Shown here: positions 1-64,000 of the stretch, in pieces
Position numbering within the stretch: position 1 is the first letter of the stretch
How the letters are laid out: every line of letters begins with the position of its first letter
NCBI GenBank assembly: GCA_028708075.1
Contig: JAQVZS010000002.1
Span: forward strand, 1 to 64,000
Reading direction: 5' to 3'
DNA length: 64,000 nucleotides
Source: Massilibacteroides sp.
Lineage (GTDB): Bacteria > Bacteroidota > Bacteroidia > Bacteroidales > Tannerellaceae
Notes under the pieces: model-generated
Databases searched by the model: none
Seen by the model: the letters and a program-made list of their open reading frames with translations, nothing else
Told to the model about the DNA's origin: nothing
Position numbers and translations under genes: made by a program

Positions 1-164
1 AAGAATTTAAATACGGCAAACTCGTAACGACTTGAACAAACTTTAAACGAGTTCCGCCAACTTTAGACGACTTTGTTAAAATTGGCGGAACTTGTAGTAT
101 ATGATATGTACTTTACCAGAGGCTTACCCTTGAAATAGCAGTCGAATGGATTTTGATAACTCTT

Positions 165-431
165 TATCAAAGAGTCACGAAGAGAGATTTTTCAAGAGGT
201 AATGTGGAATGTAAAATTGTCGTGAATCTTTCTTTAGGTTTTCTTTTCTTCAATAAAAGTGGAAGAACTGAATATAAACAGCAATTCTTCTATCTAATTC
301 AGTTCCTTTTTTAAAGTTTCGTATACGTATATAGAGAAAGAAGCCCCTGCGATATGCAAGCGGCTGCCTTTCCTGATAGTTTGCTTTAAATCATCGACCA
401 AGCGACTATTTACATTGTCTATCAACTTCAT
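165..431 (-). pseudogene. Decayed 5' fragment of a DEAD/DEAH (SNF2-like) helicase gene with a PLD-like N-terminal region
   Basis: Reverse complement from 431 reads MKLIDNVNSRLVDDLKQTIRKGSRLHIAGASFSIYVYETLKKELN*IEELLFIFSSSTFIEEKK. It then continues only across frame changes (KPKER / QFYIPH / LPLEKSLFVTL*). This resembles the conserved N-terminus of helicases I recall from Bacteroidetes restriction islands (..FSIYAYEALKxELExIEELRFIFTSPTF..KERREFYIPRL..E.SLYGT..). In-frame stop at 294-296. Confidence 0.6.
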
Positions 432-432
432 T

Positions 433-3400
433 CTATTTTAATTGTACCAAATCCATTAATTTATCGTAGTTATCGACTACATCATACCTCACTTCATTAT
501 TGTTGATTTCCACAAAATGCACCCGGGCGCAATGTGTTTTCAAATTTTCGGTTCCACGCAACTCTATAGAAGAGTTCGAGCCTTTTGTCTCTGCGACAAA
601 GTAGATATACCGAACCTTTTCTTTATCAAAGACAATTGCCCAGTCGGGACTATAACGTCCTACAGGTGTAGTTATATAAAAGCTTTTTGGTAATTTGGCA
701 TATACAACCACTTCGACTGCCTGATCCAATGCCTTGGCAAATTCTGTTTCTATTCGTGAATCAGAAGTCAGGTAGTCATAAATATGCTTTTTAAGATTGA
801 TAGCATTACGAAGGGCTGTGTTGTCATTAGTGAACACTGTTTTTGCATCGTATTCTTCTTCAATCTTGTGGTAAACGATATTATTGATAATCAAACTGGC
901 CTTTGCTTCATTGATAATCTTACTACATTTGGCAATAAACTCTTCGGGATTCTTGCGCAGCAGATAAAACTTATCTTCCCGTATCTTTTGTAAAATATTA
1001 ACAATTGTACGGCGAGTAAGATTTGTCAGGTTCTCTATTTCTCCGACAATGTCATATACAGTGTTATAGTAGGGATTGCTTTTTAATCTGAAACGTTCTT
1101 GTTCAGATTGTGTAAAATGTGTTCCGCGATCCAAATCTTCTTTCGAACCATCTTCTTTTTGTTCCCCGGTCTTTACTTCATAAGCCATATCGGCAATGTG
1201 CAAATCTCTATTTATGAGCAATGCGCTCTCAGATATGAGCTTTGGCGTATCGAAATAAACTTCATAAATTGTTTTCAAGCTAATTTTCTTCCATAACTCC
1301 TGAAACTCCTTCTTCTTAAAGTTAGCATTTGTACGAAGCATAATCGTTGCTCGTTCGTTTTCAGGCTTAAATGCTGTTTCAGTATATATAGATTTCAGAA
1401 GATTGGCTATAGAATCCCGATAAGGCTCTAAATTTTCCGGTAAAGGCATTGTTCCCTTCTCTATATGTTCTTTTCCTTCTTCTGTAATCTTATCTTCTTC
1501 GTCAATAATATCTGTTTTGTAGAGAAGCTTGTTTAATTTCTTAGCATCATCGGATGTAAGGCGATATTTTTCTCCTTTTTTATTCTCCACTATTTTATTT
1601 ATAAAGAATTCCACTTCGGCTTTCCGCGGACGTTCTTTCAATGTAGAAGTGATTTCGCTTTGTAATCCTTTCGCAAAGGCTTCATAACTCTCAGACGCGA
1701 TGACTGTCAGTTTATTTATTTCATGCACTTGGTCGCCAATCATTTCATAATCCAGGCGAACACCGTCCTGATTAACACACAAACGCATACCACGCCCAAC
1801 TTCTTGCCTGCGACGAATTTCACTACTGCCTTCGGGATTCTTGAGCGTACATATCTGGAATACATTCGGGTTATCCCAGCCTTCTTTCAACGCAGAGTGA
1901 GAAAAGATAAAACGGGTTGGTTCTTCAAAACTCAATAGCCGCTCTTTATCTTTCATAATCAAGTCGTATGCCGAAACATCATCCGATTCTTCGGTGTTCT
2001 TTTTCAACGAAGGGTCAACCATCCGCTTTTTCTTTTTGTCAATAGCGAAATAGCCGTCGTGGATACGATGCGCATCATCCCTCTCCAAATAATTGAAATA
2101 ACTTGGAAAGTAACCTTTGTGCACTTTGCTAATGTCGGTTTCTTTCAGGTATTCGTTATACTCTTGTTGAAAAAGATCGAGAAAATCATTTTTTGCATTG
2201 TTGTATTCTTCTTCGAATATTTTTGCATACTCGCCCAATCCCTCTTCTCCGTTTTCGTCATAGATACGGTACTTATCTACTGAATCAATAAAGAAAAGCG
2301 TCAACACTTTAATGCTTTTGTCAAAAAGTTGTTTCTCTTTCTTCAAGTGCGACAGAATTGTTTCCCGAATTTGAACACGCCGGAAAGTACTTTCTTCCTG
2401 GTCATTCAGAATATCCCCGGGATAAATATCTTTTCCGCTGACAACGATTTTATTCTGTGCCCCGTTGATTTCTTCAATCATCAGGTTACGATAGGCAGGC
2501 ATTTCTCCGGAACGTTCATACAAACTTTCTCCTTGTTCCAATTTTTTCCGAAGACGTTTTACTCCTTGCGTACTTCGTTGCTCAAATTCAATTAGAGCTA
2601 CAGGCGGTTTGGACGAACTTAATATTATTTGTTCCAGATAAAGATAACCGCTTGTCCCGGTAGATCCCTTTAGGTTAATACCTTTTACTTGTATCTTCTT
2701 TACAAGACGTTTGTTGTAAGCATCCAGCGCATCAAGACGATATACTTTGTTATATTCTACCTTGTGAGTCGCCGAATAACGTAACGTAAACAATGGTTTA
2801 AAATCCTGCATGCTTTCCAGTGTCTTTTTGCCATCTACAGATTGAGGTTCATCAATAATCAGTATCGGATTCGTTTGCGAAATAATCTCAATCGGTTTTC
2901 TTGTTCCGAATTGGTCGAGTTCCTGATAGATACGGCGGGCATCCGCTCCACGGGCGTTAAACGCCTGTGTGTTGATAATCATCACGCTAATCCGGTTGTC
3001 GGAAGCGAAATTCTCTATATCCTGCGGACTGCTTGAATTGTAGATAAACGGAGCAATCTTGTGTCCATATAATTCCTGAAAGTGGTCTTGTGTTACTTGA
3101 AACGATTTATACACACCTTCACGGATGGCGATACTCGGAACAATCACAATGTATTTACTCCAACCGTATTTTTTGTGCAGCTCATACATGGTACGGATAT
3201 AGGTATAAGTTTTACCCGTACCGGTTTCCATTTCAATGGTCAGGTTGTAGCCTGAGTGTATGCCTTCCGGACGTTCGATATACTGACTTTCGTGTATCTC
3301 ATTCTTGTTTTGGTTTTTCTTTATATTATCCAAGACAAGCGATTCCGGTATTTGTATCGGACTGTTGCGATAGCCAATATCTTCGTATATATCTTTTTCA

Positions 3401-3564
3401 AATAGTTCGTTTGCGCCAATCGCAGCCTGCTTTGCTTTACGAATAATCTCTTTGCTCCGTACAAGCGTAAAGCGATTGGTCTTCAAAGGTTGTCCTTCAA
3501 AACAATCCACTACGGCTTTGACGGCATCTATCTGGAATTGCTGCTCTTTGAATTGTAATTTCAT
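433..3564 (-). CDS. res: Type III restriction endonuclease subunit R (DEAD/DEAH helicase plus C-terminal nuclease)
   Basis: 1043 aa. Walker A METGTGKTYT, DEPQ box ILIIDEPQ, SHSALKEGWDNPNVFQI, motif VI RRRQEVGRGMRL, C-terminal PD-(D/E)xK-like SPDWAIV...FVAETKG. Confidence 0.93.
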   Translation of the reverse strand: MKLQFKEQQFQIDAVKAVVDCFEGQPLKTNRFTLVRSKEIIRKAKQAAIGANELFEKDIYEDIGYRNSPIQIPESLVLDNIKKNQNKNEIHESQYIERPEGIHSGYNLTIEMETGTGKTYTYIRTMYELHKKYGWSKYIVIVPSIAIREGVYKSFQVTQDHFQELYGHKIAPFIYNSSSPQDIENFASDNRISVMIINTQAFNARGADARRIYQELDQFGTRKPIEIISQTNPILIIDEPQSVDGKKTLESMQDFKPLFTLRYSATHKVEYNKVYRLDALDAYNKRLVKKIQVKGINLKGSTGTSGYLYLEQIILSSSKPPVALIEFEQRSTQGVKRLRKKLEQGESLYERSGEMPAYRNLMIEEINGAQNKIVVSGKDIYPGDILNDQEESTFRRVQIRETILSHLKKEKQLFDKSIKVLTLFFIDSVDKYRIYDENGEEGLGEYAKIFEEEYNNAKNDFLDLFQQEYNEYLKETDISKVHKGYFPSYFNYLERDDAHRIHDGYFAIDKKKKRMVDPSLKKNTEESDDVSAYDLIMKDKERLLSFEEPTRFIFSHSALKEGWDNPNVFQICTLKNPEGSSEIRRRQEVGRGMRLCVNQDGVRLDYEMIGDQVHEINKLTVIASESYEAFAKGLQSEITSTLKERPRKAEVEFFINKIVENKKGEKYRLTSDDAKKLNKLLYKTDIIDEEDKITEEGKEHIEKGTMPLPENLEPYRDSIANLLKSIYTETAFKPENERATIMLRTNANFKKKEFQELWKKISLKTIYEVYFDTPKLISESALLINRDLHIADMAYEVKTGEQKEDGSKEDLDRGTHFTQSEQERFRLKSNPYYNTVYDIVGEIENLTNLTRRTIVNILQKIREDKFYLLRKNPEEFIAKCSKIINEAKASLIINNIVYHKIEEEYDAKTVFTNDNTALRNAINLKKHIYDYLTSDSRIETEFAKALDQAVEVVVYAKLPKSFYITTPVGRYSPDWAIVFDKEKVRYIYFVAETKGSNSSIELRGTENLKTHCARVHFVEINNNEVRYDVVDNYDKLMDLVQLK

Positions 3565-3568
3565 TATA

Positions 3569-4741
3569 TCATGCTTGTTGGGCTCGAGGGATTTTTACGA
3601 TAAATTGCTCTCCAGCTATATCATTGATCAATTCAATATCGGGCTGTTGGGCTACTGCTCTTTTGATACCGGAACCTAAGCCACTATATGGCATCGTGTG
3701 AGAAGAAAACATCGCTATCTGATTATTACGTATTACTGTATTACCATATTTAATATCATCTATTGTTAAGCTATTAGGGAGTTTCCCCGGACTAACAATT
3801 TCTACTCTATTGTCAAATATTATTATTTTTATCGGTGCATTTTTAAAGTAGTCACGGTGTATCAAGGCATTTTGCAACAACTCAGTCAAAACAATCTCCG
3901 ATATTTCCAAAATACCGACAGAATTAAATTCCTGTCTTTGTTGTGTGTGATGTAGATTACTTCGTAAGAAGTTCATGCTTTGCTTAAACAATTCTGGAAT
4001 AGTTCCTTTTAAATCTTCGGGCTTGTTTCTATAGGAGTTACCTGCAATATCATTTCCAAAAAATGAAACGATTTTTATCGTAAACGCAGGCTTTATGTTT
4101 TGCGGGTCTTTGCCGAAGAATAATAAACCGGCAAGAGAAACTTTATCATTTCGCAAAACTCGTTTTGCTCTTAACGCCTCTTCATAAGTCAATCCTTTTT
4201 CCTGATAGGAGACTTTAAATTCTTTTTTGAAATAATCAGCAAACAATCTTTCATCTATATCGTCAATGGTCGTATCGTATACCTCCATTTCATCTGCAAA
4301 TAAATTACTGCTTTGTTGGAAAAGCCGCATTATTTCAGAGTTGTCAATTAATTTTCTCTTATCAGAACCTTGTTTTACCCATATCGTACCACTATTATCT
4401 TTATATGGTTTATTTACACCTTCATCGACATAAACCACTAAAATCTTATTTTCTCCTGTTTCAGAAGTGATTTTTACTACTTCTGTTGAAATGAAAATCT
4501 GAGGTTTTATCTTGTCGTTGGCAATATTGGCCAGTCGGTTGTTATAGGATTGTAATTGTTCATAAGTAAGCCCCATGACTTCCCCTGTTTTATCTTTTAC
4601 ACCCACAAGAATAACACCTCCTTTTGAGTTTGACATAGCTATCATTTCAGCTGCAAATTTATCATCATCCATTTCTTGTTTAAACTGAACCTTGCTGGTC
4701 TCGCCGGAACTTATTATATCTAATAATTCTATTGCATTCAT
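3569..4741 (-). CDS. AlbA_2 (Schlafen-type) ATP-binding protein with HATPase_c_4-like C-terminal part
   Basis: KVQFKQEMDDDKFAAEMIAMSNSKGGVILVGVKDKTGEVMGL is an AlbA_2 N-terminus. LTELLQNALIHRDYFKNAPIKIIIFDNRVEIVSPGKLP matches HATPase_c_4/RecG-related proteins. Start trimmed to MNAIELL (4741) from the ORF start at 4759. Confidence 0.85.
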   Translation of the reverse strand: MNAIELLDIISSGETSKVQFKQEMDDDKFAAEMIAMSNSKGGVILVGVKDKTGEVMGLTYEQLQSYNNRLANIANDKIKPQIFISTEVVKITSETGENKILVVYVDEGVNKPYKDNSGTIWVKQGSDKRKLIDNSEIMRLFQQSSNLFADEMEVYDTTIDDIDERLFADYFKKEFKVSYQEKGLTYEEALRAKRVLRNDKVSLAGLLFFGKDPQNIKPAFTIKIVSFFGNDIAGNSYRNKPEDLKGTIPELFKQSMNFLRSNLHHTQQRQEFNSVGILEISEIVLTELLQNALIHRDYFKNAPIKIIIFDNRVEIVSPGKLPNSLTIDDIKYGNTVIRNNQIAMFSSHTMPYSGLGSGIKRAVAQQPDIELINDIAGEQFIVKIPRAQQA

Positions 4742-7341
4742 CGTTTTCCGTCCTCCCAAATTTTATATATATTTTTCCTTATATCAAAAGCCTCTTGTCC
4801 GCCTTCCATAATCCGAATTATTTTTTCTTGAATATTCTGGCAATCAATACTTCCGCTTTCTATCTTAATTTCACTATCGGGCACATATTGGCAGGCGACT
4901 AACATTTCACTATCGCCTAATACCGGAATGTTAGCGTTATGAGTCGCAAATATAAACTGCATTTGCCCCTTCAATCGTTTTATTTCACGAATAACATCCT
5001 CGTAAATGGTTTGATTGTCCAAATCATCTTCCGGCTGATCTATAATCAATATGTCATTTTCCTTTTGAGACAAAAGGAACAATATTAGAGCAGAGGCGCG
5101 TTGTCCTAATGAATGTTTTTCCAATGGCTTTCCATCGAAGTTTATGACTATCTGATTAGGCACTTTGTAAGTCAGTAAGTCGTATCGATTAGCCTCAAAT
5201 CGGGTTTTCGCTTCAATCAATTGGTTTTCGGTTAGCCTATCGGACAATTTACGAAAATCATCTTTTCGCATATCAACAAAATCGGCATAGTCATTGCTGA
5301 TTGAAATATAAGTTGCTTCATTTATGCGTGAACCTCTAAAAACCTCTTGGAGTTTAGAGATAAATTTATCCTTTCTCCCCTTATAATTGACCTCAATAAA
5401 TAGTTTGCCGCCTATTTCGTTTATCCTGCTTACTTCAACTTTCAATAGATTAAATTTCTCGTACCATAATTTATCCAATGTGTTTACAGCCTCATTTAGC
5501 AAGTGTTCTGCCTCAATCCTCTTACCTTCCGATTTCTCAATTTCAATAAGTTTAAGCTTCGAGGTTTCAAGCTCTCTATTTATCTTAATAAAGTCATCCG
5601 GATTAAGTTCCGGTATGTTTATCTCTCGTTTAATTCGCGCAAACTCTTCTTTTAATTCTTCCTTCTTTGCTTTAAGTTTATCTATAACAGCCGTAAATTC
5701 AATCGCAATTTTCTGAGCATCCGAATAGGTCGCTTTTACTTGCTCTAATGTAGTCTTTAATTTAAGAATTAAAGATTTCGCTTCTTCAAATATTTCCGGA
5801 TTTGTTTTAGATTCAAGTTCTTTATTAAGAGTATATTCATTATTTTGAATGATTGCCTGAAAATCATTCAGATAATTATCTATTCCTCCTTTGAAGTTTA
5901 GCAAACGATTAATATCTGATTCAAATGAGGTTTGCAATTGCAACTTTTCCGCGATTCCTTTCTCTTTGAATAAATTGAGTTTATGTTCTGCATTTGCTTT
6001 TGCTATTTCAGTTTCTTTTTTCAATTGAGACAGATTCCCAAATCCCTTAAGTTCATTTATGATTCGTTGAATTTCTGTTTTTTGATTTCCAATCCTTGTT
6101 TGTATATCATTGAACTTGCTTCCTACAAGTTTATTGACTAGATCATTCTCAAAATCAGCATTCTTGCTCGATAAGTCTTTTTGTCCAAAATAGATGGGTT
6201 GCTGAAGAATGGCATCTAAGGTAATCCCTTGTTGCAATATGTTATCTTTGTAAATATCTTCTTTTTGACCGTATATGCGTTCTACCTTGTAAATTACCCC
6301 ATGTCTATCTACTACTTCAACGATTGCCTTTCCTCCACTCTTTAATACGTGTTTAATTAAATCGTCTTTGTAATCCTTATCGGCAGCTTGCGAGCCAAAA
6401 GGAATATTCAGCGCATACCTCACAATTTCGAGGATAGATGATTTGCCACTTCCTCTTATCCCAATCAAATTATTTAATTCGGGAGAAAAATAGAGATGCT
6501 TTCCGCCTAACAATCCGCCTTGGAAAGTAATTGATTTTATATATGAATTCTCAGATTCATGATTACTGCTTTCAGAACAACGATTTTTCGAGTCTATCAA
6601 GGCGAATTTTATTGCTTCGAAATTGAAATCTCCAATTTTCATAAAACAAGCTTCACCTTTCCCTATGTCGTTAATCGATTTAGGATCGCTCCCTTCCACA
6701 AAGCATGGAACTTTATTATTTAACCAAGTATTCAGATTGTTTTTCAAATCATTGGTTCTCATTTTCTGAAATCCAATTACCGATTTCCGGAATAAGGGAT
6801 CATTCCCTAAGTCAATAATTCGTCCTCCGTCAAACTCCTTTAATAAGCCGCTATTCTGTTCTACGTGAGCCATTATAATAAAAAAGCCTTTGTCCATTTT
6901 ATCCAATTGCAATAAAGTTTCCTTCAAGCTATGATTAGACCGACCGTTTTCATTTTCATAATTATGCCTGCCAGCAAAACAGGTCGTAATGAATTGATTA
7001 ATATAATCATTGCCGTCTGCAAGCCAATGATTTGGGTCGAAAACGACTAATGTATGAACACCGTTAGCGCCATCGTTAACAGACAGTTCAACTCCCGGAA
7101 GAATATAAACACCTTCCTTGCGCGCTTTTTTGGCAATAGCTTTATATTCGCCTGAATCAAATTTATTGTGATTGGTAATAACTCCAACTCGAATATCCTG
7201 TTCTACAAGTTTATCGACATAAGCGTTTACAAACTCGTTTTCTTCTCCGGTGTATGTAAATTCTTTGTCTGCTTTCGTGTGCAAATGGAAGTCTGCACGC
7301 AACCAAGTAGTGCCGTTTTGGAATAATGTACTTGTATCCAT
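4738..7341 (-). CDS. PHP-domain / SMC-like ABC ATPase (TrlF-family, Ppl-like defence protein)
   Basis: N-terminal PHP motifs ADFHLHTKADKEF, VITNHNKF, ILPGVELSV, IMAHVEQNSG, VEGSDPKS. ATPase Walker A LIGIRGSGKSSILE, coiled-coil middle, signature SLGQRASALILFLL, Walker B DILIIDQPEDDLDN, H-loop ATHNANIPVLGDSE. Confidence 0.85.
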   Translation of the reverse strand: MDTSTLFQNGTTWLRADFHLHTKADKEFTYTGEENEFVNAYVDKLVEQDIRVGVITNHNKFDSGEYKAIAKKARKEGVYILPGVELSVNDGANGVHTLVVFDPNHWLADGNDYINQFITTCFAGRHNYENENGRSNHSLKETLLQLDKMDKGFFIIMAHVEQNSGLLKEFDGGRIIDLGNDPLFRKSVIGFQKMRTNDLKNNLNTWLNNKVPCFVEGSDPKSINDIGKGEACFMKIGDFNFEAIKFALIDSKNRCSESSNHESENSYIKSITFQGGLLGGKHLYFSPELNNLIGIRGSGKSSILEIVRYALNIPFGSQAADKDYKDDLIKHVLKSGGKAIVEVVDRHGVIYKVERIYGQKEDIYKDNILQQGITLDAILQQPIYFGQKDLSSKNADFENDLVNKLVGSKFNDIQTRIGNQKTEIQRIINELKGFGNLSQLKKETEIAKANAEHKLNLFKEKGIAEKLQLQTSFESDINRLLNFKGGIDNYLNDFQAIIQNNEYTLNKELESKTNPEIFEEAKSLILKLKTTLEQVKATYSDAQKIAIEFTAVIDKLKAKKEELKEEFARIKREINIPELNPDDFIKINRELETSKLKLIEIEKSEGKRIEAEHLLNEAVNTLDKLWYEKFNLLKVEVSRINEIGGKLFIEVNYKGRKDKFISKLQEVFRGSRINEATYISISNDYADFVDMRKDDFRKLSDRLTENQLIEAKTRFEANRYDLLTYKVPNQIVINFDGKPLEKHSLGQRASALILFLLSQKENDILIIDQPEDDLDNQTIYEDVIREIKRLKGQMQFIFATHNANIPVLGDSEMLVACQYVPDSEIKIESGSIDCQNIQEKIIRIMEGGQEAFDIRKNIYKIWEDGKR

Positions 7342-7352
7342 AATTTTACTTT

Positions 7353-9269
7353 TTAAATCACTTTCATTTCCGTTTCCGGGCTTAACTGTTTCAACAACTG
7401 CTGTACATTGATTTTTGCCGTATCACTGGCAAAGCCATTATCGCGAAAAACAAGACGCATTGGTTTTTCTTTCGCTATTTCTTTGGCGAAAGCTTCATCT
7501 ATGCCTTTGTCAAAGCAAGCAAAGAGTGAATCCTGTGCAACTTTAAATACCAGCTTGCCATTTATTGTAGCTTGTTCAATCTTGTACGAAAGCGGAAGCC
7601 CCCAATCGAGCATCACCTGTGCCAGCAAGTCATCCGGCGTGCGGTCGGGTTTGATATTGTCATCAAATAGATCAAGTGTTTCCTGTTTATAATCTTGCGG
7701 ACGATAATACACATCCTGCATATTGCTGTCGGCTAAGCGATAAACACGGAAACCGTAGTCTTGCGTATCTTCAAAATCGGCAAACATGCCTTCTTTTTCG
7801 GCTTTGGCACGCTTTTCTTCTTTTATTTTATTGGCCGCACGGCGAATACGTTCTTTGCCTATATCACAGATGTTTTTGTATCCGGCTTTGTAGGCTTCGC
7901 TGTTTTCATCGGTGGTTTCGGGAAGTTGTACCATGATGTATTTTCGGCTGCCTCCGTCTTCAGCGTTTAGTTGCATCACTGCATGGGCTGTGGTGGCGGA
8001 ACCGGAAAAGAAATCGAGAATAATTGAATCTTGTTGAGTATTAGCAAGTGTAAGCAAACGACGAAGCAAACGTACTGGTTTAGGACCATCAAAAGCTCCA
8101 GCTTCAAGTAAAGCCGTGACTTCTTTTGCTCCTTCTTGGCTATGTCCAACATCTTTATAAAACATAATTGAAGTTGGAGCCATTCCATCAAATTTCAATT
8201 CAGTTAAGAATCTTTTTATGGAAGGGACACTATTTCCCTCTATACCAAACCATATCCTATTATCTTGGAGTCTCTCCAAAAAAGCTTTTTTGGAGAGACT
8301 CCAACAGCGTCCTGTTGGAGGCTCAATTATACGCCCAGAGGGCGTCGTAATTTGATAATCACATTCCGAGTTGTACGTTTTAACGGACATATCGCTCGCT
8401 TTCCAGACCCCACGAGGATCGTTGTCCGGATTTGAATAACGCGCATTCGCTTCTTCAGTGCGAGAAAGACGTCCTATTTGGAAGTTCTCTATAGACTTAG
8501 TGTACATCAATACATAATCATGACTATTAGATATGTATTTAGCATCATTTTTGGGTGCATAAGCTCTTTCCCATACAAGTTCTCCCACAAAATTACTTTC
8601 TCCGAACACTTCATCACAAATTTTCCTCAAATTATGGACTTCATTATCATCAATCGAAATAAAAATCACTCCATCCTCAGTCAATAGATTCCTTGCCAAC
8701 TTCAACCGTGGATACATCATGCTTAACCAATCGGAATGATAACGCCCCGAAGCTTCCGGATTGGCAACCAACCGGCGATTGTATTCGTCAATCTGCCCAC
8801 TTTCAAACAATTCTTCTTCTTTATCTCCGGTAAAATTATCCTTATACACAAAGTCATTTCCTGTATTGTAGGGTGGGTCAATGTATATCATCTTGATTTT
8901 ACCGAAGTAGCTTTCCTGCAAAATTTTCAGAACTTCAAGGTTGTCACCCTCTATGTAGAGATTTTCCGTATTGTCAAAATCGACCGAATCTTGCCGTATC
9001 GGACGGAGTGTTTTTGTTGTCGGCAGGTTTGCGGTAACAACAGCTTCACGTTTTCCCGGCCACTCCAAACGGTAGCGTTCGCGGTTACCTTCAATGACCG
9101 CATGACTCAATTCCTGTTTCAGTAAGTCGAAGTCTATCACTTTTCCGTCGGCACTCTCCGTTACGCAATTCGGAAACAAAGCAGCCAGTTTCTCGAAGTT
9201 CTCGTTGACCAAGTCGGGACTTTGCAGGTCAAGTTTATCTATACTCATATCGATCTCTTCCTTTTTCAT
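7353..9269 (-). CDS. mod: Type III site-specific DNA-methyltransferase (Mod)
   Basis: IYIDPPYNTGNDFVYKDNF (DPPY motif), SDWLSMMYPRLKLARNLLTEDGVIFISIDDNE, ILDFFSGSATTAHAVMQLN (motif I-like). Start trimmed to MKKEEIDM at 9269 so it follows the upstream HTH gene. Confidence 0.93.
   Translation of the reverse strand: MKKEEIDMSIDKLDLQSPDLVNENFEKLAALFPNCVTESADGKVIDFDLLKQELSHAVIEGNRERYRLEWPGKREAVVTANLPTTKTLRPIRQDSVDFDNTENLYIEGDNLEVLKILQESYFGKIKMIYIDPPYNTGNDFVYKDNFTGDKEEELFESGQIDEYNRRLVANPEASGRYHSDWLSMMYPRLKLARNLLTEDGVIFISIDDNEVHNLRKICDEVFGESNFVGELVWERAYAPKNDAKYISNSHDYVLMYTKSIENFQIGRLSRTEEANARYSNPDNDPRGVWKASDMSVKTYNSECDYQITTPSGRIIEPPTGRCWSLSKKAFLERLQDNRIWFGIEGNSVPSIKRFLTELKFDGMAPTSIMFYKDVGHSQEGAKEVTALLEAGAFDGPKPVRLLRRLLTLANTQQDSIILDFFSGSATTAHAVMQLNAEDGGSRKYIMVQLPETTDENSEAYKAGYKNICDIGKERIRRAANKIKEEKRAKAEKEGMFADFEDTQDYGFRVYRLADSNMQDVYYRPQDYKQETLDLFDDNIKPDRTPDDLLAQVMLDWGLPLSYKIEQATINGKLVFKVAQDSLFACFDKGIDEAFAKEIAKEKPMRLVFRDNGFASDTAKINVQQLLKQLSPETEMKVI
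8265..8304. repeat. Perfect 40-bp palindrome inside mod
   Basis: TTGGAGTCTCTCCAAAAAAG|CTTTTTTGGAGAGACTCCAA. The right 20 nt are the exact reverse complement of the left 20 nt. An adjacent 9-bp-arm inverted repeat CTCCAACAG-CGTC-CTGTTGGAG occupies 8299-8320. Confidence 0.97.
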
Positions 9270-9282
9270 CGTATTTTCTCTA

Positions 9283-9492
9283 CTACTTAGTCTCTTTTGA
9301 AGAGACAAGCAATTCCTTAATATCCACATTCAGCACTTTCGCTATCGCTAAAAGCGTATCTAACGAAGGTTGCGTTTCATTGGTACACCAACGGGAAATA
9401 GTCGCTTCATTCTTCCCTAATGTTTCTGCCAGCCATTTGCCGGTTCGCTTTTGTTCCACCAGAACAACCTTAAGCCTATTTATTTCTTTCAT
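9283..9492 (-). CDS. Small helix-turn-helix (XRE-family) transcriptional regulator
   Basis: MKEINRLKVVLVEQKRTGKWLAETLGKNEATISRWCTNETQPSLDTLLAIAKVLNVDIKELLVSSKE is a typical HTH_3 domain. Start trimmed from 9570. It lies directly upstream of mod on the same strand. Confidence 0.85.
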   Translation of the reverse strand: MKEINRLKVVLVEQKRTGKWLAETLGKNEATISRWCTNETQPSLDTLLAIAKVLNVDIKELLVSSKETK

Positions 9493-9712
9493 CGGTAATA
9501 TTCTTGATGTTTTATGTAAATATATTGATTTTTTATAAATCCGGATTATTAATTTACCTTTTTCTACCAATAGAAAATACAGTCCGTTATATTAGGTAAA
9601 AACAATAAACATAGCGATTATGGTTGTTCAAATGCATCTGATTTTTTGTTACAAATTTAGTTTACTTAGAGTTTCCGGCACTATGTAAATTTGCCCAAAC
9701 TACTCATTTAAT

Positions 9713-10921
9713 TTATTCTTTTCGGGAAGCTCCGATACTGGCTGCTGCGGTGAATAAAATGTCCGTTGAGGAATTTAAGGATGTTTCCATTGAGTCTTGA
9801 ATGACACTGATCGTCATTCCCACTCCAACAACCATCATGGCGGTGTCTGTCGGAATATTAAATAGGCTGGCGGCAACGGGGATAAGCAGCAGTGAACCTC
9901 CAGGGACTCCGGATGCTCCGCAGGCTCCTAAAGCGGAAATAACACTCAGAAGAATGGCCGTAAGAATATCCACTTTAATTCCTAAAGTATAAACAGCAGC
10001 CAGCGTAAGGATGGTAATCGTAACCGCCGCTCCTTCCATATTAATGGTTGCTCCTAACGGTATACTGACAGAATAGGTGTCTTTGTCGAGATTTAATTTT
10101 CGTGCCAGATTCAGGTTTACCGGAACATTTGCTGCAGAACTTCGAGTGAAAAAAGCTGTGATTCCACTTTCTTTCAGACAGGTAAATACTAAAGGGTAAG
10201 GATTCTTTCTTATTTTCTGAAAGACGATTAGTGGATTGATGATTAGGGCGATAAACAACATCGTACCGACTAAAACCAATACAACATGCAAATATTCCAG
10301 TAACGTGGCGAGTCCCGTGTCGGCAATCGTAGACGCGACTAATCCCATGATACCGATCGGCGCGAAACGGATAATAACCCGGATCAGTTTAATAACAATA
10401 TCCGATAGGTCGTTAAAGAATTGCTTCGTGTGATCCGAGCAGCTACGCATAAAAACACCAATCCCGATTGCCCAGGCCAAAATTCCGATAAAATTAGTCT
10501 GGATAATCGCATGAATCGGATTGTCCACAATTTTGAAAAGAATATCTCTGAAAACATCGGAAATTCCGGTCGGTGGCAATAAATTGACAGTTTCACTGCC
10601 GCGAAGAGTAATATAGGATGGAAAACACACACTGGCCAATACCGCAGTTACGGCAGATAAAAAGGTTCCTAAAAGGTAGAGGTACAAAACTGATTTAATA
10701 TTTGTTTTTTGTTCGCTTTTATGATTTGCGATGGAAGAAATAATCAGCAGAAAAACTAAAATCGGTGCAGCCGCTTTTAAGGCCATCAGGAACAATTCAC
10801 CCAAGAAATATAAAGAAGAAGCAAATTCGGGCACGGTTATGCCTAATACAATACCCACAAGCAAGCCAATTGTTATTTGTACTACCAAATTTCCCTTTAC
10901 GATATATTCTGTGATTTTCAT
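9713..10921 (-). CDS. sstT: Serine/threonine:sodium symporter SstT-like (dicarboxylate:cation symporter family)
   Basis: [58 protein letters not shown] and multiple TM segments. Confidence 0.88.
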
Positions 10922-10978
10922 GTTTGATTATAAGTTAAAGATGAATGATTTTTAGTTGTTTTGACGATCCTTTCCGAT

Positions 10979-12682
10979 TTATTCAAAGAGAACCGGCAGT
11001 TGTCCGTTGTTCTTAATATCGATGTTTTTGGCGTTTTTGATATATATAGCGTTCTCAGAACCGGATATTTCATTATTATGAATATCAATTCCATCAGTAT
11101 CGGAAATATAAATCGCGTTTTTCCCTACTGCTTCGATTACATTATTGCGGATGATGATGGTGCGATTCAGGATATTTGTTTTTGTTTTGGCTCCGTTTAC
11201 TTCCGCACTGATAGCCGTACCTTTTTGCGTGCCATGCCCGTATCCGCAACCAACAATCCAATTGTTCTCAATCAAGATTTGCTGAACCGGACCGCTTTCG
11301 CGCCAGGAAGCTTCCGCACCTAATTGTATTGCCGATCCACTACTACTTTGAATTACGTTTCCGGCAATTCGTACCTCTTTCGTTTTGATGAGAAAAGCCC
11401 TTGCCATATGACTTCTTACGGTATTATTGATTATTTCGACAGAAGGTCTCCGGGTAATATTTGTGATATAGTAATTTTCCGGATCGTATCGGAAGTTCTT
11501 ATCTAATGTGACTATTACTCTCCAGTCTTTTTCCGAAGTCGTTACTTCGTCAACTCGATAATATTCCACCGGAGTTAGGTTTTCTTTAGATACTAATGCA
11601 AGCGTATCTCCCGGGTCCGGATAATCTAGAGATAAGGCATGAAGGTCAGCTTCTTCAACAGCTATTTTCAGGCTTCGCGGATTCTTTTCTTTGTACAAGC
11701 TCCAGTAATAATTATGAATATTGGTACAATCATCTCCCTGTCCGCCGAACTTACACCCTTCAAATTTTATTTTCCCTTTGCAACTGGTGAAATGTGTTGC
11801 ATCCGTATTGGTTGAAGTAACCGTGCCCGGAGCTGGTATTACCTGTAAATTTTTGAGTGTGATATTCTCAGAACGATGTCCAACGACTCCCATGCCCGGC
11901 TGACTGTGGATTGTTACATCTTCTAATGTGATATTGGAAGATTCCTTGATGAGAATACCTGCCCGCCCATGTCCGGAATGCCTCAAAATACAAAGATCAC
12001 CTGTTTGAGGTTTACATTGAGAATAAACCCGTATCGTTTGTGGGTCAATCAGTTCTTTGCGCTCATTCCAACCTCCGGTATATATCCGTTGTTTATTCAT
12101 GTCGTAAAAATGAACCCTGCCGGTTATCCGCTCGGTCAGAAAAGGATATTTAACCGTATCCACCCGCATATCAAAATAAGTTGAAGTAGATTCGATAATA
12201 ACACCTGTGGTAAAAGGTGGGCGTTTATGGGCTAGTTTCAATCCTTTGATAAGGACATTTTCCGCATTCGTAATCGATAAAGCTTCATACCATCCTTCCT
12301 GAACAAGCGTAACGCCGGCAGCGTCTATGGTAATATGGTTAAAACGATCTAAATCCAAACCAATTACATAGTCTGCCTTCGGATAAAAAAAATGACCTTG
12401 TACATCTTCTCCATATTGTCCGTTGATTGCTTTATATTCGTGTTCCAACGCGTTATCATCTATCAAGTTATAAACTCCCGGTTCGATATAAAGGTTGGTT
12501 CCAGGATGCGTACGACAATGGTTTAGAGCTAATTGAAAAGCGTCACGGTCGTTCTTCCCATCATTTGGGATCGCACCATAGTCCGATAATCGAATGCGTT
12601 CGTTCGATTCCGCATACGCCATCACATAATTCTGTAGTATTGTTATCCCAAAACAAAATAAATAAAAGATTCGCTTTTTCAT
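10979..12682 (-). CDS. Secreted right-handed parallel beta-helix protein, GH110 (alpha-1,3-galactosidase)-like
   Basis: Signal peptide, then LSDYGAIPNDGKNDRDAFQLALNHCR and repeated beta-helix strands. CKFGGQGDDCTNIHNYYWSL resembles the catalytic DD region of GH110. Confidence 0.65.
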   Translation of the reverse strand: MKKRIFYLFCFGITILQNYVMAYAESNERIRLSDYGAIPNDGKNDRDAFQLALNHCRTHPGTNLYIEPGVYNLIDDNALEHEYKAINGQYGEDVQGHFFYPKADYVIGLDLDRFNHITIDAAGVTLVQEGWYEALSITNAENVLIKGLKLAHKRPPFTTGVIIESTSTYFDMRVDTVKYPFLTERITGRVHFYDMNKQRIYTGGWNERKELIDPQTIRVYSQCKPQTGDLCILRHSGHGRAGILIKESSNITLEDVTIHSQPGMGVVGHRSENITLKNLQVIPAPGTVTSTNTDATHFTSCKGKIKFEGCKFGGQGDDCTNIHNYYWSLYKEKNPRSLKIAVEEADLHALSLDYPDPGDTLALVSKENLTPVEYYRVDEVTTSEKDWRVIVTLDKNFRYDPENYYITNITRRPSVEIINNTVRSHMARAFLIKTKEVRIAGNVIQSSSGSAIQLGAEASWRESGPVQQILIENNWIVGCGYGHGTQKGTAISAEVNGAKTKTNILNRTIIIRNNVIEAVGKNAIYISDTDGIDIHNNEISGSENAIYIKNAKNIDIKNNGQLPVLFE

Positions 12683-12733
12683 CTTTCGTGTTTGATTCGA
12701 TTGATTTTAGCGAATAAAAGTACCGAAAAGTTT

Positions 12734-14248
12734 TCAGAAAACGATGCCGGCGGATAAGCTGTATTGGTAATTCGTTAGATTTCCTACCCATGATGCGTAA
12801 TTGCCTTCGGCTTTCAGGTAAAGGGTTCGGTTTTGAGGAAGCGTATAATCTGCTCGCAATGAACAAGTACAGGAAGTCTTGTTTTCGGATAAGTATGCAT
12901 AATTATTCCGAAGTATTTGTGTTACGTATCTCTCTTCGGAAAGTCCGGTAAGCAGAATTTCCCGGTCTATGTTTTTCCGGATGGTAATGCCTGTTGTGGC
13001 ATGGAAAAGCAGTTTTTTCAATGGAAAGGAAAGATGTACGTCTGCTTTACCGTATCCATTCGTAAATGTCATTTTCCGAATAGGATCCAGATAGTTTTCG
13101 TTTGATTGTTCTATGCCGAATAGAGGAATAATATACCAGGACAATAACTGATTTTTTTCTACACCATACAGGAACGATAGTTCTGCTTGAGTTATTTCGT
13201 GCGTATAAAGTGAAGCGGAACTGATTTTTTCATAAATATTACTTTGAGGAATGGAAAAACGATGTTCCGTTCCTTCTCTTTTTCTTCTTTGGACTTGAAT
13301 TTTTGCAACCCAATGTTTTTCTGCTTTTGTTTTCCGGAAGCAAGCGTTGATTGCGTATTTTTTTTCAGAGATTTCGGATATGGGTAGGTAAAGTAAATTG
13401 CTGACTTGTTTTTCGTACTGAAAATGCTGATAATCCAGATCGATAAGCAATCCCTGTCCTGATACAGGCAAAAGTTGTAATGCCGCTCCATAGGTGTTTC
13501 CATTGTATAGGATCTTATAGGCGTTTTGTTTCCCGGCAAATAGATACATGTCCGTTCCTAAGCCGGAAGAATGGTAAACGGTGGGTATACCAATGTTACT
13601 GCGAAAAACAATGCTGTTCTTTTGTTTGTATTTACGTAGAATAAGATTTCCTCCTAAAGCGTATTTAGTATTTATTTGATAGTTTATCCCCAGGTGTAAT
13701 AATAAATCCGAAACGGTATTATCGGGCCGAGGATCTTTTGTGCGATATTGTTGTAAAGCTCTGTACGCTAATTGTAATCCCCACGTGATGCGATCGTTGC
13801 TTTGAGCATAACCTCCCTCAAAGGTATATTCTTCATTATGAAGGTTATTGCCTCCAACCGTATCACTCATCACATAGGGATATACAAGGGTATAATCTGC
13901 GCTTTCGTTCCATTTTACTTGATCTTTTTTCCTGTTTTTATACTCGACATTTCCCCAAAGTGTTTTATTTCCGAGTTTTTGAACCGTTACGGCCTGAAGA
14001 GCAAATTGATTTTTCAGAAATCCTTCCTGCGCTAAAAAAGCTTCGTGATCCGAACGGGTCATCGTTGTTTTTAGTTCGGTGTATTCCGGATAATTCAAAA
14101 TGGGCATCACCGCCGGGTTGTGCTGGACAAAATCGATCATGTGCGTCAAAGGGGATAAGCGTTTCTGTATCCTTACAGAGATCGTATCTTCTGCATGGAT
14201 CATAATAAACGGGAAAAAAACTAAAATAAACAAGAAAAGAAAGCGCAT
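12734..14248 (-). CDS. DUF6850-family-like outer-membrane beta-barrel protein
   Basis: 504 aa with signal peptide. Amphipathic beta-strand pattern, C-terminal aromatic (SLSAGIVF). Sits next to TonB receptor and DUF4876-like genes. Confidence 0.6.
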   Translation of the reverse strand: MRFLFLFILVFFPFIMIHAEDTISVRIQKRLSPLTHMIDFVQHNPAVMPILNYPEYTELKTTMTRSDHEAFLAQEGFLKNQFALQAVTVQKLGNKTLWGNVEYKNRKKDQVKWNESADYTLVYPYVMSDTVGGNNLHNEEYTFEGGYAQSNDRITWGLQLAYRALQQYRTKDPRPDNTVSDLLLHLGINYQINTKYALGGNLILRKYKQKNSIVFRSNIGIPTVYHSSGLGTDMYLFAGKQNAYKILYNGNTYGAALQLLPVSGQGLLIDLDYQHFQYEKQVSNLLYLPISEISEKKYAINACFRKTKAEKHWVAKIQVQRRKREGTEHRFSIPQSNIYEKISSASLYTHEITQAELSFLYGVEKNQLLSWYIIPLFGIEQSNENYLDPIRKMTFTNGYGKADVHLSFPLKKLLFHATTGITIRKNIDREILLTGLSEERYVTQILRNNYAYLSENKTSCTCSLRADYTLPQNRTLYLKAEGNYASWVGNLTNYQYSLSAGIVF

Positions 14249-14268
14249 CTCTAAAAACGTTTAAAAGA

Positions 14269-15486
14269 TTATTTCAGTGTAATCGGGGTCTGCGGATTAA
14301 AATCCAGCTTCGAATTATTCGTATCCATTAATACTTCACGTCCGTCAATGGTTCCGGCGACTTTACGCTGTACGCTCTTTCCATATCTTTCCGGGTCTTT
14401 ATCGATTGTTCCGCTGTATGTCCAGCCCATATCTAATGAAGGGTCGGTCACGATCCATTGGAATTCTGATTCCACGCTGAGGTTTACCGCGTCTTCGATC
14501 CATTCGTTCGGGATTTTGTAATAATCGTCGTCCAAGTCGAATGACCATTCTTCAAAAACAAATACCCAACTGCAGGTGTAAACATAATCTTTCAGATAGG
14601 TGTCCGTGTCGACCCCCAAGCGGCCTAATACGTAGCTTTTAAATCCGCGGTTGTGAATAACCATGTTCCCCATAATATTCTTCATGTTGGGAACATCGGG
14701 GTTATCCGTGTCGCTCATATTCGAATTATTATAAATAATCTCGAAATCAGCCTTGCTTAAGTCAATGGAATTAGAATTAATCTCTTTATAGTTGACCGCA
14801 TCGATTGCAATAATAAACGATCCTCCCGGTGTTATCGGATGGTCGGTTCCGGAGCCAGGAACCATAATCATGGAAGAAGCCGTGAAATGGGTAGATAGGA
14901 TATCCGGCGTATACGTTTGTTTATCTACTGTCAGGAACTCGGAATCCGAAATAAACAATCCGTCGGCATATAAAGTCTCATCCGAATTGTTGTAAATAAT
15001 AAAATATTGGTCGGACGTTTGTAGCCCTTCCGGCGTAAGCGATCCGGAAAAGAAGATTTCCTTAAATACAAATCCGGCGGTAGACGGAGAATAAATAAAC
15101 GAGCTGGCATTTTCGCTTAGCGTTTCGCCGGTAACGACAAGTGCTGCGATGTATGCGCGTATCGGTTTAGAAACGGTTTCGCCATCCACTGAATATTCCG
15201 CCGTTCCTTCCGCTGTAATTTCATAGGTACCTTCGTTTACCGTGAAAGATAATGTTGTTCCGTTGACGACGGCATCTTTAATTTCGGATGCTGTGCCGGT
15301 ATTTTTTTCTTTTACAGATAAAACAATATCCGTTAAGGCCGTATATGTAATCCCTTCCGGAGGGGTTATGAGGAGATTTAAGTTTGTCTTGTTCACGGCA
15401 GGAACATCGTCATCGTCACTGCAGGATATAAAGAAAGATGCGGTTAAGCCCAGCATCAAACAAAAAGTAAATAATTTAATTTTCAT
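14269..15486 (-). CDS. DUF4876-like lipoprotein
   Basis: Lipobox FFISCSDDDD. NLLITPPEGITYTALTDIVLSVKEKNTG, FKEIFFSGSLTPEGLQTSDQYFIIYNNSDETLYADGLFISDSEF is DUF4876-like. Confidence 0.7.
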   Translation of the reverse strand: MKIKLFTFCLMLGLTASFFISCSDDDDVPAVNKTNLNLLITPPEGITYTALTDIVLSVKEKNTGTASEIKDAVVNGTTLSFTVNEGTYEITAEGTAEYSVDGETVSKPIRAYIAALVVTGETLSENASSFIYSPSTAGFVFKEIFFSGSLTPEGLQTSDQYFIIYNNSDETLYADGLFISDSEFLTVDKQTYTPDILSTHFTASSMIMVPGSGTDHPITPGGSFIIAIDAVNYKEINSNSIDLSKADFEIIYNNSNMSDTDNPDVPNMKNIMGNMVIHNRGFKSYVLGRLGVDTDTYLKDYVYTCSWVFVFEEWSFDLDDDYYKIPNEWIEDAVNLSVESEFQWIVTDPSLDMGWTYSGTIDKDPERYGKSVQRKVAGTIDGREVLMDTNNSKLDFNPQTPITLK

Positions 15487-15517
15487 AAGAGTTCTATTTT
15501 TTTAGTGAATACTATCG

Positions 15518-18301
15518 TTATATTTTAATTGTTAATTCAGCTCCGAAATAAGGCGAAGAACTGCGTTTTATGGTGACGTTATTGGCTTTGTAATCTGGCA
15601 AATAATCTAAGATACGGTTCACGAATAAGGATATCCGGAAAGTATCTTTGAACAGTTTGGACATTTTGAAATTGACGTACATACCGAAGGGTACTTTTTC
15701 TGTCATAAATTGTGATTCGTTTACTCGTATAATGAGCCATTGTAAGCGGGTGTCTTCGGCTTCGGCTTCTGTATACGGGTGTTCATTTCCTGCCGGGTCA
15801 ATATAGGCGAACGGCACTCCGCTGTAAGGTTTTGTTCTTTTTTTATAGAACCAAGTACATTGAAATGATGTGGAAAATTCCAGATCTAAATTGGGGATAT
15901 AGGTATCCAGCATGAAATTCGTGTTGAATTGTTCCCGAAAATATCCGCCGGTAGATTCATAGATTCCTATTTCCTGGATAGCTTTTCCTTCAATCAACTG
16001 GCTTGTCCCTTTATAGAGGGGAATACTGTTGTCGTAATTTGTGCGAAACCAAGCTCCATTTACCGTCATTCGAGTTTTTAGCCAATCCAAACGTTTTGTT
16101 GAGAGTGTGAATTCGACTCCTTCTTTTAACGTTGCGCTTCCGTTCGTGTAGGCAGAAAACAGCATCAAGAGTGTATCTGTTTCAAAAGGGACAGACGTTA
16201 GATCTGGCGGGCCGGTTAATTCGGACGAGTTGATTGCCGATTGATCGTATATTTTACGGATTTGTGATTGGGTTTTAATGGCTTCCTTTCGGAAACCGTT
16301 GGTCATTTTTTCCCGGAAATATGTGACTGAAAAATTAGTATTATCGTATGACAAATTCAAACGCATTTCCCATTTCCGGTTAACAGCCGGCTCCAAGTTG
16401 TAATTGATGATTTTATTTTTATATGTTATCAGATTGATGCGTCGGAATTCCGGATTATTATGATAGTAGTTTAACTGGACATGGTCATTATAGATAAAGT
16501 CCGGATACAGTTGCAAAAGTGTTGGCGTTTTTTGGTGCCAGCCTATTCCGCCGGAAAAGGAAAGAATAAGTGGTTTTTCTTTTAATTGAAAAGCAGGAAA
16601 AGTCCATTCGGCGTTTAGGCGCGGATCGAAATACCATTTTTCGTTCATTTTGTATTCTTTGGCTAAGTTAATAATGCTCATTCCCCGTATCCCGGCATTA
16701 ACTTGTAACCGGTTTCTTCCAACAGGAATACCGATTTTATCTTCTACGAAAAAAGCAAGTTCTTCTCCGGCCGGGATGTCCGAATACTTGCGTGGTCGTG
16801 TTGTCATATCCGGACTTGGCGGAAGATTAACGTCGTAAATCTGGCCTTTGCCGAAGTTCTTATCGTATGTCCATTTCATTCCGGCCAGCAGATTATGTAT
16901 AATACCGGCTGTTTTAACATTCATATCGGCTGTTAATTGTGCGAAAAGCGAAAGCGGTTTGCCATCTATGGTTTGTTCGGATATCCAGTTGGCTGGTAGA
17001 TAAATGCCATCTGATTCTCCCTGTTCTGTAGCATTGGGAATGGCTGTTGGCGTAAGAAGTTGAACAAATTTAGTCTGTTTTATTTTATCTAATTCGTAAG
17101 AAGCGGAAGTGATTAGTTCTATTTTTTTTAAAAAGAGCTTTTTTTCAAACGCCCACGATAAGGTGTTGCCCCAGGCAAATCGATTATAGCCCGAATTGTA
17201 TTTATTTGTCAGATTATATCCGATATCCGGATCAGTCTTCACATCGTCCAAGGTGTGTCCGAAATCGACATTGGAATTCCAAATCAAACGAGATGTTTCC
17301 CTCTTATTCCATTCGCGGTTTAAACGAAAAGAGGCATTCAGGCGTTGGTAATTGGTGTAACTGTCGGTTGGAGAACTTTTCGCATCTAAAAAATCCAATC
17401 CGATATTTATATTTGTATTTTCATTCAGGCGAAATCCTTTACTTAAGGCAAATAATTTGGAATTTACATCCGCCTTGAACCGTCCTTCCAATTTCGAAGG
17501 ACCTTTTTTCCGTTCGATTTTTATCAAACCGCTGGTCAGATTTCCATACTTTACGGAAGGAATTCCCCGAACAATCTCTACCCGTTCGATCTGATCCGTA
17601 GAAATTGCCCGCATATCGATGCCACGATTTACTGTATTTCTGCTTTGATTGGCGTAAGATCCATTATTGATTATTATTTCCGGCCCGGCTGTGGTTTGCA
17701 TGTTTGCGTTTGTTGAAATTGGTGAACCATCGATAACAAAGGAAGTCCCTAAAGAAGAAGTGTTATATTTGTTTTGGCTGTCACTTATACTAACGCCTCT
17801 TAGTTCAATAGTTTGCGCCGCAGTAAGTGCTGGATCGGATGCTGAACCGCCGGGTAATAATTCCAATAAATCTTTGAAACTGGATGGCTGCAAATGCTCC
17901 ATAGCTTTGCGGTCGATAACCGAAGAACTCGTTATCCCCCTGGATTCCGAAGCGGTAACGATCACTTCATTCAGACTGTTGATGGTTGAAGTCAGTCGAA
18001 TAGTCAATCTTTCGTCTGCAATTAACTTGATCGTCTGTTCAAAAGGTTTATAAGCTACGTACGAAACCATGAGTTTGTAAGAACCATGAATGATTCCATT
18101 GAGCAAAACCATTCCGTTTTCATCGCTGATAGCACTGTAATTTCGATCTTCACCGTATAAAAAAACAGCTGCGTATTCTAATGGGATTACTTGCTTATCA
18201 TCTTGAATATGAAGAACCAAATTGCACGTATTTTTTCTATTTTCAGCCTGTGATGAGAGGATGAATAAGCTAAATAAGAATATAAGAATACGCGTTTTCA
18301 T
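15518..18301 (-). CDS. TonB-dependent receptor with carboxypeptidase-like regulatory N-terminal domain
   Basis: Signal peptide, carboxypeptidase-like domain, plug (INSLNEVIVTASESRGITSSSVIDRKAMEHLQPSSFKDLLELLPGG), long beta-barrel. Confidence 0.9.
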   Translation of the reverse strand: MKTRILIFLFSLFILSSQAENRKNTCNLVLHIQDDKQVIPLEYAAVFLYGEDRNYSAISDENGMVLLNGIIHGSYKLMVSYVAYKPFEQTIKLIADERLTIRLTSTINSLNEVIVTASESRGITSSSVIDRKAMEHLQPSSFKDLLELLPGGSASDPALTAAQTIELRGVSISDSQNKYNTSSLGTSFVIDGSPISTNANMQTTAGPEIIINNGSYANQSRNTVNRGIDMRAISTDQIERVEIVRGIPSVKYGNLTSGLIKIERKKGPSKLEGRFKADVNSKLFALSKGFRLNENTNINIGLDFLDAKSSPTDSYTNYQRLNASFRLNREWNKRETSRLIWNSNVDFGHTLDDVKTDPDIGYNLTNKYNSGYNRFAWGNTLSWAFEKKLFLKKIELITSASYELDKIKQTKFVQLLTPTAIPNATEQGESDGIYLPANWISEQTIDGKPLSLFAQLTADMNVKTAGIIHNLLAGMKWTYDKNFGKGQIYDVNLPPSPDMTTRPRKYSDIPAGEELAFFVEDKIGIPVGRNRLQVNAGIRGMSIINLAKEYKMNEKWYFDPRLNAEWTFPAFQLKEKPLILSFSGGIGWHQKTPTLLQLYPDFIYNDHVQLNYYHNNPEFRRINLITYKNKIINYNLEPAVNRKWEMRLNLSYDNTNFSVTYFREKMTNGFRKEAIKTQSQIRKIYDQSAINSSELTGPPDLTSVPFETDTLLMLFSAYTNGSATLKEGVEFTLSTKRLDWLKTRMTVNGAWFRTNYDNSIPLYKGTSQLIEGKAIQEIGIYESTGGYFREQFNTNFMLDTYIPNLDLEFSTSFQCTWFYKKRTKPYSGVPFAYIDPAGNEHPYTEAEAEDTRLQWLIIRVNESQFMTEKVPFGMYVNFKMSKLFKDTFRISLFVNRILDYLPDYKANNVTIKRSSSPYFGAELTIKI

Positions 18302-18310
18302 TTTAGTCCT

Positions 18311-19543
18311 TTATTTATTTCGGAAACCGGGCAAAAGAAACAAAGCTAACAGTCCCACTATTCCCGTGAAGAGTATGTAGCCCGCGAAAAGTCTTTTTTC
18401 CTTTTTAGTATTGGGAACAAAAAATAAGATTAGAAATGCCAGAAGGATGTGAACCGGTAGAAATGAATAACCGGTAAAAATAATTTTCGGGTAGATATAA
18501 TTCGTGTTGGAATGTTCGAAAGTAAGGAATAAAGGGAACATCCATTTTGCTGTAAAGTCCCATCGATCGGGAGTGCTTTTTATTTCGTGTTTTGCTACCT
18601 GTTCAAGTGTTTCTGTTTTTAGCGCATAACAAGATAACCGATTAGGACGGGTGACTGTTATCGTCCAATAAAGCAGGTTCCCCATAACAAGCATTTCGTC
18701 ATTTTTAAGGTTTAGCGCGTCCATATCCAATTTCAACGGTTTATATTTCCCGGAATCTTCTTCGAGAATATAAGTAAAACCTTCCGTATCAAAAAGAAAA
18801 CCGTAAAAACGCATATCCGCGACTTCAGTCATGGAAAAATGTGCGATTTTGATTTTTTCGCCGAGATGTGTATTCCGTACAAACGGACGTCCGTTTACCA
18901 TTTTGATATGGAACAATTCTCCTTTACTATCGAGCGAAAAATATCCTTCGTCGTATGCTTTCATCGGATTCATATTGCCAGATATCCATTGAGCTGGGAA
19001 AGAATAACCCGCTTTTTCAATTGCTTTTTGGAAAACAGCACTTTTCTGGACATCTGTCGTGTTCGATTTTATGTCGATAAATTCAATGCGGTCGGTAAAG
19101 CGGAACATATCTTGTGGAGTTTCTCCGTTTACTCGTTTCGGCATGGCTTCATACATGATATAAAGTCCGGTTTCCGGAGCAAGAAAACTTTCCGGATGAT
19201 AACGGTAAATCACATTTTTCATTCGAATCAGAGGTCCGTCGATTTTGTGCCCGTCAATTGAATCCGGCAGATTCCCGTCGATGATTAGTTGCCTGAAGTT
19301 AAGCATTGGAAGTAAAGAATCGAATTGTGCTTGTGTATAGGTATTCCCATTCCGGTCATACATAGGAAACTCTTTGTTCACAAAATCAATAAAACAGAAA
19401 TCCCTTAAGAGTGAACTGTAATACATAAAAGGATAATCATTCCGCGTATCCGTAGCCTTTTGGACAAAAAAGGGGATTGCCCAGAAACCTATTATTGTGG
19501 AAGACAGTAAGATTAGCAGATAAATAATGGATTGTTTTTTCAT
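18311..19543 (-). CDS. DUF4857-like membrane protein
   Basis: 410 aa with N-terminal TM and C-terminal TM segments. MYYSSLLRDFCFIDFVNKEFPMYDRNGNTYTQAQFDSLLPMLNFRQLIIDGNLPDSIDG is DUF4857-like. Confidence 0.65.
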   Translation of the reverse strand: MKKQSIIYLLILLSSTIIGFWAIPFFVQKATDTRNDYPFMYYSSLLRDFCFIDFVNKEFPMYDRNGNTYTQAQFDSLLPMLNFRQLIIDGNLPDSIDGHKIDGPLIRMKNVIYRYHPESFLAPETGLYIMYEAMPKRVNGETPQDMFRFTDRIEFIDIKSNTTDVQKSAVFQKAIEKAGYSFPAQWISGNMNPMKAYDEGYFSLDSKGELFHIKMVNGRPFVRNTHLGEKIKIAHFSMTEVADMRFYGFLFDTEGFTYILEEDSGKYKPLKLDMDALNLKNDEMLVMGNLLYWTITVTRPNRLSCYALKTETLEQVAKHEIKSTPDRWDFTAKWMFPLFLTFEHSNTNYIYPKIIFTGYSFLPVHILLAFLILFFVPNTKKEKRLFAGYILFTGIVGLLALFLLPGFRNK

Positions 19544-19826
19544 CGTTTTTATTGTTATATGGGTTTTAATCCATTCTTAGTAGAAGAGAATTTGCCGCCT
19601 GATTTTACGTATGCAAAGGTCGGTAACAAAAAAAGGTTACTCAATACCGACTAATAATGATTTTAATTTGAATTATACCTTATAATGAGTATAGGAAATT
19701 TTTTTCATAGTTGAAAAGTTCTATTTTTATGAATTGATAGATTAAAGTTTGGTAGAAGAAGTAAAAAATGAACCGGTGATGTAATAAAAGGAAAAAGACC
19801 TTCGACTAATAGAGAAAAGCAATGAA

Positions 19827-20315
19827 ATGAAAAAGATAAGTTTGGATGATGAATTTGTGAAGCTTATTCAGGATAACGAAAAGATTATATACAAAGTATG
19901 TTCTGTGTATGTATCCGACGAAACCCCTATGGCTGATCTCTATCAGGATGTCGTTTGTAATTTATGGAAATCATTTACCGGATTCAGGCGTGAGTGCACT
20001 GTTTCTACTTGGATTTACAGAGTCGCACTGAATACCTGTATCTCTGATTTGAGAAAATACATGAAGAGGCCTAAGCATGTATCGCTCTCCTTACTTTCCG
20101 CGCATTTGATTGAGACGAATGAATTGGATGATGCTATTCGCGAAATGTATTGTCTGATCCGCCGTCTTTCTTCTCTTGAAAAAGCGATAGTCCTTCTTTA
20201 TTTAGACGAATATTCTTATCAGGAAATTGCAGATATAACCGGTTTGACACCAACGAATGTGGGGGTAAGGCTGGTACGTATCAAAGAGAAACTCAAAAAA
20301 ATGTCAGGAATTTAA
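19827..20315 (+). CDS. RNA polymerase sigma-70 family (ECF-type) factor
   Basis: Region 2 DLYQDVVCNLWKSFTGFRRECTVSTWIYRVALNTCISDLRK. Region 4 LSSLEKAIVLLYLDEYSYQEIADITGLTPTNVGVRLVRIKEKL. Confidence 0.9.
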   Translation: MKKISLDDEFVKLIQDNEKIIYKVCSVYVSDETPMADLYQDVVCNLWKSFTGFRRECTVSTWIYRVALNTCISDLRKYMKRPKHVSLSLLSAHLIETNELDDAIREMYCLIRRLSSLEKAIVLLYLDEYSYQEIADITGLTPTNVGVRLVRIKEKLKKMSGI

Positions 20316-20326
20316 AAACGTATAAC

Positions 20327-20908
20327 ATGGAACTGGAAGAAATGAAAAAGGTTTGGCAGGCGCTTAGCGAAAAGTTGGATCAGAAAGAAAAACTCAGTGG
20401 TATTCTCATTCATGAAATGTATAAGACGAAAGTGAAAAAGTCGGTAAATATACTCGTTGGCTATGAGATTTTGAGTGCCGTTATTTGTTTGTTGGCTTTA
20501 CCCATAATCGGTTGGGTTTTTTTCGCAAATACTCATTGGCTGTTTCGTTTTTCGATGCTATATTGGGGACTCTTCTCCCTTACAGGCGCAATTTGGAGTG
20601 CTGCCAAGGCAAATTTGTTGTCAAAATTAGATGAGGTAGGCGATATAAAGAATAATATTAAAGTTATTAATACGTATGCTGTTTGGATACGGAAAGAAAA
20701 GCTTTATCTTCTTTTTCCCGTCGTGATCGGGACAATACCACTGACAATCATTTATTGGCTTTACGCGAAGCCCTGGCATTGGGTGTTTATGTTCGCCCTA
20801 TTTGCTTTGGCGATATTTGTCAGTCTTTGGTCGTACAAACGGCTTTATGACCGAAATATTCGGAATATTCAGCAAAACCTGAATGAATTGGCCGAACTTG
20901 ACGATTAA
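20327..20908 (+). CDS. Small multi-TM membrane protein paired with the sigma factor
   Basis: 193 aa with about four TM segments, 11 nt downstream of the sigma factor. Possible anti-sigma-type partner, inferred from position only. Confidence 0.65.
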   Translation: MELEEMKKVWQALSEKLDQKEKLSGILIHEMYKTKVKKSVNILVGYEILSAVICLLALPIIGWVFFANTHWLFRFSMLYWGLFSLTGAIWSAAKANLLSKLDEVGDIKNNIKVINTYAVWIRKEKLYLLFPVVIGTIPLTIIYWLYAKPWHWVFMFALFALAIFVSLWSYKRLYDRNIRNIQQNLNELAELDD

Positions 20909-22767
20909 TATCCCGGATTTTGCGTCATATTAGGATTTAAATTCAATTCACTTAGAGGTATTGGCAATAATAAAAAATGTTCTGAGAGTCCGAAAAATTC
21001 TGTTGCCAAGTTTAAGCGTTTTACAAGCGTAAAATAGCCGTAGTCTAAACCTGGCACATTATTCCAAGTGGCAGCAAGATCTTTTTTTAGATTAGTGTTA
21101 TCTGTCAGCGACTCCATTCCTTTAGCCGTTCGAACGGAATTAATGACTTCCAAAGCTTTGGATGTATTTGCCTGCGTCAATAGATTTTCCGCGTAATTAA
21201 GCAAAATGCCTGAATAGGAAAAGATCGGTAGATATTTTCCTTTTTTCAATTCGGTTGAGAAAGGTGGCTGATCGTCGGATGTTATTATTCCCAAAATGAT
21301 TTCCTTAGTTAATGAATTATATACGTCGGTTGTTTGATTCTCTAGTTCGAAGATTGAACAGTTCAATAGATTATCCAAATAAATAGAGGCATTATTTCCT
21401 TTTTCCAAAGAGATTGTTGTCAAGATTGCGTCAGCAACAGGAGCGGGGATAACGGGGTTCGAATAGGAATAAACTTCGTTTGGCAAATATTGTTTTACGT
21501 CAGCCAAATCATTTTCCAAATAGGTGAAGATATCGTTTTTGGGGGTACGAGAAACATAAATATTATCATCTATTCCCATTGTTTTTGTGATTAAAGGCAT
21601 ATCTCCCCAATGCTGTACCATGTCGATATATAATAAAGCCCTTAGTGTTTTAGCCGTGGCAATATAAGGCTTCGGGTCGTACAACAAAGATTCTCTGTTT
21701 AACCCTTCCAGTATAAAATTGAGCTGATGTATTGCTCTGTACGTAGCAGCAAATGCATTTTGAACATATGAACTACTTTCGTCAATTGTCTCTCCCTTAG
21801 ATCGTTTTGCATCTAAAACCAGAATGTATTGTACATAGGATCGTACTTTTTCATAGGTGTTCGTTAGAATACTTTGGGTATTTTCTTCTTTTTCAAAAAT
21901 ACTTTCTTCCGGTAATGGGGTAGAGGGTTCATTGATAAATTTATCTTCTTCGTTTAGCGTACCGTCTCCGTTCCGGTCGATATATTTCCATACATCGCTT
22001 AATTCAAGAGTATAACCTTTTTCATGATAATAATTGACCAGATTCTCTTTTACAGTTTCTGAGTTTATATTGGCATTACTGTATTTTATCTCATTTAATA
22101 GCGTATTATCTTCTATTTTTCCATTTTCAGCAAAATTATTGCTAAGCATAGCAATAAACTGCGAAAACTCACTTTCTTTTTTGCCTTCCAAAAGAACAGA
22201 CGAAATAGCTAAAAGAGCCGTTGACGCGTCCGAATTATCGGTGAAGCTAATGTCCTCGAAGTCGGAGAAATCTTGTGTAATAAAGAAACTGTTTAGTAAT
22301 TCTTTTTGGGCTTGTTTTTTGGCTTCGGCAAACGATTTTTCTTCCGTTACTAATTTTTTGATTCTTTTATATTCCAGATGAGTCAGAATATTTACGTTGA
22401 TTTTTTCTTTTTGTGTGATATCTGCAAGTGCGTTTAGTTTGATTTGTGAATCCGATAAACTATTTCTGTATTCATTAAAGAAATAGCCGCTAATTTCTAT
22501 TTCGACGAATGGGCTTGTGAGACTCATTTTCGTATCAAATGAAAAACTTCCGATATCGTCTGTTGTTTCTGTTGAGAAGATGTTGGTTCCTGTTTGTTGA
22601 AGTTGTTCGTTCAGCTCGTAGAGGGTAACTTTAGATCCTGTAATAAAAGGGCCTTTTTCTATTTTTCCTTGAAGATGCTTTTTTGTAATAGTTCTATTTT
22701 GATTTTCGTCCTTATCACAAGAAGCGAATAGAAACAAAGCAATGACAGGTAAAAAAAATATTTTCAT
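20905..22767 (-). CDS. Chimeric lipoprotein: N-terminal regulatory-like domain, EF-hand-like loop, C-terminal RagB/SusD domain
   Basis: Lipobox LFLFASCDKD. DRNGDGTLNEED loop at about aa 264-275. SusD-like AKTLRALLYIDMVQHWGDMPLITKTMG, LNYAENLLTQANTSKALEVINSVRTAKGM, FLLLPIPLSELNLNPNMTQNPGY. Confidence 0.8.
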   Translation of the reverse strand: MKIFFLPVIALFLFASCDKDENQNRTITKKHLQGKIEKGPFITGSKVTLYELNEQLQQTGTNIFSTETTDDIGSFSFDTKMSLTSPFVEIEISGYFFNEYRNSLSDSQIKLNALADITQKEKINVNILTHLEYKRIKKLVTEEKSFAEAKKQAQKELLNSFFITQDFSDFEDISFTDNSDASTALLAISSVLLEGKKESEFSQFIAMLSNNFAENGKIEDNTLLNEIKYSNANINSETVKENLVNYYHEKGYTLELSDVWKYIDRNGDGTLNEEDKFINEPSTPLPEESIFEKEENTQSILTNTYEKVRSYVQYILVLDAKRSKGETIDESSSYVQNAFAATYRAIHQLNFILEGLNRESLLYDPKPYIATAKTLRALLYIDMVQHWGDMPLITKTMGIDDNIYVSRTPKNDIFTYLENDLADVKQYLPNEVYSYSNPVIPAPVADAILTTISLEKGNNASIYLDNLLNCSIFELENQTTDVYNSLTKEIILGIITSDDQPPFSTELKKGKYLPIFSYSGILLNYAENLLTQANTSKALEVINSVRTAKGMESLTDNTNLKKDLAATWNNVPGLDYGYFTLVKRLNLATEFFGLSEHFLLLPIPLSELNLNPNMTQNPGY

Positions 22768-22839
22768 CTAAAACAGATTTTTAGCCATTAAGCAATTAAT
22801 GTCTGGTTGAAAGTCTCTTATTGTACAAATTTATTTTTA

Positions 22840-22847
22840 CAAAGGTA
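22840..22847 (-). promoter_or_regulatory. Bacteroidales -7 element (TACCTTTG) upstream of the SusD-like gene
   Basis: caaaggta on + is TACCTTTG on -, matching TAnnTTTG. Confidence 0.45.
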
Positions 22848-22911
22848 AGCTTTTCTATTTATAATTCGTTTTTGTCTATATTTAAAAAGCAGAATATAAT
22901 ATATCGAAGTT

Positions 22912-23736
22912 ATGAGAAAACTATTAACGTTGTGTTTCTTGTTTTTGTTTCTTGCTGCAGTTGTTGGTTGTGGCGGAAAAAATAATGAAGGAAAAGATCT
23001 AATTGATGACCTGACGATTCCTGATGGATATAAGTTAGTTTGGCATGACGAATTTGATGAAGGTTCGGAACCGGGAGCGAATTGGTGGTATGAGACTGGG
23101 GATGGGGGATGGGGAAATAACGAATTACAGCATTATGTAGCTGGGAAACTGGGTGAGGAAAGGTTGGCGACGGTGAAAGATGGTGTATTAACAATTACTG
23201 CCCAAAAGATTGACGGTAAAATATATTCAATTCGTATGAATACTGTGGAAGGGTGGCAATATGGTTATTTTGAAGCGCGTTTGAGACTGCCGGTAGGAAA
23301 AGGAACCTGGCCTGCGTTTTGGATGATGCCTAAAAATTTTACAGCTTGGCCTGATGATGGGGAAATCGACATTATGGAAGAGGTTGGTTATAATCCGGAT
23401 TATGTTTCTTCGTCTATCCATTGCAAATCATATTATCATACTATCGGGACGCAAAAGACGAAGGAAGTATTTCTTCCCGGCGCACAAACGGAATTTCATG
23501 TCTATGCCTTGGAATGGACAGCGGATTTTATTCGGACGTTCGTGGACGGTAGGGAGTTGTTTTATTTCCCAAACGACAAGATGGGTAATAAAGACACGTG
23601 GCCGTTTGATGCCCCCTTTTATTTGAAACTAAATCTGGCCTGGGGCGGAAATTGGGGCGGAGCGCGGGGTGTGGACGAATCTGTGCTTCCTGCAACTTAC
23701 GATATAGATTATATACGTGTATTTCAGAAAAAATAA
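22912..23736 (+). CDS. GH16 family glycoside hydrolase (laminarinase/beta-glucanase-like) lipoprotein
   Basis: Lipobox AVVGCGG. WHDEFDEG, NNELQHYV, catalytic DDGEIDIMEEVGYNPDYVSSSIHC, C-terminal YDIDYIRVFQKK. Confidence 0.92.
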   Translation: MRKLLTLCFLFLFLAAVVGCGGKNNEGKDLIDDLTIPDGYKLVWHDEFDEGSEPGANWWYETGDGGWGNNELQHYVAGKLGEERLATVKDGVLTITAQKIDGKIYSIRMNTVEGWQYGYFEARLRLPVGKGTWPAFWMMPKNFTAWPDDGEIDIMEEVGYNPDYVSSSIHCKSYYHTIGTQKTKEVFLPGAQTEFHVYALEWTADFIRTFVDGRELFYFPNDKMGNKDTWPFDAPFYLKLNLAWGGNWGGARGVDESVLPATYDIDYIRVFQKK

Positions 23737-23747
23737 AATTGAGTTTT

Positions 23748-24626
23748 TTAGTTCCTTTCTGCCATGTAAACACCGCTCAGGATTAGTATGCAGCCTATGA
23801 TGGCGATCCAGGTGATCGGTTCGTCGATTACTAACGCCGACGTAAACAGGGTGATAAGTGGAGTTAGGTAAAGATAATTGGACGCGCGCATGGTACCGAT
23901 CCGTTTCACGGCCAGGTTCCACATCATGTAGCAAAGCATCGAGGCGATTAATCCTAAGAACAGTAGGTTCATCAGTACGACCGGGCGAACGAATACCGCC
24001 AGATCGAAAGGCGCAGTCCGTACCAGCAACATCGGTAAAATAGTGGCAACGCCATAGAAGAAAACTTTCCGGGTGATAAATGCTGTCGGATAGCGGTTGC
24101 TTAATTTCCTGAAAATAATACAATAAAAAGCCCACATAAACGCTGCGGTAAGAGTGAGGAGGTCTCCCAGAGGAGAGAGTTTAAGCATAAAGCTTCCGTT
24201 GAAAATAACGAAAGCAACGCCGAGCAATGCGATTAATGAGCCGATAATAAAAGATTTTCTTGGCTTTTCCCGTTTGTCAATTAAAAATTGAACGAAGGCT
24301 GTAATAATAGGAGTTGCACTGATGATCAGTCCGACGTTGGATGCCAGGGTTAGTTCCAATGCTGTATTTTCTGCCAAAAAATAAAGAGATCCACCGGTCA
24401 AGCCAGATAAAACAAACAAAGATTCATCTTTTAGATTGTCTGCCCATAATTTACGAGGTGAAATCAGCCAGATACAGAGATAGGCCATGGCAAAGCGGTA
24501 AATGAGAATTTCTACAGGAGTAAGGCTGTTATTGATAAGCACTTTGGTAGAAACGAATGTCGTTCCCCAAATAATACAGGTCAGGATAGCCATTAAATGG
24601 CCTCCGTACGTTCTTGGCAGGTTCAT
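23748..24626 (-). CDS. DMT-family (EamA) transporter
   Basis: Ten-TM EamA repeat: MAILTCIIWGTTFVSTKVLI, SNYLYLTPLITLFTSALVIDEPITWIAIIGCILILSGVYMAE. Confidence 0.9.
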   Translation of the reverse strand: MNLPRTYGGHLMAILTCIIWGTTFVSTKVLINNSLTPVEILIYRFAMAYLCIWLISPRKLWADNLKDESLFVLSGLTGGSLYFLAENTALELTLASNVGLIISATPIITAFVQFLIDKREKPRKSFIIGSLIALLGVAFVIFNGSFMLKLSPLGDLLTLTAAFMWAFYCIIFRKLSNRYPTAFITRKVFFYGVATILPMLLVRTAPFDLAVFVRPVVLMNLLFLGLIASMLCYMMWNLAVKRIGTMRASNYLYLTPLITLFTSALVIDEPITWIAIIGCILILSGVYMAERN

Positions 24627-24657
24627 AAGTAGGCTTGTTCTATTCTGAATTATACGA

Positions 24658-24665
24658 CAAAGATA
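24658..24665 (-). promoter_or_regulatory. Bacteroidales -7 element (TATCTTTG) upstream of the EamA transporter
   Basis: caaagata on + is TATCTTTG on -, 32 nt from the start codon. Confidence 0.45.
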
Positions 24666-24841
24666 CGTTTTTGTAAACTATCCGATGTTTTTTTCTATTT
24701 ATCCCTATAAAAATTTAAAAACAATACACCTTTTTTCTATTTGCATATATGATAGAAATAGGCTTTGACGTCAATCAAAAAAAGATAGGAGAATTATATA
24801 AAAAAGATTGGACTGAAAGCAAAAGAAGGCCGGCCATGAAG

Positions 24842-25921
24842 TCAACCTGAAAAATATTCAGACGGAGTTTTACCCGTATATTGTTTAAAATTCCGAAGGG
24901 CAGTAGTTCGTGAACGAAAACCTACATCATAAAACGCATCCTGATAATTGACAAACTCTTTATTATGAACGTGCTGGATAAAATCTTCAATACGCAAGGT
25001 ATTGATATAAGTATTGAAGCTACTATAACCTAACTCGTGTAAGGCTTTTGAAAGTGTAGTTCGGTTAGTAAAAAGCGAACGAGCTAACATATTCAATGAA
25101 ATATCCGGATTTCGATAATCACAGGTTTGCTCCATATAAAGAATTATTCTCTTACATAAAGGATTCTGTTTAACTGACAATTTATCAGAATGAGAAATCT
25201 TGTAAATATTCGGAATATTTGTTTGTTCTATAAGAGTCGGGCGTAGTTCTATCAACCGTTCAAACAGTTCCATATAAGCAATATAAAGGCTGCATCCCAC
25301 GCTCGCATAATAATATAAGGTTTTAATTAACAGAGAATCAAATACGAGTAAAACTTCATACGCCATAATGTTGAGGGTAAAACAAAACAAATATTTCCGT
25401 ATCCATATTTTATCGGTATTATTATAACGTCGTGTATAAGGAATAGCAAATATGAATAATGCCGGAGTAAAAAGCAAGATGGAAAGTAGAAAGCGAAACC
25501 AAACCTGGAACGTTTCTGCCTCAGAAACCATTTGAAACAAAGAATGATAAGGATGAAAAGTAACTCCTATCTGTCTACACATAATATAAATAGCGACCAA
25601 CAATAACCAGGGACTATATAGCCAGATTATTCTTCGGCAATTAAGAAAGCCTGGAGAAATGACTTCGATAGGATACATAATATATGAAATAACCATAAAG
25701 ATAGCCAATAGCAACATAGGCACAGAAATAACCAACTTCGGTTCTTCTCCGTGGCAGAGAGTAAAAAATCTCGTTATATAATTACCTACTGAAAACAGAA
25801 TTATACACGCCAAAATAACGCGCGAACGTTCCCCTTTTTTTCTCTGTACGAAGACTAACAAAGAGGTGAGTAGGCAGACAATTGCTGAGGCAAACGTTGT
25901 GGCGAAATATAAACTTTGCAT
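24842..25921 (-). CDS. AraC-family regulator with multi-TM N-terminal domain
   Basis: Several N-terminal TM helices. C-terminal AraC HTH: ISLNMLARSLFTNRTTLSKALHELGYSSFNTYINTLRIED...FYDVGFRSRTTALRNFKQYTGKTPSEYF. Confidence 0.88.
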   Translation of the reverse strand: MQSLYFATTFASAIVCLLTSLLVFVQRKKGERSRVILACIILFSVGNYITRFFTLCHGEEPKLVISVPMLLLAIFMVISYIMYPIEVISPGFLNCRRIIWLYSPWLLLVAIYIMCRQIGVTFHPYHSLFQMVSEAETFQVWFRFLLSILLFTPALFIFAIPYTRRYNNTDKIWIRKYLFCFTLNIMAYEVLLVFDSLLIKTLYYYASVGCSLYIAYMELFERLIELRPTLIEQTNIPNIYKISHSDKLSVKQNPLCKRIILYMEQTCDYRNPDISLNMLARSLFTNRTTLSKALHELGYSSFNTYINTLRIEDFIQHVHNKEFVNYQDAFYDVGFRSRTTALRNFKQYTGKTPSEYFSG

Positions 25922-26106
25922 AACAAGGCGTAAAGTTAATATTGAATTAGAAAGTTAGGCTTAATCAGAATTCAAAAATCTTCACATTGTGTATTTATGA
26001 AACATAGTTTTTGTAATTATGAAACATCTGCTCTTGAAACTCAAACTACTTTTGCCCTATATCTTTTCCCAGATTACATAATTTACTATTTGATATTTAT
26101 TATATA

Positions 26107-27471
26107 ATGAAAAAAAATTATTTATTATTTTTATTAATTGCCTCTGCTATTGTAGGTGTGTCGTGCAGTTCTGATGATGAGGACATTATTTCCACAAATC
26201 CTTTCGACAACAGTGAAATCGCCAGTAACGATCGGAACAAGATCGTTATAATCAGCGACCTTCATCTTGGAAACGACTTGGAGTATTCTGAAAATGTGAA
26301 ACACCTGAAACGTCTGGAGGAGTTTCTTAATGAAGTGCGGTCATCTGTCAGCATCAAGGAATTAATAATGAATGGCGATATACTTGACGAATGGTATATC
26401 CCTACTCGGTTAGATAGTTATGGAGGAGGCACACAAGCTGATTTCGTCAGGAAAACGGTAGCAGCCAATCAGGAAATCTTCGATGTGCTGAATGGTATTA
26501 TCAAAGATGGTAAGATAAAACTTACTTATATACCAGGAAATCACGACATGGGTTTTTCGCCTGAAAATGTGGATATTGCAATGCCCGGTATAAATCAGGC
26601 TCGTGATGCAGGTGAACAGTTTGGTGTGGGTACTTATCATCCCGACGACTATCCGGAGATCGCTATTGAACATGGTCATTGTTACGACTTTTTCTGCGCA
26701 ATTACTCCAAATGCGAACGAAGAAGAAGCTCCCGGAGCAACTTTACCTCCCGGATATTTCTTTGCTCGTATTGCTGCCAATTCATTTACTGATCCTACAA
26801 CCCATGAGGAAGCGACAAAAGTTCCCAATGTGACACTAAATAATGCGGATAATGCCGAACAGTATAGCAAACACATTTATTATACATTATGGAAAAAGGT
26901 TATGGAAGATGTTATCTACGTAAAAGACAATTTTTATGATTCAATCATTAAAACAAACGTAGGTAATTATACAAAGACTTATGCGATAAATGATATACTC
27001 CCGTATAACAGCGAAACAGACGGTAGTATCCAGATAAATTTGTACAATGATTTATTTACTCAGGATAATTGGGATGAACGTGAAAAGTATAATAATGCCT
27101 CTGTTATGACAAAGATTAACGAAGCAATAGTTGGTAGTTTGGAAACATCGTTTATTGACGATCAGGCAAACGTTCAATATTTCCAGAATTCTGAATCGAA
27201 TACCCGAATCGTAATATTTGGACATACTCATATTCCTATGATCAAATCATTTACAAATTTGCAAGGGGAGACGTGTGTTTATGTCAATTCCGGTACTTGG
27301 GAAGATCAGAAAACGCGAGATAAAAGCGCTGCGATTGAACAGGATACGCTAAAAATGAATTTTGTAACTATTGAACCTGTCAAAACAAACAAAGAAAAAT
27401 TGCAGGTTGCTTTGTATCAATATCGTTATGGCGAACATTTGTTAGTAGAGAATAAAGAAGTAGATCTATAA
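26107..27471 (+). CDS. Metallophosphoesterase lipoprotein
   Basis: Lipobox GVSCSSDDED. Calcineurin-like motifs VIISDLHLGND, MNGDILDEW, YIPGNHDMG, EHGHCYDFF, IFGHTHIPM. Confidence 0.88.
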   Translation: MKKNYLLFLLIASAIVGVSCSSDDEDIISTNPFDNSEIASNDRNKIVIISDLHLGNDLEYSENVKHLKRLEEFLNEVRSSVSIKELIMNGDILDEWYIPTRLDSYGGGTQADFVRKTVAANQEIFDVLNGIIKDGKIKLTYIPGNHDMGFSPENVDIAMPGINQARDAGEQFGVGTYHPDDYPEIAIEHGHCYDFFCAITPNANEEEAPGATLPPGYFFARIAANSFTDPTTHEEATKVPNVTLNNADNAEQYSKHIYYTLWKKVMEDVIYVKDNFYDSIIKTNVGNYTKTYAINDILPYNSETDGSIQINLYNDLFTQDNWDEREKYNNASVMTKINEAIVGSLETSFIDDQANVQYFQNSESNTRIVIFGHTHIPMIKSFTNLQGETCVYVNSGTWEDQKTRDKSAAIEQDTLKMNFVTIEPVKTNKEKLQVALYQYRYGEHLLVENKEVDL

Positions 27472-27498
27472 CACGCTTCATCTATTGCATTCTATGTC

Positions 27499-27539
27499 AT
27501 TGCCAACCCTTAATTCCTCATCAGAATGGGGTTGGCAAT
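27499..27539 (+). terminator. Hairpin terminator-like inverted repeat after the metallophosphoesterase
   Basis: ATTGCCAACCC (27499-27509) and GGGTTGGCAAT (27529-27539), an 11-bp perfect stem with 19-nt loop. The trailing T-run is weak. Confidence 0.6.
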
Positions 27540-27576
27540 TTCTATCACAGTATACGATGCTGTCCGCTTATTACGC

Positions 27577-28026
27577 TCAGGAGAGCAGTTTTTTGACGGT
27601 TTCAGAGATGAGACGGCCTTCGGCTTTTCCGGCTAAAGCTTTGGTTGCGGTACCCATGACTTTTCCCATATCGCCCGGACCGGTTGCACCGACCTGCGTA
27701 ATGATTTCGCTCAATGCGATTTCGAGTTCTTCCACACTCATTTGTTTAGGAAGATAAGCTTCCAGACAGATCACTTCCGCTAATTCGTTCTCTGCCAATT
27801 CGGGGCGCCCCTGCGACGCGTAGATTTCCGCACTTTCTTTCCGTTGTTTTACCATCTTTTGTAAGATTTTGATGGCTGCGTCGTCTGTTAATTCTCCGTC
27901 ACTACCTTTGGCCGTTTTTGCTTCTAAAAATTCTTTCTTAACGCCACGAAGTGCTTGGAGGCGGACTTTATCTTTTGCCAGCATCGCTTCTTTGATATCT
28001 ACACTTACACGATCAAACAGATTCAT
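27577..28026 (-). CDS. yqeY: GatB/YqeY domain-containing protein
   Basis: MNLFDRVSVDIKEAMLAKDKVRLQALRGVKKEFLEA...QVGATGPGDMGKVMGTATKALAGKAEGRLISETVKKLL. Confidence 0.92.
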   Translation of the reverse strand: MNLFDRVSVDIKEAMLAKDKVRLQALRGVKKEFLEAKTAKGSDGELTDDAAIKILQKMVKQRKESAEIYASQGRPELAENELAEVICLEAYLPKQMSVEELEIALSEIITQVGATGPGDMGKVMGTATKALAGKAEGRLISETVKKLLS

Positions 28027-28052
28027 ATGTTTATTTTTTTAAGTTGATAATA

Positions 28053-29411
28053 TTAAAATCGTATGATTCGGTTGTTTTTTTGTTGGGTATTATCCGGTAT
28101 GTTTTCGGACAGAGATTGTTCCACAGGTAAATCTTCGTCCGGTTTGATTTCGCCGGTTGTTTTATGCCGATTACGGGAAAAAAGCTTCGGATCGCGGTTG
28201 TAAGTAGGATGTTCTTCCAACAGAGCAATGAGCGCATCGTCATCCATTTCTTCCGGCGTCAAGATGAACGATTTTGCCCGTAAAGAGTTCCCCATTTTGT
28301 TTCCGAGACCTTTGTAAAATTTGTCGATCAACTCTTGCTCCTCCTTTTCTTTTTGAATCCGGCGTTTTTCCTGATCCCGTTCTTCTTCTGTTCCGTAAAC
28401 GAGTGTATTCCGGTGTTCTTCTGCGATTTCCGGAATATCATCTGTTCCGAATCCGGTAGCAAGGATGGTGATTTTGACCTGATCATCCAGAGATTCGTCG
28501 ATTGCTGTCCCCCAAATTACATCAATATCGCGGCTGAAATGAGACATAAAATCATGTACATCATTTATTTCTTCCATTAACAGTTCTGCTTTTGTACTAT
28601 AACATACGTTTAGCAAAATTTTTCGGGCATCAAACACATCGTTGTTATTCAAAAGAGGTGAATTTAGTGCGTCTTCAATCGCTTTACGAACGCGGTTGTC
28701 GCCTTTTCCGTATCCGTTACTCATCAATGCCACTCCACCATCTTTCATCGTGGTGTTGACATCAGCAAAGTCGAGATTGATGATTCCAGGGACGGTAATG
28801 ATTTCTGCAATACTTTTGGCTGCAATCGTGAGTGTGTCGTCGGCCTTTCCAAATGCATTCGTGATGGTCAGGTCGGAATAAATTTGCCGTAGACGTTCGT
28901 TGCTGATGACTAAAAGCGCGTCTACGTTTTTACTGATTTCTTCTACGCCTCTCAAGGCTTGTATGATCTTTCTTTTTCCTTCGAAAATGAAAGGGATGGT
29001 AACAATCCCTACCGTCAAAATCCCCATTGATTTAGCAACACGGGCGATGACGGGTGCAGCGCCGGTACCGGTACCTCCGCCCATTCCAGCCGTGATGAAT
29101 ACCATTTTGGTTTCATCGCTAAGCATTTTATGGATATCATCCAGACTTTCTTCTGCAGCCATCATTGCTTTTTCTGGTTTGTTACCAGCTCCTAGCCCTT
29201 GGGTTACTTCACGTCCGAGCGTGATTTTGACGGGTACTTCCGAACGCCTTAATGCTTGGTTGTCTGTATTGCAGAGTACAAACGAGACATCATGTATGCC
29301 TTCTTTATACATGTGTGTTACGGCGTTTCCACCGCCGCCACCGACTCCGATTACTTTGATGATATTCTGTGAATCTTTAGGTAGATTGAAATCTAATATT
29401 TTGTCGTCCAT
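28053..29411 (-). CDS. ftsZ: Cell division protein FtsZ
   Basis: IKVIGVGGGGGNAVTHMY, VFITAGMGGGTGTGAAPVIARVAKSMGILTVGIVTIPF. Confidence 0.98.
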   Translation of the reverse strand: MDDKILDFNLPKDSQNIIKVIGVGGGGGNAVTHMYKEGIHDVSFVLCNTDNQALRRSEVPVKITLGREVTQGLGAGNKPEKAMMAAEESLDDIHKMLSDETKMVFITAGMGGGTGTGAAPVIARVAKSMGILTVGIVTIPFIFEGKRKIIQALRGVEEISKNVDALLVISNERLRQIYSDLTITNAFGKADDTLTIAAKSIAEIITVPGIINLDFADVNTTMKDGGVALMSNGYGKGDNRVRKAIEDALNSPLLNNNDVFDARKILLNVCYSTKAELLMEEINDVHDFMSHFSRDIDVIWGTAIDESLDDQVKITILATGFGTDDIPEIAEEHRNTLVYGTEEERDQEKRRIQKEKEEQELIDKFYKGLGNKMGNSLRAKSFILTPEEMDDDALIALLEEHPTYNRDPKLFSRNRHKTTGEIKPDEDLPVEQSLSENIPDNTQQKNNRIIRF

Positions 29412-29428
29412 CGTTTTCGGCTTTTAAA

Positions 29429-30769
29429 TTAAAAATCTTCGTTATCAAACAACCCTTTTGCCATGTCGTCCATTCCTTTTTTTATCCGGTTGATAAGGCC
29501 TGTTCCTCCTTTTTTCTCTTTGACCTGTTTTTGTTTGGATATTTCTTCTGTCGGCGATTTTTTTTCTTCTTTTTTCGTGTCGACTTGAACAAATTCGGGT
29601 TCCGGCTTTTCAACAACAGGAGTTGCGCAATTTTCTGCACCTTGTATTAACAATCCGATGGCAACGGCATATTCTGGATTCCCCGGATGAATCTCTCCAC
29701 TGCTAACAATTCCCTTACGTACCGATGAGCAGCGAACATCGATTTTCAGTTTTGTACTGATGGCTTCTGGTAATTTTTTTAACGCGGAACCACCCCCGGT
29801 AATTACAATGCCAGCTCCCAATTCTTCTTTTGAAGCGCATTCGTTCAGTCGGGCGTATATGTTTTCCAATATTTCGCGCGAACGAGCTTCGACAATACTA
29901 TTTAAATCAATTAGAGATATTTCACGTAACCCTACATTGTCTGCCGAATTTACTTGAATCGGCATATCTTCTTTTTCTATGATCGCACTTCCATAGGCAC
30001 GTTTGATTCGTTCCGCTTCCGCTTCGACAATGTGCAGGCTCATGATGTCTTTGGTGATTAGATGGCTCCCTAGCGGGAGGACAGAGAGTATCTTCAAATA
30101 TCCTTCTTTATATATTGAAAGAGTGGTAACACCCGCACCAAAACTGATCAGCGCACATCCTAATTTCTTTTCGTCATCACTCAGAATGACATCAGCTAAT
30201 GCGATAGGGGATACCAAAATACCGGCAATTTCTATTTTGGCCTGATCGCGTATACTGTTTAATATATGATTGCGTAAGGAAGGCCGGGCAACAATTAATT
30301 TGTAATGAGCTTCTACTCTGTTACCGAGGATGCCTACTGGATTATTTACCGGTTCACCATCAATGTAGTAGGTAGGAGAAACAATTGCTAGTACATCCAA
30401 CATGTCTGGGTGATATTGCTGGCATTCTTTGTACAAAGAGTCGATGACTTCTTCCGAGACGATTCCGTCTTTTCCCAAAATCTTTGGGACAGTATGGTCG
30501 ATAGAACGCAATGACATTCCGCCTGCGCCGACATATACTTTTCCGATTTTTGTTCCATGCAATTTATTTTCTAACTTTAAAATCAGACGTCTGACTTTAT
30601 TTGCGGTTTCTGTAACATTGTAAACGCATCCTCGTCTGATGCAGGAAGTGGAAAGTTCAGTCTCGTGCGCAATGATCGACAGTGTCCCATCCGAATTTTT
30701 AATTCCTACTATTCCTATAATATGAGACGTTCCCAAATCGATCGCAGCGATGAAGTTTGTGTATTGCAT
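29429..30769 (-). CDS. ftsA: Cell division protein FtsA
   Basis: FIAAIDLGTSHIIGIVGI, actin-like ATPase. Start trimmed to MQYTNF (30769) to avoid overlap with ftsQ. Confidence 0.95.
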   Translation of the reverse strand: MQYTNFIAAIDLGTSHIIGIVGIKNSDGTLSIIAHETELSTSCIRRGCVYNVTETANKVRRLILKLENKLHGTKIGKVYVGAGGMSLRSIDHTVPKILGKDGIVSEEVIDSLYKECQQYHPDMLDVLAIVSPTYYIDGEPVNNPVGILGNRVEAHYKLIVARPSLRNHILNSIRDQAKIEIAGILVSPIALADVILSDDEKKLGCALISFGAGVTTLSIYKEGYLKILSVLPLGSHLITKDIMSLHIVEAEAERIKRAYGSAIIEKEDMPIQVNSADNVGLREISLIDLNSIVEARSREILENIYARLNECASKEELGAGIVITGGGSALKKLPEAISTKLKIDVRCSSVRKGIVSSGEIHPGNPEYAVAIGLLIQGAENCATPVVEKPEPEFVQVDTKKEEKKSPTEEISKQKQVKEKKGGTGLINRIKKGMDDMAKGLFDNEDF

Positions 30770-30774
30770 ATGAC

Positions 30775-31503
30775 CTATCTTTTTGTACAAACAATCTGAT
30801 TTTTATATTTTAAATTGATAATACTGTACTTTTCCCATCCCATTTTCGGGATTACCAGATCATAAAAAAGTCTCAGATTATCTAGTTTTTCTTCAAATTT
30901 TTCAAATGTGCCTAAAACGATCCTGTGATTTCCAATCCGTGGAATCAGATCTACTTCTCCGTCTGGATGGATATAAATCTGTTCTATTTGCGCGTTCCAA
31001 AATTTGTTTCCTTGCAAAAATAACGCAAATTTGTATAAGTCGGTTACAGCGAGCCCTTTTTCGATATATCCACTGGCAACTGGAACATGGGCAGCATATC
31101 GACTGCTTATGGGCATCAAGGTGCCCCGGTTGTCGACATAAAAGTTTCCACGTGGACTGATCACACGTAAGATAGGTATTTTTTGTTCAACTTCCATTTT
31201 AAGGATACCGGAAGGTGTTTTGTAAGCTTCTACAAGGGCAATCATTTCGTTTCCGAGTAAGGTTTGTTCTATTTGATCTGTGTTGATTTCAGTCATCAAC
31301 TTGTTGACCGGATAGATTTTTTTCTGCTTTAAAAAGGAGGTAAGGTCTGTTTTTGTCACAAAATGTTTGTCCAAGCTGTCTTTTACGACGATTTCGATGG
31401 ATTTACAGATATCGTTCCGTTTTATTTCTGTAAAAAAATAGGAGGCGAATGCGATGTAGGTCAAAAGCAACGCTCCGATCAATATGGTTAAGATTCGAAT
31501 CAC
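30775..31503 (-). CDS. ftsQ: Cell division protein FtsQ
   Basis: N-terminal TM, POTRA-like region and position between murC and ftsA. Confidence 0.88.
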   Translation of the reverse strand: MIRILTILIGALLLTYIAFASYFFTEIKRNDICKSIEIVVKDSLDKHFVTKTDLTSFLKQKKIYPVNKLMTEINTDQIEQTLLGNEMIALVEAYKTPSGILKMEVEQKIPILRVISPRGNFYVDNRGTLMPISSRYAAHVPVASGYIEKGLAVTDLYKFALFLQGNKFWNAQIEQIYIHPDGEVDLIPRIGNHRIVLGTFEKFEEKLDNLRLFYDLVIPKMGWEKYSIINLKYKNQIVCTKR

Positions 31504-32876
31504 TTTTTATCCAATATCTGTTTAACATTTTCTATCATGCGGTCTATATCGCCTGCACCGGCCATTAGAACGACTTCGTAACTTCCTTTTTCAAGAATGG
31601 AATATAAGGCTTCTTTTTTACATAACGTCTTTTTTTTCAACTTAACTTTATCGAATATAATCTGAGAGGTCACGCCTGGTATTGGTTTTTCTCTTGCCGG
31701 GTAGATGTCCAACAGAATTAATTCGTCCAACAAAGAAAGGCTTGCGGCAAAATCATCGGCGAAATCGCGCGTACGACTATATAAATGCGGTTGAAAAATA
31801 CCGGTGAGTTTTTTCCCATTATATAATTCCTTGATAGAGAGAATGCTTTCTTTTAGTTCGCCCGGATGATGGGCATAGTCATCGATTAATACGATATTTT
31901 CTTTTTTGAGCTGAAAATCGAATCGTCTTTTTGGGCCGGCAAACGAGGCCATCCCTTGTTTTATTTCATCTGGTGTGACCCCGTTAAGCCAGGCAATGGC
32001 GATAGCAGCTATCCCATTTTCTATATTTATCTTCATGGGGACACCTAAACGAATGTCTTTAATTGTGATATTTGGCCCGATAAAGTCGAACAGAATTTCT
32101 CTGTTTTCGATGCGAATATTTCCGGCATGGAAATCGCCATCGTCTGAACCCGAATAAGTATATGACCGGACATTCTTTTGCAAGCGGGGAGTGATGTTTA
32201 TCCCTTTTCTCAGGACGAGTACTCCACCCGGACAGATCAGTGATGTGAATTTATTAAAACTTTCCTTGTAGACTTCCGCTGTTCCATAAATATCCAGATG
32301 ATCGGGGTCAGCAGAGGTGATGACTGCCATGTAAGGACTGAGCCAATGGAACGAGCGGTCGAACTCATCAGCTTCAATCACTGTCAAGTCACTTTTTTCC
32401 GATAATAAAAGATTACTGTCGTAATTTTTCAATATGCCTCCCAAAAATGCGTTACAATCTACGTGAGATTGCTTTAACAAATGCGCAATCATAGAAGACG
32501 TCGTAGTTTTGCCGTGGGTACCGGCTACACATAAGGCTCGGGAAGAACGGGTAATCTCTCCTAAAACTTGTGCCCGTTTCATGATCGTAAAACCGTTTGA
32601 ACGGAAATAGGTCAATTCCGAATGCGATTCGGGAACCGCCGGTGTGTAGACGATTAACGTATGCGTCGGATCTTTACAAGAATCCGGTATGCGTCGGATA
32701 TCTTCTTCATAATGGATTTCTGCGCCTTCTTTATTTAGTTCTTCCGTTAAAGCAGAAGGAGTTTTGTCATAACCGGCAACTCGCTTTTCTTTAGACAGAA
32801 AATAACGAATTAGAGCACTCATACCGATTCCTCCAGCTCCGATAAAATAGGTGGATGTTAACGTTTCTATATTCAT
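31500..32876 (-). CDS. murC: UDP-N-acetylmuramate--L-alanine ligase
   Basis: YFIGAGGIGMSALIRYFL, CVAGTHGKTTTSSMIAHLL, IDDYAHHPGELKESI. Confidence 0.98.
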   Translation of the reverse strand: MNIETLTSTYFIGAGGIGMSALIRYFLSKEKRVAGYDKTPSALTEELNKEGAEIHYEEDIRRIPDSCKDPTHTLIVYTPAVPESHSELTYFRSNGFTIMKRAQVLGEITRSSRALCVAGTHGKTTTSSMIAHLLKQSHVDCNAFLGGILKNYDSNLLLSEKSDLTVIEADEFDRSFHWLSPYMAVITSADPDHLDIYGTAEVYKESFNKFTSLICPGGVLVLRKGINITPRLQKNVRSYTYSGSDDGDFHAGNIRIENREILFDFIGPNITIKDIRLGVPMKINIENGIAAIAIAWLNGVTPDEIKQGMASFAGPKRRFDFQLKKENIVLIDDYAHHPGELKESILSIKELYNGKKLTGIFQPHLYSRTRDFADDFAASLSLLDELILLDIYPAREKPIPGVTSQIIFDKVKLKKKTLCKKEALYSILEKGSYEVVLMAGAGDIDRMIENVKQILDKK

Positions 32877-33985
32877 ACGTTTGTTGCATCTATAATTTTT
32901 ATGATTTCGTTAACGATTCGTTCCGCACTGTTTCGTTGCGCCAGTGTAGAGATATTGTTTGAAAGTAAGCGTAGTTTTTCATCATTCCGGATTAACGAAA
33001 GAGCTGTTGTCACCAGTTTCTCTCGTGCTTCCGAATCGCGTACCATGACAGCTGCTTCTTTGTTGACCAACGCCAAGGCGTTTTTGGTCTGATGATCTTC
33101 GGCAACATTGGGCGAAGGAATCAGAATAGCCGGTTTTTCGAGCAGGCAAAGTTCGGAAATAGAACTTGCACCGGCTCGCGAGACAACCAAGTCTGCAGCC
33201 GCATAGGCATAGTCCATACGATTGATGAATGCAGAACACCAAACGGCACGTTTGTTATAATTATGCAAAAAATCTTCCGCTTGTTTATAGTAGTATTTGC
33301 CAGTTTGCCAGATTACTTGAATGCCTGCGTTGAGCAGTTGGTCTAAATCGGATTGTATACTTTGATTGATCGTACGGGCTCCTAAACTTCCGCCGACAAT
33401 CAGCATTGTTTTTTCCCCTTTTTGCAGACTGAAAAAGTCCAGCGCTTCAGCTTTCCGGTCTTTGGCATCGGTCAGGTCATCACGGACGGGATTGCCAGTG
33501 ACGATTAGTTTTTCCGCAGGAAAAAAGCGTTCCATGTTTTCGTATGCCACACAGACCTTGCATGCTTTTTTTGCTAAAAGTTTATTTGTTATGCCCGCGT
33601 ATGAGTTTTGTTCTTGAATTAGTGTAGGTATTCCCAACGAAGCCGCCGACCACAATGTCGGACCGCTGGCATAGCCTCCGACACCCACGACGATATCCGG
33701 TCTAAACTTCTGGATTGTTTTTTTAGCTAACGAAAGACTGTTGATAAGACGTCCGAATACTTTTACGTTGTTCAACAGGTGTTTTCGGTCGAATCCACTT
33801 ACGGGAAGTCCCACGATATTATATCCGGCTGCCGGAACTTTCTCCATTTCCATGCGGTCTTCAGCGCCAACAAAAAGAATTTCCGTTTCCGGAAGACGTT
33901 TCTTTATGGTATTCGCGATCGAAACAGCCGGGAAAATGTGTCCTCCTGTTCCTCCTCCACTAATGATAATACGGAATGGTTTCAT
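32873..33985 (-). CDS. murG: Undecaprenyldiphospho-muramoylpentapeptide beta-N-acetylglucosaminyltransferase
   Basis: IIISGGGTGGHIFPAVSIANTIK, VVGVGGYASGPTLWSAASLGIPTLIQEQNSYAG, VVSRAGASSISELCLLEKPAILIPSPNVAEDHQ. Confidence 0.98.
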   Translation of the reverse strand: MKPFRIIISGGGTGGHIFPAVSIANTIKKRLPETEILFVGAEDRMEMEKVPAAGYNIVGLPVSGFDRKHLLNNVKVFGRLINSLSLAKKTIQKFRPDIVVGVGGYASGPTLWSAASLGIPTLIQEQNSYAGITNKLLAKKACKVCVAYENMERFFPAEKLIVTGNPVRDDLTDAKDRKAEALDFFSLQKGEKTMLIVGGSLGARTINQSIQSDLDQLLNAGIQVIWQTGKYYYKQAEDFLHNYNKRAVWCSAFINRMDYAYAAADLVVSRAGASSISELCLLEKPAILIPSPNVAEDHQTKNALALVNKEAAVMVRDSEAREKLVTTALSLIRNDEKLRLLSNNISTLAQRNSAERIVNEIIKIIDATNV

Positions 33986-35233
33986 TTATTTTACCTCCAT
34001 CTCTGTTTCCAATTGTTCGTTTAATTTTTGTCCGGATTCTTCTTCCTCTGTTTCTTCTATTGGAATATCCTCATTACCTATTCCTGCACCAAAACGGCTG
34101 ACACTTAATATGATTCCAAAATAGATACAAGATATCATGGTCGATGTTCCACCACGGCTGATTAATGGCATGGGTTGTCCCGTTACCGGAATCAGATCAA
34201 CAGCTACCGCCATATTAGCTAGTGCTTGTACAACGAGTAACAAGCCACATCCCAATACAAGGTATTTGGGAAAGGGTTTGTCGCATTTCCGGGCGATCAT
34301 TCCTACGCGGACCAATAAAATGACATAAAGCAACAAGACGAACATACCTCCGATAAATCCCATTTCTTCAATGATGATTGCGTAGATGAAGTCGGAATAA
34401 GCTTGCGGTAAAAAGTCACGTTGCTGTCCGTGTCCGGGCATTTTCCCGATTAATCCCCCCTGTGCAATCGCTATTTTTGCGTGTATTTCCTGGTAATTAT
34501 CATCTGTAATTTTGAGTACCCCTTCCGTTCCGTCCGATTGTTTTTTCCCTACTGAAAAACGTTCAATACGGGCTTTCCAAGTTGCCAGACGGTCGGGTAA
34601 ATATTTTGCCACACTTTCAGGAGTGAACAGAATTAAACAGAGAAAGAGTCCCCCGGAAGCGACTAATATAGCCCCTAATTTAATCAACTTCTTGATAGAC
34701 AATTGTCCGATAAACATCATCAGATAACAAACCCCGAAAAGCATGATTGCCGTGGAAAAATTTTCAGGAAAGATTAGCAAACAAGTGATTCCGACCCCGA
34801 TCAGAATAGAATTGTAAATTTGTTTTTCCGTAAATTTTCCCCGTTTGCTTAACATAAAAGCAATGAAAACAATCGAAGCCAGTTTTGCGAACTCGGAAGG
34901 CTGGAACTGAATTCCGAAAATATCCAGCCAGCGGTGTGCATCATTGGCACTAACACCAATAAAGGGAGTCACAATCAGCATAAGTATAGATATTGGCAGA
35001 AACACAATGAAAGCAGAAAAGAAACGGTAAGGGATATTATGTAATAGCAGAATGATTACGAAACCGATCAATAAAAAGGTTGCATGTCGCATAATCGGTG
35101 CCCAGAAGTAAACGTTTTTATAGGCAATCGTACTTGTGGCACTGAACACTTCAATGACAGAGATAAGACACAGGAACATAAATATGATCCAGATCACCCG
35201 GTCTCCTCGAAATAGTTTATTTGCCAATTCCAT
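33986..35233 (-). CDS. ftsW: Peptidoglycan glycosyltransferase FtsW
   Basis: SEDS protein; GQPMPLISRGGTSTMISCIYFGIILSVSR. Confidence 0.97.
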   Translation of the reverse strand: MELANKLFRGDRVIWIIFMFLCLISVIEVFSATSTIAYKNVYFWAPIMRHATFLLIGFVIILLLHNIPYRFFSAFIVFLPISILMLIVTPFIGVSANDAHRWLDIFGIQFQPSEFAKLASIVFIAFMLSKRGKFTEKQIYNSILIGVGITCLLIFPENFSTAIMLFGVCYLMMFIGQLSIKKLIKLGAILVASGGLFLCLILFTPESVAKYLPDRLATWKARIERFSVGKKQSDGTEGVLKITDDNYQEIHAKIAIAQGGLIGKMPGHGQQRDFLPQAYSDFIYAIIIEEMGFIGGMFVLLLYVILLVRVGMIARKCDKPFPKYLVLGCGLLLVVQALANMAVAVDLIPVTGQPMPLISRGGTSTMISCIYFGIILSVSRFGAGIGNEDIPIEETEEEESGQKLNEQLETEMEVK

Positions 35234-35250
35234 TTTGTTTTTCTTAAAGA

Positions 35251-36588
35251 TTATAAATTACGGACGCAAACTTTGAATTGTTCCCCCCTGTCTTCATAGT
35301 TCTTAAAGAGATCGAAACTGGCACAACAGGGAGATAACAGAACGGTATCCCCTTTTTCTGCCAGATGATATGCTTTCGTGACGGCTTCTTCCATCGAGCG
35401 GGCGTCTTCTATTTGCGCGATTTTCCCGTCGAAAAAAGAATGTAGTTTGCTATTGTCCGAACCTAGAAAAATCAATGCGCGAACTTTTTGTTTGACTAAT
35501 TCTTCTATTTCCGAATAATCATTACCCTTATCCGTTCCACCCAAAATAAGTACCGTTTTGGTGTTCATACTTTGTAAGGCGTACCAGCAAGAATTAACAT
35601 TCGTCGCTTTCGAGTCGTTGATGTAATCGACTCCTCGTATCCGGAGAACCTTTTCTAAACGATGCTCAACGCCAGTAAAGTCGCTTAGGGATTCGCGAAT
35701 TTTATCGTTCCGTATATCAATGATTTTAGCGGCAATTCCAGACGCCAGCGAATTGTACAGATTATGTGTTCCCGTAAGCGCAAGTAAATCTTGTTCCATT
35801 GTAAATTTTCCGTTTGATGTTTCAACTATCACCTGATTATTGTTTGTATATCCCTTCATGCCGGGTTTGTAATCTGTCGAAAAAGGATAGAGGGTTACCT
35901 TTGGATCTCTTTTGGCAATCTCCCGGGAAATAATCGGATCATCATTCCAAAAGACAAATGCATCTTTTTCCGTTTGATTTTGGATAATACGGAATTTGGC
36001 GTTTACGTAATTTTGCATTTCGTATTGATAACGATCCAAATGATCAGGTGTAATATTTAGAAGTATTGCGATATCGGCTTTAAAGTTGTACATATTGTCT
36101 AACTGAAAACTGCTTAGTTCGATAACATAATATTCGTGGGGAGATTCAGCCACCTGAAGCGCGAGACTGTTGCCTACGTTTCCCGCTAATCCGACATCCA
36201 GTCCTGTTTTTTGCAGAATATGATAAGTAAGCATTGTTGTTGTCGTTTTGCCGTTGCTCCCTGTAATACAGATCATTTTAGAAGTAGAATATCGTCCGGC
36301 GAATTCTATCTCGGAGATAATAGGAATATGTTCATTCTTTATTTTTACAATGATCGGCGCCTTATCGGGTATCCCCGGACTTTTAATTATTTCGTCGGCA
36401 TTTAGAATAAGCTCTTCTGTATGCCGCCCTTCTTCCCAATGAATCTGACGAGAATTCAGCATTTCTTTATACTTGTCCGGTATTGTCGAACAATCCGATA
36501 AAAATGTATCGAATCCTTTGGCTTGCGCTAATATAGCAGCTCCGGTTCCACTTTCTCCTCCACCTAATATGACAATTCTTTTTTTCAT
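35251..36588 (-). CDS. murD: UDP-N-acetylmuramoylalanine--D-glutamate ligase
   Basis: ILGGGESGTGAAILAQAKG, CITGSNGKTTTTMLTYHIL, YINDSKATNVNSCWYALQSM, VLLSPCCASFDLFKNYEDRGEQF. Confidence 0.98.
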   Translation of the reverse strand: MKKRIVILGGGESGTGAAILAQAKGFDTFLSDCSTIPDKYKEMLNSRQIHWEEGRHTEELILNADEIIKSPGIPDKAPIIVKIKNEHIPIISEIEFAGRYSTSKMICITGSNGKTTTTMLTYHILQKTGLDVGLAGNVGNSLALQVAESPHEYYVIELSSFQLDNMYNFKADIAILLNITPDHLDRYQYEMQNYVNAKFRIIQNQTEKDAFVFWNDDPIISREIAKRDPKVTLYPFSTDYKPGMKGYTNNNQVIVETSNGKFTMEQDLLALTGTHNLYNSLASGIAAKIIDIRNDKIRESLSDFTGVEHRLEKVLRIRGVDYINDSKATNVNSCWYALQSMNTKTVLILGGTDKGNDYSEIEELVKQKVRALIFLGSDNSKLHSFFDGKIAQIEDARSMEEAVTKAYHLAEKGDTVLLSPCCASFDLFKNYEDRGEQFKVCVRNL

Positions 36589-36591
36589 TTC

Positions 36592-37851
36592 TTATCTCAT
36601 CTTTAACGTAACAATCGTGATTACAGCCAAGATAATTCCTACCAACCAGAACCGAACGACTATCTTGGATTCCGGAACGACATTAAATGGTTTTTGTATT
36701 AATGCTTGAATTCCGGAATTTCCCTGTTTTTGGAAATGATGGTGAAGAGGAGTCATTTTGAATATACGTCGCCCTTCACCATATTTCTTTTTCGTATATT
36801 TAAAATAAGCGACCTGGAGCATAACCGAAATACTTTCTGCTAAGAAAATGCCACAAAGAATGGGGATAAGTAATTCTTTGCGGATAATAATGGAAAATAC
36901 GGCGATGATTCCTCCGAGGGTAAGGCTTCCTGTATCTCCCATAAAAACCTGTGCAGGATAAGCATTGTACCAAAGAAATCCGATTGTCGCACCGATAAAA
37001 GCGGCTGAGAAGACCACCAATTCTTCAGCTCCGGGAATAAACATGATATTCAGGAAAGAGGCGAATTGAACGTGGGCAGACATATATGCCAGAATTCCCA
37101 GGGCAATTCCGATTATGGCTGAACTACCTGCCGCTAACCCATCCAGTCCGTCTGTCAGATTAGCTCCGTTGGAAACGGCGGTGACAATAAAAATGACAAC
37201 AAATACAAATACGATCCAAGCAGCGGGCTTTTTGTATTCGTTTGCCCAACTGACTAAACTGGCATAATCGAAATTGTTGTTTTTTAAAAAAGGAATCGTC
37301 GTTTTGGTCGATTTGGTCTCGTTTAAATGAAAATTGACTTTTTCTATCACATTATCATGACGTACTTCAACATTCTCACGGATGACGACATCGGGGCTGA
37401 TATAAAGCACAAGTCCGACAATTAGGCCGAGTCCAACTTGTCCAACAATCTTAAATCTACCGTGCAACCCCTCTTTGTCTTTTTTGAAAACTTTGATATA
37501 GTCGTCGGCAAAACCGATTGCACCTAACCAAATTGTCGTTATCAACATTAAAATGACATAAATGTTTTCGAGTTTGGCGCAGAGCAATACTGGAATGAGA
37601 ATGGCAATGATAATGATGATACCTCCCATTGTTGGAGTTCCTTTTTTGCTCATTTGTCCTTCCAGTCCTAAATTGCGTACTGTTTCGCCGATTTGTAATT
37701 TTTGCAGTTTGTCGATAATTCTTCGTCCGATCGCTGTAGAAATAAATAATGAGAGTATCAGCGCTAATCCGGAACGGAAAGATACGTATTTAAACATTCC
37801 GGCTCCAGGCAGGTCTATCTGATCTAAATAATTAAATAAATAATACAGCAT
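36592..37851 (-). CDS. mraY: Phospho-N-acetylmuramoyl-pentapeptide-transferase
   Basis: [53 protein letters not shown]. Confidence 0.98.
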
Positions 37852-37855
37852 GATC

Positions 37856-39316
37856 TTAATATTCTTGTGTTTTTAAAAATTCACGGACGATCTCCCTGTC
37901 GTCGAAATGATGTTTTACTCCTTTTACTTCTTGATAATCTTCGTGTCCTTTTCCGGCTATCAGAATAACATCTCCTTTTTGGGCAAGTGTGATTGCGGTT
38001 TTTATAGCTTGTTTCCGGTCCGTTATGCAAAGCGTATGTTTCATTTCTTCCGGAGAAAGGCCCTCAGCCATATCTTGTATGATTGTCTCCGGTTCTTCAA
38101 AGCGTGGATTATCCGACGTCAGGATTACCTGATCACTTTTATCTGCTGCTTCTTTCGCCATCAAAGGGCGTTTTCCCTTATCCCGGTTTCCGCCTGCACC
38201 GACAACAGTGATGACTCGTCCGTTTCCTTCCAACACTTCATGAATTCCGGTTAACACATTGTTTAATGCATCCGGAGTATGGGCATAATCTACTATTGCC
38301 GTATATCCCAATACCGAACGAAAAGTTTCGAACCGACCGGATACAGAATGAAGCGTGCTCAATCCAATTAAAACCTCTTCCGGATCTTGTTGCAAGGCGA
38401 TAGCAGCACCATATACGGCTAATAAATTATAAGCATTGAAACGTCCTACGAAATGAACTATAACTTCCCGGTCGTTTATTACAAGTTCTGTCCCTTCAAA
38501 ATGAGATTCCAAAATTTTTGCTTTGAAATCAGCCAGGGTTCTCAAAGAATAAGTTAGTTTCTTTGCTGACGTATTCTGTAACATCACCGGCCCGGCTTTA
38601 TCATCGATGTTGGTTAACGCAAAAGCCGTTTTTGGCAGTTCATCAAAAAAACGTTTTTTTGCTTTCAGGTAATTTTCCACCGTTTTATGATAATCCAAAT
38701 GGTCGCGTGTAAGATTGGTAAAAATAGCTCCGGCGAAAGATAATCCGCTGATACGCCGTTGATCAACAGCATGCGAACTAACTTCCATAAATGCATATTC
38801 ACAACCCGCTTCAACCATGCGTGCCAATAAGGCATGCATGGTTAATGGATCCGGTGTTGTATGTTCTGTAGGAACAATTTCATTGTTTATGTAATTGCAA
38901 ACGGTTGATAATAATCCGGCTTTATAGCCTAATTTTCGAAAAAGTTCGTAAAGAAGTGTAGCCGTTGTTGTTTTGCCGTTCGTTCCCGTAACACCGACAA
39001 GTCTAAGTTTTTCGGAAGGATAGCTGTACCAAGCGGAAGCCAATTTCCCTAAAGCTTCGGCGGAATCCTTTACAAGGATAAAAGAACATTTTTCTTCCAT
39101 TCCGTCGGGAATTTTTTCACAGACAACAGCTGTCGCTCCTTTCCCGATAGCACTCTCAATATAAAGATGTCCGTCAACGGCCGTACCTCTTATGGCAACA
39201 AATAAATTTCCGGCTTTTATTAAACGAGAATCAGCCTGGATACCCGTAATCTCACAATCTTCATCTCCAGAGAATGACGAAGCGGGAAATAAGTAAATCA
39301 ACTTTTTTAGTTTCAT
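37856..39316 (-). CDS. murE: UDP-N-acetylmuramoyl-tripeptide synthetase
   Basis: [76 protein letters not shown]. Confidence 0.98.
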
Positions 39317-39342
39317 ATTCTTCTATCTAATTCTAAATACGG

Positions 39343-41514
39343 TTATTTTAATGTTAATAAGACGGTTTGTCCTTTGCTAATCCGTTGTCCAGGGGAAATG
39401 CTTTGTGTTATTACCCGTCCGCTCCCTTGCAAATTAACACGCAGTCCAACGCTCTCCATTAAGAAAACGGCATCCTTTGCACCCATGCCGGTAACGCGGG
39501 GAACCAATCCTTCAATTAATGGAAGATCTTTCAGTAAAATTTCACTTCCAGACTCTGTCCGGTCTGCCAAAAGCCAGTTTGTTTCCGTTTTGTCATCATT
39601 TATTTCTATGTCCAGTGCATTCATGACTTGTTTTAATTCTTTTTTGTCCCCGGTTTTAGGTACCGGAGTTAAGACAGCCAACGAATCTCTTTCTATTGAT
39701 TTTATGTCGAACGCCATGTAATTTGCATATATTTTTTCCGCAATATTTTTTACGACGACTCCCGACATTCCACCTCCGGAAGCGTAGCCGATTCGTGGAC
39801 GCCGGATCACTACGATACAGGAATATTTGGGTTTGTCTGCCGGAAAATAACCACAGAAAGAAACCTGATGTCCACTTGTTCTATAGCTTCCTCCCGAAGC
39901 AATTTGCGCGGTTCCTGTTTTCCCGGCAATGCGAATGATGTCGGAATGAACGACTTTTCCGGTTCCTTTTTCTACAACGCCTAACAACATTTTCTGTATA
40001 ATTTCCAGCGTTTTGTCTGAACAAATGGAGGATTTTAATACTTCTGTGGAAAAATTCTTCTGAACTTTTCCGTTATACAAGATTTCTTTTGTGAACATGG
40101 GACGTACCATCTTTCCATTATTCGCTATCGCGTTAAAAAACGTCAGTGTATATATCGGAGGGATCTGTGTTTCATAACCGAAAGACATCCAGGGAAGCGT
40201 TGTTTTCGACCAATAGAGCGTCGTGTCTTTCGGCATACGAATTTTGGCTTTTCCCGAACCCGGTATTTCCAGTTTTAATGGGATCGTCAATCCGAGTCGA
40301 TATAATCCTTCCACAAATTTGGCCGGATTTTTCTCATACCCCTTGAGTATAGTTTTGGCTACGCCAATATTGGATGAAAACCAAATTGATTGTTCAACAG
40401 ATATTTTACCGTATCCCCCGTGATTCATGTTGTGGTCGGTCATTCGGGCTCCTTTATATATATATATACCGTTTCCTGTATCAACCGAATCGTAAGGATT
40501 GCATAATCCGTCTTCCAGGGCAACCATGATAGACGCGACTTTAAACGTAGATCCAGGTTCTATTTCATCCGCCACCGCATGATTCTTCGTTTCAGCGTAA
40601 ATCCCTTCATGAACACGTCCCATATTTGTGATCGCTTTAATTTCACCTGTTTCTACTTCCATTATCACAGCTGTCCCGGATTCCGCGTCGATATTTTTTA
40701 GCATATCGACCAATGATTTCTCTGCTATATCTTGAATTCCGATGTCGATGGTTGTCCGGATATCCATTCCATCCACAGGCTCTATTTCCACAACATTCGT
40801 CCAGGCGCCTCCCAAACGCCGGACAGAACTTAATCCGGCTTCTCCTCTCAATAACGAGTCGTATTGAAGTTCCAACCCGTTTTTCCCTTTAGTCACCCCG
40901 CTTTCTTCGATTTCCCCGTAGATATCTCCAATGGTACGTGAAGCTAATGTCCCGAAAGGTTTTTGTCGCTGCACCATTTCTTTGGTGTAGAAGCCGCTCT
41001 TATAACGGTTTAAGCGCAAGAACGGATATTTTTTGATCTCTTTCAAGTCGGAATAAGATATTTTACCTTCGTAAACCGGATATTGACGGTTCTTACTTTT
41101 TAATCCTTTTAAAAGATGTGCTTTATAGCCTGCCGGTGTTCGATTCTTTAATTTCCGGGAGAGATAAATAGATAAAGAGTCTACACCGTTTGTTTTTGAT
41201 TTAAGAAAACTGTCTATCGCTAAACCCTCGGCTTTGAAATCGATATACGTATAATAACGAGGCACACTAGTTGCCATTAATTTTCCATCTACAGAATATA
41301 TATTTCCTCTTCCCGGAAGAATCTTTCGGTTAGGACGCTGCTGACTGGCTGCAACTTTTATCCATTTTTCTTTTTCAATAAAGGCGGTGTTAAAGGCACA
41401 AAAAACGATTCCGGCGACAATAAAACTTAACAGAATGACAACGATAAAATAATTCGTTAATATTCTTCCGCTTTTCTGTTCTTGTCCTTTTACATCCTTT
41501 TCCTCAGACATCAT
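39343..41514 (-). CDS. ftsI: Penicillin-binding protein / division transpeptidase FtsI with C-terminal PASTA domain
   Basis: PGSTFKVASIMVALEDG, SSNIGVAK, AGKTGTAQ, C-terminal PASTA-like repeat VPRVTGMGAKDAVFLMESVGLRVNLQGSGRV. Confidence 0.96.
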   Translation of the reverse strand: MMSEEKDVKGQEQKSGRILTNYFIVVILLSFIVAGIVFCAFNTAFIEKEKWIKVAASQQRPNRKILPGRGNIYSVDGKLMATSVPRYYTYIDFKAEGLAIDSFLKSKTNGVDSLSIYLSRKLKNRTPAGYKAHLLKGLKSKNRQYPVYEGKISYSDLKEIKKYPFLRLNRYKSGFYTKEMVQRQKPFGTLASRTIGDIYGEIEESGVTKGKNGLELQYDSLLRGEAGLSSVRRLGGAWTNVVEIEPVDGMDIRTTIDIGIQDIAEKSLVDMLKNIDAESGTAVIMEVETGEIKAITNMGRVHEGIYAETKNHAVADEIEPGSTFKVASIMVALEDGLCNPYDSVDTGNGIYIYKGARMTDHNMNHGGYGKISVEQSIWFSSNIGVAKTILKGYEKNPAKFVEGLYRLGLTIPLKLEIPGSGKAKIRMPKDTTLYWSKTTLPWMSFGYETQIPPIYTLTFFNAIANNGKMVRPMFTKEILYNGKVQKNFSTEVLKSSICSDKTLEIIQKMLLGVVEKGTGKVVHSDIIRIAGKTGTAQIASGGSYRTSGHQVSFCGYFPADKPKYSCIVVIRRPRIGYASGGGMSGVVVKNIAEKIYANYMAFDIKSIERDSLAVLTPVPKTGDKKELKQVMNALDIEINDDKTETNWLLADRTESGSEILLKDLPLIEGLVPRVTGMGAKDAVFLMESVGLRVNLQGSGRVITQSISPGQRISKGQTVLLTLK

Positions 41515-41515
41515 T

Positions 41516-41866
41516 TTATCTATATAATTCGTAAGGTGGTGTTTGGGCTACCTCCAATTCAATACCCTGTTCCTCAATTAAAAGTTCGATCTGAGATTGC
41601 CGGCTGTTTCCTGTCAGTTCGGAAGAGATAGAAAGCGCTTCGAACCTTACATCACGCAATTGTTGTTGTAGCCGGTCAATTTCCCTGAGTTTCTGCATGC
41701 ATGTATAGCGGTTCCCAATAAAGAAAAAAATTAAAACAACGACTAAAACGATCATTTTAGTGTGTTTGAGAATAAAGTCTTCTTTTAAGATACCACCTCC
41801 CAAGATATACAAAAGCGACAATTTTTTCTCTTTGTTTCTTTTTTGTTTCTTTTTTGTTTCTTCCAT
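41516..41866 (-). CDS. FtsL-like small membrane division protein
   Basis: Single TM helix plus short coiled coil, between rsmH and ftsI. Start trimmed to MEETKKK (41866), removing overlap with rsmH. Confidence 0.8.
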   Translation of the reverse strand: MEETKKKQKRNKEKKLSLLYILGGGILKEDFILKHTKMIVLVVVLIFFFIGNRYTCMQKLREIDRLQQQLRDVRFEALSISSELTGNSRQSQIELLIEEQGIELEVAQTPPYELYR

Positions 41867-41879
41867 AACTGTCCTTTTT

Positions 41880-42797
41880 CTAAATTTTCTCGGCAATGCG
41901 TAATTTGGCACTTCTTGATCGCGGGTTGCTGATAATCTCTTCCGGTGAAGGAACAAGCGCTTTGTTGTTAATTATCCGGAATGGTGTTTGCTTGTTTCCA
42001 AAAAAATCCTGTTCACATTTTCCTTCAAAATTCCCTGTTTTTAAGAAATTCTTTACCAATCGGTCTTCTAACGAATGATAAGTAATCACAACCAAACGGC
42101 CCTCAGGTTTTAACACGTTTTGCGTCTGTTGCAACATCTCTTTCAACGCGTGCATTTCGTCGTTAACTTCAATTCGCAAAGCTTGGAATGCTTGAGCCAG
42201 AAATTTTTTTTCTTTGTCTTTTCCTGTAAACGGTTTGATGATTTCCCGGAATTCTTCAATTGTATTAATCGATTTGTTTTCCCGGTTTTTTACTATTGCC
42301 GCTGCCAATTTTCGGGCAGTTTTTAATTCACCATAGAAAAAAAACACATCTGCGAGTTTTTCGACAGAATAAGAATTTACAATATCTGCGGCTGTTCGTT
42401 CCGCTTGCACATTCATTCTCATATCTAACTTTCCGTCAAAACGAAAGGAAAAGCCTCTCTCTTTGTCGTCAAAATGGTGAGACGAAACGCCCAGATCGGC
42501 AAGTATTCCGTCCACTTTTCCGTTTACATCGTGATAACGCATGAAATTATACAAATAGCGGAAATTACTTTTAATAAACGTAAACCGGTTGTCTTCCGGG
42601 ATATTCCGCTCTGCGTCTGCATCCTGGTCGAAGCCAAAAAGCCTTCCTGTTTTCCCCAAAAAGCTCAAAATCTTGCCAGAGTGTCCACCACCACCAAATG
42701 TAACGTCTACATAAATACCGTTAGCACGAATATTCATACCTTCCAGGCTTTCGTTCAACATGACCGGAACATGATAATCTATGTCATTTATTTCCAT
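41880..42797 (-). CDS. rsmH: 16S rRNA (cytosine(1402)-N(4))-methyltransferase
   Basis: YHVPVMLNESLEGM, YVDVTFGGGGHSGKIL, GILADLGVSSHHFDDKERGFSFRFDGKLDMRM, VVITYHSLEDRLVKNF. Start MEINDID (42797) preferred. Confidence 0.97.
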   Translation of the reverse strand: MEINDIDYHVPVMLNESLEGMNIRANGIYVDVTFGGGGHSGKILSFLGKTGRLFGFDQDADAERNIPEDNRFTFIKSNFRYLYNFMRYHDVNGKVDGILADLGVSSHHFDDKERGFSFRFDGKLDMRMNVQAERTAADIVNSYSVEKLADVFFFYGELKTARKLAAAIVKNRENKSINTIEEFREIIKPFTGKDKEKKFLAQAFQALRIEVNDEMHALKEMLQQTQNVLKPEGRLVVITYHSLEDRLVKNFLKTGNFEGKCEQDFFGNKQTPFRIINNKALVPSPEEIISNPRSRSAKLRIAEKI

Positions 42798-42928
42798 TTC
42801 CTTCGTTTGATTCAAAATAGACACAGTAAAAGTAAAAACTTTCATCCAATATAAACAACAAATATTGATAAAAAGTTATCAACACGTTGAAATAACGGTT
42901 GTTAACCCATTAAATATATTGTGTTACT

Positions 42929-43510
42929 TTAAGTGTGTTTTTGGATTACTTTGGCGATTACGGGTGGAAAATGTGCGTATTCCAATTGATGAACCTTTTG
43001 CGCAACCTGTTCCGGTGTATCTTTCGGAGAAACGGGACAAGTCGCTTGGAAAATAATTGCACCTTCGTCGTAATTTTCGTTTACGAAATGAATCGTGATG
43101 CCGGATTCTTTTTCTCTGGCCGCAACGACTGCTTCGTGAACATGCATTCCATACATCTTTTTTCCTCCAAATTTGGGGAGCAAAGCCGGATGAATATTGA
43201 TGATTCGTTGAGGATAAGCATTTAACAGGGGAGCTGTTATCTTGTTCATATATCCGGCCAAAACAATCAAATCAATATTGTATTCTTTTAATTTTGCAAG
43301 TACAGAGTTTCCTTCCGAAAATTCATCCCGAGAGAAAGTAAAGGTCGGAATGTTCAATTTCCGCATTCGTTCATGGACTTTGGCGTTGCGATTATTCGAA
43401 AGAACAACCGCCACTTTGATATCATTACTATCGGCAAAATACTTGGCTATATTTTCGGCATTACTGCCTGAACCGGAGGCGAAAACTGCTATATTTTTCA
43501 TTTTGATCAT
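42929..43510 (-). CDS. purN: Phosphoribosylglycinamide formyltransferase
   Basis: NIAVFASGSGSNAENIAKYF, INIHPALLPKFGGKKMYGMHVHEAVVAAREKESGITIHFVNENYDEG. Confidence 0.96.
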   Translation of the reverse strand: MIKMKNIAVFASGSGSNAENIAKYFADSNDIKVAVVLSNNRNAKVHERMRKLNIPTFTFSRDEFSEGNSVLAKLKEYNIDLIVLAGYMNKITAPLLNAYPQRIINIHPALLPKFGGKKMYGMHVHEAVVAAREKESGITIHFVNENYDEGAIIFQATCPVSPKDTPEQVAQKVHQLEYAHFPPVIAKVIQKHT

Positions 43511-43568
43511 TTTTTAGTGCACAAGAAGATAGTAAATGTGCAATTTTCCGTATTTTTAGTGGATTAAA

Positions 43569-43601
43569 TTTGTTTAGTTAGATAAAAATTGCTTTTCTTT
43601 G
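43569..43601 (+). promoter_or_regulatory. Bacteroidales-type promoter (TTTG -33; TTTCTTTG -7) upstream of acpP
   Basis: TTTG at 43569-43572, 21-nt spacer, TTTCTTTG at 43594-43601 (7/8 match to TAnnTTTG). Confidence 0.45.
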
Positions 43602-43653
43602 CACTGCAAATTTAAAAAGTATATTCATATTTATTAATCTAAATTGAAAAGTT

Positions 43654-43890
43654 ATGTCTGAAGTTGCATCAAGAGTAAAGGCTATCATTGTTGACAAATT
43701 AAGTGTTGAAGAAACAGAAGTAACCAATGAAGCAAGCTTTACTAACGATTTAGGAGCAGACTCTCTTGACACAGTGGAACTGATTATGGAATTTGAAAAA
43801 GAATTCGGCATCTCTATCCCTGACGATCAAGCAGAAAAAATTACAACAGTTGGTGATGCTATCGCTTATGTTGAAGCAAATGCGAAGTAA
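43654..43890 (+). CDS. acpP: Acyl carrier protein
   Basis: [30 protein letters not shown] with the Ser attachment site. Confidence 0.97.
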
Positions 43891-43909
43891 TCCCTTTTAA
43901 TTTAAAGGT

Positions 43910-45166
43910 ATGGAATTAAAAAGAGTAGTAGTAACTGGTCTTGGTGCTATATCTCCTCTTGGTAATACGCTCCCGGAAACTTGGGAGGGTCTTATTAATG
44001 GAAAGAGTGGTGCGGGGCCTGTTACTCAGTTTGATGCATCCAAATTCAAGACGCAGTTTGCGTGTGAAGTAAAAGGCTTTGATCCGTTACAGATTATGGA
44101 TCGTAAGGAGGCTCGCAAGTGCGACAGATATACATTGTTAGCAATTACGGCAGCCTCTGAAGCCGTAACGGATTCGGCTCTTGACATTGAAAAGGAGAAT
44201 TTAGACAGAATCGGTGTAATTTTTGCTGCCGGAATAGGAGGTATTAAGACTTTCGAAGAAGAAGTTCGGGGATACGATCCGGAACGAGGCCCCCGTTTCA
44301 ATCCGTTTTTTATTCCCAAAATGATTTCTAATATTGCAGCTGGTCAGATTTCGATAAAATATGGTTTCAGAGGTCCGAATTTTGCGACTGTTTCTGCATG
44401 TGCGTCTTCAACGAACGCGATATCTGATGCGTTCAATTATATTCGTTTGGGTAAAGCGAATGTGATTGTAACCGGTGGAGCCGAGGCTGCCATTACGATT
44501 GCGGGAGTAGGTGGTTTTAATGCCATAAATGCCATGTCTACCCGTAATGATGATCCGGAAAGAGCTTCTCGTCCGTTCAGTGCGAGTCGCGATGGATTTG
44601 TGATGGGAGAAGGTGCTGCATGTCTTATTTTGGAAGAATTGGAACATGCATTGGCTCGTGGTGCGAAAATATATGGCGAAATCGTTGGTACAGGACTTTC
44701 AGCAGATGCATATCATCTCACAGCTTCCCACCCGGAAGGTTTAGGAGCAAAATTGGTGATGAAAAATGCGCTTGAAGACGCCGGAATGAAACCCGAAGAC
44801 ATTGGTTATATTAATGTACACGGAACTTCTACCGTAGTTGGAGATATTTCTGAGGTAAAAGCAATCAAAGAAGTTTTTGGTGAACAGGCATATAATCTGA
44901 ATATTAGTTCTACCAAATCCATGACCGGTCATTTGTTGGGTGCAGCAGGAGCGATTGAAGCGATTGTTTGTACCTTGGCTGTAAAAGAAGGGATAATTCC
45001 ACCGACTATTAATCACGAGGAAGGTGATGATGATCCGGAAATTGATTATAGCCTGAATTTTACATTTAATAAAGCACAGAAGAAAGATATTAATGCAGCT
45101 TTATCGAACACGTTTGGGTTTGGAGGGCATAATGCAAGTATGATTGTAAAGAAATATGTGAAATAA
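43910..45166 (+). CDS. fabF: Beta-ketoacyl-ACP synthase II
   Basis: VVVTGLGAISPLGNTLPETWEGL, VSACASSTNAISDAFNYI, NVHGTSTVVGD, STKSMTGHLLGAAGAIEAI. Confidence 0.98.
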   Translation: MELKRVVVTGLGAISPLGNTLPETWEGLINGKSGAGPVTQFDASKFKTQFACEVKGFDPLQIMDRKEARKCDRYTLLAITAASEAVTDSALDIEKENLDRIGVIFAAGIGGIKTFEEEVRGYDPERGPRFNPFFIPKMISNIAAGQISIKYGFRGPNFATVSACASSTNAISDAFNYIRLGKANVIVTGGAEAAITIAGVGGFNAINAMSTRNDDPERASRPFSASRDGFVMGEGAACLILEELEHALARGAKIYGEIVGTGLSADAYHLTASHPEGLGAKLVMKNALEDAGMKPEDIGYINVHGTSTVVGDISEVKAIKEVFGEQAYNLNISSTKSMTGHLLGAAGAIEAIVCTLAVKEGIIPPTINHEEGDDDPEIDYSLNFTFNKAQKKDINAALSNTFGFGGHNASMIVKKYVK

Positions 45167-45167
45167 G

Positions 45168-46040
45168 GTGTTTGCGAAATTATACAAAAGAATAAGGCTC
45201 TTCATGAACAGAAAGAAGGCGCCTTATTCTTCTTTATATAAGTTACTTGGATTTTATCCTGAGAATATTCATTTGTACGAGCAGGCTTTTCTTCACAAGT
45301 CTTCCTCTATTGAAGATGATAATGGTAAATGGCTCAATAATGAAAGACTGGAGTTTTTGGGCGATGCGATATTGGACGCAGTAGTCGCTGATATCGTATA
45401 TAAACATTTTCAATATGGGCGGGAAGGCTTTTTGACAAATACTCGTTCAAAAATTGTTCAACGTGACACATTAAATCGTATTGCTTTTGAAATTGGACTT
45501 CACAATAAAGTTGTGTCTTCGGCTAAAATCAATTCTCATAATAATTATATGTATGGAAATGCTTTGGAAGCATTAATTGGAGCTGTTTATCTGGATCAGG
45601 GTTATGATGTTTGTTATAAGTTCATTGAAAATAAAATTATAAAAGAATATGTCGTTTTGGATAAGATAGCCCGTAAAGAAGTTAATTTTAAATCGAGCCT
45701 TATTGAATGGGGACAGAAAAATAAATTGGAAATAGCCTTTAATCTGGTCGAGTCTTTCACCGATAATGATGGAAACCCGGTATTTCAAACCGAAGTTATG
45801 CTTTTAGATATGTCGATCGGCATAGGCATTGGTTATACAAAGAAGGAATCACAACAAAATGCTTCTAAAATGGCGATTAAGAAGCTAAGAAAAGATAAAG
45901 AGTTTCAGGTTTATATCTCAGAATTGAAAGAGAAACTTCAAAATGAACAGTCGGGAGATAATTTTGATGATCTTCCGGACGAAGCGGAAGAGCGGGAACT
46001 TGTTATGGAAAAAAGCGAGGATAAAGAAGCCGTTTCCTAA
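45168..46040 (+). CDS. rnc: Ribonuclease III
   Basis: NERLEFLGDAILDAVVADIVY, NALEALIGAVYLDQGY, C-terminal dsRBD. Start is GTG at 45168. Confidence 0.95.
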   Translation: MFAKLYKRIRLFMNRKKAPYSSLYKLLGFYPENIHLYEQAFLHKSSSIEDDNGKWLNNERLEFLGDAILDAVVADIVYKHFQYGREGFLTNTRSKIVQRDTLNRIAFEIGLHNKVVSSAKINSHNNYMYGNALEALIGAVYLDQGYDVCYKFIENKIIKEYVVLDKIARKEVNFKSSLIEWGQKNKLEIAFNLVESFTDNDGNPVFQTEVMLLDMSIGIGIGYTKKESQQNASKMAIKKLRKDKEFQVYISELKEKLQNEQSGDNFDDLPDEAEERELVMEKSEDKEAVS

Positions 46041-46076
46041 TTATCCCCGCGTCCATCAATTAATTAATCTGTTGTG

Positions 46077-47186
46077 TTATACTTTCAGGAATATTTTCTG
46101 TTTATATAAAAAGTATACGAACAACCAGCATACGGTAAAATACCCGACGTTAGTGATTACAGCGCCAATCCCTTCCGGGCAATGGCTTAAGATACCACCC
46201 AAAAAGAATTCCGTGATTTTGCCAAAATCTACGATTTGTTGTCCTAGATAGATCGTTATTGAATTCAAACCGACAACACGGAAGAAAAGTGAATAACGAT
46301 TATGTCCTTTTACGTCGATAATATAATAGAACAGGGCAAACAGAAATAACGAATAACTGACTAAAACGCAAACAAACGAACTGCTCCATAGCTTTTTATT
46401 AATAGGGAATACAAAACTCCATAGCCAGCCGATCAGAAGAAACGCTATAGCTGCGAGAACCATATAGAGAACTTTCTTTTTTTGCGGACATTTATCATTC
46501 GGCAATTTGACTAATTGTCCTGTAAACATACCCAGTAAAGCAGTTGCAATAGCCGGAATTGTGCTTAATATCCCTTCTGGGTCAAATGTTCCTTCGTTCA
46601 AATGTCCGGGTAATAACATCCTGTCGACAACCCCAACAAGATTATTATCAAAAGAAAAAGGTGTCGCCGAGTTTGGTATCAACCACATGGCTAACCAGTA
46701 ACCCACAAGAAGGATAAAACTGATTAAAACATTTGTTTTAGTGTTGCATTTTACAAATAATAAAGCGGCGAACATCCATGCCAAGCCGATGCGCCCCAAA
46801 ACACTTGCATAACGCATGTTTTCAAAGTCCAGATTGAAAATACCATTATAAACAAAACCAAGAAGGACAAGCGTCAGGCCTCGTTTTATGATCTTCGAAT
46901 AAATATCTTTCTCAGATTTTCCGGAAGAGCGCTGTTTCTCTAATGAAAAAGGGAAAGAAATTCCGGCAATAAAAAGAAAGAGCGGAAAAATCGTATCATG
47001 ATGGGTCAGTCCGTCCCATTTCACATGCGACATTTGATTGCCTAGCCCACTCATGAATACGGAATCCGGGAACAGGTTGCAAAGGGCAACAATCAACCCT
47101 GCGAATCCCATAATAAAAAACATGTCAAAGCCCCTTAATGCGTCTAACGACATCAATCGGGCGTTTTTTTTCTCTTGCGTTTTCAT
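46077..47186 (-). CDS. DUF5009 / heparan-alpha-glucosaminide N-acetyltransferase-like acyltransferase family membrane protein
   Basis: RLMSLDALRGFDMFFIMGFAGLI, DTIFPLFLFIAGISFPFSLEKQ, multi-TM. Confidence 0.85.
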   Translation of the reverse strand: MKTQEKKNARLMSLDALRGFDMFFIMGFAGLIVALCNLFPDSVFMSGLGNQMSHVKWDGLTHHDTIFPLFLFIAGISFPFSLEKQRSSGKSEKDIYSKIIKRGLTLVLLGFVYNGIFNLDFENMRYASVLGRIGLAWMFAALLFVKCNTKTNVLISFILLVGYWLAMWLIPNSATPFSFDNNLVGVVDRMLLPGHLNEGTFDPEGILSTIPAIATALLGMFTGQLVKLPNDKCPQKKKVLYMVLAAIAFLLIGWLWSFVFPINKKLWSSSFVCVLVSYSLFLFALFYYIIDVKGHNRYSLFFRVVGLNSITIYLGQQIVDFGKITEFFLGGILSHCPEGIGAVITNVGYFTVCWLFVYFLYKQKIFLKV

Positions 47187-47212
47187 TCGTATTATTATTC
47201 AATTAATAAGGT

Positions 47213-48226
47213 TTATTTTCCGAAAGAAATACCCATCCGTTCTCCCTGAAGAATCAAATCATGATCTGGAGTTACCAGTTTTAATTTGCCGGCAACTTCT
47301 GATAAAGGGATGGATTCGACGGTATCACCTTTGATGCAAACCATACGTCCGAATTGTTTGCTGGCAATCAATTCAGTGGCATGACCTCCCAGACGAGTTG
47401 CCAGATTACGGTCGAAAGGAGACGGGTTTCCGCCCCGTTGTATATAGCCCAGAACAGTTTCGCGCGTTTCTATTCCGGTTACCGCTTCGATTTGTTTGGT
47501 AATATAATCTACCGGACGTTTTCTGTTCGGCGAGTCGATTCCTTCGGCTACAACAACGATTGAATAAGGTTTTCCTTTTTTTGCTCTTTCCCAAATCGTA
47601 TTCGTAACTCTTTCCAGATCATAACCTAGTTCAGGGAGTAAAATCACATCCGCACCTCCAGCCATTCCGGCGTAAAGCGCGATCCAACCTGCGTGATGTC
47701 CCATCACTTCGACAACCATGACCCGCTTGTGCGAACTAGCCGTCGAATGAAGGCGGTCAATAGCTTCTGTAGCTATATTTACCGCTGTATCAAAACCAAA
47801 CGTAATATCCGTTCCCCAAATGTCGTTATCGATTGTTTTAGGAACGCCGACTACGTTTAGACCCAGGTTCACCAAAAGATTGGCTGTCTTTTGCGTACCG
47901 TTACCCCCGATGCAAACCACACAATCTAACCCCAATTCCGTATAATTTTTCCTGATGATTTCCGCTTTTTCCGAATTCGTTACTTCGAGTTGTCGACGTA
48001 AAGGTTTCTCCCGTGATGTTCCTAAAATCGTTCCTCCTAAATTAAGGATGCCAGATAACGTTTTTTCATCGAATTCCTGAATATCTTTGTTTATAATGCC
48101 TGAAAAACCGCTATGAATACCAATTACGTCCATGCCGTAATGCATAATAGCGGTTTTTCCTACTCCACGTATAGTTGCATTAATTCCCGGACAGTCTCCG
48201 CCGGAAGAAAGGATGCCAATTCTCAT
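47213..48226 (-). CDS. pfkA: ATP-dependent 6-phosphofructokinase
   Basis: GILSSGGDCPGINATIRGV, VCIGGNGTQKTANLL, GVPKTIDNDIWGTDITFGFDTAV, VMVVEVMGHHAGWIALYAGMAGGADVILLPE. Confidence 0.95.
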   Translation of the reverse strand: MRIGILSSGGDCPGINATIRGVGKTAIMHYGMDVIGIHSGFSGIINKDIQEFDEKTLSGILNLGGTILGTSREKPLRRQLEVTNSEKAEIIRKNYTELGLDCVVCIGGNGTQKTANLLVNLGLNVVGVPKTIDNDIWGTDITFGFDTAVNIATEAIDRLHSTASSHKRVMVVEVMGHHAGWIALYAGMAGGADVILLPELGYDLERVTNTIWERAKKGKPYSIVVVAEGIDSPNRKRPVDYITKQIEAVTGIETRETVLGYIQRGGNPSPFDRNLATRLGGHATELIASKQFGRMVCIKGDTVESIPLSEVAGKLKLVTPDHDLILQGERMGISFGK

Positions 48227-48248
48227 TGTAACTGTATTTTAGTATAAA

Positions 48249-48256
48249 CAAAGATA
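48249..48256 (-). promoter_or_regulatory. -7 element TATCTTTG for pfkA
   Basis: caaagata on + is TATCTTTG on -, a perfect TAnnTTTG, 22 nt from the pfkA start. Confidence 0.5.
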
Positions 48257-48275
48257 TAAATAAAAAGAGAATGCC

Positions 48276-48283
48276 TACATTTG
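48276..48283 (+). promoter_or_regulatory. -7 element TACATTTG for the GH3-family gene
   Basis: Perfect TAnnTTTG 22 nt upstream of the ATG at 48306. Confidence 0.5.
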
Positions 48284-48305
48284 CAACGGCACAATTCAAC
48301 TGAGC

Positions 48306-49835
48306 ATGGATATTTTAACAAAATCGCTCTCTTTGTTTTTTAGAAACAGATTAAAAGAAATAGATTCGTTTGCCAGAAAGGCGGACGAGATACAACATAA
48401 ACAATTAAAGCGTCTTTTGTCTGCGGCGAAAGAGACGGAGTGGGGTAGAAGATATGATTATAAGTCTATTCTTTCTTATTCCGAGTTCAAAAAGCGGATC
48501 CCTCTTCAATCGTATGAAGATATTAAGCCTTTTGTCAATAGGATGATCAACGGAGAGAAAAATATCCTTTGGCCTTCGTCTGTTCGTTGGTATGCCAAAA
48601 GTAGTGGGACGACTAACGAACGGAGTAAGTTCCTTCCGATTACTCACGAAATACTTCAGGATTGTCATTATCAAGGGGGATACGATAGTGTTGCCTTGTA
48701 TTTAAGAAATAATCCACAAAGTCGTTTTTTTAGAGGAAAAGGATTGATTTTAGGAGGCAGCCATAGTCCTTCTCCATTAAATCATGAAGCACATTGCGGA
48801 GATTTGTCTGCCGTTTTGCTTCAAAATCTTAGTCCGATGATTAATTGGATACGTGTTCCCTCCAAAAAAATCATTTTAATGGATGAATGGGAGAGCAAGA
48901 TGAAAGCTATCGTCGAAAATACATATAATAAAAATGTCAATAATCTGTCTGGCGTACCCTCCTGGATGTTAGTATTGATTAAGGCCGTACTCCAAAAGAC
49001 AGGGCGTGAATATCTGACGGAGGTCTGGCCGAATATCGAAGTTTTTTTTCACGGAGGAATTAGTTTCGAACCCTATCGGGAGCAGTATAGAGCTTTGATT
49101 CCGACTGATCGGATGCATTATGTTGAAACGTACAATGCTTCGGAAGGTTTTTTTGGTATTCAGAGTGATCTTACGGATAACAGTATGCTGCTCATGTTGG
49201 ACTACGGAATTTTCTATGAGTTCATTTCCGTGAATGAATTGGAAGCCCCCAATCCGTCTGTCATCCCTTTAGAAGCTGTGGAAACCGGAAAGAATTATGC
49301 GATGGTCATTACGACTTCCGGAGGTTTGTGGCGGTATCTTATCGGTGATACCGTACGTTTTACTTCCGTCCTCCCGTATAAATTCGTTATCTCTGGCAGG
49401 ACAAAACATTACATTAATGCTTTTGGAGAGGAGTTGATGATCGATAATGCCGACAAAGCGTTGAGCAGATCATGCAAAGAAACGGGAGCGATTGTAAAAG
49501 AGTATACGGTTGCCCCGTTATTTTTTTTAGAACGGGCAAAGGGGCGTCATCAATGGTTTATCGAATTCGAAAAAAAACCGACTGTTCCGTTTTCAGAGTT
49601 TGCAACTCTTTTGGACAAGCATTTAAAAGAACTGAACTCGGATTACGACGCTAAGCGATATAAAGAGATTTCACTTATGGATCCAGAAATAATTGTGGCA
49701 CATCCGGGGGTTTTTTATCGTTGGCTGAAAGAGAAGGGGAAACTTGGAGGGCAACATAAAATTCCTCGTTTGAACAACGACCGAAAACACATTGAAGAAC
49801 TGTTGGCTATTAATCAGAACCTGAATGAAAAGTAG
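48306..49835 (+). CDS. GH3 auxin-responsive-promoter family (acyl-adenylate-forming) protein
   Basis: ETEWGRRYDYKSILSYSEFKKRIPLQSYEDIKPFVNRM, WYAKSSGTTNERSKFLPIT, YNASEGFFGIQ. Confidence 0.93.
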   Translation: MDILTKSLSLFFRNRLKEIDSFARKADEIQHKQLKRLLSAAKETEWGRRYDYKSILSYSEFKKRIPLQSYEDIKPFVNRMINGEKNILWPSSVRWYAKSSGTTNERSKFLPITHEILQDCHYQGGYDSVALYLRNNPQSRFFRGKGLILGGSHSPSPLNHEAHCGDLSAVLLQNLSPMINWIRVPSKKIILMDEWESKMKAIVENTYNKNVNNLSGVPSWMLVLIKAVLQKTGREYLTEVWPNIEVFFHGGISFEPYREQYRALIPTDRMHYVETYNASEGFFGIQSDLTDNSMLLMLDYGIFYEFISVNELEAPNPSVIPLEAVETGKNYAMVITTSGGLWRYLIGDTVRFTSVLPYKFVISGRTKHYINAFGEELMIDNADKALSRSCKETGAIVKEYTVAPLFFLERAKGRHQWFIEFEKKPTVPFSEFATLLDKHLKELNSDYDAKRYKEISLMDPEIIVAHPGVFYRWLKEKGKLGGQHKIPRLNNDRKHIEELLAINQNLNEK

Positions 49836-50611
49836 ATTCCGCTTCCGTAAGAAGAAAAGGAAGGGGTCAGAACAAGCTGCTTTGCGACTTTCTCGTTGAC
49901 CTGCTTTGCGATGAAATTACGGATAGGAAAGTAAGTCAGGTATGACAGTTCGACCGAAAGGATTCCAATGCCGGCACCAGCTAATGTATCTGAAATCCAA
50001 TGGCGATTGTTGTAAATACGCGAAATGCCGACCAACGTAGCCATCGCGTATCCGGCGTAACCGAGTGCCGGGGCGCTATCTTTAAATTCTTTATACGCCA
50101 GATGAGCGCCCAGAAAAGCATTCGCTGTATGTCCCGAAGGGAAAGAATAAGGAGCGCCGTCGGGTCTTGTCTCATCTATCGTATTTTTCAGTCCGTGTAC
50201 CATCCCCGCGTTGAAGCCTTCTGCCAGCGCCAATAGGAAAAACTGGTCTACAAAATTATGTTTTTCTTTTGCGAAAATATCACAAACAAAAACCCAGCCG
50301 AACATACCCCATTCCATGTAATCGTCAACCCGTATTCGTTTAACCGATTTTTTTCGCGAGAATAGATGGAAATCCGACCAACCGTCCACGACCGTTCCCA
50401 GAATCCCTGTGGCAATCAACGACGTCGGAAGGATCAGTTTTTTTGCATTAAATGAGTAATGAATAATCGGCATTTTCTCTTTCTTTTCGATCTGTACGGT
50501 TGTTTGTTCGATCGACAAGCTGTCTAAAGGTATAAGCGGGAAAACCTTCAAACTACATAAGAAGGTAAATAATAGAAATAAAGCGATCCTTGTGTGTATA
50601 CGGTGATTCAT
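49814..50611 (-). CDS. PAP2-family phosphatase
   Basis: KNTIDETRPDGAPYSFPSGHTANAFLGAHLAYKEF, GISRIYNNRHWISDTLAGAGIG. Confidence 0.93.
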   Translation of the reverse strand: MNHRIHTRIALFLLFTFLCSLKVFPLIPLDSLSIEQTTVQIEKKEKMPIIHYSFNAKKLILPTSLIATGILGTVVDGWSDFHLFSRKKSVKRIRVDDYMEWGMFGWVFVCDIFAKEKHNFVDQFFLLALAEGFNAGMVHGLKNTIDETRPDGAPYSFPSGHTANAFLGAHLAYKEFKDSAPALGYAGYAMATLVGISRIYNNRHWISDTLAGAGIGILSVELSYLTYFPIRNFIAKQVNEKVAKQLVLTPSFSSYGSGIYFSFRF

Positions 50612-50617
50612 GCGTGC

Positions 50618-50625
50618 AAAGATAT
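50618..50625 (-). promoter_or_regulatory. -7 element TATCTTTG upstream of the PAP2 gene
   Basis: caaagata on + is a perfect TAnnTTTG on -. Confidence 0.4.
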
Positions 50626-50638
50626 ACAGATTATTCCT

Positions 50639-50646
50639 ATATTTGT
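50639..50646 (+). promoter_or_regulatory. -7 element TATATTTG upstream of cysS
   Basis: Perfect TAnnTTTG 25 nt from the cysS ATG. Confidence 0.5.
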
Positions 50647-50670
50647 ATTTCTTATTAAAGACGATATAAT

Positions 50671-52146
50671 ATGGAACATCCGTTGATTATTTATAACACA
50701 TTGACCCGGAAGAAAGAACAGTTCGTACCTCTCCATGCGCCGCATGTGGGATTGTATGTTTGCGGTCCAACGGTTTACGGCGACGGACATTTGGGGCATG
50801 CCCGTCCGGCGATTACGTTTGATATTCTTTTTCGTTATCTTCGTCACCTCGGCTATAAAGTTCGTTATGTGCGCAATATTACGGATGTCGGACATTTGGA
50901 ACATGACGCGGATAGCGGAGAAGATAAGATTGCGAAAAAAGCCCGGCTCGAACAACTTGAGCCGATGGAAGTCGTGCAATACTATTCGAACCGCTACCAT
51001 AAGGCAATGGAAGCGTTGAACGTGCTTCCTCCAAGTATCGAACCGCAGGCTTCCGGACATATTATCGAACAAATCGAATTGGTGAAACGCATACTCGAAA
51101 ACGGATTTGCCTATGAAAGTGAGGGTTCGGTTTATTTCGATGTTGTAAAATACAACAGCAAGCATCATTATGGCATTCTTTCCGGACGGAATGTGGAAGA
51201 TATGCTCAATACCACCCGCGAACTGGATGGTCAGGAAGAGAAACATAATCCGATTGATTTTGCACTTTGGAAGAAAGCTCAGCCGGAACACATTATGAGA
51301 TGGCCGTCTCCCTGGGGAGACGGTTTCCCCGGGTGGCACTGCGAATGTACGGCAATGGGGAAAAAATATCTCGGCGAGCATTTCGATATTCATGGTGGCG
51401 GGATGGACTTGGTCTTTCCGCATCACGAATGCGAGATTGCTCAGGCAGTCGCTTCGCAGGGTGACGAGATGGTTCGTTACTGGATGCATAACAATATGAT
51501 AACCGTCAACGGGCAAAAGATGGGAAAATCGTTGGGTAACTTTATCACGCTCGATGAGTTTTTTACCGGCAATCACAAGAAGTTGTCTCAGGCTTATTCG
51601 CCGATGACGATTCGTTTCTTTATCCTTCAGGCCCATTACCGCAGTACAGTCGATTTTAGCAACGAAGCCCTGAAAGCCTCTGAAAGAGGATTATCCCGTC
51701 TATTGGAGGCCTATGCCGGCTTGCAAAAGATTATTCCAACGGAAACGTCCAGTATAGAAAAGCAAGGGTTCCGAACGAAATGTTACGAGGCGATGAACGA
51801 CGATTTGAATACGCCGATTGTCATTTCCCATCTTTTTGATGCGGCAAGAGTAATCAATACGGTGAAAGATGGAAAAGGAACGCTTTCTGCGGCTGATTTA
51901 CAGGAATTGAAGGACGTTTTTGATTTGTTTTTATTCGATCTCCTTGGGATACGGAATGAAGTATCGGAAGGCGGAAATGCGTACGAAGCTTTTGGAAAAG
52001 CTGTGGATTTATTGCTTTCTATCCGTCAACAGGCTAAACAAAATAAAGATTGGGCTACTTCAGACAAGATCAGAAATGAATTGATTGAAATAGGTTTTGA
52101 AATAAAGGATACGAAAGACGGTGCCGAATGGAAATTCGGACAATAA
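50671..52146 (+). CDS. cysS: Cysteinyl-tRNA synthetase
   Basis: [84 protein letters not shown]. Confidence 0.98.
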
Positions 52147-52155
52147 GCAATTTTT

Positions 52156-53043
52156 CTATTTCCTGTTTTTGGAGATTACGATACGGCAGTTGAGCGGGTA
52201 TTTTAGTCCTGACGAGGTGCTGTAATAGGCTTCTCCTGCTCCCAGTTTCAATTTGGCGCGGATTTTAATGGGGATGCGGTTTTCGTCATCCCCGATCCAT
52301 ATTTCTGCCGCCGATTCGTTTTGTTCGAACACTTCGTCATAAATATCCATCGAAAAATAACGAGTCTTATATTTCACGTTATTCCGTTCTAGAATTGCCT
52401 GTCCTTTGTAATGGAAACTGACGTTCACGACATCTCTACCGATCATTACCTGGAAAGAGAATCGATCGCCGATCGTCATTCCGGTAAAATTCAGTGAACG
52501 TAAATAAAGCACTGAACTCATTAGGTCAAATACACATCCTTCTGATGTTAGGGTCGTGTCGATTTTTACGTGTGTTGGCGTATATCGCAGCGAATGTGCG
52601 CTGACATTATCGTTCAGGTAAGAAAACGTCAACTGGTCGATGGAATAATATCCGCCTTCGTTCGAGTTCTTTATGCCCCGCAGCAGGCGCATATTTATGT
52701 CGTGAAAGCTAGCCAACGTATCGCGCATTTTGTAGATCGACTCGAAGAGCCCTGTGGTGCGGAACAGCAGCCTGTAACTGTATCCCGGCATATTGTCTTC
52801 GTTTGTTTCGTAAAAGTCTATCGAGGCTTGTCCCGCTTTCGGCATCAAGATTCCCCATTTGAAATAGATCACATAATCCACATTTTCACCTGTAACAAAC
52901 GGTTTATTCTCGAACCGGCATTGGGCGGACACATTTTCTTGCAAGCTCCATAAAAGACAAACGATCAAGAAAAATCCGAACTTAAAATCGGAGGCCGGAT
53001 ATCCCTGAACTACTTGTAGACGAACTGTTCTGTTTTCCTTCAT
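52156..53043 (-). CDS. DUF3108 domain-containing protein
   Basis: VDYVIYFKWGILMPKAGQASIDF, signal peptide, ENRIPIKIRAKLKLGAGEAYYSTSSGLKYPL. Start placed at MKENRTV (53043). Confidence 0.8.
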   Translation of the reverse strand: MKENRTVRLQVVQGYPASDFKFGFFLIVCLLWSLQENVSAQCRFENKPFVTGENVDYVIYFKWGILMPKAGQASIDFYETNEDNMPGYSYRLLFRTTGLFESIYKMRDTLASFHDINMRLLRGIKNSNEGGYYSIDQLTFSYLNDNVSAHSLRYTPTHVKIDTTLTSEGCVFDLMSSVLYLRSLNFTGMTIGDRFSFQVMIGRDVVNVSFHYKGQAILERNNVKYKTRYFSMDIYDEVFEQNESAAEIWIGDDENRIPIKIRAKLKLGAGEAYYSTSSGLKYPLNCRIVISKNRK

Positions 53044-54889
53044 TCTTATAATCTCTCTTGGGCTTTGAAACCTCTTTGGGTTTATTTTTAGTGATCTCCA
53101 TCGGTTTCTGACGTTCAATGGGTATAGCCGATATGTTCCACGACTCTTCTACGTCCCAGTTTTGCATCACGTCGAACATTTTGGGGCAATAATAGACTTT
53201 TTCGGGTTGTTTTCTGTCTTCAAAATTACCGGTATCCCATTTCCCGTTTTCGTTGGTATCGACAATAAGTCGGGCATAATATTTGTCCGGTTTCAAGTCC
53301 ATAAACAAGGCTCCACCGTCTTTTACTGACGCCCTTCGAATGGGTGTGTCACTGTTGTTCAGCAATTCAACAAAAGCGGGGAACTCGACGCCTTCGATAT
53401 TGATATATAAGTTCCCGTAATCCTCTTTTTTCTTAATTTTAAAGGTTGCGGTAAACGGTTCGTTCCATTTCCCATAGACACTTTTAATGATTGCGGAGTC
53501 AACCGAGAGACGGTATTCTTCTCCGTAATTCCATTTTCTGCGAATAAAATAAGCTAACGAGTTGGTGGAATCCGGGAAACTCTCGATCTCAGCCGGTATC
53601 CATACCGTATCTTGCTTCTGATCCAGAAGAAACCATTCTTTTGAAAAATCAAATACCGGTTCGCTAAATTCGATATGCAAGGTGTCGAAAATATCCATAG
53701 ATTCCGGAGCATAAATATTCATCCCCAAAGCAACGGGCTTTTCTTCTTCGTTTTTTTTCTTTTTGTCGTTTGGCCTGCGGCGCATGACGAATTGTAATGT
53801 ATCGGTCTGTGCTTGCTGGATATTTAGCGAATCACTTTTCGGATAGGTTAATTTGAAGGATAAGGTATCGCGCATAAGCAGGGACAGATCGGTGATCCAA
53901 TAATTGATTTGTGTATTGTTGTTCAACGCTTGCATAAAAAACCAGCAGCTATCTCCCGGTGTGAAGTTCAGCGGAATCGGAATCGGAACGGTATCTAAGG
54001 AGGTGTTAAAGGTCAGTACACCCAACTGCTCTTGAGGGCGTTCTATTTTTTGTAAATACTGGCGGGCGAAATTTTCCTTAAACAGGAAAAGCTGGATATC
54101 GTCCGGCAAGAAGCGTGTGTAAGGAACGGTCATGATAGAGTCTATGGTTAACGTGTCTTTCCATATTGTATCCTGGCGGGTTGTCAATTCAAAAGTTGTG
54201 GCAAAGGTTGAATCGTGAAACGCGATTTCTTCCCCTGGCTGATCGAATTTGAAATCTCGGTTTGCGTCGTTCAAGGCGTATATCCGGTAGGTTCCTTCTG
54301 TAATATTGCGGATGGTGAAGTGTCCTTTATCATTGGTTTTAGTTGTCCGAAGGAACGGGGTTTTTACAAATGCCGAATCATGTAAATCGCTATGTAAACC
54401 GACGATAATACCCGGCATAGGCTCCAGATTTTCCGCGTTTAGCAAGATTCCGGATACTTCCAGCGTATCGATCACGTCACCAGTGGAAAACGCGAAGGAG
54501 AAATTTTGCAGCACATTTTTTTCGTTATTGTCGGCAATGGAATTTGTGAAATCAATCGTATAGGTAGTGTTTTCTTTTAATGTATCTTTCAATTCGATCG
54601 TGATTTTACGTCCGTTCGGACGGATAGAAGGCATACCCAATTGTGGAGGAGTGATAATTACATTTTCAGAGGGTTGCTCCACCTGAATCAGTTCGTCAAA
54701 CAACATTTCTATCTTGTTCCCTTTATAATTCGTTTGGTTGGGTGATGGTATGCTACTGATAAACTTCGGTGGTGTTTCATCGTAAGGTCCTCCATTTGGT
54801 GACGCGATGTTGGCACATGCATATAGCAGCAAACTGAGCAGACATCCGCACGACAACGAGAAATAGATTCTTATATTTCTATATTTCAT
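52982..54889 (-). CDS. Ig-like (SbsA-type) domain lipoprotein
   Basis: Lipobox LLYACANIASPNGGPYDETPPKFISSIPSPNQTNYKGNKIEMLFDELIQVEQPSENVIITPP. Confidence 0.88.
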   Translation of the reverse strand: MKYRNIRIYFSLSCGCLLSLLLYACANIASPNGGPYDETPPKFISSIPSPNQTNYKGNKIEMLFDELIQVEQPSENVIITPPQLGMPSIRPNGRKITIELKDTLKENTTYTIDFTNSIADNNEKNVLQNFSFAFSTGDVIDTLEVSGILLNAENLEPMPGIIVGLHSDLHDSAFVKTPFLRTTKTNDKGHFTIRNITEGTYRIYALNDANRDFKFDQPGEEIAFHDSTFATTFELTTRQDTIWKDTLTIDSIMTVPYTRFLPDDIQLFLFKENFARQYLQKIERPQEQLGVLTFNTSLDTVPIPIPLNFTPGDSCWFFMQALNNNTQINYWITDLSLLMRDTLSFKLTYPKSDSLNIQQAQTDTLQFVMRRRPNDKKKKNEEEKPVALGMNIYAPESMDIFDTLHIEFSEPVFDFSKEWFLLDQKQDTVWIPAEIESFPDSTNSLAYFIRRKWNYGEEYRLSVDSAIIKSVYGKWNEPFTATFKIKKKEDYGNLYINIEGVEFPAFVELLNNSDTPIRRASVKDGGALFMDLKPDKYYARLIVDTNENGKWDTGNFEDRKQPEKVYYCPKMFDVMQNWDVEESWNISAIPIERQKPMEITKNKPKEVSKPKRDYKNEGKQNSSSTSSSGISGLRF

Positions 54890-54985
54890 TTATTGTTATG
54901 TTTCGAAAAGCAAAAATAGGGAAAATACCAGCATTGTCCCCTTAGTCCACGGCGAAATAATATTTCTTAACGACAATAGGGTTTT

Positions 54986-56263
54986 TTATTCTGATTGGTG
55001 TTTAGTTTTAAGGAAGAGATAGCCGATTCTGCAATACATGCATTTCTTTTTTTCGCAATATTCGCGTTTTAATTGTATTACGGCCTGCGAATCGGCTGCG
55101 TTTTTGATGTTGACGCCAGCTTTTTCGAAGAGACGAATAATTGCATTCTGTTCTGCGGGGAGGCGTTCCTGTAGCTGGATTGCGCGTTCGCAAAATTCGA
55201 GTTTGTTTTTTTCCTTTCCATAGGCGAAGAAAATAGAGGCGACGGTGTTGATCATGAGTATGTTGATCGCATTTTCACCGAGCATTTTAGGTTTAGTGGG
55301 GGATTTGTGCCGGAAACTGTAATGTTCCGACCAGTAGTCGGACGGAAGCAAACGAAAAAAAGCTCTTATTTCGTTGATTGTCTGAGCTTCCAATAGTTGC
55401 GAAAAAAGCTTGTCGTACGTAAACCAGAGCATGGCTAACTGGGCGAGTTTAATGGGTGGAAAACCGGATGGGTACGTTCGGAAGTTTTTAAACCGGGACG
55501 CATCTAAGGGTGTTAACCCGTATTTATGGGCAAGAAAACGATATTCCCGTTTTAAAAAACGATAATAGTCGTCGTCGTTTTCGGCTTCCAACAGTCCGGC
55601 TTGCCCGAAGAATAATGCTTCTACCTGCGAAATACTATTTCGGTGTTTTAGGATATAGTGAAACGGCAGGCTGTCGGCCAACTGTTGAAAAGCGTCGCTG
55701 TTTAGCCCGAAACCGAAATTACGTGTGAGTAAAATATAAAAGACTTCGTTCCAGTCTTCTTCTTTTTGTTTGAGGAGAGTGAAGATCATTTGCGTTTTTC
55801 GTTCCAATCGTTCGCTTGTCAGTGCGTTGAGCCATGCGGTTATCAGGAATGAATCTGTTGTTTTCAGGGTAGCAAAGCAGGGGAGGGGCTGTTCCGATTC
55901 GAACAGGTGCTGTATGTTTTCCCGGATATAATCGGGTATGGGCAAAATAAGTTGTGGTATTTTTTCGCCGTTGGAACGGTATACAACCGCGTCGTTGTCA
56001 TTTACGACATGCAAAATGACCGCGTCGTAGGCTTTGTCTCGATGATGATGATGTTTGACCCAGTCCGATGCTCGCTCATGTATTTCTATACTTCCCGCCC
56101 AAACAGTTTTTCCTGTTTTGATTTTTGCGTTGAAGAAGTCAGGCCCCGCGTCGGTATTGAGTATTCCCGGATCGATTACTGTGATTTCTTTTCCTTCGGT
56201 AGTAATTAATGCGGAAGAAGCATAAAGTTTATATTTCCAGACATAAAGTAACAAACGTTCCAT
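54986..56263 (-). CDS. DUF2851 family protein
   Basis: GPDFFNAKIKTGKTVWAGSIEIHERASDWVKHHHHRDKAYDAVILHVVNDND. Confidence 0.9.
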   Translation of the reverse strand: MERLLLYVWKYKLYASSALITTEGKEITVIDPGILNTDAGPDFFNAKIKTGKTVWAGSIEIHERASDWVKHHHHRDKAYDAVILHVVNDNDAVVYRSNGEKIPQLILPIPDYIRENIQHLFESEQPLPCFATLKTTDSFLITAWLNALTSERLERKTQMIFTLLKQKEEDWNEVFYILLTRNFGFGLNSDAFQQLADSLPFHYILKHRNSISQVEALFFGQAGLLEAENDDDYYRFLKREYRFLAHKYGLTPLDASRFKNFRTYPSGFPPIKLAQLAMLWFTYDKLFSQLLEAQTINEIRAFFRLLPSDYWSEHYSFRHKSPTKPKMLGENAINILMINTVASIFFAYGKEKNKLEFCERAIQLQERLPAEQNAIIRLFEKAGVNIKNAADSQAVIQLKREYCEKKKCMYCRIGYLFLKTKHQSE

Positions 56264-56331
56264 TTTTTCACAGTTAAGATTTTGATTGCAAAGCTAACGG
56301 AAAAATGTTAAGCTTATGTTTTTCAAAGAAT

Positions 56332-56369
56332 GAAAAAAGGATCGTTTTGCGAAAAAACAATCCTTTTCC
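56332..56369 (-). terminator. Rho-independent-type terminator downstream of the Mrp gene
   Basis: Minus-strand hairpin GGATTGTTTTTTCGCAAAACGATCC followed by TTTTTT. Confidence 0.65.
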
Positions 56370-56392
56370 CTTTTTTATTGAGCTTACAACCT

Positions 56393-57502
56393 TTATTTTA
56401 CGGTAATTTCCACTTTTTGAGTTGGTGCCTGATTGCGATTGCGCTCTTCTATCTTGCTGACAATGTTTTCTGCCAAAGCACGGAAAGCGGCGCCGGTGAT
56501 AGTTTCCGGATTGAGAGCTACTGGTCTACCGCTGTCGCCACCGTCACAAATGCTTTGTACAATTGGGATCTGACCTAACAGCGGTACGTTCAGCTCTTCC
56601 GCCAGACGTTTACACCCTTCTTTTCCAAAGATATAGTATTTGTTTTCCGGCAATTCCGCCGGTGTAAACCAAGCCATGTTTTCGATCAATCCCAGAACTG
56701 GTACGTTAATCTTCTCGCCGGTAAACATGCTGATCCCTTTGCGCGCGTCGGATAAAGCGACTTCTTGCGGGGTACTGACTACGATCGCGCCCGTTATTCC
56801 GAGTGTTTGAACCATCGTCAGGTGAATGTCGCTCGTCCCCGGTGGTAGGTCAATCAGAAAATAATCCAGTTCGCCCCAGTTGGCATCTCGGATCAGTTGT
56901 TTTAGCGCATTGCTGGCCATTGCTCCGCGCCATAACACGGCATCGTTTTTATTCACGAAGAAACCGATTGAAAGCAATTTGACCCCATAATTTTCCGCAG
57001 GTTGAATTAATTCCCGCCCGTTTACATCGGTCATGTAAGGACGAGCGTCTTCTACGTGGAACATTTTGGGTTGTGACGGACCGAAAATATCGGCGTCAAG
57101 CAATCCTACTTTATATCCCAAACCGGTCAGTGCTACCGCCAGATTGGCGGCGACAGTACTTTTACCTACTCCGCCTTTTCCGGAAGAAATGGCGATGGTG
57201 TTTTTAACTCCGGGCAAGAGTTTCTCCGCTTCCGGATGTATTGGTTCTGGTGCTACGGCGCGAATGTTTCCTTTGATTTCTATATCGGGATTGATATAGG
57301 TCAGAATGGCTGTCTCAGCCGCCTTGAGTACCGACTTGATGAACGGGTCGTTCGGCTTTTCGAAAATGATGGAAAAACTGACTTTCATACCTTCGATACG
57401 AATGTCGTCTTCTATCATCCCAGCAGATACCAGATCTTTGCCTGTTCCAGGATAACGTACTTTTTCAAGTGCGTCCAAAATTAATTTAGGATATAATTTC
57501 AT
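56393..57502 (-). CDS. Mrp/NBP35-family Fe-S carrier ATPase (ApbC-like)
   Basis: AISSGKGGVGKSTVAANLAVALTGLGYKVGLLDADIFGPSQPKMF, FLIDLPPGTSDIHLTMVQ. Confidence 0.95.
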   Translation of the reverse strand: MKLYPKLILDALEKVRYPGTGKDLVSAGMIEDDIRIEGMKVSFSIIFEKPNDPFIKSVLKAAETAILTYINPDIEIKGNIRAVAPEPIHPEAEKLLPGVKNTIAISSGKGGVGKSTVAANLAVALTGLGYKVGLLDADIFGPSQPKMFHVEDARPYMTDVNGRELIQPAENYGVKLLSIGFFVNKNDAVLWRGAMASNALKQLIRDANWGELDYFLIDLPPGTSDIHLTMVQTLGITGAIVVSTPQEVALSDARKGISMFTGEKINVPVLGLIENMAWFTPAELPENKYYIFGKEGCKRLAEELNVPLLGQIPIVQSICDGGDSGRPVALNPETITGAAFRALAENIVSKIEERNRNQAPTQKVEITVK

Positions 57503-57527
57503 GTTATTCCTTGTTTTGTATTGTTAT

Positions 57528-58286
57528 TTATTTGCCGGAGGCCAACGCACTTCTTTTACTTCGGTTAAAGCTGCGGTAGGCATCATAGGCGATTTCTTCT
57601 TCCGGTTCGACCGGTGTTTCACGTTCTTCGCAGATGAAACGGATGTATTTAATATTTAAACCTCTGTCAATCCATTGTTGTTCGTAGTAGGTCTTTATTC
57701 CTAGAATCGGATCGGTGGTACCGCTATGATAGAGATCACCTGTCTGGAAAAGGATTGGATAATGGTTGATTTCCGCCATTTTTGTTGTATAGGTATACAT
57801 GAAATGGCTGTCTGTCTTCAGGTGAATGATTCCGTTTTCAGACAGGATTTCTCGGTATAGTTTCATGAAACGGATAGATGTTAGCCGTTTGTTTAGCTTT
57901 TTCATTTGTGGATCGGGGAAGGTGAGCCATATTTCAGCAACTTCGCCCGGCGCGAAAAAACGGTTAATCAGTTCGATGTGCGTACGGAGAAAGGCGACAT
58001 TTTGCATATCTGCTTCCAACGATTCTTTGGCTCCGCTCCACATACGTGCTCCTTTGATGTCGACACCGATAAAATTTTTATCCGGAAAGAGTCTCGCCAG
58101 TCCGACGGTATATTCTCCTTTCCCGCAACCCAACTCCAATACGATCGGATGGTTATTTTTGAAAAAACATTTGTTCCAGAGTCCTTTCAAATCAAATCCT
58201 TTCGCCTCTAATTCAGAAAATGGATATTGGAAAACATGTGGGTAACCCGCCATCTCATCAAATTTCGCTAATTTATTTTTTCCCAT
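57528..58286 (-). CDS. trmB: tRNA (guanosine(46)-N7)-methyltransferase
   Basis: [55 protein letters not shown]. Confidence 0.95.
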
Positions 58287-58290
58287 GGGG

Positions 58291-58298
58291 CAAAGATA
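58291..58298 (-). promoter_or_regulatory. -7 element TATCTTTG upstream of trmB
   Basis: caaagata on +, a perfect TAnnTTTG on -, immediately upstream of the trmB start. Confidence 0.4.
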
Positions 58299-58359
58299 AT
58301 AATATTCGGTTTTTTTGGTTCAATAGGAAAGTGTTTGTGTTTTTTTTATAATGATAAAA

Positions 58360-58400
58360 AACAGGGAAAGAGGTTGATTACTATTCCTCGTTTCCCTGTT
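58360..58400 (-). terminator. Strong terminator after susD
   Basis: AACAGGGAAA / TTTCCCTGTT arms (58360-58369, 58391-58400) plus GAGG/CCTC inner pairing. On the minus strand it is followed by TTTTTT. Confidence 0.8.
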
Positions 58401-58447
58401 AACAATATATGAAACTATTCTATTTCTAGTCGTTTTGTGAAAAAAGG

Positions 58448-60004
58448 TCAAAATGCCGGATACCCCGGATTTTGTATCAGTTTGTTGTTAGCTTGCCAAG
58501 CTTCAACGGGTATTGGGAACAGATTCAGATAGTCTTTACCAGCAGTCGAAGTCTTTAGCCAGCGCGCATCCTGAAATGTTTCGAAACGGATGTCATCTTG
58601 GCGTGAATAACATTCCCATGCCAATTCGAGTTTGCGTTCTAAAGCGATTTCTTTTAGTGTGACCGAAGTGTAGTTATGTGAATCGTTACCAAAAGCTCGT
58701 TCGCGAATTAAGTTGATTAGGCGGGTAGCTTCCGCGTTGTCTTTTCCTAACCGGACTAATGCTTCTGCTTTCATCATGTAAATATCTGCCAGACGTAAAA
58801 TTTGGAAGTCATTTTCCATTGCGTCGATTGTGCTTTTATCGTATGTCCATTTATTGCAACGAACGCCATCCTCTTGGTTGACCTGCCCCCATGTTGAACC
58901 GGCATATTCAGATCCAGGAATTAAGGTTACATCAATCGTATGAATAAGTGGTCGGTCGTGTGCTGTAATTAATATTTTACCAGTTGACGGATCTTTCATT
59001 TCTCCTGAAAGGTAGGTCCAGTCGAAACGTTTATCTTCTACGTTGTACAGTTTCGCGTAATCGGGTTGAGCACAAATCCCGTTCCATGAACTCCAAGTTC
59101 CGCCTAAGGCAATGTTATCTTTATAATGGAGTGTTCTTTTATGCATGTTGTTTTGATTTTCGGAATCCTGACTACTGAAACAACAAGCGAAAATGGCCTC
59201 TTTAGAGGTTTCGTTATAGACTTGAAAGTTTGCTTTCCAGTCGGGCTCAATTATATAATCTAATCCCATAACTACATCGCACGCATCGATAACTTCTTGC
59301 CATTTGGGTGAATCTACGCCCCATGCTTCTGCGTTCAGATACATTTTAGCCAGAAGTGCGTAAGCGGAGCCTTTCGTAAATTTCCCATAACTGGCAGAAC
59401 TTACATCCGAACGTAAAACATCTTTGATTTCGTTCAATTCGTTCATGATGAATGTATAGGCTTCTTTTCTGGATTTTACTTCCGGAAGTTCCTTGTCTTG
59501 AAAATCCGCATTGATCGGAATATTTCCCCAATTATCGAGCATTACATAAAACCAAAAAGCGCGTACTCCCCGGATTTCTGCCAACGCTTTTGTCTTTGCT
59601 TCATCGCTCAACCCCGAATTGTTTACGGTTTCGTAGATCAGGTTACAAGAGGAAATTGACTGTGTCGCAGCGTTCCAGCAACTTTTTATCGTGTTGGTGT
59701 TTGCTGTCCAGGTATGCATATGTAAATCACGATAAGAACCACCGTCAAACCAGTCGCCGCCTTTTCGAGTAGGGGTTAATGCCATATCGCCCGAACACTC
59801 GGAAAGATAAAAGTAATTATTGGGAAAATATCTTTTCAGAGTGCTGTAAGCCGGGCCTATAATCGAATTGATTTCTGCTTCGGTTTTACCGAAATCGTCT
59901 GCTATGATTTTGTCGTATACGACTTCATCCAGATCAGTACAGGAAGGCAGCGTAAAGAACAAAGCCAGGATTCCGGCAAATAGTATGTTTATTTTAGTTT
60001 TCAT
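58448..60004 (-). CDS. RagB/SusD family nutrient uptake outer membrane lipoprotein
   Basis: Lipobox LPSCTDLDE. AEIRGVRAFWFYVMLDNWGNIPI, LRLADIYMMKAEALVRLGKDNAEATRLINLIRERA, LFPIPVEAWQANNKLIQNPGY. Confidence 0.96.
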   Translation of the reverse strand: MKTKINILFAGILALFFTLPSCTDLDEVVYDKIIADDFGKTEAEINSIIGPAYSTLKRYFPNNYFYLSECSGDMALTPTRKGGDWFDGGSYRDLHMHTWTANTNTIKSCWNAATQSISSCNLIYETVNNSGLSDEAKTKALAEIRGVRAFWFYVMLDNWGNIPINADFQDKELPEVKSRKEAYTFIMNELNEIKDVLRSDVSSASYGKFTKGSAYALLAKMYLNAEAWGVDSPKWQEVIDACDVVMGLDYIIEPDWKANFQVYNETSKEAIFACCFSSQDSENQNNMHKRTLHYKDNIALGGTWSSWNGICAQPDYAKLYNVEDKRFDWTYLSGEMKDPSTGKILITAHDRPLIHTIDVTLIPGSEYAGSTWGQVNQEDGVRCNKWTYDKSTIDAMENDFQILRLADIYMMKAEALVRLGKDNAEATRLINLIRERAFGNDSHNYTSVTLKEIALERKLELAWECYSRQDDIRFETFQDARWLKTSTAGKDYLNLFPIPVEAWQANNKLIQNPGYPAF

Positions 60005-60031
60005 ATTTCTTATTTTTAATAGATTAGATCA

Positions 60032-63000
60032 TTAGAATGTTAGATTAACGCCCAAAGTGAAAGTGGTTGCTTTGGGATAAAAATTACGGGGTTCGATACC
60101 TGGTGAAAGACCGGCATCTTTGTCCGTTGCTTCTCCACGGTAGAGTTCGACTTCAGGGTCAAGTCCTTTATATCCTGTGATTACAAATAAATTTTGTGCG
60201 GCCAAATAAACGCGCGCCTTATCTAACCAGTTAATATTCTTCGTGTTGAAAGTATATCCTAAAGACATGTTATCCAATCTCATAAAAGAAGCATTTTCGA
60301 TATAGTACGAGCAAACCAATGAATTCTGTCCTTTTAATTGATAAATCAAGGGGTCGTTTAGCGCGTTTGTTCCAATTAAATAAGTGTTGTTCGCATAAGC
60401 GGCGCGCGGGTTGTTCAATACTTTATTCCCAATTGTTCCGCGTAGGAAGAAACTGAGATCCCATTGTTTATAATTAAAGGTATTACTAATACCAAAGGTT
60501 AAATCCGGTTGAGCATCCCCCACATAGGTGCGGTCGTCGTCCGAGATATTACCGTCTCCATTCTTATCGTAAATGATGTATTTTCCGTCTTCGTCGATGC
60601 CAAGACACTTTAGCATATAGAATTGTCCCACTGGATAACCTTTTTCAATAACGTGGGACGTGACATCTGAACCACCTCTGATCCATGGATCTCCTGTATA
60701 TATACGGTCTCTCGTGAATTCATCGTTTGACAAACGGGTTACTTCATTTTTATTATGAGATAGGTTCAATGACATATTCCAACTAAAATCTTTTTTACGG
60801 ATGATGTCTGCGTTCAACAACAATTCGATACCTTTATTCGTCATATCGCCTACGTTTGCCTGCATTTCGTCGTAAACATAAGGAGGCGTAGGTACACTGT
60901 ATCTGTAAAGCATGTCAGAGGTCTTCTTGTTATACCATTCGATGGTACCTCCTATTCTGTTATTAAATAAAGAGAAATCGATACCGACATTAAACATGGC
61001 AGTAGATTCCCATTTCAGATTCGGATTCGCATTCTGGTTGATCTTATAAGCAGTAAGCCATGATCCGTCATTGTAATACGTTCCGGAAGAACCGTATAAT
61101 TGTAAACTTTTGTAAGGTTGTAAACCGTCTTGGTTACCGGTAACGCCATAGCCTACACGAACTTTTAGGTCATTCACCCATTTTACATCTTGCATGAAGG
61201 CTTCCTGCGAAATACCCCAGGCAGCAGAAGCGGAAGGAAATGTTCCCCATTTGTGATTGGCACCGAATTTGGAAGAACCGTCACGCCGAACGGTGGCTGT
61301 TGCCATATATCGTTCTTTGTAACTGTAATGTGCTCTTGCGAAGAAAGAAATTAACTTGTAAGAATTCTTCGAAGAAGAAACGTCGCCCTGTTTCAATCCC
61401 GTTCCAGATTCTATATTATTTGCTCCCAAATCATTAATCAGGAAGTTCCTGTTTTTCGCTGTAAAAGAAGAATACGTATTTTCTTCCCAGGAATAACCTC
61501 CCATGGCTGTCAGTTTATGTTCTTCTTCATTCCCAAAAACCTTTTCGTAGTCGGCTACCCATTCCATCAAATCCCGGTTCCAGTTTCTGTTTGTTTTTTC
61601 TGCGTAACCAGAATTTGTTTGTCCAATTGTTGTCGTCGAATTGTCATAGCGGCTGTATTCATTGGAGAAACGGCTTTTGTATAAATTTGTTTTGATGTTC
61701 AACCCTTCGAAAAGATTAAACTGAATATCTCCGGCGCCGTAATAATAGATATTATTTGACGTTTTAGAGTTCAAATCCTGGTTTTGTACCGGATTACCCT
61801 GATCATATTCCGCGTTTACTTTCGTAAAATAAGTGCCATCCTCATTATAAACAGGATAAACGGGCAACATACTATAAGCAAGAATGAAATTATCTCCATA
61901 CGGGATTTGAGTGTCTGTCAGTGTTGCAGAACCTGTAAGTCCTATTCTCAGACGATCATTGATCGCTCTTTGCTGGAATTGAAAACGGAAACTGTAACGT
62001 TCCATGGAGTTGTCGCGCATGATGCCGTTTCTATCCAAATATGTGAAAGACGCGCGATAGTTACTTTTCGATGTTCCACCAGAAAGCGAAATACTATGGT
62101 TTTGAGAGATTCCTATCCGTGTTAGTTCGTCGAACCAGTCTGTATCTGCTCCATATTGATCATAAACAGAAGGATCTTGTCCCGAATAAGCTGCATAAGC
62201 TCTCCATTCGTCGGCGTTCATTAAATCGGGTTTGTTGGACATACGGTCTAAAGCGACATAAGCATCGTAATTGATTTGTGTTTTTGATCCGGATCCTCGT
62301 TTGGTCGTGATTAAAACAACACCACCGGCAGCACGCGAACCGTAGATCGCGGCAGAAGAAGCATCTTTCAACACAGAGATGGACTCAATGTCGGAAGGAG
62401 AAACGGTCGACAAGTCTCCACCGGGAATTTCGTCAATAACAATCAGTGGCCCTAAATCGTTTTGAAGAGTAGAGGTACCGCGTAAGCGCATGGTTGATCC
62501 CCGGCTAACATCTCCGGAACCAGAGGTAATTGTTAATCCGGCAACCTTACCTTGTAAAAGGTCGGTTGCGTCGCGAGTAACACCTTTATTAAAACTTTCT
62601 TCCGAAACATTAGCAACCGAGCCGGTAATTTCTTTCCTGGTTTGACTTCCGTAACCGATAGCCACGACTTCACCTAGGTTAATGACGGAAGGTTCCAATT
62701 TAATGTCGAGTTTAGACTGTCCTCTTACTGCTTCTTCTTTGGTCGTGTATCCGATATAAGAGATTTGTAAAACAGCTTTGTCGGGATTTGTAATAGAAAG
62801 CGTGTAAACCCCGTTAAAGTCTGTTATTGTTCCGTTTGTTGTTCCTTTTTCCAAAACGTTGGCACCAATAATTGGCTCGCCGAGTTCGTCTACAACTTTT
62901 CCGGTAAGATTTGTTGCTTGTTGGCTGATCATGATCTCTGCGGATACCGATTGAGCAGGCAAAATGGCGGCACCCAAGATGACTAATAGACAGAGACTAA

Positions 63001-63043
63001 ATCTAAGCTCTCTCTTAAAAGAGATGAATGGTGTTTTTTTCAT
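60032..63043 (-). CDS. SusC/RagA family TonB-linked outer membrane protein
   Basis: LTGKVVDELGEPIIGANVLEKGTTNGTITDFNGVYTLSI, VVAIGYGSQTRKEITGSVANV, SISVLKDASSAAIYGSRAAGGVVLITTKRG. Confidence 0.97.
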   Translation of the reverse strand: MKKTPFISFKRELRFSLCLLVILGAAILPAQSVSAEIMISQQATNLTGKVVDELGEPIIGANVLEKGTTNGTITDFNGVYTLSITNPDKAVLQISYIGYTTKEEAVRGQSKLDIKLEPSVINLGEVVAIGYGSQTRKEITGSVANVSEESFNKGVTRDATDLLQGKVAGLTITSGSGDVSRGSTMRLRGTSTLQNDLGPLIVIDEIPGGDLSTVSPSDIESISVLKDASSAAIYGSRAAGGVVLITTKRGSGSKTQINYDAYVALDRMSNKPDLMNADEWRAYAAYSGQDPSVYDQYGADTDWFDELTRIGISQNHSISLSGGTSKSNYRASFTYLDRNGIMRDNSMERYSFRFQFQQRAINDRLRIGLTGSATLTDTQIPYGDNFILAYSMLPVYPVYNEDGTYFTKVNAEYDQGNPVQNQDLNSKTSNNIYYYGAGDIQFNLFEGLNIKTNLYKSRFSNEYSRYDNSTTTIGQTNSGYAEKTNRNWNRDLMEWVADYEKVFGNEEEHKLTAMGGYSWEENTYSSFTAKNRNFLINDLGANNIESGTGLKQGDVSSSKNSYKLISFFARAHYSYKERYMATATVRRDGSSKFGANHKWGTFPSASAAWGISQEAFMQDVKWVNDLKVRVGYGVTGNQDGLQPYKSLQLYGSSGTYYNDGSWLTAYKINQNANPNLKWESTAMFNVGIDFSLFNNRIGGTIEWYNKKTSDMLYRYSVPTPPYVYDEMQANVGDMTNKGIELLLNADIIRKKDFSWNMSLNLSHNKNEVTRLSNDEFTRDRIYTGDPWIRGGSDVTSHVIEKGYPVGQFYMLKCLGIDEDGKYIIYDKNGDGNISDDDRTYVGDAQPDLTFGISNTFNYKQWDLSFFLRGTIGNKVLNNPRAAYANNTYLIGTNALNDPLIYQLKGQNSLVCSYYIENASFMRLDNMSLGYTFNTKNINWLDKARVYLAAQNLFVITGYKGLDPEVELYRGEATDKDAGLSPGIEPRNFYPKATTFTLGVNLTF

Positions 63044-63220
63044 AATAAAAATATTAAATGTTTAAGGTAAAACTTAATTCAAGAATTAACAAATTCAGTA
63101 CAAAATCGAAAAATTCTTTGTCGTAAATGTTCCTTGATTTGTAAAAATAATAAAAATAAAATAGATCAAACGGCTGAAATAGTTAATAAATGCGAATAGG
63201 TGTCTTTTTTTTAAAACAAA

Positions 63221-63249
63221 AAGAGGACAAAACAATTTTCTGTCCTCTT
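63221..63249 (-). terminator. Terminator downstream of the GH127-like gene
   Basis: AAGAGGACA (63221-63229) / TGTCCTCTT (63241-63249). On the minus strand it is followed by TTTTGTTTT. Confidence 0.7.
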
Positions 63250-63270
63250 AATTTGCTGGAAATAATACTT

Positions 63271-64000
63271 TTACTTGTTTACTGTTTTCAGAATGCGAAT
63301 TCCGTAAATTATACCGGCTCTATTTCCCGGAGTAGGTTTAAAGCTGATGGTTATTTTTTTCTTTCCTTCTATCAAATACGGGGGTATTTTAAAGAAACGA
63401 TTATAAAATTCTCCCGGAGTTTCGTCTTTGACGATGACGTTTGTCATTATTTTCCCATCGATCAACACGTCGAATTGGAGTCGGCCGGTATCACTTCCCC
63501 AAAACGTAAGCATCAGTTCATTTGACGTAGAAGGATCTACAGCTGCCTGATATAGCAGAAATCCGTCGTCACGTACATCACGTCCCATGCGTCCGACTTG
63601 ATTATACACATAACTGATTTTCGATTCTATCAAATGATCGCGTTCCGACTGATGTTCTCCGATTCCAATCCAATCAATCGTACGTTCACTGATCTCTTTT
63701 TCTTCTTTTAATCGCCGTTCGTATTCCGCCTGTTTATTTTCCCAGTCTTTTTCCGTGAAGAAATCGAAATAGGCGGAATAATGTTGGTCATGAATTCGGA
63801 AGAGAGGAGCCAAAGTCGCTTCTTCCGGACGGCCTACGCCTAATGTCCGGAAGGTAAGCAAACGGTTGGCCAAGGGTTTTACCCATTTACGAACATTCTT
63901 TTTATCTGCATTTATAAATACCGGAACACCGAATGTATCGTTCGGTCTTTCTTTTCCCAATTCTGCCGCCAAAACGATCGGACCATACAGCACCGAACCT
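63271..64000 (-). CDS. GH127-like (beta-L-arabinofuranosidase-type, DUF1680) enzyme, C-terminal part; truncated by window edge
   Basis: GSVLYGPIVLAAELG followed by the long C-terminal region typical of DUF1680/GH127 proteins. The frame is open to the window end, so the 63993 start is artificial. Confidence 0.78.
   Translation of the reverse strand, partial: GSVLYGPIVLAAELGKERPNDTFGVPVFINADKKNVRKWVKPLANRLLTFRTLGVGRPEEATLAPLFRIHDQHYSAYFDFFTEKDWENKQAEYERRLKEEKEISERTIDWIGIGEHQSERDHLIESKISYVYNQVGRMGRDVRDDGFLLYQAAVDPSTSNELMLTFWGSDTGRLQFDVLIDGKIMTNVIVKDETPGEFYNRFFKIPPYLIEGKKKITISFKPTPGNRAGIIYGIRILKTVNK

Follow-up and report, generated by a model that had tools for sequence, protein, structure and literature searches.

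The window is a stretch of 64,000 nucleotides from the start of contig JAQVZS010000002.1 of Massilibacteroides sp. (assembly GCA_028708075.1). It carries a five-gene operon at 433-9492. All five genes lie on the minus strand, with near-zero gaps, in the order XRE regulator, mod, TrlF, TrlG (AlbA_2), and res:

9283-9492, minus strand: XRE-family HTH regulator, 69 aa from an ATG start; first gene of the operon (HTH_3, E 3.4e-11)
7353-9329, minus strand: type III methyltransferase Mod, 658 aa (N6_N4_Mtase; PADLOC MTase_III, 835 bits)
4738-7341, minus strand: TrlF, a PHP phosphoesterase fused to a Rad50/SMC-like ABC ATPase, 867 aa (NCBIfam TrlF_fam_ATP)
3569-4741, minus strand: TrlG, an SLFN_AlbA_2 domain plus a GHKL-type HATPase_c_4 domain, 390 aa
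433-3564, minus strand: type III endonuclease Res, 1043 aa (ResIII and RE_endonuc; PADLOC REase_III, 947 bits)

The sequence-only reading had described five tightly packed minus-strand genes, and their positions and identities hold up in the open reading frames and in the Pfam, NCBIfam, and PADLOC matches. An alternative ATG for mod at 9269 gives a protein of 638 aa and a gap of 13 nt to the HTH gene. With this start, the spacings proposed earlier are reproduced from the ORF coordinates: 13 nt, then 11 nt between mod and TrlF, an ATGA overlap between TrlF and TrlG, and 4 nt between TrlG and res.

Mod retains its DPPY motif at residue 151 and FSGSA at 441, with a target-recognition domain at about 241-450. 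Res is made up of a helicase and a PD-(D/E)XK endonuclease domain, and its TGTGKT, GRGMR, and PD...ExK motifs are intact. By these motifs and domains, mod and res are predicted to form a type III restriction-modification (R-M) system within one operon. The trlFG stretch (about 4000-7000) has a G+C content of 34-35%, compared with 38-42% across most of mod and res, which is a weak hint of a mosaic origin.

The contig starts at window position 1, on the downstream side of res. A perfect 10-bp inverted repeat, GTTCCGCCAA / TTGGCGGAAC, is located near this contig end at 51-60 and 82-91. Of two genomes of the same genus, one (G031) has the neighboring symporter gene and no other surrounding DNA in common with the window, and the other (G032) has no symporter gene.

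TrlF belongs to the TrlF family NF045780, with a score of 511.9 bits where the cut-off is 350. Its ATPase motifs are intact (Walker A GIRGSGKS, signature LGQR, Walker B IIDQPEDD). The PHP domain has an HLH motif and conserved metal ligands H19, H21, H58, E85, H159, and D219. A structure model (mean pLDDT 85) matches the heads of SMC, Rad50, RecF, Wadjet, and Lamassu proteins, and the ATPase part also matches Mre11-Rad50 complexes. On the strength of this model, TrlF may sense or process abnormal DNA. The anti-phage protein Ppl (NF042955) likewise combines a PHP domain with an SMC-like ATPase, and its model matches TrlF with an E-value of 1.3e-47. TrlF nevertheless lies outside the Ppl family, at 162.3 bits against a cut-off of 1000, and the Ppl model includes no AlbA_2 partner, unlike TrlF with TrlG. 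The earlier suggestion that the PHP and SMC-like ATPase is a TrlF-family, Ppl-related protein is supported.

TrlG is recognized by its AlbA_2 domain at 14-131, its HATPase_c_4 domain at 302-366, and its position directly after trlF; no curated NCBIfam model for TrlG was matched. In its structure model (mean pLDDT 89), both domains find a match in bacterial DIP2311 (3lmm). By sequence, fold, or both, the N-terminal domain resembles SLFN14, SLFN11, and the SAMD9 tRNase domain, and the C-terminal domain matches GHKL kinases.

In the sequence alignment, SLFN14 residues E206 and E211 correspond to TrlG E14 and Q19. E14 is invariant, while the second catalytic Glu is replaced by Q19 in all 36 aligned TrlG proteins (36/36). 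The same survey finds Glu at this position in more distant AlbA_2 proteins, two distant relatives among them. TrlG therefore lacks the complete AlbA_2 E...E...D triad of Schlafen-type RNases. It also differs from the Schlafen and SAMD9 AlbA_2 tRNases in having only one copy of AlbA_2, joined to a GHKL ATPase. Because Q19 is invariant, canonical Schlafen-type cleavage by TrlG is doubtful, and its assignment as an ordinary Schlafen tRNase is weakened. The AlbA_2 domain may instead bind RNA or use an altered chemistry.

The TrlF family takes its name from the "temperature restricting locus" (TRL) of Photorhabdus laumondii, which the accessible text of its description gives as an operon trlR-trlF-trlG (PMC7554251). 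According to that text, the trlG product has AlbA_2 at 14-128 and HATPase_c_4 at 298-365. Mutants that arose spontaneously and grew at 36 °C repeatedly carried loss-of-function changes in trlG and never in trlF. Deletion of the whole operon likewise relieves the growth arrest, and complementation brings the restriction back. The recorded changes S16N, A36V, P318R/L, N335D, and G354V correspond, judging from residue spacing through relatives, to S16, A35, P322, N339, and G358 in the window. The last four are invariant in the TrlG family alignment, and S16 is present in 30 of 31 sequences.

As far as this text goes, the Photorhabdus locus resembles the window in having the same TrlF family, trlF and trlG adjacent after a small regulator, and both domains of the AlbA_2 protein at nearly the same positions as in the window TrlG. 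It is without R-M genes, whereas the window pair lies inside a type III R-M operon, and its regulator is a 79-aa protein in place of the 69-aa XRE protein. The described phenotype is a thermal growth arrest and not phage-triggered; a phage role is not proposed in the accessible sections (PMC7554251). TrlG-dependent growth arrest is published for Photorhabdus only, and by analogy it may occur at the window locus. The missing trlF mutants, as reported there, fit either a TrlF that restrains TrlG or one that is dispensable for thermal arrest.

The regulator of Yersinia ruckeri pYR3 (L047, 7691-7930) is the syntenic counterpart of the 79-aa Photorhabdus protein and matches RptR (9R2Z) at 2e-34. 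This ties the RptR-controlled R-M islands (PMC12255303) to the Photorhabdus locus. Judged from this pYR3 counterpart, the Photorhabdus regulator is of the RptR family. The window regulator, whose PDB relatives are 3omt and 3bs3, falls outside that family. It is an XRE protein, and the names trlR and RptR are ruled out for it. TrlF and TrlG of pYR3 and Vibrio cidicii are nearly identical and their upstream regulators differ, so the regulator is exchangeable too.

The sequence-only reading had proposed a search for the mod-PHP/ATPase-AlbA_2-res order in Bacteroidota. The complete order, on one strand, recurs in five further genomes: L009 (= L066), L058, L079, L080, and L082. In L080, two extra genes follow TrlG within the arrangement, and in L003 mod-TrlF-TrlG is followed by the contig end. 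An order unique to the window genome is therefore ruled out, and the linkage of the inserted pair is conserved; recurrence in at least six other genomes means that the arrangement is not due to chance. The window's phylum was sampled evenly (396 genomes). A TrlF relative at E<=1e-30 is present in 12 of these, the window's own included, and a type III mod relative in 62. Judged from these two counts, finding both in a single operon goes far beyond what chance would give.

Mod of the window (7353-9329) and of L003 (6051-7988) are mostly 82-100% identical outside the target-recognition region and 12-37% identical inside it. The target-recognition domain has been exchanged, and TrlFG is consequently not bound to one recognition sequence. 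The HTH gene upstream of mod in L003 (5850-6028) is split over two frames, by a frameshift or an assembly error.

Type III mod and res had been taken to be normally adjacent, which fails in this mod family. The survey covered 26 Bacteroidota loci with mod before res, drawn from window-mod relatives in the even phylum sample (among L087-L117). At least one same-strand gene, mostly with small gaps, lies between mod and res in 23/26; this fraction is indicative, because these are best-scoring loci and phylogenetically non-independent. Mod and res are adjacent in the other three (L089, L096, L107), and two loci beyond the 26 (L108, L113) have an adjacent res-mod order. The inserted genes are often defense-related. 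Eight loci have PDC-M59A together with a Fic-containing protein, seven have YhcG/PDC-S02 (in one case alongside an AlbA_2 protein), and two have AAA plus DUF4276/HEC-01B. Others are GmrSD, PD-Lambda-4_A with AbiD, AlbA_2 with a ParA-like protein, Bro-N, and uncharacterized proteins. The tree of mod has at least five changes of TrlFG cargo.

With such a slot, TrlFG could be an independent defense system that shares a promoter and a position with R-M and has no trigger or function in common with it, the gap being a handy place of insertion. The unrelated genes held there elsewhere (YhcG/PDC-S02, PDC-M59A/Fic, GmrSD, AbiD with PD-Lambda-4_A, AAA with HEC-01B) favor this explanation. That one and the same pair was recruited repeatedly, into four different R-M classes, suggests a benefit of co-expression, although this is not decisive, and simple cargo is considered unlikely.

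These four classes are type I, type III, type IIG, and a methylase/helicase system. Type I embedding takes the form hsdR-TrlF-TrlG-hsdS-AAA-hsdM in IncC and related plasmids and in one Aeromonas record, and hsdM-hsdS-TrlF-TrlG-hsdR in V. cidicii. In L062, TrlFG comes after a type IIG gene. The operon of L067 is composed of XRE-TrlF-TrlG-Snf2/PLD helicase-methylase-ATPase; directly upstream of it is a 1038-aa reverse-transcriptase-like protein (14013-17129; DRT UG29-type match). Type I genes also lie near TrlFG in L060, L064, and L006; membership in the same operon is not clear there, and these loci were left out of the embedded count. Stand-alone TrlFG occurs in L005, L007, L010, L015, L057, L059, and L061 and on Pseudomonas plasmids.

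Three loci retain full-length TrlF and TrlG beside decayed R-M genes. In L014, 40 codons of the mod C-terminus are left between the HTH gene and TrlF. In L077, TrlF is preceded by a fragment of mod and TrlG is followed by one of res, and pYR3 has an hsdM relic. Between pYR3 and V. cidicii, dN/dS is 0.044 for TrlF and 0.031 for TrlG, on a divergence that mixes the time before and after R-M loss. The TrlF tree has at least seven switches between R-M-linked and unlinked states, and 10 by R-M class, a count in which L006 is labeled type I. By these comparisons of gene content, TrlFG is a module in its own right that has joined R-M systems again and again and outlasted them, since it occurs in several R-M contexts and in stand-alone loci and is full length where R-M has decayed. 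Its recurrence and its survival of R-M decay give the pair the look of a plug-in second defense line rather than of a standard part of the cutting enzyme.

The sequence-only reading had also raised a guard of the PrrC type. In a strict version, Mod/Res would physically keep TrlFG inactive and phage inhibition of R-M would free it. PrrC inside a type Ic locus is the precedent (PMC2610378), and the embedding of the pair with near-zero gene spacing fits it. PrrC/RloC (PMC2610378) also share with the window an ABC ATPase protein, putatively growth-stopping, that is encoded within an R-M operon. They are single-protein anticodon nucleases, whereas the window has two proteins, and a Pfam search finds no HEPN/anticodon-nuclease domain in TrlF or TrlG. 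TrlFG also persists without R-M, unlike the PrrC/RloC model of R-M linkage: it stands alone in many genomes and stays full length at the three loci with R-M fragments (L014, L077, pYR3). Its partners of four classes have no common subunit, and the target domain of its partner Mod has been exchanged. The genomic evidence thus shows no dependence of silencing on the linked R-M system. R-M as an antitoxin of TrlG is disfavored by the R-M decay with TrlFG kept, the context switches, and the Mod target-domain exchange, and the guard is very unlikely.

A further alternative makes the pair part of the cutting machinery. TrlF would process or degrade the DNA ends made by Res, in a Mre11-Rad50-like manner and through its PHP site, with TrlG as an accessory subunit. 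It draws on the conserved PHP metal ligands, the match of the ATPase fold to Rad50 and Mre11-Rad50 complexes, and the fact that every partner is a DNA-restriction system. Relatives without an R-M partner are common, however, and Photorhabdus TrlG affects growth with no phage or R-M trigger reported in the accessible text. This alternative is distinctly unlikely.

The preferred reading is an intact type III R-M operon that carries TrlFG as a self-contained, co-expressed growth-arrest layer of the abortive-infection type, with a probability of about 0.5. A second effector layer had been proposed earlier. It is plausible because the type III linkage is conserved, TrlF belongs to a defense-associated family, and the Photorhabdus relative stops growth; the accompanying idea that R-M holds the pair in check is not supported. 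TrlFG would be co-expressed with the R-M enzyme and not silenced by it, restriction being the first line and TrlFG the second. From its fold, TrlF would engage abnormal DNA, either ends or restriction/translocation intermediates, which would be the sole cue that all partner systems could produce. Where the DNA of an infected cell is still abnormal, TrlFG would halt growth, and TrlG, with its altered AlbA_2 and GHKL ATPase, would execute or gate the arrest. No defense or toxicity assay for the window operon or TrlFG was found in the literature searched.

A broader form of this reading is tentative, and its chances are put somewhat below even. TrlFG would be a restriction-agnostic growth-arrest plug-in responding to a DNA state that type I, III, and IIG restriction share, and the mod-res gap would be an exchangeable bay for second-layer effectors (TrlFG, YhcG, Fic, Abi, GmrSD).

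Effector genes embedded in R-M operons are known from the rlo genes. They are also known from PrrC (PMC2610378) and DarTG2 (PMC12255303). The type I embedding was published in 2025, in RptR-controlled islands with DarTG2 or a pair described as "AAA-like ATPase + RNA-binding protein" (PMC12255303). Those islands are type I and not type III, their regulator is RptR and not XRE, and the pair was left functionally unassigned, with the TrlFG name not used. No report of TrlF with type III R-M was found in the literature searched, which was without preprints and most subscription papers. As far as that search extends, three points are new: the placement of TrlFG within a type III R-M operon, the recognition that a single module spans four R-M classes, and the cargo bay between mod and res.

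These results connect type III R-M with the temperature-dependent growth-arrest locus of Photorhabdus and with the unnamed pair in type I R-M islands. This suggests that "temperature restriction" may be a by-product of an abortive-type defense module. With one pair shared by unrelated R-M classes, and with natural R-M decay at some loci, it becomes directly testable whether an embedded toxin depends on R-M as its antitoxin. The mod-res gap offers a simple rule for spotting new Bacteroidota defense genes.

The TrlF and TrlG genes overlap or nearly abut and travel as a pair. The pair is not obligatory, because solo TrlF and solo TrlG (L068-L070, L072) exist. TrlF is without TrlG on Listeria and Sulfitobacter plasmids (L043, L044), and a TrlF relative is also present in two Listeria phage-labeled records, OR846775 and OR848124. 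TrlG relatives without a TrlF neighbor are found in L068, L069, L070, L072, and L049, and those of L049 and L072 have a C-terminal extension.
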